From NCBI RefSeq assembly GCF_001261915.1, contig NZ_CVRT01000073.1, positions 1 to 38,412 on the forward strand: 38,412 nucleotides of DNA, written 5' to 3'. Within the stretch, counting starts at the first letter, position 1. The number at the start of each line of letters is the position of its first letter. The notes beneath the pieces were generated by a model. That model did not search any database, was not told the origin of the DNA, and was given only the letters and a program-made list of their open reading frames with translations. Shown one piece after another: positions 1 through 38,412 of the stretch. The stretch comes from Halorubrum sp. SD626R. Lineage in GTDB: Archaea; Halobacteriota; Halobacteria; Halobacteriales; Haloferacaceae. A program made the translations under genes and the position numbers.

Positions 1-371
1 CCGACGGCGTCCACCTCTACAGCCACGACCACGACCTCGTCGACCAGACCGAGGTCCGCAACTTCCACACGATCGTCGAGGACGACGCCCGCGTCACCTA
101 CGACGCGATGGTGCGCGCCGGCTGCCGGATCGGCGAGAACAGCGTCGTCGGCGCGCGCTCGGTCGTCCAGGGCGACGTCCCGGACCACCACGTCGTCGTC
201 GGTTCCCCCGCCCGGAGCGTCCGCGTGAAACCGGGCTGGGAGGACGTCGCCGAGGAGCTGGAGGACGGCCGGCTCCCCGACAGCCAGGACGAGCGCGAGA
301 TCGGGTACGAACTCCCCGAGGACCTCGACCGGTTCGACGAGTTCGGGCGGGACCTCCGGCCGCCGAACTAA
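1..371 (+). CDS. Hexapeptide-repeat O-acyltransferase, C-terminal part (5' end outside window)
   Basis: The frame is open from the first base, read from position 3, so the start lies upstream of the window; an internal ATG at 108 is not the real start. About 122 residues are visible. They show left-handed beta-helix features of the LacA/NodL/CysE acyltransferase class: LYSHDHD, which likely carries the catalytic His, then GCRIGENSVVGARSVV and the family-typical VVVGSPARSVR. An acidic tail of about 45 residues follows. Such enzymes move an acetyl or other acyl group from CoA to a sugar or similar acceptor, often in surface-glycan synthesis. The substrate cannot be read from this fragment. It converges with the HTH gene that follows. 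Confidence 0.8.
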   Translation, partial: DGVHLYSHDHDLVDQTEVRNFHTIVEDDARVTYDAMVRAGCRIGENSVVGARSVVQGDVPDHHVVVGSPARSVRVKPGWEDVAEELEDGRLPDSQDEREIGYELPEDLDRFDEFGRDLRPPN

Positions 372-404
372 ACCGCCGGCTCGCGGGAGGGGGCGCGCCC
401 CCGG

Positions 405-1061
405 CTACTCCTCTGTGTCACCGATCAACAGCGTGTTCGAAACCAGAGTGGCGATACCGCGCCGGAGACGTTCGGTGACGGCCTGATCGGAGATATCGAA
501 CCCGTCCGCGAGCTCCTTCGTGGACATCTCCCGCGGCAGCGAGTAGTACCCGGACTCGACGGCGTGCGCGAGCGTCTCGCGCTGCGGGGGCGTCAGCCCG
601 TACCAGGGGCCGGCGTCGGGCTTCGTGGGGTTGTAGATGCGCTCGATCGACACCTGAATGTCCTCGTCGATGTAGTGGTCCTGAAACGCCGAGAGTGCGT
701 CGTGGGACGGGAACCTGAGTTCGAGCGCCCACGTGTCGGCGGTGCCGGTCGCGTCCAACAGCACTGCGTCCAGGTTGAGGATCGCCCGCAGCAGCGACTT
801 CTCGGACGGCTCCCAGTCCAGCGCGTACAGCGTCTCGTCCCCGTGGGTGTTGACGAGCGTGATCTCGTTGACCGCCGAGTGCTCGCGGACCGATCGCTCG
901 AACGTCTCCCGCTGGTCGTTCCGGACCCGGACGAACGGGGTCGGCCTTCCCCCCAGCGGCACCATCGTTTCGAGCGTGATCCGGGTGCCCCCTTCGACCC
1001 GGAGGATCCGTCCCAGCTCGAACGCCGCGGACGGAATAGTTATCTCGACGATGACACTCAT
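405..1061 (-). CDS. Bacterio-opsin-activator-type HTH-10 transcription regulator
   Basis: This 218-residue protein ends in a helix-turn-helix of the HTH-10 (Bat) class: LTPPQRETLAHAVESGYY, then PREMSTKELADGFDISDQAV and TERLRRGI at about residues 150-205. The N-terminal 150 residues resemble the sensor-like domain usual in this haloarchaeal family and show no transmembrane segment. The ATG at 1061 is chosen because the protein begins in the family style (MSVIVEITIP) and a TATA-like TTTTAA lies about 30-38 bases upstream. It is probably a cytoplasmic DNA-binding regulator. The target genes are unknown. The two-component kinase at 1541 is close but transcribed in the opposite direction. Confidence 0.85.
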   Translation of the reverse strand: MSVIVEITIPSAAFELGRILRVEGGTRITLETMVPLGGRPTPFVRVRNDQRETFERSVREHSAVNEITLVNTHGDETLYALDWEPSEKSLLRAILNLDAVLLDATGTADTWALELRFPSHDALSAFQDHYIDEDIQVSIERIYNPTKPDAGPWYGLTPPQRETLAHAVESGYYSLPREMSTKELADGFDISDQAVTERLRRGIATLVSNTLLIGDTEE

Positions 1062-1090
1062 TCGATACGTGTCCGTTTCGGTGCAACCGC

Positions 1091-1099
1091 GTTAAAAGC
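1091..1099 (-). promoter_or_regulatory. TATA-like box of the HTH-10 regulator
   Basis: On the minus strand the sequence reads gcttttaac, 30-38 bases before the ATG at 1061. That is a normal distance for a haloarchaeal promoter with a very short leader. Confidence 0.4.
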
Positions 1100-1273
1100 T
1101 CGGTAGCGGCCGTCTCTCCGAGCGATGGCAACCCTGGTGTACCATGCGTTTCGGTGGTGTTATCCGTTCACGGTACATATCAGATACCGTAGAAAAGCGA
1201 CTGCGATCCGTTCGTGCGGGGGCGCGTTCCCCTCCGCGACGACGCCGTCTCGCAGTCGAGTACACGCTTCACC

Positions 1274-1453
1274 ATGACAACCGATGACACAGCCGACGAC
1301 GAGCTATCGAGCACGGCGGAGTTCGAGATCGCCCTCGGTCGGGTGATTCGCACCGCCCTCGAGAACGGCGTCGACCCCCGCGGAACGTGGGAGTACCGGA
1401 ACAACGGAACGGACGCGGACGTGGAGGTCATGGTCGTGGAGCTGGCGGACTGA
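1274..1453 (+). CDS. Small acidic haloarchaeal protein, 59 aa
   Basis: The ATG at 1274 gives a 59-residue acidic protein starting MTTDDTADDELSS. In-frame sequence upstream of it is Arg-rich and looks non-coding. A recognisable core, FEIALGRVIRTALENGVD, is followed by RGTWEYRN and a hydrophobic EVMVVEL end. It reads like one of the short, single-domain conserved proteins of haloarchaea, but I do not recognise a named family or function. There is no TATA box at the leaderless distance; an AT-rich stretch with an inverted ACGGTA/TACCGT pair near 1171-1191 could carry its promoter. A histidine kinase follows 87 bases downstream on the same strand, so co-transcription is possible. Confidence 0.55.
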   Translation: MTTDDTADDELSSTAEFEIALGRVIRTALENGVDPRGTWEYRNNGTDADVEVMVVELAD

Positions 1454-1540
1454 CCCCTCAGAGGTGACTCACCGACGAGCTGATAACTACCATGACACAC
1501 CATCCGAAACGGATTGGCGGTCGGGGACGAGGGTGTTCGC

Positions 1541-2590
1541 ATGGCGGACGCTCCCAATTGCTCCGACTCCCGCACCGACCGGTCCGGATCGGGAGACGAC
1601 GTCGATCGCCGGCTCGTCGAGGGCGTCTCGACGCACGCGATCTTCATGCTCGACGCGGACGGCACCATCGCCACGTGGCCCGCCCCGGCGACCGCGCTCT
1701 ACGGCCACGAGGCGGCGGCGGTCCGCGGCCGACACGTGCGGCTGCTGGTCGCCGACGACGAGGACGGCGCGGAGCCCGACTCGCTCCCCGCGGAGTTCTT
1801 CGCGGAGCCGCAGACCGATCCGACCGAGTTCGAACACTGGCACCGGCGCGCGGACGGGTCCGTCTTCTGGGGAACCCTGACGCTGTCGCCGCTGCGGGAC
1901 GACGCGTTTCGCGGGTACGCGGCGGTCTGTCGAGACACGACGGCGAAAAAGGAGTACGAGCGGATGTTAGAGCGCCAGAACGACCGGCTCAAGGAGTTCA
2001 CCGACATCCTCGCGCACGACCTCAGGAACCCCCTGAACCTCATCGAGGGGAGCCTCACGCTGTACGAGGACACCGGCGACGAGACGCACCTCGATCGGAT
2101 CGACGAGACGACCGACAGGATGGCGCGGCTCGTCGAGGACCTGCTTCGGGTGGCCCGACAGGGAGACGTCGTCACGGACCCGGAGCCGACCGACATCGGC
2201 GACGTCGCCGACGCGGCTTGGCGGGATCTGAACGTCGACGCGACCCTTCGCTACGAGGACGTCCGACCGGTGAGCGGGGATTCCGACCGGCTCCGCGAGC
2301 TGTTCGTGAACCTCTTTCAGAACGCCGTGGACCACGGCGGCGACGACGTGACGGTTCAGGTCGGCCCGCTCGACACCGGCTTTTTCCTGGGGGATAACGG
2401 TCCCGGAATCCCGGCCGACCGCAGGGAGGAGGTCTTCGATCACGGGTTCACCACGAGGGAGGGCGGCCACGGGTACGGGCTCTCGGTCGTCCGGACGATC
2501 GTCAACGCGCACGGCTGGGACATCGTCGCCACCGACGCGCCGGGCGGCGGCGCGCGGTTCGAGGTCACCGGTATCGACCTGCTCGGCTGA
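1541..2590 (+). CDS. PAS-domain sensor histidine kinase
   Basis: The ATG at 1541 gives 349 residues; the longer frame from 1514 begins with TTG and adds nothing family-like. Order: a PAS domain (about 25-135, with [13 protein letters not shown]), a HisKA helix with phospho-acceptor His159 in [11 protein letters not shown], and an ATPase domain with the N box NLFQNAVDH (about 257-265), GDNGPGIP and GHGYGLSVV. No transmembrane segment is visible, so it is probably a soluble cytoplasmic sensor that autophosphorylates on His. No response regulator is adjacent, so the partner is unknown. Its ATPase end (HGWDI..., GGARFE) resembles that of the kinase at 19210, so the two belong to the same broad family. 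Confidence 0.92.
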
Positions 2591-2679
2591 CCGCGACGCC
2601 GGGGAGATGGCGCCGTGTGTTACCACCTGCCAATAGCGTTATTTGTCAGCGGCGCGTACGGCCGCGTGGTGTTGCAAAC

Positions 2680-3273
2680 ATGACAGGACAACGGATCCTG
2701 ATGATCGTCGGCGACTTCGGGGAGGACTACGAGATCATGGTCCCGTTCCAGGCGCTACAGGCGGTCGGCCACGAGGTCCACGCCGTCTGCCCGGAGAAAG
2801 AGGACGGAGAGACGGTTAAGACCGCGATCCACGACTTCCGCGGCGATCAGACCTACCTGGAGAGCCGCGGCCACGACTTCGCGCTCACCCACGGGTTCGA
2901 CGACGTCGACCCGGCCGACTACGACGCGCTGGTCGTTCCCGGCGGGCGCGCGCCGGAGTACCTCCGCGGGTATGACGCGGTGCTCGACGCGGTGCGCCAC
3001 TTCTTCGAGGCCGACAAGCCCGTCGCGTCGATCTGCCACGGCCCCCAGATCCTCGCGGCCGCCGGCGTGCTCGACGGCTACGAGATCACCGCCTACCCCG
3101 CGGTCAGGCCCGAGGTCGAGGCCGCCGGCTGCTCGTGGGTCGACGGCGTGACGACCGACGGGAATCTCGTCACCGGCCAGGCGTGGCCCGATCACCCCGA
3201 GTGGATCGCGCAGTTCCTCGACCTGCTCGGCACCGAGATCGACCACGACGCGCCCGCCGCCGCGGCGGACTGA
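2680..3273 (+). CDS. DJ-1/PfpI family protein
   Basis: The 197-residue protein starts [18 protein letters not shown] at 2680. The in-frame extension back to 2617 has no family features. It has the DJ-1/PfpI fold markers: the conserved acidic residue in GDFGEDYE, the [11 protein letters not shown] strand-turn, and the nucleophile elbow [15 protein letters not shown] with the reactive Cys. Members act as glyoxalases/deglycases, intracellular proteases or stress proteins; sequence alone does not decide between these. A weak TATA-like GTTATTT lies about 36-42 bases before the ATG. The next gene begins 23 bases after the stop codon. Confidence 0.88.
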
Positions 3274-3290
3274 CCCGTCCGGAGTCCTCA

Positions 3291-3295
3291 TTTTT
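3291..3295 (+). terminator. Short T-tract after the DJ-1 gene
   Basis: Five consecutive T residues lie 18 bases after the DJ-1 stop codon and directly before the next start. Archaeal RNA polymerase often ends at T-tracts, but this one is short and could equally be part of the downstream start region. Confidence 0.25.
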
Positions 3296-3296
3296 A

Positions 3297-4127
3297 ATGG
3301 CCGACCCCCGCGCCGTCGCCGTCAACGTCGCCGCCAATACGAACCAGCCCGGCTTCCGCGGCCCCGTCTATCCCGACGGCTCGTTCGCGTACGTGCCGAT
3401 CCCCGAGTCGGCGGCGACGCTCCCGCCCGGGCGGTTCCCGGTCGACGAGCCGCTCCCGACGTACGGCGACCTCGACCTCCCCTTTGAGATACCCGCAGAC
3501 CTGCGTGAGACTCCGGTCCACCTCGACCCGGAACTCCCGGGCGTCCACGGCCGCGACCGCGCGACCTACGGCGACCCCCACGGCGTGAAGGCCGGGCGGA
3601 TCGCCGGCCTCGGACCGGGCGACTGGCTGTTCTTCTACGCGACGCTGTCGCTGCGCCCGCACGGCTGGGCCGGGCCGGGGGAGGGGCCCACCGGAGGCGG
3701 AGCCGAGCGCGACGCGCCCGACCCCGACGACGACCTCGCGCCCGACTGGGGGGCGTACCTCTTCGCGGGGATCCGCGTCGAGCGGACGCTCGCGGTCGGC
3801 GACCGCTCCGAGACGGGCGGCGACGCGTCCGGCAGCGGGGGCGACCCCCGCGCCGTCGACCGCGACGCGGCGGCCGCGGTCGCGCCGACGAACGCCCACC
3901 TGAAACGCGACCCGTTCGACGCGCGGGTCGTCGTCGCCGGCGACCCGGTGGCGTCCGGGCCCTTCGACCGCGTCGTTCCCCTGAGCGCCCCCGAGGCGGG
4001 CGCGGACGCGAACCGCCTCGTCACCGCGCTCTCCAGCGACTCGGGGAAGGGGCCGTGGTGGCGCCGCCCCATGGCGTTCGACGCCGACGCGACGGCGACC
4101 CTGCTGAACCGCATCGAGCGAGGCTGA
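3297..4127 (+). CDS. Nmad3-like putative nucleotide-modification-associated protein
   Basis: This 276-residue soluble protein starts MADPRAVAVNVAAN. Its N-terminal pattern RGPVYPDGSFAYVPIPES and later LGPGDWLFFYATLSLR match my knowledge of the nucleotide modification associated domain 3 (Nmad3) family, which was defined mainly from phage and mobile-element neighbourhoods tied to modified bases. The C-terminal half contains a D/G/S-rich low-complexity insert (about residues 175-200) and ends with a conserved-looking PLSAPEAGADANRL and a GKGPWWRRP stretch. The reaction is not established for the family. No phage gene or DNA-modifying enzyme lies nearby, so this looks like a resident chromosomal member. 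I am fairly but not fully sure of the family. Confidence 0.6.
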   Translation: MADPRAVAVNVAANTNQPGFRGPVYPDGSFAYVPIPESAATLPPGRFPVDEPLPTYGDLDLPFEIPADLRETPVHLDPELPGVHGRDRATYGDPHGVKAGRIAGLGPGDWLFFYATLSLRPHGWAGPGEGPTGGGAERDAPDPDDDLAPDWGAYLFAGIRVERTLAVGDRSETGGDASGSGGDPRAVDRDAAAAVAPTNAHLKRDPFDARVVVAGDPVASGPFDRVVPLSAPEAGADANRLVTALSSDSGKGPWWRRPMAFDADATATLLNRIERG

Positions 4128-4161
4128 GGCGGCCGGACCGGAGACGCGACGGAGAAAGGCA

Positions 4162-4171
4162 CAAATATTGC
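4162..4171. repeat. Left arm of a 10-bp inverted repeat (caaatattgc)
   Basis: caaatattgc here is the exact reverse complement of gcaatatttg at 4290-4299. The two arms flank 118 bases of the leader region of the ABC operon. They could be paired regulator sites; the AT core could also act as a TATA element. Confidence 0.5.
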
Positions 4172-4182
4172 TCGTTCTACTG

Positions 4183-4199
4183 GTGCGAACAGTTCACAC
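4183..4199. promoter_or_regulatory. 17-bp near-palindrome, possible operator
   Basis: gtgcgaac-a-gttcacac has 8-base arms with a single mismatched pair, which is typical of a dimeric regulator site. It lies 14 bases after the AT-rich arm at 4162-4171, where a transcription start from that element would fall, and 175 bases before the ABC operon. Confidence 0.4.
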
Positions 4200-4289
4200 G
4201 ACACATCGAGGATCCGCCGATAGCGGGTCGTTTACGCCGATCAGCGACCGGTTTCCCGCCGGCGAGACGACCGAATACGTTCGGCTCTC

Positions 4290-4299
4290 GCAATATTTG
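4290..4299. repeat. Right arm of the 10-bp inverted repeat (gcaatatttg)
   Basis: It is the exact reverse complement of 4162-4171 and lies about 45 bases before the TATA-like box next to the ABC operon start. Confidence 0.5.
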
Positions 4300-4340
4300 C
4301 GCGAAGGCGGTTGCACCGCTCATCCTTGTCGGTTTCCGGA

Positions 4341-4350
4341 GTTATACCTT
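4341..4350 (+). promoter_or_regulatory. TATA-like box before the ABC operon
   Basis: gttatacctt lies 24-33 bases before the ATG at 4374. Between them is aaggag (4363-4368), a good Shine-Dalgarno match 6 bases before the ATG. Transcripts starting from this box would have almost no leader and would lose the aaggag; transcripts from an upstream promoter would keep it. Confidence 0.35.
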
Positions 4351-4373
4351 ACAATAAAACTAAGGAGCATTCG

Positions 4374-5327
4374 ATGTCAGATCTCAATGTCTCCCACGAA
4401 TACTTCACGTGGAGACTCGTGCAGGACGTCGCGGAGGAGAACGGCTACTTCGAAGAGGAGGGCGTCGACGCCGACCTCTCGTACTTCGCGCCCGGGACGC
4501 AGGACTTCGAGGGCGAGAACGCCTTCGACGCCGACTGGTGGGACGACATGGACGAGGACGGCGGCACCCACGGCGTCTGCGAGTGGAACGCGGTCCAGGA
4601 GGTCTCCGAGACCGACCGTGACATCGTCGGCTCCTACAGCGAGTGGGACCGCGTCGTCTTCGTCGACGCCGACGACGACGCCGAGACGATCGACGACCTG
4701 CGCGGTCGCTCCGTCGGGATCAACAAGTACGCCACCTCCTTCTACTCGATGCGGGAGATGCTGGAGAACGAGGGGTTCGACGAGGACGATATCGTCCTCG
4801 AACACGTCGGCGAGGCCGAGGACCGCTTCGACGCGGTGAAGGAGGGCGAGGTCGACTCCATCGCGGTGCTGGAGCCGTTCGTCACGCTCGGCCGCTACGA
4901 CGAGGAGCTGAAGGAGGTCTTCGACGGGCCGTGCCGCGCCGCCATCACCACGCGCGAGCAGCCCGAGCCGGAGAAGCTGGAGGGGTTCCTCGCGGCGCTG
5001 AACCGCGCGGTCGCCGACATCAACGACGACCTCGAAGGGTACACCGACCGCTACGTCGCGCTGCTGGAGGACGAGGCGGCCGACAAGGCGGCCTTCGACG
5101 ACGTGAACTTCGACCGGCTGCGCGAGGAGTTCGAGCTCCGCGAGTTCCTCCCCGTTCGCGCCCCCGACGAGGACCGGATCGGCGCGACCACGGACTGGAT
5201 GCGCGACAAGGGGTTCGTCCCGGACGACGCCGACATCGGGACCGCCGAGGAGGTCGAGAACGAGGGCGTGCTCCCGGACGACGAGGCCGAGTCCGAGGAG
5301 GACGAGCCCGAGGCGACGGCGGACTGA
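4374..5327 (+). CDS. Substrate-binding-like (NMT1/THI5-type) protein without export signal
   Basis: The 317-residue protein starts MSDLNVSHEYFTWRLVQD, already inside the domain. It has periplasmic-binding-protein-like features of the NMT1/THI5-SsuA class: the DDLRGRSVGINKYATSF hinge region, KEGEVDSIAVLEPFV in the second lobe and repeated acidic helices. There is no Sec or Tat signal, no lipobox and no transmembrane segment, so it should stay in the cytoplasm, unlike the true binding protein encoded two genes later. The last 35 residues are a Glu/Asp-rich tail. It is first in a four-gene ABC operon and ends 3 bases before the ATPase start. It might sense or process the imported compound, or act as an enzyme like THI5; none of this is shown by the sequence. 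Confidence 0.75.
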   Translation: MSDLNVSHEYFTWRLVQDVAEENGYFEEEGVDADLSYFAPGTQDFEGENAFDADWWDDMDEDGGTHGVCEWNAVQEVSETDRDIVGSYSEWDRVVFVDADDDAETIDDLRGRSVGINKYATSFYSMREMLENEGFDEDDIVLEHVGEAEDRFDAVKEGEVDSIAVLEPFVTLGRYDEELKEVFDGPCRAAITTREQPEPEKLEGFLAALNRAVADINDDLEGYTDRYVALLEDEAADKAAFDDVNFDRLREEFELREFLPVRAPDEDRIGATTDWMRDKGFVPDDADIGTAEEVENEGVLPDDEAESEEDEPEATAD

Positions 5328-5330
5328 CCG

Positions 5331-6188
5331 ATGTCGCTCGAGTCCCGCGCGGCGACTGACGACGGCGGTGACGAGCCGGACGCTCGGTCCGACGTCGACG
5401 CCGCGTCCGCGGTCGGCGCCGACGCCGGCGACGCGGACCGCCGCGCCGACGACGCGGCGCCGATCGTCGCCAGCGACCTCACGAAGCGGTACGATGAGAC
5501 CCTCGTCTTCGACGGGCTCGACCTGTCGGTCGACCCCGGCGAGGTCTGCTGTCTCCTCGGGCCGTCCGGCTGCGGGAAGACGACGCTGCTCCACCTGCTC
5601 GCGGGACTCGAAGACCCGACCGGCGGCCGCGTCGAGATCGACGGCGAGGCCGTGACGGGCCCCGACTACCGGTGGGGCGTCGTCTTTCAGGACCCGCTCC
5701 TCTACCCGTGGCTCTCGGTGCACGAGAACGTCGAGATCGGCCCGCGGCTCCGCGGCGAGGAGCCCGACCCCGACCTGATCGACGAGCTGCTCGAACTGGT
5801 CGGGCTCGACGGCTTCGAGGACGCCGACACCGCGGACCTCTCCGGCGGGATGGCGCAGCGCGCGTCGCTCGCGCGGACGCTCGCGAACGAGCCCGAGGTG
5901 CTGCTGCTCGACGAGCCGTTCTCGGCGCTCGACCAGCTGACGAAGATGGAGCTGCAGGACGAGCTGTTGCGGATCGTCGACGAGCTCGGCGTCACCGCCG
6001 TGTTCGTCACGCACGACATCGACGAGGCGGTGTACCTCGGCGACCGCGTCGCGGTCATGGGACCGGTCCCCGCGGGCATCGAACACGTCGAACCGATCGA
6101 CAGCGACACGCGTTCGCGGGACGACGAGGCGTTCCTCTCCGAGCGGGCGGCGGTCTTCGAACGCCTGGAGGCGGTGGGACTCGAATGA
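5331..6188 (+). CDS. ABC transporter ATPase, NitT/TauT family
   Basis: 285 residues. Walker A is GPSGCGKTT (77-85), the Q-loop Gln is at 120, the signature LSGGMAQ starts at 170, Walker B runs into LLLDEP (191-196) and the switch His is at 228 in FVTHDIDEA. The layout and length match SsuB/TauB/NrtD-type ATPases that power uptake of small anions or sulfonates. The first 45 residues are an unusual Asp/Ala-rich, probably disordered extension that the family lacks; a later start is possible, but the ATG at 5331 sits 3 bases after the previous stop. The stop overlaps the next ATG (ATGA), showing translational coupling. Confidence 0.93.
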   Translation: MSLESRAATDDGGDEPDARSDVDAASAVGADAGDADRRADDAAPIVASDLTKRYDETLVFDGLDLSVDPGEVCCLLGPSGCGKTTLLHLLAGLEDPTGGRVEIDGEAVTGPDYRWGVVFQDPLLYPWLSVHENVEIGPRLRGEEPDPDLIDELLELVGLDGFEDADTADLSGGMAQRASLARTLANEPEVLLLDEPFSALDQLTKMELQDELLRIVDELGVTAVFVTHDIDEAVYLGDRVAVMGPVPAGIEHVEPIDSDTRSRDDEAFLSERAAVFERLEAVGLE

Positions 6189-7498
6189 CGCACGACAATC
6201 ACACGGACCACGACGACGTCGACCCCGACGTCGCCGAGAGCGCGCGCGAGCTCGTCGGCGGCGCCGGGTGGCAGAATCCGTCGGAGAAGGCCTGCACGAG
6301 CGGGCTCTCCCGACGCGAGTTCATGAAGGAGTCCGGCCTGGCGTCGCTCGCGGCGGCCGGCGTCGGCTCCACGGCCGGCTGTCTCGGCGGCGGTAGCGGG
6401 GGCGGCAACGGTCCGCCGACCGCGGAGATCGGCTACCTCCCGATCACGGATTCGGCGCCCCTGCTGACGGGGTACGCCAACGACCACTTCGCCGACCACG
6501 GCGTCGACGCCGCGGAGCCGACCCTGTTCCGCGGCTGGTCGGACCTCGCGGAGGCGTTCCTCTCCGGCGAAGTCAACGTCGCCCACTTCCTGATGCCGAT
6601 GACGGTGTGGATGCGCTACGGCGACGAGCTGGACGCGAACGTGCAGGTCGTCGCGTGGGACCACACGGACGGCTCCGCGCTGACGGTCCAACAGGAGATC
6701 GACGAGTGGTCGGACCTCGGCGGCGGCACCGTCGCCGTCCCGTTCTGGTACTCGATCCACAACGTCATCCTCCAGCTCGGCCTCCGCGAGGCCGGGCTCA
6801 CGCCCCGGACGGACTCCTCGGCCGACGAGGTGGCCGACGACGAGGTCAACCTCGTCGTCACGCCCCCGCCGGACATGCCCGCGGCGCTGGAGAACGGCTC
6901 CATCGAGGGATACATCGTCGCCGAGCCGTTCAACGCGATCGGCGAGCTCGACGCCGGCGGGAAGATCCTGCGGTTCACCGGCGACGTCTGGCGCGAGCAC
7001 GCCTGCTGCGTCGTCGTGATGCGCGAGGAGCTGGTTGAGGCCCAGCCTGAGTGGACGACCGACGTGATGAGCGGGATCGTCGACGCCCAGCAGTACCTCC
7101 GCGAGAACCGGTCCGAGGCGGCGCAGCTGCTCTCCTCCGAGGGGAGCGGCCTGCTCCCGCAGGGGCCGGAGCCGATCGACCGCGCACTCACCCACTACGA
7201 CGACCACCAGCCGTACCTCGACTCGGGCGCGATCCAGAACGCCGACTGGGACATCGACCGGATCGGCTTCTACCCGTACCCGTACCCGTCGTACACCGAG
7301 GAGCTGATCCGTCGCATGCGCGAGACGCGCGTGGAGGGCGAGGACGCCTTCCTCGACGACCTAGGACCCGCCGAGGTCGCCGACGACCTCGTCGCGTACG
7401 ACCCCGTTCGCACAGCCTTAGAAGAGGCCGGCGGCCCGCCGGCGTTCGACGTTCCCGAGGACGATGGCTACGAGAGACAGGAGACGATACGGTTCTGA
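6185..7498 (+). CDS. NrtA/CmpA-like ABC substrate-binding lipoprotein (Tat signal)
   Basis: 437 residues. A twin-arginine signal SRREFMKESGLASLAAAGV has its Arg pair at 43-44, followed by a lipobox ending STAGC with the lipid-attachment Cys at 66, so it is exported folded and anchored outside. The mature part shows NrtA/CmpA-type features: IGYLPITDSAPLL, a GEVNVAHFLMP stretch, VVTPPPDMPAAL and GYIVAEPFNAIGELD. In that family the ligands are nitrate, bicarbonate or similar small molecules; the ligand here is not determined. The 42 residues before the Arg pair are unusually long and His/Asp-rich at the start. The ATG overlaps the ATPase stop codon. Confidence 0.88.
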   Translation: MTHDNHTDHDDVDPDVAESARELVGGAGWQNPSEKACTSGLSRREFMKESGLASLAAAGVGSTAGCLGGGSGGGNGPPTAEIGYLPITDSAPLLTGYANDHFADHGVDAAEPTLFRGWSDLAEAFLSGEVNVAHFLMPMTVWMRYGDELDANVQVVAWDHTDGSALTVQQEIDEWSDLGGGTVAVPFWYSIHNVILQLGLREAGLTPRTDSSADEVADDEVNLVVTPPPDMPAALENGSIEGYIVAEPFNAIGELDAGGKILRFTGDVWREHACCVVVMREELVEAQPEWTTDVMSGIVDAQQYLRENRSEAAQLLSSEGSGLLPQGPEPIDRALTHYDDHQPYLDSGAIQNADWDIDRIGFYPYPYPSYTEELIRRMRETRVEGEDAFLDDLGPAEVADDLVAYDPVRTALEEAGGPPAFDVPEDDGYERQETIRF

Positions 7499-8243
7499 GC
7501 TGGTCGGGGAGAGCGGCCGCCTGCTGCCGGCGGTCGGGCTCCTCGGCGGCCTCGCCGTCTGGTGGGCGGTGACGGCGTTCGGCAGCGGCATCATCACCAA
7601 CTTCGCGCCGGCTTCGACGTTCGCGGTCCTCGCCGAGCTCGTGGTCTCGCCCGCGTTCTACGACCACGTGTTCGTCAGCATCTACCGGTTCGCGGTCGCG
7701 CTCGCGCTCTGCCTGACGGTCGGGCTCCCGGTCGGGATCGTCGTCGGCTACTTCAAGGCCGCCGAGCGCGCTACGACCGTCCTCTTCCAGTTCATGCGGA
7801 TGATCTCGCCGCTGGCGTGGTTCCCGATCGCCATCATCGTCTTCGGCGTGGGGACGCGGTCGGCGGTGTTCGTGATGTTCATGGCCGGCCTCTGGCCGAT
7901 CGTGTTGAACACGGCCCACGGGATCGCGACCATCGACGACGACTGGCTCACGGTCGGCGAGTCGCTTGGCGGCGACACGCGCGCCCTGCTCCGCCGGGTC
8001 GTCGTCCCCGCGGTGATCCCGGACATGCTCACGGGGATCCGCCTCTCGATCGGCATCCTCTGGATCATCCTCGTCCCCGCGGAGATGCTCGGGGTCAACA
8101 CCGGGCTGGGCTACCTCATCCTCGACGCCCGCGACCGGTTCTCCTACGCGGAGATCCCCGCGATCATGCTGGTGATCGGCTTCATCGGCTTCTGGCTCGA
8201 CCTCTCCGTCCGCCGGCTTCACGCCCGGTGGAACTGGGGATAG
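7464..8243 (+). CDS. ABC transporter permease, NitT/TauT (BPD) family
   Basis: The 259-residue membrane protein overlaps the binding-protein gene by 35 bases. It has about six hydrophobic segments. The cytoplasmic EAA loop that docks to the ATPase reads VGESLGGDTRALLRRVVVP and continues PDMLTGIRLSIG (about 170-200). Length and loop position match SsuC/TauC/NrtB permeases. It completes a transporter with the ATPase and lipoprotein; a single permease gene implies a homodimer. It is the last gene of the operon; the next gene on this strand starts 86 bases later with its own AT-rich promoter-like element. Confidence 0.92.
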   Translation: MATRDRRRYGSELVGESGRLLPAVGLLGGLAVWWAVTAFGSGIITNFAPASTFAVLAELVVSPAFYDHVFVSIYRFAVALALCLTVGLPVGIVVGYFKAAERATTVLFQFMRMISPLAWFPIAIIVFGVGTRSAVFVMFMAGLWPIVLNTAHGIATIDDDWLTVGESLGGDTRALLRRVVVPAVIPDMLTGIRLSIGILWIILVPAEMLGVNTGLGYLILDARDRFSYAEIPAIMLVIGFIGFWLDLSVRRLHARWNWG

Positions 8244-8329
8244 CCGGGCGTCCGCTCCCTGCCGTCGCGCCGAGGGCGCCCGGCCCTCGCGCACGTCGAT
8301 TTATGTGTCATGCTACCGTGGGTAGATCC

Positions 8330-8758
8330 ATGAGCGACGACACCGAGGCGGTCGAGGCGGCGGACGGCGACGGAACGACGGCGGGGAGTCGCGGCGCGCC
8401 CTCGCGGCTCGGGCGCGTGTTGCTCGGGGTCGGCCTCGCGGCGCAGGCCTCCGAGGACTTCCGCGAGATGGACGAGACGATCGAGTACGCCGAGTCCGCG
8501 GGGGTGCCGGCGCCCGACCTCGCGGCCCCGTTCGCCTCCGGGATGATGCTCGTCTCTGGGATCGGGATCGCGCTCTGGCGGGCGCCGCGGGTCGCGACCG
8601 GCGCGGCCGTCGCCTTCCTGACGGTCGTGACCGCGACGATGCACGACTTCTGGAACGCCGATGAGGACGACAAGAGCGGCGAGCGGCTCGCGTTCTTCGG
8701 GAACCTCGCGATGCTCGGCGGCGCGCTTGTATTCCTGCGCGAGGCGTACAAGAACTGA
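8330..8758 (+). CDS. DoxX-like membrane protein
   Basis: 142 residues starting MSDDTEAVEAADG; the ATG at 8330 is preferred over one at 8303 because TTTATG lies about 25-30 bases before it. After a disordered acidic N-terminus comes RLGRVLLGVGLAAQASEDF, then hydrophobic segments around FASGMMLVSGIGIALW, GAAVAFLTVVTATM and FGNLAMLGGALVFL, the usual four-helix DoxX pattern with the conserved MHDFW stretch. DoxX proteins are small membrane proteins linked to redox and sulfur metabolism or of unknown role. It stands alone between the ABC operon and a dispersed repeat. Confidence 0.8.
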   Translation: MSDDTEAVEAADGDGTTAGSRGAPSRLGRVLLGVGLAAQASEDFREMDETIEYAESAGVPAPDLAAPFASGMMLVSGIGIALWRAPRVATGAAVAFLTVVTATMHDFWNADEDDKSGERLAFFGNLAMLGGALVFLREAYKN

Positions 8759-8835
8759 CAGAGGAGGCAGGGGACGGTTTCGAACTCCCCGGCAGCTCGG
8801 CTATACGTGACTGGTACTGGATCGACGCTGAACAC

Positions 8836-9150
8836 TTCCAAAGCCCCAGCCGCGAGGCGGGCGCACGCTCGCTGCGCGCCTCACTCGGTCGCTCACTTCG
8901 TTCGCTCCCTCGTTACGGTGTCGCCGGCGGCGGAGCCGCCGGCTGCTCGTGGCACGTAGCGCCACGCTGCTTCCGTCGCCTGCGCCCGCCTCGCGGCTGC
9001 CCGTTTGAGCCCGTCCGACCGCAACCGCACAGCGCCTCACGCCTCCCCAGCCTCGTCGCTCGGTCGGGGCTCCCGGCGGTCGCCCGCTCTCTCGCGACTC
9101 CCTCGCACGCGCTCCTTCGCGGCCGCCGGGGGCGGCCGTTCGGAGGCGCG
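8836..9150. repeat. Dispersed intergenic repeat, copy A, with a large foldback
   Basis: The roughly 400-base gap between the DoxX and CNNM genes holds no gene. It begins ccaaagccccagccgcgagg, a block also found at 18949-18971 (inverted) and, in shortened form, at 31318. A perfect 19-base inverted repeat, 8847-8865 and 8981-8999, encloses 115 bases. Inside are a 9-base-arm hairpin with a GGA loop (8923-8943) and a second hairpin (8948-8966). A later block, cctcacgcctccccagcc (from about 9035) and gactccctcgc (from about 9097), recurs in copy C at 31459 and 31510. It resembles a high-copy non-coding haloarchaeal element rather than a coding relic. Confidence 0.7.
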
Positions 9151-9164
9151 CGCCACCGCGTCTG

Positions 9165-10241
9165 TTACAGTTCGTCGGCGTCCAGCGGGTCCTCCAGCTG
9201 CCCCATCACCGCCTCCATGGCGTCGGTCGCGGTGAGCAACCCGACGACCTCGCCGTCCTCGACGACCAGGGCGAGCTCCTGTGATTCGGCTTGAAACCGG
9301 TCGTAGGCGTCGCTGACGCTCGCGTCCGCGGGGATCGTCATCGGCGGCGCCGCGACGTCCGCGAACGTCAGGTCGCCCTCCCGGAGCTCGTCGTAGCGGC
9401 TCACGATCGAGGGGGCGTACACGATCCCCTCGAAATCGGTCGGGTCGGCGCCGACGAGCGGGAAGCGGGTATGGGGCGTGTCGCGGATCCGGTCGAGGTT
9501 CGCCTCGACGGACGCTTCGGTCGTCAGCGAGACGACCTCGCCGGGAGGCGTCATCACGTCCGCGACCGTGACCCTGTCGACGTCGAGCGCGCTGAGCACC
9601 TCCTCCCGGCGCTCCTCGGGGAGCTCGACGTCCTCCATCATCGACCCGAGGCGGTTCCGGAGCTCCGCGCGCGTCTCCAACACCTCCTCTTCGGCCTCGG
9701 TCCACGAGCCGGTCATCTCGACGCCGAACAGTCCGAGCGTCGCCTTCGCGACCCAGTCGCCGACCTTGATCAGCGGCGAGATGAGCCACGCGAACCAGTA
9801 CAGGGGCCGGGCGCCGTACCGGGCGACCTGCTTCGAGCGCTCGACGCCGAGGTACGTCGGCGTCTGCTCGCCGTGGGTCAGGTGGACCATGTTGATGAGG
9901 AAGAAGCCCAGCAGCGAACCGGCGCCGGCGGACGCGAGCGCCGTGTTCTCGAACACCGGGGCGAACAGCGCGGCGAGGCCGGGCTCCGCGACGATACCGA
10001 GCGCGATGCTCGTCCCGGAGATCCACACCTGACAGGTCGTCAGGTAGAACTCCAGGTCGTCGGTCATCTCCCACGCCCGCCGCAGTCCGGGGGTGTCCAT
10101 CTCCGATTCGGGGTACTGACGCAGGCGCGTCAGCCCGAACTCGATCGCCACGAAGTACGCGTTGATCAGGATGAGGGCGACGCCCGCCGCAACGCGGAGG
10201 GCGATCTCGCTTGGGGGCATGGCGGTCGCGAGCGGGATCAT
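9165..10241 (-). CDS. CNNM/DUF21 membrane protein with CBS pair
   Basis: 358 residues from the ATG at 10241 (an ATG at 10220 is an equal alternative). The N-terminal half is a CNNM/DUF21 domain with helices around VALILINAYFVAIEFG, YLTTCQVWISGTSIALGIV and LLGFFLINMVHLTHGEQTP; the last carries the family-typical G-E-x-x-P turn. A CBS pair follows (about 215-345: VADVMTPPGEVVSL and later VVEDGEVVGLLTATD). The CorC/HlyC C-terminal domain of many relatives is absent; the protein ends just after the second CBS motif. The family moves or regulates Mg2+, Co2+ or Na+. It lies 89 bases downstream of hisS on the same strand and may be co-transcribed with it. Confidence 0.87.
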   Translation of the reverse strand: MIPLATAMPPSEIALRVAAGVALILINAYFVAIEFGLTRLRQYPESEMDTPGLRRAWEMTDDLEFYLTTCQVWISGTSIALGIVAEPGLAALFAPVFENTALASAGAGSLLGFFLINMVHLTHGEQTPTYLGVERSKQVARYGARPLYWFAWLISPLIKVGDWVAKATLGLFGVEMTGSWTEAEEEVLETRAELRNRLGSMMEDVELPEERREEVLSALDVDRVTVADVMTPPGEVVSLTTEASVEANLDRIRDTPHTRFPLVGADPTDFEGIVYAPSIVSRYDELREGDLTFADVAAPPMTIPADASVSDAYDRFQAESQELALVVEDGEVVGLLTATDAMEAVMGQLEDPLDADEL

Positions 10242-10330
10242 CGTCCCTACGGTCCCGACGCGCGACGCAAAAGCGTTCAGGGATCGCGCCGCCCCGCGTT
10301 CCCGAGCGTCGCGTCGCCCTGTCCGGTCGG

Positions 10331-11653
10331 CTACTCGAAGTCCTTGTACGTCGGCAGCCCCTCGTCGGGCGGGAACTCCTCGACCGGGACGGTCGTCTCG
10401 TCGCCGCTCGCCATGTCTTTCACCGTGTACTCGCCGTTCTCCAAGTCGCGCTCGCCGACGACCACGACCGTCTCCGCGTTGATCGAGTCGGCGTAGCCGA
10501 GCTGCGCCCCGAACGATCGGTCGGAGATGTCCCCCTCGACGACCACGTCGTCGCCGAGCGCCCGGAGGTCGCGGGCGAGCGCGGCGGCCTCGCTCCGCGT
10601 GTCGCCCACCGAGAGCACGTAGTAGTCGGTCGAGAGCTCCTCGTCGGGCCAGACGCCGGCGCGCTGACAGAGGAGCTTGAGCGTGGCGTGGCCGGGGGCG
10701 ACCCCGACCGCGGGGGTGGGCTGGCCGCCGAAGCTCTCGATGAGGTCGTCGTAGCGCCCGCCGCCGAAGACGGAGCGGGACACCTCGCCGGTGGAGTCGA
10801 AGCACTCGAAGACGACGCCGGTGTAGTAGTCGAGCCCGCGGGCGGTCGTCAGCGACACCTCGCAGAACTCGCCCGCACCGAAGTCGTCGGCCGCGGCGGG
10901 CACGTTCCGGAGGTTCTCGACGGCGGCCTCGACGTCCTCGCCGCCGGCCTCGGCGACCGCGTCGAGGTCGTCTGGAGCGTCGACGCCCGCGATGAGGTCG
11001 TCGAACTCGCGGGCGGTCGCGCGGTCGAGCCCGGCGTCCGAGAGGAGCCCGAGGTACTCGCCGTCGTCGACCTTCGCGCGCTTGTCGACCGCGCGGATCG
11101 CCGCTTTCGCGTCGACCGCGTCGGGGTCATCGGCGAGCGCCCGGACGAGCCCGCCGAGGACGTCGCGGTGCGAGACGCGGAACTCGAAGTCGTCGCCGGT
11201 GAGCCCGAGGTCGGTGAGCGCGTCGGCGGCGACCGCCAGCACCTCGGCGTCGGCCTCGGGCGCCGAGGAGCCGAACACGTCGATGTTCGTCTGATAGAAC
11301 TCGCGGAAGCGACCCTGCTGGACCTGCTCGTAGCGCCAGAACGGCCGGGTGGAGACCCACTTGATCGGCTTCGACAGCTCCTGGCCCTTCGCGACGACCA
11401 TCCGGGCGACGGTCGGGGTGAGTTCGGGCGTCATGGAGACGCCGCGGCCGCCCTTGTCGTCGAAGGCGTACAGCTCCTCGACGATCTCCTCGCCGGACTT
11501 GTCGACGTACATCTCCGTCCGCTCCAGGGCGGGGGTGGCGATCTCGCGGAAGCCGTACCGGCTCGCGGCGTCCTCGATCGCGTCGGTCACCTCCCGGCGG
11601 GCGGACTGCTCGCCGGGGTAGAAGTCGCGGAATCCCTTGAGACCGTCGTACAT
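10331..11653 (-). CDS. hisS: Histidyl-tRNA synthetase
   Basis: 440 residues, a normal archaeal length. Class II features are in order: N-terminal GFRDFYPGEQ, motif 1 region around GFREIATPALERTEMY, motif 2 RPFWRYEQVQQGRFREFYQ, the His-specific motif ARGLDYYTGVVFE, and motif 3 in FGGGRYDDL followed by PAVGVAPGH. The C-terminal anticodon-binding domain is visible as DYYVLSVGD... and VVVEGDISDRSFGAQLGYA. It charges tRNA-His with histidine in the cytoplasm. The ATG at 11653 starts MYDGLKGFRDF, as expected for the family. Its upstream neighbour on the same strand is the NOG1-like GTPase, 62 bases away. Confidence 0.97.
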   Translation of the reverse strand: MYDGLKGFRDFYPGEQSARREVTDAIEDAASRYGFREIATPALERTEMYVDKSGEEIVEELYAFDDKGGRGVSMTPELTPTVARMVVAKGQELSKPIKWVSTRPFWRYEQVQQGRFREFYQTNIDVFGSSAPEADAEVLAVAADALTDLGLTGDDFEFRVSHRDVLGGLVRALADDPDAVDAKAAIRAVDKRAKVDDGEYLGLLSDAGLDRATAREFDDLIAGVDAPDDLDAVAEAGGEDVEAAVENLRNVPAAADDFGAGEFCEVSLTTARGLDYYTGVVFECFDSTGEVSRSVFGGGRYDDLIESFGGQPTPAVGVAPGHATLKLLCQRAGVWPDEELSTDYYVLSVGDTRSEAAALARDLRALGDDVVVEGDISDRSFGAQLGYADSINAETVVVVGERDLENGEYTVKDMASGDETTVPVEEFPPDEGLPTYKDFE

Positions 11654-11715
11654 GGGCGTCGGTTCGGCGACCGCCCGCTTGAAACCATCCTTTCCGGGGC
11701 GCGACGACCGATCGG

Positions 11716-12702
11716 CTACTCGTTACCGTCGCGCGTCGGGAGGTCGGGCTCGAACGCGGCCGCCTCGACGGCCATGTCGAGGACCGCTTCGACGTTCTCG
11801 TCCTCGGTGACGCTCATCGTCGCGTCGACGGACTCCGCCTGAACGGCCTCGAAGCGGTCGTGTTTGTTCGCCACGGTGAGGAACGGGACCGCGTCGCCGA
11901 ACAGTTCGCGGACCTCCTCGCGCAGCTCCAGCTGGACGTCGAGCGGGTAGCCGCAGTCCCCGGAGGGGTCGAGCACGAAGACGACGACGTCCGCGAGGTG
12001 TTCGAGGGCGCTGACCGCCTGCCGCTCGATGTCGTTGCGCTCGTCCTCCGGGCGGTCGAGCAGCCCGGGGGTGTCGACGATCTGGTACCGAACGTGGTCC
12101 CGCTCGAAGTGGCCGATCTGGACGCCGCGGGTCGTGAACGGGTACTCCGCGATCTCGTTCGAGGCGCGGGTGACGCGGTTGACGAACGACGACTTCCCGA
12201 CGTTCGGGTAGCCGGCGATCACGATGGCGGGCTCGTCGGGGCGGATATCTGGCAAGACCTTCAGCTGGTCCCGCGAGTCGCCGATGTACCGCAGGTCGTC
12301 CTCGATCTGGTCCATCACGTCGGCCATGCGCGCGAACGCCTGCTTCCGGTGTTTCCGCGCAGTGTCGACGTCCGAGTTGCGGACCTTCGTCGTGTACTCG
12401 TCGCGGAGGTCCTCGATCTGCCGGCTGGCCCACATCACCTGCGAGAGCGCCTGCCGGAGGCGGTCGACGTCGACGATGGCGTCGGCGAGCTCGTAGTAGA
12501 ACGGGTCGACGTCGAAGCCGAAGTCCGGCCACGAGACGACGACGTTCTCCAAGTTGTCCGAGAGCACGTTGCCCGCGGTCCGCAGCATCGACTCCTGCGC
12601 CTCGTGGCCGCGCTTCGCGCGTCCCGCACGGGCCGCCCGCGAGAACGCCTTGTCGACGAGCTCCTCCGAGCGGGGGGTCGTCGGGAGGCCCTCGAATATC
12701 AT
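11716..12702 (-). CDS. NOG1-like GTPase
   Basis: 328 residues from the ATG at 12702 (MIFEGLPTTP), the usual archaeal start; upstream in-frame codons extend into the promoter. An N-terminal helical domain (about 1-160) is followed by a G domain: G1 GYPNVGKSS, G2 region YPFTTRGVQIG, G3 DTPGLLDRP with the ERNDIERQA that is characteristic of NOG1, and G4 ANKHD in VANKHDRF. In archaea and eukaryotes NOG1 proteins act in large ribosomal subunit assembly, and its position before hisS fits a translation-related unit. The C-terminal extension of eukaryotic NOG1 is missing, as expected for archaea. Confidence 0.93.
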   Translation of the reverse strand: MIFEGLPTTPRSEELVDKAFSRAARAGRAKRGHEAQESMLRTAGNVLSDNLENVVVSWPDFGFDVDPFYYELADAIVDVDRLRQALSQVMWASRQIEDLRDEYTTKVRNSDVDTARKHRKQAFARMADVMDQIEDDLRYIGDSRDQLKVLPDIRPDEPAIVIAGYPNVGKSSFVNRVTRASNEIAEYPFTTRGVQIGHFERDHVRYQIVDTPGLLDRPEDERNDIERQAVSALEHLADVVVFVLDPSGDCGYPLDVQLELREEVRELFGDAVPFLTVANKHDRFEAVQAESVDATMSVTEDENVEAVLDMAVEAAAFEPDLPTRDGNE

Positions 12703-12727
12703 GTTGACGGTCCTAGCCCACCGACGC

Positions 12728-12735
12728 GTATAAGA
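12728..12735 (-). promoter_or_regulatory. TATA box of the NOG1-like gene
   Basis: On the minus strand the region reads gtcttatacg, about 26-33 bases before the ATG at 12702, giving a leaderless transcript. The box is also bracketed by a gacggtc/gaccgtc inverted pair (12706-12712 and 12734-12740). Confidence 0.6.
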
Positions 12736-12872
12736 CCGTCCGTTCGGGGATCCGCGCGACACGGCGGCGCACGGTCGCTCCCGGAGGGACGCGGGCGACG
12801 CCGACGACCGCTCGCCGGCGAACCGCTCCCGACGCCGATGAACGATCGTTATCTTTCTCGCGCATATTTCGA

Positions 12873-12885
12873 GCTATATTTATGC
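12873..12885 (+). promoter_or_regulatory. TATA box of the NhaC antiporter gene
   Basis: gctatatttatgc lies about 22-34 bases before the ATG at 12907, so the transcript should be leaderless. The surrounding 12840-12900 stretch is clearly AT-rich compared with its neighbours. Confidence 0.6.
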
Positions 12886-12906
12886 TTCAAAAGAATACGA
12901 GCGCCC

Positions 12907-14373
12907 ATGGCACGCTCGTTCACGCCCACGACGTACGAGGACCTCGACCCGGACCGCCGCCCGAGCCTGGCGGCGGCGCTAGTCCCGGTCCTCGCGGTCG
13001 TGGCGTTCCTCGGCATCGGCTCGGCCGTCCTCGGCCTCGACCCGCACGCGCCGCTCCTCTGGAGTATCGCCTTCGTCGGCGCCTTCGGCCTCTGGCTCGG
13101 CTACGACTGGGACGACCTGTTCGACGGCATCGCCAACGGTCTCGTGATGGGGCTCCAGGCGCTGCTCATCATCTTCACCATCTACGGACTCATCGCGACG
13201 TGGGTGAGCGCCGGGACGATCCCGGGGCTCATGTACTTCGGGCTGGAGACGCTCACGCCCGCGACGTTCCTCCCGGCCGCCGCGGTCGTCGCCGCGGTCG
13301 TCGCCTTCGCGATCGGCTCCTCGTGGACCACCGTCGGGACCCTCGGCGTCGCCTTCGTCGGCATCGGCGCGGGGCTCGGCGTCCCGGATCCGATGACGGT
13401 CGGGGCCGTGCTCTCGGGCGCGTACGCCGGCGACAAGCAGTCGCCGCTCTCGGACACGACGAACCTCGCCGCCGGGGTGGCGAACACCGACCTGTACGCG
13501 CACATCCGCCGGATGCGGACCGGCACCCTCCTCGCGTTCGGGCTCGCGGTGCTCGGCTTCCTCGCGCTCGGACTCCGCGCCAGCGGCTCGATTCCCGCCG
13601 GCCGGATCGCCGAGATCCAGGGCGCGCTTGCCGGAACGTACGCGATCACGCTGCTCGCCTTTATCCCGCTCGCCGTCACCTTCGGGCTGGCGCTGCGCGG
13701 CCACGCCCCGCTCCCGACGCTCGTCGCCGGCGTCTTCGCCGGCGTGCTCACGACGGTCCTCGTGCAGGGCGCCGGCTTCGTCGCCGCGTGGGACACGTTC
13801 ATGTACGGGACCGCGCCCGACTCCGGCTCCGACCTGGTGAACGAGCTGCTCGCGACCGGTGGCCTCACCGGCTCCGCGTGGACGATCACGGTCGTCGTCG
13901 CGGCGCTCTCGCTCGGCGGGATCCTGGAGCGCACCGGCGTGCTGGCCGTGATCGCGCACGCGTTCACCTCCTCGGTGAAGAGGCCGGGCGCGCTCGTCGC
14001 CGGCACCGGCGTCTCGGCGATCGCCATCAACGCGCTCACCGCCCAGCAGTACATGAGCATCGTCCTGCCGAGCGTCACGCTCCGGAACACCTACGAGGAG
14101 TTCGGGATGGACACCGACCAGCTCTCCCGGGCCGTCGAGGCCGCCGGGACGCCGACCGGCGCGCTGTTCCCGTGGCACGCGGGCGCCGTCTACATGGCGG
14201 GCGTCACCGGCGTGCCGACGCTGGAGTACGCGCCCTACTACCTGTTCGCGTTCCTCTCGCCGCTCGTGTTGTTCGCCATGGCCGCGACCGGCTACGACCT
14301 GCACGCGACGCCGACCGACGCGGGCGCCGGCGCAGCCGACGCCGCGGCGACGGCGCCCCCGAACGACGACTGA
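12907..14373 (+). CDS. nhaC: NhaC-family Na+/H+ antiporter
   Basis: 488 residues with about 11-12 hydrophobic segments. Family signatures: AFAIGSSWTTVGTLGVAF, then VGAVLSGAYAGDKQSPLSDTT split over two helices (the DKQSPLSDTTNLA motif is typical of NhaC), and NALTAQQYMSIVLPSV near the C-terminus. It exchanges Na+ (or a related cation) for protons across the cell membrane, a core task for a cell with a salt-in strategy in saline surroundings. Some NhaC relatives exchange malate/lactate or amino acids, which cannot be excluded. The start MARSFTPTTYEDLDPDRRPS follows a good TATA box. Transcription diverges from the NOG1-like gene. Confidence 0.92.
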   Translation: MARSFTPTTYEDLDPDRRPSLAAALVPVLAVVAFLGIGSAVLGLDPHAPLLWSIAFVGAFGLWLGYDWDDLFDGIANGLVMGLQALLIIFTIYGLIATWVSAGTIPGLMYFGLETLTPATFLPAAAVVAAVVAFAIGSSWTTVGTLGVAFVGIGAGLGVPDPMTVGAVLSGAYAGDKQSPLSDTTNLAAGVANTDLYAHIRRMRTGTLLAFGLAVLGFLALGLRASGSIPAGRIAEIQGALAGTYAITLLAFIPLAVTFGLALRGHAPLPTLVAGVFAGVLTTVLVQGAGFVAAWDTFMYGTAPDSGSDLVNELLATGGLTGSAWTITVVVAALSLGGILERTGVLAVIAHAFTSSVKRPGALVAGTGVSAIAINALTAQQYMSIVLPSVTLRNTYEEFGMDTDQLSRAVEAAGTPTGALFPWHAGAVYMAGVTGVPTLEYAPYYLFAFLSPLVLFAMAATGYDLHATPTDAGAGAADAAATAPPNDD

Positions 14374-14465
14374 GCGCGGTCGCCCTCGCTCTCCCCTCCG
14401 CTTCCTCGGTCCGCGCCCCCCGCGGTCCGGTAGGTTTACAGCCGTCGACGCCCCGCCGATCGCAC

Positions 14466-14999
14466 ATGAGCCTGGAGGTCGCCGTCGCCGTCCCGTTCAA
14501 ACACCGCGCGAAGGAGCGGCTGGGCGAGGGCGAGTTCGTCGTCGCGCTGTCGCTCGACCGCGACTGGTTCTCACCTGACCAGGCGAAGCGGCTGGTCGAC
14601 GTCGCCGTCGGCCGCGGGCTGGTGGCCGAGGAGGACGGCGACCTCGTCGCGCGGTTCGACCCCGACGAGGTGCTCGTTCCCGAGGGGTTCACGCCCGACG
14701 AGTCGATCCTCCGCGAGCAGTCGACGTTCGAGACCGCCCTCGACGCCATCGTCGCGGCCGGCGTCGAGAAGCAGCGCGCCGTCGCCGCGATCAACGAGCG
14801 GCAGCGCGCGCTCGCCGTCACCATCGAGGCGGCCGCGGTCCTCGTCGCGAAGGAGCACGGCGCCGCCGTCGATCACCTCGCGGCCGACGTGCGCGAGGAG
14901 CTCGCGGCGGCCGCCGACGGTGGAACGGCGGGCGACGCCGGCGGCGCGGGAGAGTCGGGCGACGCCAGCGACGCGACCGACGCCGCGGGTGACACCTGA
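14466..14999 (+). CDS. DUF2240 family protein
   Basis: 177 residues starting MSLEVAVAVPFKHRAKERLG, continuing GEFVVALSLDRDWFSPDQAK and RLVDVAVGRGLVAEEDGDL, which matches the archaeal DUF2240 family as I know it. The core looks like a small winged-helix or helical domain (about residues 10-75). Residues 75-145 form a second helical part, and the last 35 are Ala/Gly/Asp-rich and probably disordered. It has no membrane segments. The function is unknown. Its stop codon overlaps the start of the following gene (TGATG), so the two are translationally coupled and probably act together. Confidence 0.8.
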   Translation: MSLEVAVAVPFKHRAKERLGEGEFVVALSLDRDWFSPDQAKRLVDVAVGRGLVAEEDGDLVARFDPDEVLVPEGFTPDESILREQSTFETALDAIVAAGVEKQRAVAAINERQRALAVTIEAAAVLVAKEHGAAVDHLAADVREELAAAADGGTAGDAGGAGESGDASDATDAAGDT

Positions 15000-15454
15000 T
15001 GGTCGAAGACCGACTGACCGACGGCGTCCGGATCGGCCAGCTGCTCGCCTCCGAGGTCTCCGGGAACGAGGGGGGGCTGCGCGATCTCGCGCTCGCCGAC
15101 GCCGATCCCGACGCGGAGCCGACGCCGGACGGCGCGCTCGCGTACCGGATCGTTCGCGGGGACGAGGGCGGCGAGGGGACGGGTGCCGAGGGAGCGAGTG
15201 CGGGCGCCGAAGCCGCCGACCCCGTCCTCGTCGCCGAGGTCTACGTCCACCCCGACCGCGCCCGGATCGAGTTCGTCGACGACGGGGACGGCGACGCGGA
15301 TCTCCCGAGAGTCGCCGCCGCCGCGGCCGACGAGGCGGGGCTCCGCGTCAGGCCGAAGGCGGTCCGACCGCCGCGGACGCTGGTCTTCGTCGAGGACGGC
15401 GCGGAAGTGAAGCGCGCGCTGCCGGTGCTCGAAGCCGTCGTCGACGCGATGTAG
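14999..15454 (+). CDS. Conserved-looking haloarchaeal protein of unknown function
   Basis: 151 residues, start overlapping the DUF2240 stop by one base. I do not recognise a family. The N-terminal part, DRLTDGVRIGQLLASEVSGNE, and the C-terminal part with RVRPKAVRPPRTLVFVEDG and KRALPVLEAVVDAM look structured. The middle (about 50-75) is a Gly/Glu/Ala-rich linker, followed by a beta-rich LVAEVYVHPDRARIEFVDD segment. No signal, membrane segment or metal motif is visible. The coupled arrangement suggests a partner role for the DUF2240 protein. It ends 33 bases before the convergent chemotaxis transducer gene. Confidence 0.65.
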   Translation: MVEDRLTDGVRIGQLLASEVSGNEGGLRDLALADADPDAEPTPDGALAYRIVRGDEGGEGTGAEGASAGAEAADPVLVAEVYVHPDRARIEFVDDGDGDADLPRVAAAAADEAGLRVRPKAVRPPRTLVFVEDGAEVKRALPVLEAVVDAM

Positions 15455-15487
15455 AACGGATAGCCGCGAACCGCCGCGGTCGACGCC

Positions 15488-17404
15488 TCAGTCCGACTGC
15501 CCGCCGTCGCCCATCGCGACGTTACGCGCGCCCGGCGCCGACGGGTCGTCCGGCGACTCCTCGCCGACTTCGAACTTGCGGAGCAGCGCCCGGAGGCGCT
15601 CGGCCTGGTCGGCGAGCGAGCCGGCCTCGTCGGTCGCCTGCGACATCGCGGCGAGCTGTTCGTCTGCCGCCTCGCTGACCTCGTCGGCCTCGTCGGCGGT
15701 CGACTTGCTGATCCCCGCCACCTCCTCGACCATCGACACCGTCTCCTCCGTGCTCGCGGCCTGGTCGTCGGTCGCCTTGCTGATCTCGCGGATCCCGTCG
15801 TCGGTCTCCCCGGCGTTGTCGGCCACCTCGGCGAACGCGTCGGCGGCGTCCCTGACGGCCTCGGCGCCTTCCTCCATGTGCTCCTCGGCGGTCCGGACCT
15901 CCTCGACGGTCGCCTGCGTCTGCGCCTGCGTGCCGGCGATGAGCTCCTCGATCTCCTGGGCCGCCTCCTGGGTCTCCTCGGCCAGCTGTTTCACCTCGTC
16001 GGCGACGACCGCGAACCCGTCGCTCCCGCCGCCACCGCCGCCCGCCCGCGCGGCCTCAATATTGGCGTTCAACGCGAGCAGGTTCGTCTGCTCGGCGATG
16101 TCGCCGATGAGGTCGACGATCTCGCCGATGTCCTCCATCCGCTCGTCGAGGACCCTGACCTTCTCCGCCGTCTCGCCGATCGAGTCGCGGGACTCCTGTA
16201 CGCTCTCTATCGCCTCGCCCGCGGTGTCCTGTCCCTCGTCGGCGATCGACGCCGTCTCCTGGGCCGCGTCCGCGACGGTCTCCGTCGAGGAGGCGACCTC
16301 CTCGATCGTCGCCGAGAGGTTGTTCATCTCGCCGGAGACCTGTTCGAGCATCTCGCGCTGGTCGTCCGCGCCCTCGGCGATCTCCTCGATAGACCGGCTC
16401 ACGTCCTCGCTGCGCGCCTCCGCGGTGTCGACGCCCTCGACCGTCTTCTCGCTGGCCGCGGACACCTCGCCCGCGAACGACTGGACATCCCGCATCGTCG
16501 CCTCGATGTCGTCCATCATCTCGTTGAACGCGGCGCCGATCTGCGCCATCGCCTCGCTCTCGCTGTCGGCGTCGAGCCGGACCGTGAGGTCGCCGTCGGC
16601 CGCGCGGTCCATCGTCGCGCTGTAGTCGTCGGCCTTCGTCTCTAAGTGCTGGTTCAGCCACTCGACCTCCTCGCGGCGCTTCTCGACCTCGGCCTTCGCC
16701 TCCTCGACGTCTTGGATCTCCGCCTTCTGCTCGGCGACGAGGTCGAGCTGGCGCTGCGCCTCCTCCCGCGACTTCTCGATCGAGTACCAGTTGGCGATCA
16801 GCGCGCCCACGAGCCCCAGGACGAAGAACGCGTGAATGCCGCCCCAGACGATAGGGTTCTCGATCGCCGCCGCGTGGTTGTAGACGAGGCTCGCGTCGAT
16901 CAGGCTGAACGCGCCGTGGCCGACCGCGACGTACCCGACGCCGACCGCGAACGGGAGCCAGTCCTCGTACAGCGCGAGCACCGCGACGAACACGAAGAAG
17001 CTGAAGTGCGCCTCGATGTAGCCGCCCGACAGCTTCACCAGCGCCATCGAGACGGTCATGAGGCTGAACGCCGTGAGCACCGTCCGCTGGCGGCGGCCGA
17101 GCCGCGACCAGTTCGCCAGCGCCGCCGTGCCGAGGATGAGGGCGGTGAACCCGCCGAGCATCCACATCGGCGCCGCGGGGATCCGCGCGCCGGTGAACGA
17201 CTCGGTCCCCTCGTACAGCCCGAGCGCGATCAGAAACGGCACCTGCGCCACGATCAAGAGGAGGATGTTCCGGTGACGGCCGCTCCACATCTCCTCCGGC
17301 ATCGACGTGCCGTCCGGGATGTACCGGACGACCTCGCGCAGCTTCCCCCCGATCCCCTCCGGTCGGCCGGTCGTCGTCTCCGACGTGAGCCCTGACTCTG
17401 CCAT
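15488..17404 (-). CDS. Methyl-accepting chemotaxis transducer with multi-pass membrane domain
   Basis: 638 residues from the ATG at 17404. The N-terminal 215 residues hold about six hydrophobic segments (for example [19 protein letters not shown] and [13 protein letters not shown]), rather than the usual two helices around an extracellular sensor. A coiled coil (about 220-265), a HAMP-like stretch with [20 protein letters not shown] and a full signalling helix bundle follow. The kinase-contact tip reads [17 protein letters not shown]. Just after it is a GGGGGGSDG run in a place normally occupied by a short helix-compatible segment. It should relay membrane or redox signals to CheA. No che genes are adjacent, as is common for haloarchaeal transducers. 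The stimulus is unknown. Confidence 0.92.
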
Positions 17405-17578
17405 GGGCCCACATCCACCGATTCCGGCAAAGAAGGTTCTCCCCCGAATATCTCGTCTGATACTTGTAGAGCCGTTCTCTCGCCGATAGACGGCGGAACC
17501 GCGGTCGGCGGATCCGACCGTCTCGCCCCGGTCTTTTGAGTCCGCTCCGCCGACGCCGCGCCGCCTCGGGCGGAACGG

Positions 17579-17585
17579 GTTTAAG
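17579..17585 (+). promoter_or_regulatory. TATA-like box of the NurA gene
   Basis: gtttaag lies 24-30 bases before the GTG start at 17609, the leaderless distance. It supports the GTG as start. Confidence 0.5.
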
Positions 17586-17608
17586 ACCGGTCGGACCGCA
17601 CTACGGTC

Positions 17609-18901
17609 GTGACGCTCGATCCGATCCACGTCGAGAACATCGCGCGGCTCGCGTACGGGATCGCGAGCGACGTGGACACGACCGACCACGACGACCTCGC
17701 GGAGCGGGTGTGGCGCGACTGGCTCCCCGAGCTTCGCCGCGACGGTCGGGTCGTCGTCGAGCCCGTCGGCGACCACGAGCGCCGGCTGGCCCCCATCGAC
17801 GACGCCGCCCTCGCCGAGCGCCCGTTCGAGACGGTCCACGGGCTCGACTCCGGCACGATCAACCCGACCACGTTCAAGAACGGGCTCGTCGTCGACGTGG
17901 CCCACGCCGCGATGGCGAGCGAGCCGACGGACCTGGACCTGCACCGCGAGCGCACCATCGTCGCGACCGTCCACGCCGGCGACTCCACCGCCGACTTCGA
18001 CGGCGACTGGACCGAGCGCGACGAGGGCCACACCCGCCAGCGCGTGCTCCACGCGCCGCGGGTGAACCGGTACGCGGAGGGGGTCGTCCACGCGCTCGCC
18101 CTCTACCTCGCCGAGGGGACCCACGCGCTCGACCACGCCGACGAGGTCGACGACCTGCTCGTCCTCGACGGTCCGATCTACCCGAAGGAGCTGTTCACGT
18201 GGGACGACCGCAACCCCGAGCTCGGCGCGCTCGCCCGCGAGGCGAAGCCCCGCGCCGTGGTCGAGAAGTACGTCCGGCTCGTCGAGCGGTTCGTCGAGCG
18301 CGACGTGCCCCTCGCCGGCTTCGTGAAGAACCCCTCCAGCGGGGCGATCGTCCGGGCGCTGGCGCGGAAGGGCGTCGAGCCGCCGTGGCCCGACGACACC
18401 GCGCTGTTCACGCGGCTGCTGGAGCGGCGGGAGGACCCCGAGCGACCGACCGACGAGGGGTTCGGTCGAGGGGGTGCGAGCCGTCGCGGCGACCGCCTCG
18501 ACGACGCGCTCACGTTCACCACGTGGTTCCACAGCCGCGGGGGCGCCGACGCGACGATGGCCGCCGACGGCGACGCGCTCGGGATCGACCGGGAGCTCGA
18601 CCCCGAACTGTACGAGCCCACGTTCACGGTCGTCTACGACCCGCGGACCGACGTGACGTACAAGCTGGAGGCGCCGTACGCGTTCACCCGCGACGCCGAG
18701 ACCCGCGACCGGCTCACCCGGCAGGTCCTCGCCGAGGTGGCGACGACGCGGGGACCGCCGGAGGCCGTCGCGAAGGCCGACGAGCTGGCGCGGATCGACG
18801 CCACGGAGAAGGCCGCGCTCCGCCGGAAGTTCGAGGAGCGGTTCGACAGCGACCAGCAGGCGACGTACGACGACCTGCGGTGGGGGAAGGCCCAGTTCTA
18901 A
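17609..18901 (+). CDS. nurA: NurA-domain DNA repair nuclease
   Basis: 430 residues from a GTG start placed by the upstream TATA box. The NurA nuclease features are clear: [20 protein letters not shown] with the first metal-binding Asp, [10 protein letters not shown] with the next Asp, [16 protein letters not shown], and the late [12 protein letters not shown] and [12 protein letters not shown]. NurA digests DNA 5' to 3' together with the HerA helicase and prepares ends during Mre11-Rad50 break repair. The haloarchaeal form is longer than crenarchaeal NurA. No herA, mre11 or rad50 is in the window. A D/R/G-rich insert at about 275-295 is lineage-like. The gene diverges from the chemotaxis transducer. 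Confidence 0.9.
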
Positions 18902-18948
18902 CGCCTCCCGTCTCCCTCCGCAAACGCGGTCGGCGCGTGCTTCCGAGG

Positions 18949-18971
18949 CCGCCTCGCGGCTGGGGCCTTGG
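18949..18971 (-). repeat. Dispersed intergenic repeat, copy B (inverted fragment)
   Basis: Read on the minus strand this is ccaaggccccagccgcgagg plus cgg, matching the start of copy A at 8838 with one changed base. It lies between NurA and the left end of the AT-rich island. Only the first block is recognisable; the rest of copy A is not found here. Confidence 0.6.
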
Positions 18972-19002
18972 GAGCGTCCGTCTGCGTCCCGTTCTCAGCT
19001 AT

Positions 19003-19018
19003 TTGGCTCTATTGAAAT
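19003..19018 (+). repeat. Left outer inverted repeat of the accessory island
   Basis: ttggctctattgaaat is matched at 15 of 16 positions by the reverse complement of 23519-23534. Base composition falls visibly from the left flank to the right of this point. Confidence 0.65.
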
Positions 19019-19047
19019 CCTCTTCGTCAGACACATCATCGTTAAAT

Positions 19048-19065
19048 AACTCTGTTGAAATTCTC
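19048..19065 (+). repeat. Second, inner copy of the island terminal repeat
   Basis: aactctgttgaaattctc repeats the core ctctgttgaaat 43 bases inside the outer copy. From here to about 19118 it aligns loosely with the reverse complement of the right end (23467-23532), including the gacgtg and atacagagc blocks. Confidence 0.55.
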
Positions 19066-19089
19066 AATTAGTGATATGTTCTTGGAGAC

Positions 19090-19118
19090 GTGCTGAATAC
19101 AGAGCGCGTATCTCGTAG
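19090..19118 (+). other. Putative recombinase crossover site, left copy
   Basis: gtgctgaatac, then spacer agagcgc, then gtatctcgtag. The inner arm ends ATAC/GTAT are a perfect inverted pair around the 7-base spacer. Read in the same way as the other two copies, its spacer is in reverse orientation (gcgctct on the other strand). Confidence 0.45.
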
Positions 19119-19178
19119 GGGAGCTAGACATATTTATTCCGCCGTCCACGTTTACTCCTCATCTTTTTACCGGACAAT

Positions 19179-19186
19179 CTTTTATA
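19179..19186 (+). promoter_or_regulatory. TATA box of the island histidine kinase
   Basis: cttttatactgg spans this site, 24-31 bases before the ATG at 19210. The transcript would be leaderless and the promoter travels inside the island. Confidence 0.6.
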
Positions 19187-19209
19187 CTGGTGAATGTATC
19201 TTCCTACCT

Positions 19210-21393
19210 ATGAGCGGTCGGGGAGCAATTCGTATTATACATGTTGATGATGAAGGAAAGTTTGCAGAGTTGACCGCTGATATGCTCAAGCGTGAAGACG
19301 ACCGATTTGACATTAAGACGGTGACGTGTGCCAGCGACGGTCTGGACCGACTTGCGGATGAAGAATACGACTGCATTGTCTCCGATTACGATATGCCCGG
19401 GCAGAATGGAATCGACTTTCTTGAAGCGGTCCGCGAAGAGGACCCGGATCTCCCGTTTATTCTCTACACTGGCAAAGGAAGCGAAGAGATTGCCAGCGAT
19501 GCAATCTCGGCGGGTGTTACAGAGTATCTTCAGAAGCAAAGCGGGACCGGTCAGTATGCTGTACTGGCAAACCGAATTATAAACGCCGTTGAAAAATACC
19601 GCGCACAGGTCGAACTCGCCGAGAGGGAAAAGCGTCTCAACTTGTTTTTCGAGCAGTCCCCGCTCGGCGTCATCAAGTGGGACGAAAACTTCCAGATCGC
19701 ACGGGTGAACGAGGCGGCGGAAGACATTCTCGGGTACGAAGCCGACGAGCTCATCGGGCGCTCGTGGGAGGCGATCGTTCCGAAAGCCGATGGCGAAGCC
19801 GTGAGAGAAGTGGTCTCAGCACTCCTCGAGGACCGGGGTGGATACCACAGTATCAATGAAAACGTCCGTGAAGACGGCGAACACATCGTCTGCGAGTGGC
19901 ACAACCGAGTCGTAACCGACGAGTCCGGCGAGGTCGTCGCCATTTTCTCTCAGTTCCAGGACATCACAGACCGAAAAGAGGAGAAACGCAGGAGCGAGCA
20001 GCGGCGGCGTCGACTTGAGCACATCCTCAAGACGGTGCCTGCGTGTGTCGTCCAGCTCAACCCGTCCGGTAAGTTCGTCTTCGCCAACGACCGCGCGGAG
20101 GAAGTGCTCGGACTGGAACCCGACGACGTGACCGACAGAGCGTACAATGATCCGGACTGGAAAATTAAAGACCTGGACGGGAATCCCATCCCGGACGGGG
20201 AACTCCCGTTCCGGCGGGTGGCCGATACCGGCACTCCCCTCTACGACGTTCGCCACATCATCGAATGGCCGGACGGAACGCGCAAGATACTCTTGGTAAA
20301 CGGAGCACCGCTGACGGACGACGACGGTGCCGTAGAGAACGTAATATTCGCCCTCACGGATGTCACCGAACAGGTCGTTCGGAAGAGGCGACTGGAGGCG
20401 ATTCTGGAGAACACGACTGCCCCGCTGTTCATGAAAAATCGCGATGGGGAGTACCTACTGGTGAACAAAGGATGGAGAGAACTGTTTGGACTAGAGAATA
20501 CCGAGGTGCGAGGACGGACTGATACCGACCTGTTTCACGCGGAGATGGCGGCGGACGTCCAAAAGAACGATCAGAAAGTGATCGAAACCGGCGACCCGGT
20601 CAACGAAGAAGAGCTGATACTCATCGACGGCGAAGAGCGGACGTTTCTCACCTCAAAAACTCCTGTCTATGACATTGGAAACAAAATCGATCCGGAGAAG
20701 CCTGTGGCCCTATTCGGCGTCGCCAACGACATCACCGAACAAAAAGAACGGGAACGACGCCTGCAGCGGCAGAACGAACGATTCGACGAACTGGCGAGTG
20801 CAATCTCTCACGATCTACAGACACCACTGGCGACGGCCAGTGGTCGGGCCGAACTCGCAATCAAGACCGGCGACACTGAACAGATAGAACAAGCGTTGGA
20901 CGCCATTGAGCGCGCCGATGAGCTACGGGAGAGCCTGGTTGAGGTACTCCGGACTGGAGAGGTTGTCAACGGGATGGAATCAGTTAGTATCGAGCCGCTC
21001 GCTGACGACGCCTGGAATACAGTTTCCGCCACTGACGACGTTTCACTTGAGGTCTGTGATGACTTCGTTGTCGACGCCGATCCCGATGCACTACAACGAT
21101 TGTTCGAGAACCTCTTCTCGAACGCTGTCAACCACACAGACGGCGCTGTCACGGTTCGAGTCGGAAGAACCGACGACGGATTTTTCATCGATGACGACGG
21201 GCACGGAGTCCCAGAGAATGTCCGCGATAAGGTGTTCAAGCCTGGATATTCCATAGATAGTAGCGGAGACGGCGTCGGTTTAGCGAGCGTCAAACAGATT
21301 ACCATGTCACATGGATGGGACATCAACGTCACCGAAAGCGACGAGGGCGGAGCACGGTTCGAAATCAGCGGTGTGGAGTTCAGTACTGAATAA
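19210..21393 (+). CDS. Receiver-PAS-PAS-PAS sensor histidine kinase (island cargo)
   Basis: 727 residues from the ATG at 19210, fixed by the TATA box; codons back to 19090 come from the repeat. An N-terminal receiver domain (1-125) has acidic pocket residues D13-D14 in IIHVDDEG, phospho-acceptor Asp59 in CIVSDYDMPG and Lys109. Three PAS domains follow (about 140-255, 275-395, 400-515), then HisKA with His534 in AISHDLQTPL, and an ATPase domain (ENLFSNAVNH, DDDGHGVPE, GDGVGLASV). No membrane helix is present. A receiver in front of the PAS domains makes it able to be both input and output of phosphorelay. Base and codon use are less GC-rich than the flanking chromosome, indicating transfer with the island. 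Confidence 0.92.
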   Translation: MSGRGAIRIIHVDDEGKFAELTADMLKREDDRFDIKTVTCASDGLDRLADEEYDCIVSDYDMPGQNGIDFLEAVREEDPDLPFILYTGKGSEEIASDAISAGVTEYLQKQSGTGQYAVLANRIINAVEKYRAQVELAEREKRLNLFFEQSPLGVIKWDENFQIARVNEAAEDILGYEADELIGRSWEAIVPKADGEAVREVVSALLEDRGGYHSINENVREDGEHIVCEWHNRVVTDESGEVVAIFSQFQDITDRKEEKRRSEQRRRRLEHILKTVPACVVQLNPSGKFVFANDRAEEVLGLEPDDVTDRAYNDPDWKIKDLDGNPIPDGELPFRRVADTGTPLYDVRHIIEWPDGTRKILLVNGAPLTDDDGAVENVIFALTDVTEQVVRKRRLEAILENTTAPLFMKNRDGEYLLVNKGWRELFGLENTEVRGRTDTDLFHAEMAADVQKNDQKVIETGDPVNEEELILIDGEERTFLTSKTPVYDIGNKIDPEKPVALFGVANDITEQKERERRLQRQNERFDELASAISHDLQTPLATASGRAELAIKTGDTEQIEQALDAIERADELRESLVEVLRTGEVVNGMESVSIEPLADDAWNTVSATDDVSLEVCDDFVVDADPDALQRLFENLFSNAVNHTDGAVTVRVGRTDDGFFIDDDGHGVPENVRDKVFKPGYSIDSSGDGVGLASVKQITMSHGWDINVTESDEGGARFEISGVEFSTE

Positions 21394-21454
21394 ATTCTCT
21401 ATATTCAGGAGCCGTCTGTGTCGCGAAAGGCCGATTGAAATCGCCTGTCTTCCC

Positions 21455-21483
21455 GTGCTGCATACACGCTCTGTATCGGTCAC
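21455..21483 (+). other. Putative recombinase crossover site, middle copy over the integrase stop codon
   Basis: gtgctgcatac, then spacer acgctct, then gtatcggtcac. The integrase stop codon (21480-21482 on the minus strand) lies inside the right arm. It is a direct repeat of the right copy at 23467-23495: left arm 11 of 11, spacer 5 of 7, right arm 8 of 11. Confidence 0.5.
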
Positions 21484-22216
21484 GTCGCTACTGAACGAGG
21501 TTTGAGAAGATCCCACCCGTGATGGACACGACGTAGTGCATCAGCCGTTGCTGTTCCCGAGATACGGATGTATTTTTGCGCAGTCGCCATATCGCTCCAT
21601 CCCATTAGCGCTTGGAGCGGCACGGGAGCGACGCCTTTGTGGGCGTGGTAGCTGGCGGCAGTCGCACGTAAACAGTGTAGATAGACACGTCCTGAAAGAT
21701 CGGCTTCGTCGGCCGCGGCCTGTACCCGCCTGTTGATTGTTGACCGCGAGCAGGGAAACGAATCATACCGGCTAGCGAAACGTTCGACACATAGCTCCAC
21801 TCGAAGCGAGAGATCAAACGGAATGAGCCGCGCCGAGGCGACAGTCTTCGGATACCATCGAGACCACAGGGCATCAGTAAATGATAGATCATCGTTGTGG
21901 GTCGTTTCCTGTGGGCCTGACGCCGGCAGTAACCACACTGGCACGGTTCATGTTGTGGGATACGAATCGTACGGCGGTTCCAGTTTATCCACGCAGTCTG
22001 GAAGTGTGCAATTTCCCCAGCACGAAGTCCGAGTCGGCCTGCGATGAGACAGATGAATCGCGCTTCAAAATCGTGTGGTGCTGGAAGGGCTGTACATGCT
22101 TCTAACAGGAGTTCGAACTGGCGGTCAGTAAGGACATCTTCGTGAGTATGTCGAGTCGTGAGTGCTTGCCGATGCCGGTCAGCCCATTCAGTTCCGGGTT
22201 GCTTGTGATTAGACAC
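21480..22216 (-). pseudogene. Short tyrosine recombinase/integrase, frameshifted
   Basis: Two overlapping frames together make one integrase. The first, from the GTG at 22216, runs through the N-terminal region and catalytic Arg in LIAGRLGLRAGEIAH and a Cys-rich PCQCGYCRRQA. The second continues with THNDDLSFTDALWSRWYPKT (Lys), YLHCLRATAASYHAHKG (His-x-x-Arg), GWSDMATAQKYIRISG (Tyr) and ends at 21480. The switch falls near 21905-21925, where 17 bases separate the two parts and 18 would keep frame, so a one-base loss explains it. All catalytic residues survive across the two frames, so the event is recent. It belongs to the short haloarchaeal site-specific integrases without a long N-terminal arm-binding domain. 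Confidence 0.8.
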
Positions 22217-22260
22217 TCGCAGGCATTCTCATGCTGGCTGATTGGGCGTACCGTTGAATT

Positions 22261-22289
22261 GTGCTGAATGTAGGGCGCTGGTCGATTAC
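22261..22289 (+). other. Possible degenerate fourth crossover-like site
   Basis: gtgctgaatgt, then agggcgc, then tggtcgattac. The first nine bases are identical to the left copy and the spacer differs at one base, but the right arm does not match. It lies between the integrase start and the nuclease end. Confidence 0.2.
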
Positions 22290-22340
22290 GATGAACGGGT
22301 CAGGAATCTTCCGACTGAATCGTACGATACCGGGTGTCTA

Positions 22341-23363
22341 TCACTCGGTTCGGAGCCTCGTTACTACTGCTGCATGATCGCTGGCGTGCAGAGCGTTTGG
22401 GGACTCTAACTCACCGTTCCAGAGTGTACACGTCTCCACATCGAACTGCTGTGAAACGAGCACGTGATCTAACCGTTTCCGTGCAGGGGTTCCGTTCGGG
22501 AGAATGTGCGTGTAGTCCTCTACACTCGATGTCTTTACACTCTCTTCGGCAGCCCAGTAGACATCTTCCAGCCCCCAGTCGCCTATGTCTGGATCAAACA
22601 TGCGGGCTTCTGCAAGTTGCCACCGCTGCTTGAACTCCAATTCGCCCACGTCGCCAGCAGAGTCTCGAAGGTGATGTGGATCCCCATAGTCCGGGTAGGC
22701 CGTGTACTGACTAGCATTCTCACCATGCGGAACAATCGATCCATCGGCTTCTTCGCGTTTCGGTGCGTTGAAATCGCCCCCCAAGAGGACTGGAATATCG
22801 GTTTTCGAGGTCTGGAGATAAATCCGTCCGTAGATGGTTTCGAGCATATTGAGCTTCTCCTCACCCCAGTTTGCCCCGTTGATGATACCCACGTTCCAGA
22901 GTTCAAGTGTATTGGTTGTGAACGCAGGAGACGCCGAAACATCAACTTCTGCGACTAACATCTTCTCCGGGAAGTGTGAATAGTAGTAATTGAGACTGCG
23001 AGGTTTTCGATTACCCTGATTCCGGAGAGTCAGCGGGCGACGCTCGATGGGCCACCGACTGGCAATGAGATTACAGCGGTTGTGCGCCCCCACGATGTCG
23101 GTGTGTGGCTGGACATTCGATGTTGCGAGTTCCTCCGCCCAATCTCCCGTGTGGACGATTGAATAGTTGTGTTCTGCCAGATAGTCACAGAGCGTTCCGA
23201 GCTGACCCCCCCAGTCATCGTCCCCCGTCCGCTCATAGTTTACCGCCTGAAGCAGGAGAATATCAATATCTGACGCGTGTGCTTCGAGAAACCTGAGTTG
23301 TCGTTGCATTCGCGTGTCGCTAATCCCAATCTCACCTTGAACATTCCAGGACATTACTCTCAT
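22341..23363 (-). CDS. Endonuclease/exonuclease/phosphatase-fold protein with altered catalytic Glu
   Basis: 340 residues starting MRVMSWNVQGEIG. EEP (DNase I/exonuclease III-like) motifs are in order: SWNVQG with the metal-site Asn, then ILLLQAVNYE where the family normally has L-Q-E, VLLGGDFNAPK with Asp and Asn, RLDHVLVS with Asp, and the terminal ASDHAAVV with the catalytic Asp-His pair. The Glu that binds the metal is thus Ala here (codon GCG instead of GAG), which would reduce or abolish ordinary nuclease activity unless a neighbour substitutes. There is no signal peptide or membrane helix. Base use is AT-richer than the host, and the gene lies between the middle and right crossover-like sites with the broken integrase. 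Confidence 0.82.
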   Translation of the reverse strand: MRVMSWNVQGEIGISDTRMQRQLRFLEAHASDIDILLLQAVNYERTGDDDWGGQLGTLCDYLAEHNYSIVHTGDWAEELATSNVQPHTDIVGAHNRCNLIASRWPIERRPLTLRNQGNRKPRSLNYYYSHFPEKMLVAEVDVSASPAFTTNTLELWNVGIINGANWGEEKLNMLETIYGRIYLQTSKTDIPVLLGGDFNAPKREEADGSIVPHGENASQYTAYPDYGDPHHLRDSAGDVGELEFKQRWQLAEARMFDPDIGDWGLEDVYWAAEESVKTSSVEDYTHILPNGTPARKRLDHVLVSQQFDVETCTLWNGELESPNALHASDHAAVVTRLRTE

Positions 23364-23466
23364 TAGTTGATCGAGTCGCTACTCTCCCGCGTCTTTGAAA
23401 TTACTTAGGGCAGAATCTATCAAGAAATCCAACCGGGATTATGGGTCAGTATCGGATTACGATCCG

Positions 23467-23495
23467 GTGCTGCATACCGGCTCTGTATCTCTCAC
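23467..23495 (+). other. Putative recombinase crossover site, right copy
   Basis: gtgctgcatac, then spacer cggctct, then gtatctctcac. It is in direct orientation to the middle copy and inverted in spacer sense to the left copy. It lies 24 bases inside the right outer inverted repeat. Confidence 0.5.
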
Positions 23496-23518
23496 GTCGA
23501 TTCTATCAGTTATTAAGT

Positions 23519-23534
23519 ATTTCAACAGAGCCAA
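23519..23534 (-). repeat. Right outer inverted repeat of the accessory island
   Basis: On the minus strand it reads ttggctctgttgaaat, 15 of 16 identical to 19003-19018. GC-rich host-like coding sequence resumes within about 70 bases. Confidence 0.65.
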
Positions 23535-23598
23535 CTGTTTATAAGTGAGCGGCTTTGGCTTCGCGAACGTTCTCGCCAGCGTCAATCACGTCCGAGTC

Positions 23599-24327
23599 TC
23601 ACATTGATTGCGTGAGCAGCACCACGTAGATGACAGCATTATAAACGCCGTGCGCCAGCCCGGGAACGATCACGTTCCCGGTGCGCTCGTACAGGTAGCC
23701 GAGCACCGCGCCGAGCACGACGACGACGGCGACGTAGGCCCACTGCTGGCCGGCCGTCCCGGAGACCGAGGGCAGGTGGATCAGCCCGAACGCGAGGCTC
23801 GCGAGCAGGATCGACGGGACCGCGTCGAACGCGCGCCGGAGTCCGCCCTGCACGACCCCGCGGAACAGCGCCTCCTCGACCGGGCCGACGACGAGCAGCG
23901 AGACCGCGACCATGACGAGGTAGTACGTCACCGGGTCGCCGTCTGGCACGACCGCCTGGTTCTGGCCGGTCGTGAGCCCAATTTCGCCGAGCACGAACAG
24001 CGCGCCGTACTGGAACGCGAATAGGACCGCCCCGCCGGCGACGACGAGCCCGGCGTCCCGACGCGTCGGCCGGGAGAGCCCGACGAGCCCCCACTGGTCG
24101 GTGATCGCGAGATATCCCGCGACCGCGGCGAGGAACCCGGCGAACTGTAGCAGCGTCCGGAGCACCTGCAGCCCGGTCGTCCCCTCGCCTACGAGCCCGA
24201 GCGAGACCGCGAACTCGGAGACGGGCGTCGTCACCGCGCCGGCGACGACGACCGCGAGCAGGACCGCGAACGCCGCGCTCAGAACGCGGAGGATCCGGTT
24301 CGCCGGCTCGGACAGCGACTCGCTCAT
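23599..24327 (-). CDS. CPBP-family intramembrane metalloprotease
   Basis: 242 residues with about seven hydrophobic segments. The CPBP (Abi/Rce1-type) motifs are present: VVGPVEEALFRGVVQGGLRR with the Glu-Glu-x3-Arg motif, AFGLIHLPS with the first His, and VPGLAHGVYNAVIY with His and Asn. These Glu and His residues form the intramembrane active site. Eukaryotic Rce1 trims prenylated proteins; prokaryotic members act in peptide maturation, immunity to bacteriocins or unknown roles. The start MSESLSEPANRILRV at 24327 gives a normal length. The end lies only 65 bases outside the island, and the gene follows pgi by 86 bases on the same strand. Confidence 0.88.
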   Translation of the reverse strand: MSESLSEPANRILRVLSAAFAVLLAVVVAGAVTTPVSEFAVSLGLVGEGTTGLQVLRTLLQFAGFLAAVAGYLAITDQWGLVGLSRPTRRDAGLVVAGGAVLFAFQYGALFVLGEIGLTTGQNQAVVPDGDPVTYYLVMVAVSLLVVGPVEEALFRGVVQGGLRRAFDAVPSILLASLAFGLIHLPSVSGTAGQQWAYVAVVVVLGAVLGYLYERTGNVIVPGLAHGVYNAVIYVVLLTQSM

Positions 24328-24413
24328 TGGCGGCCGTACGGCTCGCGGGCGTTTATCGGCACCGGAAGGCGACGGACTCGCGACCGACGCGCGGCTGACC
24401 GACGGACCCGACC

Positions 24414-25706
24414 TCAGGAGCCGTCGACGCGCAGCTCGCGCTTGTCGGCCACGGCGTCGGCCTCCGCGAAGTCGCCGCCGCCGAGCAGCCCCCGCGCCGC
24501 CTTCTTCCCCCACTCGACGGCGGGCTGCGTGAACGTCGAGACGCCCGCGAGCTCGCCGTACAGCACGCAGGCGGCCTCCATCTCGTAGAGGAGTTCGCCG
24601 AGGCACCGCTCGTCGACGCGGTCGACCTCGACGCGCAGGTTCGGCACGTCGACGGCCGCGAGGCTCGCCTCGGTCGCCTCGAACTCGGCGTCCAGCAGCT
24701 CCCCGAGCGACGAGCCGCCGAGGTAGGCGAGCCCGTTGAGATCGGTCTCCGGAATCGGCGCCTCGGCGCGCTCGGTCGGCCGGATCAGCGAGACGAGCTT
24801 GTCCGGCGGCCCGGCGCGGTAGAGCTGGAGCTGGGAGTGCTGGTCGGTCGCGCCGAGCGCCCGCGCCGGGGTCTGGCCGAGCCCGTCCTTCCCGAGGCTC
24901 TCGGCCCAGAGCTGCGCGAACCACTCGGCGAACGTCTCCAGCGACTCCGCGTACGGCATCACGGCGTTCGTGAGCGCGCCGCGCTCCGCGAGCGCGTACG
25001 TCGCCGCGCCGTAGGCGTACGCCGGCGTCTCGAACAGCGACCCAGATAGGCTCTCCATCCCGTCGCGCCCGCCCGCCAGCACCGCCTCGATGTCGTGGCC
25101 CTGCAATGCCGGCACCGCGAGCCCGACCGTCGAGAGCGCGGAGAAGCGCCCCGGCACCCCGTCCGGCACGTCGAGCGCGGGGAGGTCGTGGGCGTCGGCG
25201 AGCGCCCGGAGGTTCCCCTCTTCGCCGGTCGTCACGAGGGTGCGTTCGGTCCAGTCGACGCCGGCGTCGTCCATCGCCTCGCGCACGACGAGGAAGTTCG
25301 CGAGCGTCTCGGCGGTCGTTCCGGACTTCGAGACGACGTTGACGACGGTGTCGGCGAGCGGGAGGCGATCGAGCAGCGCCCGGGTCTCGTCCGGGTCGAC
25401 GTTGTCGAGGAAGTGAGCGTCCACGTCGCTCTCCAAGGCGTTCGCGATCGTCGCCGCGCCGAGCGCGCTCCCGCCGATCCCGACCGTCAGGACCGCCTCC
25501 GGGCGGTCGAAGCGGTCGATCGCCGCGCGGATCGCGTCCGGGTCGGCCGTCTCCGGGAGGTTCAGCGCGGCGTAGCCGAACTCGTCGCCGGCCATCCCCG
25601 CGGTGATCCGACCGTGCGCGTTCGCCACGCGCTCGTCGAGCCGCTCTAACGTCTCGCGGGTGAGTCCGGGCGTCGTCTCCAACGCGTTGCCGAGGTCCAC
25701 GTGCAT
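24414..25706 (-). CDS. pgi: Glucose-6-phosphate isomerase
   Basis: 430 residues, the usual haloarchaeal length. The sugar-isomerase fold is clear: LTVGIGGSALGAATI binds the phosphate, VVSKSGTTAETLANF is the second phosphate loop, and the PGI signature region follows with the DGLGQTPARALGATDQHSQ stretch holding the catalytic His. A late TQPAVEWGKKAARGLL contains the conserved Lys. It interconverts glucose-6-phosphate and fructose-6-phosphate in the cytoplasm; in haloarchaea it serves gluconeogenesis and feeds glucose breakdown. The start MHVDLGNALE follows a TATA box. This is the bacterial-type enzyme family, not the cupin PGI of Thermococcales. Confidence 0.96.
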   Translation of the reverse strand: MHVDLGNALETTPGLTRETLERLDERVANAHGRITAGMAGDEFGYAALNLPETADPDAIRAAIDRFDRPEAVLTVGIGGSALGAATIANALESDVDAHFLDNVDPDETRALLDRLPLADTVVNVVSKSGTTAETLANFLVVREAMDDAGVDWTERTLVTTGEEGNLRALADAHDLPALDVPDGVPGRFSALSTVGLAVPALQGHDIEAVLAGGRDGMESLSGSLFETPAYAYGAATYALAERGALTNAVMPYAESLETFAEWFAQLWAESLGKDGLGQTPARALGATDQHSQLQLYRAGPPDKLVSLIRPTERAEAPIPETDLNGLAYLGGSSLGELLDAEFEATEASLAAVDVPNLRVEVDRVDERCLGELLYEMEAACVLYGELAGVSTFTQPAVEWGKKAARGLLGGGDFAEADAVADKRELRVDGS

Positions 25707-25730
25707 ACCCCACCACGCGGGCGAGCGAGG

Positions 25731-25738
25731 CATAAAAC
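25731..25738 (-). promoter_or_regulatory. TATA box of pgi
   Basis: The minus strand reads gttttatg, 25-32 bases before the ATG at 25706, so pgi is expressed on its own and leaderless even though the DoxX gene ends just upstream. Confidence 0.6.
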
Positions 25739-25795
25739 CGACCGGTGCGGCCGGGCGCAGCCGTCGACGAGCGGGCGGCGCTCCTGTCCCCGCCC

Positions 25796-26896
25796 TCAGT
25801 CTGCAGGGATGACCGACTCGTCGTCGTCGAGGGCGGGCCGCCCCACCCACCGGTCGAACGCGAGCGGCCCGGAGCCGAGCGTGAAGACGGCGGAGGCCAT
25901 GCCGAACAGCGCGACGTGCGCGAGCACGGGGTCGTCCGGGAGCCCGAACAGCGTCGTCGTGAACAGCACGAACGAGAGCGCGGCCGCGCCCCGGGTGAAG
26001 AAGCCGAAGATCAGCGCCAGCCCCACCGCGATCTCGGTCACGCCGGCGCCGACGACCCACAGCCCGGGGTCGACGGGGACGACCGACGTGAGGTCGTACT
26101 TCTCGACGACCTGTAGCGCGCTGCCCGGGTCCGCGAGCTTCTGGATCAGCCCGAGGTAGACGAACGAGACGCCCATCCCGACCCGGAGCACCGTCGGGAC
26201 GTACCGCCGCAGTGGCGCGGCCGACCCGTCGAGGAACGCCTTCAGGTGGTGGACGGGGTCGATCCGGCCGTAGTACGACCCCGGCGTGCTCGCGACCTCC
26301 AGCAGCATGTCGTCGGCGCTCGGCCGCCCGCCGCCGAGGATCGCCAGCGCGACGAGTATCGGGACGTACTCCACCGCCAGGACGACGAGGGAGTCGACGG
26401 CGAGGAACACCCACGCGTACGTCAGCAGCCCGACCGCCGAGACGATCCGCGTCGCGAGTCCGAAGAGGAGACAGAAGCCGAGCCCGATGAACAGCACCCG
26501 GAGGAGCGGGCTCGCCCCGGGATCGAACGAGAGCGTCGGCGCGAACAGGTACCCCTGGAAGCCGGCGCCGACGAGGGGGAGTCCGACGGCGAGCCGCAGC
26601 ATCCACGGGACGAGGTCGCCGTAGCCGGCGAGCTTCTCGCGGAGGACCACGACGTCGACGATCGTCGGGCGCACCCACAGGTAGGCGGCGAGCCCGGCGA
26701 CCGCGAGGAGGCCGGACCCCGCGAACAGCGCCGCGTTGAACGGGTCGGAGAGCACCTCGGCGGTGAACGCGACCGCGTCGAGCGGATCGCCGGAGCCCTC
26801 GGTGACGTAGTCGACGTGGGCCGCGACCGGTCGCGCGACGAGCGTCGCGAGCAGGGCGAGCGCGGCGGCGGCGACCGATCGAGAGCGGACGGACAT
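25796..26896 (-). CDS. DoxX-family membrane protein, two hydrophobic halves
   Basis: 366 residues. A Sec-type signal, roughly residues 1-26 ending VARPVAAHVDY, precedes a lumenal/extracellular stretch and about eight membrane segments. The C-terminal half (about 235-350) is DoxX-like: VPTVLRVGMGVSFVYLGLIQ and VGAGVTEIAVGLALIFGFF. The first half has a similar hydrophobic layout with LRLAVGLPLVGAGFQGYLF, suggesting an internal duplication of the DoxX unit. A good aggagg ribosome-binding site lies just before the ATG. DoxX proteins have been tied to quinone redox chemistry and oxidative stress, but no specific reaction is supported here. It ends 90 bases before pgi. Confidence 0.8.
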   Translation of the reverse strand: MSVRSRSVAAAALALLATLVARPVAAHVDYVTEGSGDPLDAVAFTAEVLSDPFNAALFAGSGLLAVAGLAAYLWVRPTIVDVVVLREKLAGYGDLVPWMLRLAVGLPLVGAGFQGYLFAPTLSFDPGASPLLRVLFIGLGFCLLFGLATRIVSAVGLLTYAWVFLAVDSLVVLAVEYVPILVALAILGGGRPSADDMLLEVASTPGSYYGRIDPVHHLKAFLDGSAAPLRRYVPTVLRVGMGVSFVYLGLIQKLADPGSALQVVEKYDLTSVVPVDPGLWVVGAGVTEIAVGLALIFGFFTRGAAALSFVLFTTTLFGLPDDPVLAHVALFGMASAVFTLGSGPLAFDRWVGRPALDDDESVIPAD

Positions 26897-27049
26897 GCCT
26901 CCTCCTACGGGCCGGACGCACCTAACGGTATTTCTTCACGGACGTTCGAGAGCGACCTCGAAACGGGTGATGTCGCGAGAACCGGAGGAGACGAGAAGAG
27001 CGAAGCGCGAGCGGGAGGAAGGACGGGCCTCGCGAGACCGACTCCGCCC

Positions 27050-27607
27050 CTACGGCGCGCGGGCGACGACCGCGAACGTCTCCGTGCGCGTCGACGCGGA
27101 GTCGACCTCGAACCCGGCCGCCTCCAGCGCCGCGACCGCGTCGTCGGCGGCGAACCGCTCGTCGGTCGGGGGCCCCTGCGCGCCGTCGCCGTCGGCGGTC
27201 CAGTCGAAGGTGACGAGCGGGCCGCCGGACCGGACGACGCGCGCGAGCTCCGCGACCGCCGCGTCGCTCGCGAACTCGTGGTACGTCATCGTCGAGACGG
27301 CGCCGTCGAGCTCGCCGTCCGCGAACGGGAGGTCGGCCACGTCGCTCGCGACGAGCTCGACGTTCTCCGGCACGCCTTTCTCCCGGTACCGGTCGTGCAT
27401 CTCCGGCTGCAGGTCGACGCCGTACACGGTCTCGACGTGCGGGGCGAGGTCGTCGGTGTAAAACCCCGTGCCGCTGCCGAGGTCGGCGACGACGTCGGCG
27501 CCCGCGGCCGCGAGCGGGCCGATCAGCTCCTCGGCCGACACCCAGCGGTAGCGGTCGGGACGCTCCAGCTCCGCCGCCCGGTCGACGTCGAACGTGTGGA
27601 AGCCCAT
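27050..27607 (-). CDS. Class I SAM-dependent methyltransferase
   Basis: 185 residues. Motif I is VVADLGSGTGFYTDDLAP (the nucleotide loop at about 42-48), motif II VETVYGVDLQPEMHD, motif III region LVASDVADLPFADGELD and motif IV VSTMTYHEF, followed by RVVRSGGPLVTFDW. This is the UbiE/Methyltransf_11 arrangement for small-molecule methyl transfer using S-adenosylmethionine. The protein is shorter than UbiE and the acceptor is unknown. It begins MGFHTFDVDRAAELERPDRY, a haloarchaeal pattern. It lies 75 bases after the class V aminotransferase on the same strand and may belong to the same transcription unit as thioredoxin. Confidence 0.88.
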   Translation of the reverse strand: MGFHTFDVDRAAELERPDRYRWVSAEELIGPLAAAGADVVADLGSGTGFYTDDLAPHVETVYGVDLQPEMHDRYREKGVPENVELVASDVADLPFADGELDGAVSTMTYHEFASDAAVAELARVVRSGGPLVTFDWTADGDGAQGPPTDERFAADDAVAALEAAGFEVDSASTRTETFAVVARAP

Positions 27608-27682
27608 GGGCGGTCTCGGGCGGGGAGCGTCAAAACGGGTCCGGTCGACGAGGACCGCGGCGGGGCGAGACCGTCTCCGCGC

Positions 27683-28873
27683 TCACCACTCCTCGGCGAG
27701 CGCGTCGACCAGCCGGTCGACCTCGGCCTCGGTCGAGACGGCGTGGATCGAGGCGCGGACCGCCTCCGGGTGCGGCAGCGAGCGGACGACGATCCCCCGC
27801 TCCCCGAGGCGCTCGACGGTCGCCTCGGGGTCGTCGATGTCGACCGTGACGAGCCCGCTCTCGAACTCGCGGGGGCTCAGGAGTCGGTCCTCCGGAATCC
27901 CTTCCTTGAACCGGTCGGTGAGCGCCTCGATCCGGGACTCGATCGCGTCGACGCCCACCGCGTCGACCGCGTCGAGCGCCTCGGCGAGGCCGACGTGGGC
28001 GGCCGCGGTCGTCGTCCCGACCTCCAGCCGCGGCGCGCCCGTCTTGTACTCGATCTCGTCGGCGTCGGGGTCCTCGACGCCGCGGTAGCCGACGGCGCGC
28101 GGCGCCAGGCCGGCGGCCGCGTCGCGGTCGACGTAGAGGAAGCCGGCGCCCCACGGGCCGAGCGTCCACTTGTGGCCCGCGGCGGCGACGGCGTCCGCGC
28201 CCCACGCCGACACGTCGAGCGGGACCTGCCCGGGTGACTGGACGGCGTCGACGAGCGTGAATGCGCCCGAGTCGTTCGCGGTCTCCACGAGGTCGGCGAT
28301 GGGGAGCCGCGTCCCGTGCGTCCACGTGATCGCGCTGAAGCAGACGAGGCGCGCGTCGGCGACCGCCGCGGCGTACGCGTCGCGGTCGACCCGGCCCTCC
28401 TCCGTTTCGAGCACGCGGACCTCGACGCCCTCGCGTTCGAGCCGCTTCCACGGGAGGATCCCGGCCGGGTGTTCCAGGTCGGTCCGGACGACGACGTCGC
28501 CGGGCTCCCAGTCGATCGCGCCCGCGATCCGGGTGATCCCGTCGGTCGTGCTCTCCGTGAGGGCGATCTCGTCGGCGTCGGCGCCGACGAACGCGGCGAT
28601 CCGCTCGCGCACGTCCTCGTACGTCTCGAACGCGTGACCGTAGGGGTCGGTCGTCGCCGAGCCGTACTCGTGGTCGGCGATGAACTCGGACGCGGCCTCG
28701 ACGACATACTCCGGGCTCGGGCCGTGCGCGCCGAAATTGAAGTACGCCGCCTCCCCCAGCGCCGGCACGTCCGCGCGCAGCTCGCGGGGCGTCATCTGGC
28801 CTCGGTCGGCCACCCCGTCTCGCGCGGTCGCCGCGCCCGGAGACCTCGCCGCGTCGCCGTCGCGGTCGGCCAT
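27683..28873 (-). CDS. Class V aminotransferase-fold PLP enzyme (cysteine desulfurase-like family)
   Basis: 396 residues from the ATG at 28873, which directly follows the thioredoxin stop codon (TGAATG). The family similarity starts at MTPRELRADVPALGEA, so the ATG at 28795 (370 residues) is a real alternative. FNFGAHGPSP, TESTTDGITRIA, DLEHPAGILPWKRL, LVDAVQSPGQVPLDV and the PLP-lysine loop AAGHKWTLGPWG (Lys235) define a fold-type I class V enzyme. Relatives include cysteine desulfurases, isopenicillin-N epimerase-like proteins and selenocysteine lyases. No catalytic Cys loop of a classical SufS/IscS is evident, so I do not assign the reaction. Coupling to thioredoxin hints at sulfur or redox chemistry. 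Confidence 0.85.
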   Translation of the reverse strand: MADRDGDAARSPGAATARDGVADRGQMTPRELRADVPALGEAAYFNFGAHGPSPEYVVEAASEFIADHEYGSATTDPYGHAFETYEDVRERIAAFVGADADEIALTESTTDGITRIAGAIDWEPGDVVVRTDLEHPAGILPWKRLEREGVEVRVLETEEGRVDRDAYAAAVADARLVCFSAITWTHGTRLPIADLVETANDSGAFTLVDAVQSPGQVPLDVSAWGADAVAAAGHKWTLGPWGAGFLYVDRDAAAGLAPRAVGYRGVEDPDADEIEYKTGAPRLEVGTTTAAAHVGLAEALDAVDAVGVDAIESRIEALTDRFKEGIPEDRLLSPREFESGLVTVDIDDPEATVERLGERGIVVRSLPHPEAVRASIHAVSTEAEVDRLVDALAEEW

Positions 28874-29215
28874 TCAGGCGGCGTGCTCCGCGACCGCGGC
28901 CGTCAGGTCGTCCTCGCTCTGCGCGCCGACCATGCGGTCGACGAGTTCGCCGCCGGCGAACACCAGCAGCGTCGGGATGCTCTGGACACCGTACTCGGCC
29001 GCGAGCGACTGGTGGACGTCGACGTCGACCTTCACGACGGCGGCGTCGCTCTCCGCGGCGACCGCCTCGACGGCGGGCTCCATCATCTGACAGGGGCCGC
29101 ACCAGTCGGCGTGGAAGTCGACGAGCACCACGTCGTGCTCGGCGACGAGGTCGTCGAAGTCGTCGGCGTCGGACAGCTGGATCGGTTCCGCGGGAACGGG
29201 TTCGGTCGAACTCAT
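28874..29215 (-). CDS. trxA: Thioredoxin
   Basis: 113 residues. The redox motif is HADWCGPCQMMEPAVEA with Cys39 and Cys42, followed by the KVDVDVHQSLAAEYGVQ segment and the cis-proline YGVQSIPTLLVF. These are all canonical thioredoxin features. An N-terminal tail of about 15 residues is acidic. It reduces protein disulfides in the cytoplasm using a thioredoxin reductase that is not in the window. The ATG at 29215 is fixed by a TATA box; the in-frame ATG further upstream lies inside the promoter. The class V aminotransferase starts directly after its stop. Confidence 0.95.
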   Translation of the reverse strand: MSSTEPVPAEPIQLSDADDFDDLVAEHDVVLVDFHADWCGPCQMMEPAVEAVAAESDAAVVKVDVDVHQSLAAEYGVQSIPTLLVFAGGELVDRMVGAQSEDDLTAAVAEHAA

Positions 29216-29239
29216 GGTCACCCCTACGCTCCCGACGCT

Positions 29240-29247
29240 GATAATAG
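29240..29247 (-). promoter_or_regulatory. TATA-like box of trxA
   Basis: The minus strand reads gctattat, about 25-32 bases before the ATG at 29215, and supports a leaderless trxA-aminotransferase transcript. Confidence 0.5.
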
Positions 29248-29335
29248 CTTTGGGCGAACCACACAATACCGTGTGGACGGCTGTCACTGGCGCCCGCGAC
29301 GCTCGGCGGAGTCGCGGACGGGCCGGCGGCGACCG

Positions 29336-29953
29336 CTACTCGCGGGGCTCCTCGTCGGCGTATCGATCCGGCAGGTACGGCGTCAACGCCGCCGGTACGA
29401 GCGGGATGACGAGGGCGGCGAGCTCCGCGAGGTGCCGGCGGAGGGCGGTGTACGCGGCGGCGACGAGCAGCGTCCCGACCACGACCAGCCGGAGGGCCCC
29501 GCCAGTCAGGGCGAGGAGCGGGAGCGCCAGCCCGACGGCGAGCGCGAGGTCCTCGGGAGCGCCGTCGTATCTCACGCCGGGACGCGGCGCGACCCACCGC
29601 TTCCGGTAGTGGTCGTACACCGCGCGGTCGGAGTTCCCCTCCCACGGCCGCAGCTCCAGCCCGCCGCCGTGCACGTCCGAGACGCTGTGGAGCGCTGCGC
29701 CGAGCAGGAACAGCGCCGCGGCGACGGTGACCGCCGAGGGCGCCGCGAGGGCGACGACGAGGGCGATCCCCGCGAGTGCGGAGTAGTAGACGGGGTAGTG
29801 GAGGGCCCGCCGATGCCCCGTGTACATGTCGAGGTCGGGAAACAGCCCGCCGAGGAAGCCCGCGACGAATCCCACGGTCGCCAGCTCCGGCGCGACGCGC
29901 ACGAGGGGCGCGGCGAGGAGCATCCCGGCGAGCACGTGGGTCGGCAGCATCAT
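29336..29953 (-). CDS. DUF457/YdjM-type membrane-bound metal-dependent hydrolase
   Basis: 205 residues, starting MMLPTHVLAGMLLAAPL, with about five hydrophobic segments. The family's His/Asp residues are present: PTHVLAG at the start, LGGLFPDLDMYTGHRRALHY with two Asp and two His, and ALHSVSDVHGGGLELRPW. These are expected to bind a metal at the membrane surface, as in YdjM/YfhO-like LexA-regulated hydrolases. The substrate is unknown. It diverges from the aminotransferase at 30060 and ends about 120 bases before the trxA start. It has no close functional neighbours. Confidence 0.83.
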   Translation of the reverse strand: MMLPTHVLAGMLLAAPLVRVAPELATVGFVAGFLGGLFPDLDMYTGHRRALHYPVYYSALAGIALVVALAAPSAVTVAAALFLLGAALHSVSDVHGGGLELRPWEGNSDRAVYDHYRKRWVAPRPGVRYDGAPEDLALAVGLALPLLALTGGALRLVVVGTLLVAAAYTALRRHLAELAALVIPLVPAALTPYLPDRYADEEPRE

Positions 29954-30059
29954 CGTGGCGGGACGAACGCGACAACGCGGTATTAACGTGTCGGGAGGCG
30001 GCCCGGTCTGCGGATCACCCGGGCGACAGGGTTGTTACCTCCCGCCCCGAGTATCAGAC

Positions 30060-31178
30060 ATGCTCATGACGCCGGGACCGACCGCGGTCCCCGACCCCGT
30101 CCGCGAGGCGATGAGCCGCGAACTGATCAACCCCGACGTGGACCCCGAGTTCGGCCGGATCTACGACCGGCTCACCGACCGACTGGCGACGGTGTACGAG
30201 GTCCGACCGGGTGAGAGCGGCGGGGGCGACGAGCTGGAAGGGAGCGACGAGGGCGACGCGCCCTCCCGCGACGTCGTCGTCCCCGGCGGCGAGGGAATCC
30301 TCGGGCTGGAGGCCGCGATCGCCTCGCTCGTCGAGCCCGGCACCGAGGTCCTCTGCCTCTCGAACGGGCTCTACGGCGACGGCTTCGCCGACTTCGTCGA
30401 GTCGTACGGGGGCGAGGCGACCCTCGTCTCGGCCGACTACGACGACTCCCTCCCGCTCGCGGCGCTGGAGTCGGTCCTCGCCGACGGGAACGCCGACTTC
30501 GAGGTGGCGACCCTCGTCCACTGCGAGACGCCCACCGGGACGCTCAACGACATCAGCCCCGCGCTCGACCTCTTGGAGGAGGCCGACGGCGATATCCTCA
30601 CCGTCGTCGACGCGGTCTCCTCGCTCGGCGGGGTGAGGGTGCCGACCGAGCGGATCGACGTCTGTCTCGGGGCGTCTCAGAAGTGCTTCAGCGCGCCGCC
30701 GGGGCTCACCACGGCCGCGATCAGCGACCGCGCGTGGGCCGCGATGGAGGACAGGGATCCGCACTCGCTGTACACGAACTTCCTCCCGTGGCGCGACACG
30801 TCGGCGGGGTTCCCGTACACCCACCTGACGACCGAGGTCGTCGCGCTCGATACGGCGCTCGGGCTGTGGCTGGACGAGGGGCTCGACGCGGTCCGGGAGC
30901 GACACCGTGCGGCCGCGGCGCGGTGTCGCGAGCGCGGGGCCGAACTGGGGCTGGAGCCGTACCCGGAGCCCGAGCGAAGTTCGCCGACGGTGACGGCCTT
31001 CGAGGTTCCGGGACGGGCCGAGGCGCTGCAGGAGCGACTGCGCGAGGAGCGCGACGTGCTCGTCGCGACGGGGCTCGGGGAGCTGTCGGACGATATTCTG
31101 CGCGTCGGACACATGGGGCACGCCGCCCGGGTCGAGCGCGTGGACGAGACGATGGACGCGCTGGCAGACGTGTTGTAA
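30060..31178 (+). CDS. Alanine-glyoxylate-type aminotransferase (class V PLP enzyme)
   Basis: 372 residues starting MLMTPGPTAVPDPVREAMS, the standard opening of the serine-pyruvate/alanine-glyoxylate aminotransferase group. Further motifs: VVPGGEGILGLEAAIASL, VHCETPTGTLNDI, TVVDAVSSLGGV and the PLP-lysine loop CLGASQKCFSAPPGL with Lys208, plus a late LRVGHMGHA. It should move an amino group between alanine or serine and glyoxylate or a related keto acid; 2-aminoethylphosphonate or phosphoserine relatives are less likely. An acidic G/E/D insert sits at about residues 52-72. It diverges from the DUF457 gene. A 462-base gap with a dispersed repeat follows. Confidence 0.9.
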   Translation: MLMTPGPTAVPDPVREAMSRELINPDVDPEFGRIYDRLTDRLATVYEVRPGESGGGDELEGSDEGDAPSRDVVVPGGEGILGLEAAIASLVEPGTEVLCLSNGLYGDGFADFVESYGGEATLVSADYDDSLPLAALESVLADGNADFEVATLVHCETPTGTLNDISPALDLLEEADGDILTVVDAVSSLGGVRVPTERIDVCLGASQKCFSAPPGLTTAAISDRAWAAMEDRDPHSLYTNFLPWRDTSAGFPYTHLTTEVVALDTALGLWLDEGLDAVRERHRAAAARCRERGAELGLEPYPEPERSSPTVTAFEVPGRAEALQERLREERDVLVATGLGELSDDILRVGHMGHAARVERVDETMDALADVL

Positions 31179-31284
31179 CTCACAGACGGATCGGTGGCCG
31201 CTGTCGATAACCGTCTCGCGGATCGATCGTATTCAGTCGACGGCGGCGGCGTAATGTCGATTCTCGTTCGCAGTTCGGTTTTTC

Positions 31285-31294
31285 ATTTATAAAT
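31285..31294 (+). promoter_or_regulatory. Palindromic TATA box in front of repeat copy C
   Basis: atttataaat is a perfect 10-base palindrome and the strongest TATA-like sequence in the window. No start codon or gene follows at the right distance; instead the conserved repeat block caaagccccagcc begins about 25 bases downstream. Confidence 0.5.
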
Positions 31295-31315
31295 AGCCGC
31301 CAATGCGGTGAACAG

Positions 31316-31600
31316 GGTCAAAGCCCCAGCCCCTTTGAGTCCCACCCAATCGCGACCGCACCGCCGGAAGACGGTCCTGCTCGCTCACTGCGTTCGCTGC
31401 GCGGGCTGCGACTTCCGTGCTCTCGCTCGCTCCCTTCGGTCGCTCACGAGACCGCAGCCTCACGCCTCCCCAGCCCCGTCGGTGGTCCTCCGCGTTGCTC
31501 CGGACCACCGACTCCCTCGCGCGTGCTGACTCGCGCTCGCCTTCGGCGACCGCTCGCAGGCACGCGCCGCCCGGAAAACCGGTTGAGCGTCATCGCCGGC
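31316..31600 (+). repeat. Dispersed intergenic repeat, copy C
   Basis: This fills most of the 462-base gap before cofD and contains no credible gene. It opens gtcaaagccccagcccctt, shares cctcacgcctccccagcc (31459-31476) and gactccctcgc (31510-31520) with copy A, and contains a 9-base-arm hairpin (31480-31488 with 31502-31510). Runs of tcgctcact and gttcgct in the middle resemble copy A as well. The order of shared blocks is the same in both copies but the spacing and the hairpin sequences differ. Confidence 0.65.
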
Positions 31601-31640
31601 GGAGGCGAGGATACAAATCCGCCCGCCGCCTTGCCCGCGT

Positions 31641-32660
31641 ATGGTCACGTTCCTCGCCGGCGGCACGGGGACGCCGAAGCTCCTCGACGGCGCGACCCGC
31701 GTCTGGGACCCCGAGGAGGTGGCGGTCGTCGCAAACACGGGCGACGACGTCGAGCTCGGCGGCCACCTCGTCTGCCCCGACGTCGACACCGTGCTGTTCG
31801 CCGGCGGCGGCGTCCTCGACCGCGAGACGTGGTGGGGGATCGCCGACGACACGACCGAGACGCACGCGGAGCTGCGCCGGCTCGCGGAAGAGGTCGGACT
31901 CGGCACGGCCCCGCGATACCTCGACGCCGAGGCGCAGACGGGCGGGCGCGAGATCGCGCGGTGGCGACGGTTCTCGGGCGTCGGCGAGTTCATGGAGATC
32001 GGCGACCGCGACCGCGCGGTCCACGTCACGCGCACGAGCCTGCTCGACGAGGGGAAATCGCTCACCGAGGTCGTTCGGACGCTCGCCGACGCCTTCGGGC
32101 TCGACGTCGACCTCCTCCCGATGTCCGACGACCCGGTCGCGACGCTGATCCACACCGCGGCGGGCGAGACGATTCACTTCCAGGAGTACTGGGTCGCCCG
32201 CCGGGGCGAGCCGGCGGTCGCCGACGTGGAGTTCCGCGGCGCAGACGACGCCGAGCCGACGGCGGCGGTGCGCGACGCCCTCGCCGAGCCCGTCGTGATC
32301 GGTCCGTCGAACCCCGTGACGAGCGTCGGCCCGATGCTGGCGCTGCCGGGGTTCGAGGCGGCGCTGGAGGCGACCCCCGTGGTCGCGGTCTCGCCGTTCG
32401 TCGGCGACGAGGTCTTCTCGGGGCCCGCGGCCGACCTGATGGCCGGCGTCGGCCGCGACCCGTCGACCGCGGGCGTCGCCGCGGCGTACCCGTTCGCGGA
32501 CGCGTTCGTCCTCGACGAGGACGACCCGACCGACCTCCCGGAGCGTCACGTCGAGCGCACCGACGCCCGCATCGACGGCGCGGACGACGCGGAGCGCGTC
32601 GCCAGGGCCTGCGAGCGCGCGCTGGCGTCGTTGACGACCGATCCGGAGGTGGCCGAGTGA
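31641..32660 (+). CDS. cofD: 2-phospho-L-lactate transferase (F420 synthesis)
   Basis: 339 residues starting [17 protein letters not shown], whose Gly-rich loop binds the nucleotide part of the donor. Further CofD family features are [40 protein letters not shown] and [15 protein letters not shown]. It joins a phospho-lactyl (or phosphoenolpyruvyl) group to the deazaflavin Fo, making coenzyme F420-0 or its dehydro form. It is the first gene of a four-gene unit; the next start overlaps its stop (GTGA). A TATA box is not obvious directly upstream, where the dispersed repeat ends. Confidence 0.95.
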
Positions 32661-33487
32661 CGGCGGACGGAGACGGGGGACCGGCGCCATTCCTCGTCGC
32701 CGCCAGCCTCAGCGGCGCGGCCGACGCCGACTGGGCGCGCGCCGCGGCCCCGCACGTCGACGCCGCGGTGCTCGGCGGGATCGCGCTCGACCCGGCGAGC
32801 CGGGCCGCGGCGCGAGATCTCGTCGCTCGGGAGCGTTCGGAGTTCCTCCCCGTCGACCCCCTCGCGTGGATCGACCGGCAGTTCGACGCGCTCGCCGACG
32901 CGCCCCTTCGCCCCGGCGTCAACGTCCGGAGCGCGACCATCGACCCGGTGCACGAGGCGGCCGCCGTCTGCGCCGCCCGTGACGCGGTCTGTGAAATCAA
33001 CGCCCACTGCCGACAGCCCGAACTGCGAGCGGTCGGCTGCGGCGAGTCCCTCCTCCGCGACCGCGACCGGCTGACCGACTACGTCGCCGCCGCGGCCGGG
33101 ACCGGCGCGACGACGAGCGTGAAGGTGCGCGCGGCGGTCCCCGGCGTCGACCTCGTCGCCGTCGCGGACGCGGTCGCCGACGCGGGGGCCGACTGGCTCC
33201 ACGTCGACGCGATGGACGCGGAGGGCGTCGTCGCCGATCTGACGCCCGGCAACGACGCTTCGACCGGTGCGGGCTCCCGTGCCGACCTCACCGTGATCGC
33301 CAACAACGGCGTCCGGGGCCGGGGGACCGTCGCCGAGTACGCCGCGCACGGGGCCGACGCCGTCAGCGTCGGGCGGCCGACGGAGCGCCCGCCCGCCCTC
33401 GCCCGCGTCGCCGAGGCGGTGTGCGCGTGGCGCGAGGGAGAGCTGCCGGCGGGCGGGTCGAGGCGCGGGCGGGGGGCGTCACCGTGA
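32657..33487 (+). CDS. Dus-like archaeal TIM-barrel protein
   Basis: 276 residues from a GTG overlapping the cofD stop. It resembles tRNA-dihydrouridine synthases and the nifR3-related archaeal TIM-barrel group. The Cys of the Dus N-x-G-C-P motif is kept as Cys118 in [11 protein letters not shown], but Gly and Pro are not; [14 protein letters not shown] holds the FMN-contact Lys, and [13 protein letters not shown] with [10 protein letters not shown] forms the phosphate-binding end of the barrel. The C-terminal tRNA-binding helical domain of true Dus enzymes is missing. It may therefore be an FMN oxidoreductase acting on a small molecule. Its place between cofD and the CitG-like gene suggests cofactor chemistry. 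Confidence 0.75.
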
Positions 33488-34455
33488 CCGCCGCCGAGTC
33501 TCGCGCCCGCGACCCGGTCGACGACGCGACCCTCGCGCTCCTGCTCGAAGTCGCCGGGACCCCCAAGCCCGGGAACGTCGATCGACGCCGCGACCTCGAC
33601 GACCTCCGGTTCGAGGCGTTCCTCGGCGGGGCGGTCGGCGCCCGCGAGGGGCTCGAACTGGCCGCGGACCCAGCGGCGTCCGTCGGCGACGCCTTCGAAC
33701 GCGCGGTCGCCGGGATGGCCGACCGGGCCGGGACGAACACGCAGCTCGGCTGTCTGCTCCTGCTCGTCCCGCTTGTCCGCGCGACGGTCGCGCGCCAGGA
33801 CGGACCCCAGAGCGACCTCGGGCCCGACGCCGTCGACCGCGTGACTCGCGACACGACCGTCGCCGACGCGGTCGCGTTCTACCGCGCGTTCGAGCGCGTC
33901 GACGTCGCGGTCGCGGACCCGCCGGCGGGCGCGGCCGACCTCGACGTGCGCCGCGGGAGCGACGCGGCGCCGACGCTCCGCGAGCGCGGGCTGACGCTGC
34001 GCGACGTGCTGGCGGTCTCGGCCGATCCCGACGATCCGGACCGCGTCCCCGACCGCAACGCGCGGGAGTGGGCCGAGGGGTTCCCGCGGACCTTCCGCGC
34101 GGCCGAGTGGATCCGGACCGACACGGGACCGCTGACCGACCGCGCGGCCCGGGCGTTCCTCGGACTCCTCGCCGCCGAGCCCGACACGCTGGTGGCCGCG
34201 ACCCGCGGCCCCGAGACGGCCCGCGAGGCGAGCGCCCGAGCCGCCGCGCTGCTCGGTGGTGACGGCGCGGCTGCCGCCGGGCTCACCGGCGTCGACGCGA
34301 TCGACACCGACGCGGTCCACGGGGCCGATCTCGTCGCCGCGGAGGAGTTGGCGGCTTCGTTCGTCGACGAGGGTGTCAACCCCGGGACGACCGCGGACCT
34401 CACCTGCGCGGCTCTGTACGTCGCGCTCCGGCGCGGCGCGGAGGTGGCGCCGTGA
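33484..34455 (+). CDS. CitG/MdcB-like triphosphoribosyl-dephospho-CoA synthase family protein
   Basis: 323 residues from a GTG overlapping the previous stop codon (GTGA). The family opening LALLLEVAGTPKPGNVDRRR is clear, followed by DLRFEAFLGGAVGAREGLEL, TNTQLGCLLLLVPLV and a late FVDEGVNPGTTADLTCAAL that mirrors the CitG active-site end. Bacterial CitG makes the prosthetic-group precursor of citrate lyase from ATP and dephospho-CoA. No citrate lyase genes are present, and archaeal members probably make or use a different ribosyl-linked cofactor. The middle (about 95-200) carries an Asp/Arg-rich insert. It is coupled on both sides in the cofD operon. Confidence 0.82.
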   Translation: MTAAESRARDPVDDATLALLLEVAGTPKPGNVDRRRDLDDLRFEAFLGGAVGAREGLELAADPAASVGDAFERAVAGMADRAGTNTQLGCLLLLVPLVRATVARQDGPQSDLGPDAVDRVTRDTTVADAVAFYRAFERVDVAVADPPAGAADLDVRRGSDAAPTLRERGLTLRDVLAVSADPDDPDRVPDRNAREWAEGFPRTFRAAEWIRTDTGPLTDRAARAFLGLLAAEPDTLVAATRGPETAREASARAAALLGGDGAAAAGLTGVDAIDTDAVHGADLVAAEELAASFVDEGVNPGTTADLTCAALYVALRRGAEVAP

Positions 34456-35123
34456 GCGGTGACGATCCGGCGAGGGACGACGACGCCCCCGACGCCGTCA
34501 CGCCCGACGGCTGGCCGGTCGCGCTCCGCGGCGTCACGGAGTCGGTCGTGACGACGCTCGGCCCGAACGACCGCTGGAACGTCGCGGCGCTCGGCCTCCA
34601 CGCCCCGACCGAACCTCACGATCCCGTGACCGCGCGGACCTACGGCCGCACCCGGACGTGGCGGAACTTCGTCGAACGCGGCGGCGGCGTGGTCCAGTTC
34701 ACGACCGACCCCCGGACGTTCGTCGACGCGGCGCTGACGGTCCGCGAGGTCGACGCGCCCGTCCTCGAGACGGCCGACGCGTGGGTCGAGGTGACCGTCG
34801 AGGAGATCGGGAGCGAGACCGAGGGCGACACGACGATCCGGACGTGGGCGCTCGACCCGGTCGAGAGCACGGTGCTCCGGGAGCGCGTGCCGACGGTCAA
34901 CCGCGGGTTCGGCGCGGTCGTCGACGCGACCGTGGCCGCCTCACGGCTCGACGTGCCGGGCTTCGATACCGCCGAACTGCTCGACCGCCTGACGTACTTC
35001 GCGGACGTGGTCGACCGCTGCGGCGGGTCGGCCGAGCGCGAGGCGTTCGCCCGCATCGACGAGGCGACCGGATGGCGGGCGCTCGCCGGGGACGAGGCGG
35101 GTCGCGACCGTGACGACGCCTGA
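34452..35123 (+). CDS. DUF447 family flavoprotein-like protein
   Basis: 223 residues from a GTG overlapping the CitG-like stop. VALRGVTESVVTTLGPNDRW and NVAALGLHAP, then TARTYGRTRTWRNF, VVQFTTDPRTFVDAAL and NRGFGAVVDATVAASRLD are DUF447 features. The fold is related to split-barrel FMN-binding proteins, so it may bind FMN or a reduced cofactor. No export signal is present. From memory, DUF447 and CitG-like genes also occur together in gene sets linked to tetrahydromethanopterin in methylotrophs and methanogens; in a haloarchaeon the matching cofactor is not known. It is the last gene of the operon. Confidence 0.82.
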   Translation: MSGDDPARDDDAPDAVTPDGWPVALRGVTESVVTTLGPNDRWNVAALGLHAPTEPHDPVTARTYGRTRTWRNFVERGGGVVQFTTDPRTFVDAALTVREVDAPVLETADAWVEVTVEEIGSETEGDTTIRTWALDPVESTVLRERVPTVNRGFGAVVDATVAASRLDVPGFDTAELLDRLTYFADVVDRCGGSAEREAFARIDEATGWRALAGDEAGRDRDDA

Positions 35124-35187
35124 GCGGCCCCGGGGCGCGTCACCCCGCCGTGATACCGCCTCGCGGCCGCTCGCGGCGGAACGAACC

Positions 35188-35197
35188 CTTTTAGTTC
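35188..35197 (+). promoter_or_regulatory. TATA box of rps17e
   Basis: cttttagttc lies 22-31 bases before the ATG at 35219, consistent with a leaderless ribosomal-protein transcript separate from the cofD operon. Confidence 0.55.
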
Positions 35198-35218
35198 GGC
35201 CCGGCGGTATCGCTCGGT

Positions 35219-35413
35219 ATGGCTATCAAACCCAAGTACATCAAACAGCTCGGGAACGTCCTGCTCGAACGATACCCCGACTCGTTCAACACGGACTTCG
35301 AGACGAACAAAGAGAGCGTCACGGCCCTGACCACCGTCGAGTCGAAGGGCGTCCGCAACCGGATCGCCGGCTACGTCACCCAGAAGAAGGCGCAGGCGGC
35401 CCAGAAGGCGTAA
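35219..35413 (+). CDS. rps17e: Small ribosomal subunit protein eS17 (S17e)
   Basis: 64 residues, the normal archaeal length. MAIKPKYIKQLGNVLLERYP, DSFNTDFETNKESVTALT and ESKGVRNRIAGYVTQKK are the classic eS17 sequence blocks. It binds 16S rRNA in the small subunit head and occurs only in archaea and eukaryotes, so it fixes the domain of life of this window. It has its own promoter and is monocistronic as far as can be seen, with the TctA-like gene 102 bases downstream. Confidence 0.97.
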   Translation: MAIKPKYIKQLGNVLLERYPDSFNTDFETNKESVTALTTVESKGVRNRIAGYVTQKKAQAAQKA

Positions 35414-35515
35414 GCGTTCGAGTTCTCGTCGCGCGTTCCGTCGTTCCCGAGCCGCGGCTGTCTGCTTCCGGACGACCCTCCCGTTTATGACCGAAGCCGC
35501 GGCCACCTCCCCGCG

Positions 35516-36751
35516 ATGGACGCCCTCGTCCGCCCGGTCGTCGACCCGGCGTTCGCGGCCGCCGCGCTCGCGTTCCTGTGCGGAGGCGCCGCGCTCGGCA
35601 CCCTGAGCGGACTCGTTCCGGGCCTCCACGCGAACAACTTCGCGCTGCTGCTCGCGGGGCTCGCCCCCTCGGTCTCCGCCGACCCCCTGCTCGTCGGCGT
35701 CGCGATGCTCGGCGCCGGCGTGGTCCACTCGTTCCTCGACATCGTGCCCGCGCTCGCGCTCGGCGTGCCCGACGCGGCGACGGCGGTCGCGGCGCTCCCG
35801 GGTCACCGGCTCGTCATCGCGGGACGCGGTCGCGAGGCGATCCGGCTCTCGGCGGTCGGCTCCGGCCTGGCGGTCGCGCTCGCGGTCCCCCTCGCCGTGC
35901 CGATCACCTGGGTCATGGTCCGCGGCTACCCCGCGGTGCGGGCGCACCTCCCGCTGCTCCTGGCCGGCGTCGTCGCCTTCCTCGTGCTCACCGAGTCGTC
36001 GAAGCGGGCCGCGGTCGGCGGCTTTCTCGCCTTCCTCGCGAGCGCCGCGCTCGGGCTCGCGACGCTCGACGTCGACCCGGCGGCGCCGCTCGACGCCGGC
36101 GGCGTCCTCGCCCCGTTGTTCGCCGGGCTGTTCGGCGCCCCCGTGCTCGTCGACGCACTCGGCGGCGAGGGCGTCCCGCCGCAGGCCGACGCGCGGGTCA
36201 CGATGCGCCCCCGCGACCTCGGCGTGAGCGCCGGTGCCGGGTCGCTCGCGGGCGCGGTGGTCGGCTACGTTCCCGGCGTCTCCGCGGCGATCGCCGCCGT
36301 CGCCGCGCTGCCGGCGGTCCCGCGCGAGGACGGCGACCGCGGGTTCGTCGTCGCCACGAGCGGCGCCAACACGGCGAACACGATCTTCGCGCTGTTCGCG
36401 CTCGTTGCACTCGGCACGCCGCGAACGGGGGTCACGGTCGCGATCGACCGGGCCGGCGTCCCCTTCGCGCTCCCGGTCCTCCTCGTCGCCGCGGCGACCG
36501 CGGCGGCCGTCGGCTTCTCGCTCGTCCTCCTCGTCGGCGACGCCTACCTCCGGGTCGTCGGCAACGCGGACTACACCCGTCTCTCGCTCGGCGTCCTGGC
36601 GCTGCTCGCCGGCGTCTCGTTCCTGTTCGCGGGGCCGCTCGGCGTCGGGATCTTCGCCGTCGCCGGCGTGTTAGGACTCGTACCGCCGCGGGTCGGCGCC
36701 CGGCGGGTTCACCTGATGGGCGTGCTGATCGGGCCGCTCATCGTCGGGTGA
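35516..36751 (+). CDS. Tripartite tricarboxylate transporter permease-like (TctA/DUF112) protein
   Basis: 411 residues with about ten hydrophobic segments. The TctA-type repeat is visible as GTLSGLVPGLHANNFALLLA near the N-terminus and GAVVGYVPGVSAAIAAVAAL, followed by ATSGANTANTIFALFALVAL, in the second half; each G-x-x-P-G loop is a family mark. Bacterial TctA is the large membrane part of a citrate/tricarboxylate carrier that needs a small membrane subunit and an external binding protein. Neither is encoded nearby, so this archaeal branch probably works alone or with distant partners. The ligand is unknown. The start MDALVRPVVDPAF is the first ATG in frame. Confidence 0.87.
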   Translation: MDALVRPVVDPAFAAAALAFLCGGAALGTLSGLVPGLHANNFALLLAGLAPSVSADPLLVGVAMLGAGVVHSFLDIVPALALGVPDAATAVAALPGHRLVIAGRGREAIRLSAVGSGLAVALAVPLAVPITWVMVRGYPAVRAHLPLLLAGVVAFLVLTESSKRAAVGGFLAFLASAALGLATLDVDPAAPLDAGGVLAPLFAGLFGAPVLVDALGGEGVPPQADARVTMRPRDLGVSAGAGSLAGAVVGYVPGVSAAIAAVAALPAVPREDGDRGFVVATSGANTANTIFALFALVALGTPRTGVTVAIDRAGVPFALPVLLVAAATAAAVGFSLVLLVGDAYLRVVGNADYTRLSLGVLALLAGVSFLFAGPLGVGIFAVAGVLGLVPPRVGARRVHLMGVLIGPLIVG

Positions 36752-36859
36752 CGCGGCGTCCGACTCCGGGAAACGGATCGCGATCGAGGAGCCCGGCACC
36801 CGAGCGCCGCGGTACCGCGCCGCAGGCCGCGGCCCGCCGCCGACACCAAAGAACAACGG

Positions 36860-36865
36860 TTAAAA
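36860..36865 (+). promoter_or_regulatory. TATA-like box of the zinc-finger/EF-1beta unit
   Basis: ttaaaa lies 24-29 bases before the ATG at 36889, giving a leaderless two-gene transcript. Confidence 0.55.
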
Positions 36866-36888
36866 GTCGCGCGGTGGTGATTCAGTGT

Positions 36889-37068
36889 ATGAGCGAGAGT
36901 GAAACGCAGGGCACGCGGCAGTGCGTCTCCTGTGGTATTCAGGTGGCCGGTATGAACGCCGCGCGGTTCTCCTGCCCGGACTGCGGGGCGACGATCCACC
37001 GGTGCGCGAAGTGCCGGAAGCAGAGCAACCTCTACGAGTGCCACGACTGCGGCTTCCGAGGGCCCTAG
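36889..37068 (+). CDS. Four-CxxC zinc-finger protein, HVO_2753 type
   Basis: 59 residues with four CxxC pairs at 12/15, 29/32, 39/42 and 51/54, enough for two zinc sites. [20 protein letters not shown] and LYECHDCGF match the haloarchaeal small zinc-finger protein HVO_2753, which I recall as having a solved structure with two zinc pockets. Its direct link to EF-1beta, separated by a single base, supports a role in translation or RNA binding. It is short but well supported by the motif spacing and the promoter. Confidence 0.92.
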
Positions 37069-37069
37069 T

Positions 37070-37336
37070 ATGGGAGACGTCGCCGCCAAGATCAAGGTCA
37101 TGCCGAACAGCCCCGAGGTCGACCTCGACGACCTGCAGGACCGACTGGAGGAGTCGCTCCCGCAGGGCGCGAAGATCCGCGGCTTCCAGCGCGATGACGT
37201 CGCGTTCGGCCTCGTCGCCCTCCTGCCGACCGTCATCGTCCCCGACGGCGCGGGCGGCACCGAGGCGGTCGAGGAGGCGTTCGCCGACGTCGACGGCGTC
37301 GAGTCGGTCGCCGTCGAGAACGTCGGCAGACTGTAA
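37070..37336 (+). CDS. ef1b: Translation elongation factor 1-beta
   Basis: 88 residues, the full length for archaeal aEF-1beta. [20 protein letters not shown] and the conserved [18 protein letters not shown], then [20 protein letters not shown] match the exchange-factor domain. It swaps GDP for GTP on aEF-1alpha so that aminoacyl-tRNA delivery can continue. The ATG lies one base after the zinc-finger stop codon, so the two are one operon. Confidence 0.96.
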
Positions 37337-37429
37337 GGCCGATTCCGCCGGGTTCGTCCGGCCGTCGGCTCCGTTTTCGTTCCACTTCGCCCCGCTAGCA
37401 CGCAGTGTGCTTCCCGTCTCCGCGATCGA

Positions 37430-37801
37430 TCACTCGACGTGTTCGCGGACCCACGCGGCGAGCTCGTCGCCGGGGACGAATCCGTCCGCGCGACGCGCGA
37501 CGGGGTCGCCGTCGACGAACAGCACGAACAGCGGGACGCTCCGCACGTCGAACCGCTCGACGAGCGGCGGGTCGTCCCGGGGGTTGATCAGGGCGGCGTC
37601 GACGCCGAGGTCGCGGGCGACGTTGGCGAGGACGGGCTTCATCCCGTCACAGAGGCTACAGCCGTTGGTGTAGAACTCGACGAGCGCGGCGTTCGCGTCA
37701 GTGACGAACGCGTCGAGCGCGTCCGCGTCTGCGAGCGAGGCCGGACGGCATGCGCCCCCGTTTCCGCCCGACTCGGCGTCGGCGACCGTAGTATTGGACA
37801 T
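37430..37801 (-). CDS. Thioredoxin-family protein with CSLC active site
   Basis: 123 residues from the ATG at 37801, supported by a TATA box; the upstream in-frame extension to 37894 runs through that promoter. The thioredoxin fold is shown by ALVEFYTNGCSLCDGMKPVL with Cys48 and Cys51 and by the cis-proline DVRSVPLFVLFVDGDPV. The active site is C-S-L-C, not the usual C-G-P-C, and an extra Cys18 sits in the Gly/Asn-rich N-terminal tail. It is probably a cytoplasmic redox protein for a specific partner; a changed dipeptide shifts redox potential. It converges with EF-1beta. Confidence 0.87.
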   Translation of the reverse strand: MSNTTVADAESGGNGGACRPASLADADALDAFVTDANAALVEFYTNGCSLCDGMKPVLANVARDLGVDAALINPRDDPPLVERFDVRSVPLFVLFVDGDPVARRADGFVPGDELAAWVREHVE

Positions 37802-37825
37802 GATACACACTATCGACTCCCGACA

Positions 37826-37834
37826 CTGATAAAC
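37826..37834 (-). promoter_or_regulatory. TATA-like box of the CSLC thioredoxin gene
   Basis: The minus strand reads cgtttatcag around this site, about 25-33 bases before the ATG at 37801. Confidence 0.5.
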
Positions 37835-37958
37835 GCTCGCTCGGTCCGACGGGCGGTTCGACGCGGACCGTCTCGTGTCGACGGTCGGGATCACCGACCC
37901 CCACGACGTATCAAAAAATCGCTGACTCGATCCCGTCGTCCGCCGGCGACTCGGTCGC

Positions 37959-38174
37959 TTACGCCGGCTCGTCGCTCTCGGGCTCGGTCCGCCAGCCGCC
38001 CGTGAGCGTGACGATCCACAGCAGGACGCCAGCGAGTGCGAAGACGGCGGCCATGTAGGGGATGAGCGGGAGCTCGACGCCGACGAAGTCGAGGACCGTC
38101 CGGAACTCGTAGACGATCACGCCGAACACCGCGAAGGCCACGAGGAGCCCGCCGCGGGTCCTGTCGAGGCTCAT
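37959..38174 (-). CDS. Small two-helix membrane protein
   Basis: 71 residues with two hydrophobic segments, GGLLVAFAVFGVIVYEF (about 8-24) and LIPYMAAVFALAGVLLWIV (about 37-55), and a short acidic tail ending ESDEPA. The ATG overlaps the stop of the upstream gene (ATGA), so the two small membrane proteins are co-translated. The size and the FRTVLDFVGVELPL turn remind me of accessory small subunits of haloarchaeal terminal oxidases (CbaC-like), but I cannot confirm this without the genes beyond the window edge. Confidence 0.65.
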   Translation of the reverse strand: MSLDRTRGGLLVAFAVFGVIVYEFRTVLDFVGVELPLIPYMAAVFALAGVLLWIVTLTGGWRTEPESDEPA

Positions 38175-38412
38175 CGGATCACCTCGCCGAGCGAGCCCGC
38201 CGCGTCAGCGACGTGGCCGACGAGGGGGGTCACGGCGCCGACGAGCGCGTCGAGCGCCAGTGCGAGCCACGCCGGATACGTGCCCACGCCGGGACCGAGC
38301 AGGCCGCCGCGCTGAATGATCGCCGCCAGCGGAAGGGCGTACGCGAGGACGACGAGAGTCAGCGCGATCCCGACCCAGAGCCGGAGGCTGTCGAGCACCG
38401 GCGGCGCGTCGT
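38171..38412 (-). CDS. Small membrane protein, 5' end uncertain at window edge
   Basis: At least 75 residues from a GTG at 38398, but the frame stays open to the window end (residues D-A-P-P precede), so the real start is probably outside. A first hydrophobic segment, WVGIALTLVVLAYALPLAAI, is followed by a Gly-rich turn (QRGGLLGPGVGTYP) and a second moderately hydrophobic helix. I do not recognise a family. It is coupled to the next small membrane protein, and both may belong to a respiratory or transport complex encoded further right. Confidence 0.55.
   Translation of the reverse strand, partial: DAPPVLDSLRLWVGIALTLVVLAYALPLAAIIQRGGLLGPGVGTYPAWLALALDALVGAVTPLVGHVADAAGSLGEVIR

Follow-up and report, generated by a model that had tools for sequence, protein, structure and literature searches.

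The window, by which we mean the whole stretch of 38,412 nucleotides of Halorubrum sp. SD626R that was analysed, carries an island at positions 19005 to 23532 that is a transposon-ended cassette array comprising two cargo genes and an integrase module. Its features are, in window coordinates:

18997-19004, plus strand: left target duplication AGCTATTT, two mismatches in eight bases compared to the right copy
19005-23532, no strand: whole unit, with inverted ends GGCTCTATTGAAATCC and GGCTCTGTTGAAATAC of the inverted GGCTCTRTTGAAAT type
19053-19089, minus strand: 37-bp linker from the terminal a-site to the end, recognised by eye through comparison with other terminal a-halves
19090-19118, minus strand: terminal a-site, spacer GCGCTCT (minus strand, 19101-19107)
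19210-21393, plus strand: cargo 1, response-regulator/PAS/histidine kinase gene (Pfam PF00072, PAS families, PF00512 and PF02518; scanned from 19213)
21455-21483, minus strand: b-site of the integrase module, spacer AGAGCGT (minus strand, 21466-21472)
21516-22216, minus strand: short tyrosine integrase, broken into two frames (PF00589 in both, the second below the curated cut-off)
22264-22292, minus strand: a-site of the integrase module with a degenerate outer arm, spacer GCGCCCT (minus strand, 22275-22281)
22341-23363, minus strand: cargo 2, endonuclease/exonuclease/phosphatase-fold (nuclease) gene (PF03372, E 4.7e-10)
23467-23495, minus strand: terminal b-site, spacer AGAGCCG (minus strand, 23478-23484)
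23496-23532, minus strand: linker and inverted end GGCTCTGTTGAAATAC outside the terminal b-site
23533-23540, plus strand: right target duplication AACTGTTT, matching the left copy at only six of eight positions

Along the minus strand the array thus starts with a b-half, followed by the nuclease gene, the integrase module (with its a-site, integrase, and b-site) and the kinase gene, and it ends with an a-half. The island is AT-rich, with a GC content of about 0.46-0.60 versus 0.72-0.75 outside. A Pfam scan of the three genes of the unit revealed no transposase, PADLOC gave no match for the three proteins, and Rfam at gathering scores gave none for positions 18800-23700. The window does not contain a tRNA gene, and an attachment site in such a gene, the mark of tRNA-targeting genomic islands, is therefore missing.

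Sites and spacer classes

An earlier note on this DNA had described three 29-base sites with an 11-7-11 design, the middle one overlapping the stop codon of the integrase, and both observations hold. The pattern GTGCTGCATAC-N7-GTAT with up to three mismatches matches exactly three sites in the window, at 19090, 21455 and 23467 when read on the plus strand, while 100 shuffles gave 0.07 matches on average and one at most; the integrase reading frame concerned spans 21480-21944. In addition, there is a fourth, degenerate site at 22264-22292. The differences between the spacers had been attributed to decay or to sites of related elements. Decay was dropped as a reading because two spacer classes are distinguishable in 53 copies of the composite site described below, namely a (GCGCNNT) and b (AGAGNNT), with identical arm polarity in both consensus sequences.

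The class assignment has consequences for the products that recombination could yield. The middle and right sites have b-class spacers and point the same way. Recombination of b x b is therefore expected to produce a circle of about 2 kb that contains the integrase and the nuclease gene, as had been proposed, and a predicted cassette rule of one gene plus one a-b module yields the same product. The left site had been regarded as having its spacer reversed, which would lead to inversion of the kinase segment. However, it belongs to the other spacer class and has the same polarity, judged from the consensus and the window sites, so that such an inversion is not expected, and we discarded it on the ground of arm polarity.

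The island is missing from the corresponding gap in relatives. The 3' end of the NurA gene was located in 52 of 52 genomes of the genus, and 30 NurA loci, one of which is the window, were compared. The CAAX-protease gene was also present in 23 of the 29 others; in the remaining six this second flanking gene is not within the locus, which makes them uninformative for the gap. In all 23 relatives with both flanking genes the gap measures 34-1064 bp compared to 4697 in the window (alignment coordinates), which is too short to hold the unit. The joined flanks of the window align to the empty site of L162 without gaps over 64 bases with 80% identity, 13 bases only lying past the junction. The empty sites of other relatives align in part or with gaps, and the gap itself contains repeats. 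One repeat (ggctggggctttgg ... ttataa ... gagcgg) is found at 18940-18990 and 23540-23570 of the window and at 1890-2420 of L163. It occupies much of the gap in some relatives, and the window unit is inserted in one copy.

It is hardly credible that the mobile entity is an integrase-nuclease unit of 2 kb, cut out by recombination of the middle with the right site and accompanied by an invertible kinase segment on the left. The shared class and co-orientation of these two sites would suit this view, but the unit has its borders at 19005 and 23532, the class and polarity of the left site do not predict an inversion, the window integrase is broken, and the short unit-free gap in relatives weakens it further. 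The circle is a predicted product, but the mobile structure is the whole of 19005-23532 with its transposon-like ends. The 2-kb unit is also incomplete as a description, given that relatives form arrays of several cassettes and that the integrase module, about 0.8 kb from spacer to spacer, is common to unrelated contexts.

Composite sites and cassette arrays

The cassettes of relatives are usually separated by a 95-base composite of an a-site, 37 bases, and a b-site. A relaxed scan of the fetched loci showed many sites paired 66 bases apart, with a-b linkers of 36-38 bases, and the composite consensus was built from the 53 copies whose linker is exactly 37 bases long. The linker (e.g. L067:5495-5531) contains the conserved blocks GAACTCCTCAA and CTGTCAGTAACGG and may bind a protein. 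After removal of duplicates, 144 full composites were found in 41 loci, which had been selected for carrying sites or integrases. Their median spacing is 804 bp, and 90 of 91 adjacent composites (within 3 kb) are co-oriented, or 91 of 92 if duplicates are kept.

Many runs start with a b-half and finish with an a-half. Genome G083, a congener of the Haloprofundus genomes G080 and G084, has 28 full composites in a single orientation at 57-92 kb of one contig, and its runs reach nine composites between half sites. At G083:C1:59556-59960 an a-half is directly followed by full composites with no b-half between, perhaps representing two fused arrays. In six annotated loci the midpoints of all full composites (47 of 47) are located outside annotated genes. 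The 52 b-to-a intervals of these loci contain one gene in 32 cases, two or three genes in three cases, and no listed gene in 17 cases, a number affected by an incomplete plasmid gene table. Gene direction within the intervals is mixed (22 same, 17 opposite). Units with a plan like that of the window were found in H. ezzemoulense, with a hypothetical gene and a phosphate transporter as cargo, and in H. halobius, with a PQQ-type gene and a prolyl aminopeptidase; the b-site of the integrase module in the latter was identified by eye.

Probable exchange of cassettes at the sites

Plasmid pMHR1-2 of Haloprofundus sp. MHR1 and plasmid 2 of H. halobius share flanks of 84% and 86% identity, and this homology halts at the terminal a-site and restarts at the terminal b-site. 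Between the flanks there are five and nine full composites, respectively, with different content; in a DNA comparison of the inner parts no match exceeds 153 bases, and nearly all matches are sites. A set of 184 homology blocks, from which integrase and duplicate records had been left out, provided 174 usable ends. Of these, 21 lie, on both sides, at most 15 bp from a spacer, compared to a mean of 0.126 and a maximum of 2 in 500 randomisations, and the b-spacer accounts for 16 of the 21. The remaining 153 ends fall outside this distance on one or both sides and reflect normal sequence divergence or events of other kinds.

When MHR1 was included, 41 ends (21 starts and 20 stops) could be placed in the frame of the site. 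Eleven starts map to model positions 74-78, two to 68, five to 2-11, and three elsewhere, and eleven stops map to 81-97, six to 26-31, and three to 36-44. The b-spacer corresponds to model positions 78-84, and the ATAC at 74-77 is nearly invariant. We read these breakpoints as the probable traces of mainly b x b exchange of a gene together with a composite, and of some a x a exchange. In the genome comparisons, gene content changes exactly at the paired sites.

The composites could also be nothing but conserved repeats through which cassettes are shuffled by homologous recombination. Their likeness to each other (73% mean column identity in the alignment of the 53 copies) and the many genomes without an integrase agree with this explanation. 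Nevertheless, we regard it as quite improbable, because the breakpoints cluster at the edges of the b-spacer and are not distributed evenly over the 95 bp (some are found at 2-11, 26-44 and 54), and because the end sites of replaced content have, on their inner side, no more than a short imperfect stretch in common. It also leaves the constant 37-bp spacing and the two spacer classes unexplained.

The integrase and its module

The window integrase does not have an intact reading frame, as profile A1 matches its two halves, at 21908-22213 and 21519-21911, in different frames. The protein is short, comprising 234 residues in relatives, and the PF00589 match has an E-value of 3e-15. Residues R65, K124, H181, R184, W207, and Y216 are invariant in 11 aligned integrases, as in tyrosine recombinases, and we take them to be the catalytic residues R-K-HxxR-H/W-Y. 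The L040 integrase, one of the five first aligned and outside this set of 11, has a tyrosine in place of His181. Among 7995 scored candidates, 626 database proteins match the integrase at 1e-10 (the best 120 of the 626 are listed). A structure predicted from 59 database proteins reached a pLDDT of 86.9, compared to a mean of 49 for a prediction from six sequences. The model is closest to XerA (E 7.5e-6, TM 0.59) and the Tn1549 integrase, and the integron recombinase IntI is found only at rank 10 (TM 0.46).

The window and a plasmid of Halorubrum ezzemoulense are homologous from 21463 to 22278, which is from within the spacer of the middle site to within that of the fourth. Across 12 loci the identity is 0.5-0.9 inside the module, values that are lowered by mis-anchoring of the b-side in L040 and L055, and about 0.25 from 20-30 bases past the spacers. 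Therefore, the integrase moves as a module bounded by an a-site on one side and a b-site on the other. A second integrase clade has the gene in the reverse orientation, though mostly again between b and a. Of its nine loci, seven have a b side with at most 4 mismatches in 18 positions, seven an a side with at most 5 in 22, and five both, the corresponding 5th percentiles of random windows being 7 (b) and 9 (a). In both clades the gene is found between an a-site and a b-site wherever both ends are readable. The loci of two more distant integrases, L058 and L060, showed no site matches. PAS-type kinases are located near the integrase module in three of the loci inspected (L039:6088-8819, L190:8572-10455, and 19210-21393 of the window).

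Distribution of sites and integrases

The composite model matches, in whole or in part, 155 of 167 genomes of the family at an E-value of 0.001, and 228 of 292 Halobacteria genomes at 1e-4. The latter represent 66 of 77 genera and, among the matches listed, at least nine families. In a draw across the phylum 66 of 392 genomes match, all of them Halobacteriales. Fifteen Halobacteriales genomes among those listed in this draw have no composite match, and neither do the remaining 311 genomes (five listed, 306 taken to be outside the order because of the sorting). In all these counts many matches are partial, and the training set of the model included sequences from some of the counted genomes. 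The window genome itself has 17 composite matches at 0.01, most of them partial. Several near-full and partial composites are found at about 29400-52030 of its contig C30 (G000; L086-L088, L093, L097).

A close integrase (E below 1e-70, the window included) is encoded in 17 of the 167 family genomes, several with stops, and some relative at 1e-20 is found in 46. It is thus literally true that the motif is widespread without an integrase, which the earlier note had named as evidence against its proposal. Composite matches are more numerous in genomes that encode a close integrase than in the others (median 14 versus 8, one-sided p 0.0011; counts were taken up to 25 per genome, and p ignores kinship). 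As suggested before, the sites have the appearance of crossover sites that belong with the integrase, and the position of the gene, the architecture of the sites, and the association with composite counts make it likely that the enzyme acts on them.

Because a close integrase is present in so few of the genomes with sites, the exchange may in part be due to homologous recombination or to a second recombinase. In the stronger form of this explanation, arrays and sites are the same, but a different tyrosine recombinase, such as a Xer-like enzyme of the chromosome, performs the exchange and the short integrase is a passenger. PF00589 proteins were indeed found in 12 of 12 genomes tested, and the dif modules of Acinetobacter rely on the host XerC/XerD according to the available part of PMC13141974. 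On the other hand, where both ends are readable the integrases of two clades sit inside the a-b module and not where cargo is found, and the higher composite counts in genomes with a close integrase also speak against it. We consider this explanation unlikely and the short recombinase the probable agent.

Inverted ends and proposed transposition

Inverted GGCTCTGTTGAAA ends were located outside the half sites. Within 80 bases, an end motif accompanies 22 of the 71 b-halves and 31 of the 75 a-halves (halves of integrase modules counted), or 53 of all 146 half sites, but only 2 of 144 full composites. Of 56 end pairs in the fetched loci, seven have identical 8-base flanks (0.22 expected), four have flanks with one mismatch (0.215 expected), and two, including the window, have flanks with two mismatches (0.255 expected). 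Such a combination of inverted ends and target duplications of fixed length is that of DDE transposons. Two elements with such ends, L132:2906-5091 and L083:5204-6975, encode a PF01609 transposase, which we assume to be of the IS5/ISH1 group, and have 8-bp duplications that are exact in the former and contain one mismatch in the latter. These haloarchaeal insertion sequences resemble the window unit in their inverted ends and 8-bp duplications but encode their own transposase, none having been found among the three genes of the window unit. In the L083 element the PF01609 transposase is accompanied by 29-base sites and one more reading frame. This element is perhaps an autonomous form; its second site is opposite in direction to the first. 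An IS6-type origin of the GGCTCTGTTGAAA ends was considered and abandoned, as the PF13610 elements of these genomes, where their ends could be recognised, are bounded differently: ends with exact 8-bp duplications were obtained for three of the 14 PF13610 loci (GGTCGTGTTTAGTT, GGCGGTGTTCAGAT, and GGTAGTGTTCAGAT). In L146 and L152, two PF13610 loci, a GGCTCTGTTAAAA-like end is nearby and does not bracket the transposase.

With such ends at hand, one might regard the sites as no more than subterminal segments of an insertion sequence that is non-autonomous, and the island as nested transposon debris. The inverted ends with 8-bp duplications, the PF01609 transposase in two elements with such ends, and the MITEs described for Haloquadratum walsbyi (PMC3119063, available part) are in line with this. 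Yet it is very improbable, since full composites are almost never near an end motif (the 2 of 144 given above), form runs of up to nine between half sites, are located between annotated genes in 47 of 47 cases, and cassette exchange takes place at the spacers and not at the ends. The motif is therefore not a mere insertion-sequence end, which the earlier note had given as an example of what would count against its proposal; the composites separate cassettes within an array, and the transposon-like ends bound the array as a whole.

Comparison with known systems

The arrays are likely an archaeal counterpart of the bacterial integron. Both consist of tandem, mostly single-gene cassettes with one co-oriented recombination element each (here 90 of 91 neighbours co-oriented, and one annotated gene in 32 of 52 intervals), both involve a tyrosine recombinase, and both include arrays without a nearby integrase. 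In contrast to integrons, the haloarchaeal element consists of two 29-bp sites 37 bp apart, the integrase is located inside a site module, gene orientation is mixed, and the array is bounded by transposon-like ends. Also, the recombinase is not IntI: NCBIfam TIGR02249 gives 20 bits compared to a cut-off of 265. Single-strand folding as in attC sites was rejected, because RNAalifold on the 53 sites gave 0 pairs and thus no consensus hairpin, and the mean z-scores of folding are about -0.9 for the top and -0.8 for the bottom strand (40 of 53 sites, plain letter shuffles). Archaeal integrons have been reported (PMC9668308, available part).

The dif modules of Acinetobacter plasmids similarly contain genes between short Xer-like sites. 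According to the available part of PMC13141974, these pdif sites are 28 bp long with 6-bp spacers, alternate in orientation, and are served by the host XerC/XerD, and module pairs are excised between directly oriented sites with matching spacers. The haloarchaeal sites differ in having 29 bp in an 11-7-11 arrangement with a 7-bp spacer, in their uniform arm polarity in the a and b consensus and co-oriented composites instead of alternation, and in their two spacer classes, 37-bp linker, and own short recombinase. The system works like integrons and dif modules alike in that genes are cassettes between recombinase sites.

The MITEs and small mobile repeats of Haloquadratum walsbyi are also haloarchaeal repeats with inverted ends, and the MITEs have target duplications and a transposase acting in trans (PMC3119063, available part). 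In that part of the paper no cassettes or recombination sites are described, and the words 'integron' and 'cassette' have 0 occurrences. Arrays of the haloarchaeal type are absent from the available parts of PMC9668308, PMC8371274, PMC3119063, PMC4158269, and PMC13141974, and we found no report of them in the open-access PMC literature, a search that mostly does not extend to subscription journals.

Proposed mechanism and significance

With a probability of about 0.75, we propose that the island is a transposon-ended cassette array with a- and b-sites, whose cassettes are exchanged, likely by the short tyrosine recombinase encoded in an a-b module. The recombinase would bind the 11-base arms of two sites of the same class, cut at the edges of the 7-base spacer, and exchange strands. 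Recombination of a x a or b x b would excise or insert a gene plus an a-b module as a circle, and the differing spacers would prevent a x b recombination. Genomes without an integrase gene would receive the recombinase in trans, and the array as a whole would be moved to new places by a DDE transposase of the PF01609 type recognising the inverted ends.

Going beyond this locus, we lean towards the view that the haloarchaea possess a cassette platform of their own that arose independently of integrons, with a two-address a/b system, a minimal recombinase in its own module, and arrays carried by DDE transposition, which is present in most genomes of the class and shapes their accessory genes. 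If this is true, archaea known for gene exchange would own a cassette-capture system that is integron-like but has unrelated sites and an unrelated recombinase. It would make it possible to test whether cassette platforms arose repeatedly in evolution, and it could yield a recombination tool for halophiles. It would also account for many of the single genes bounded by sites in haloarchaeal plasmids and islands.
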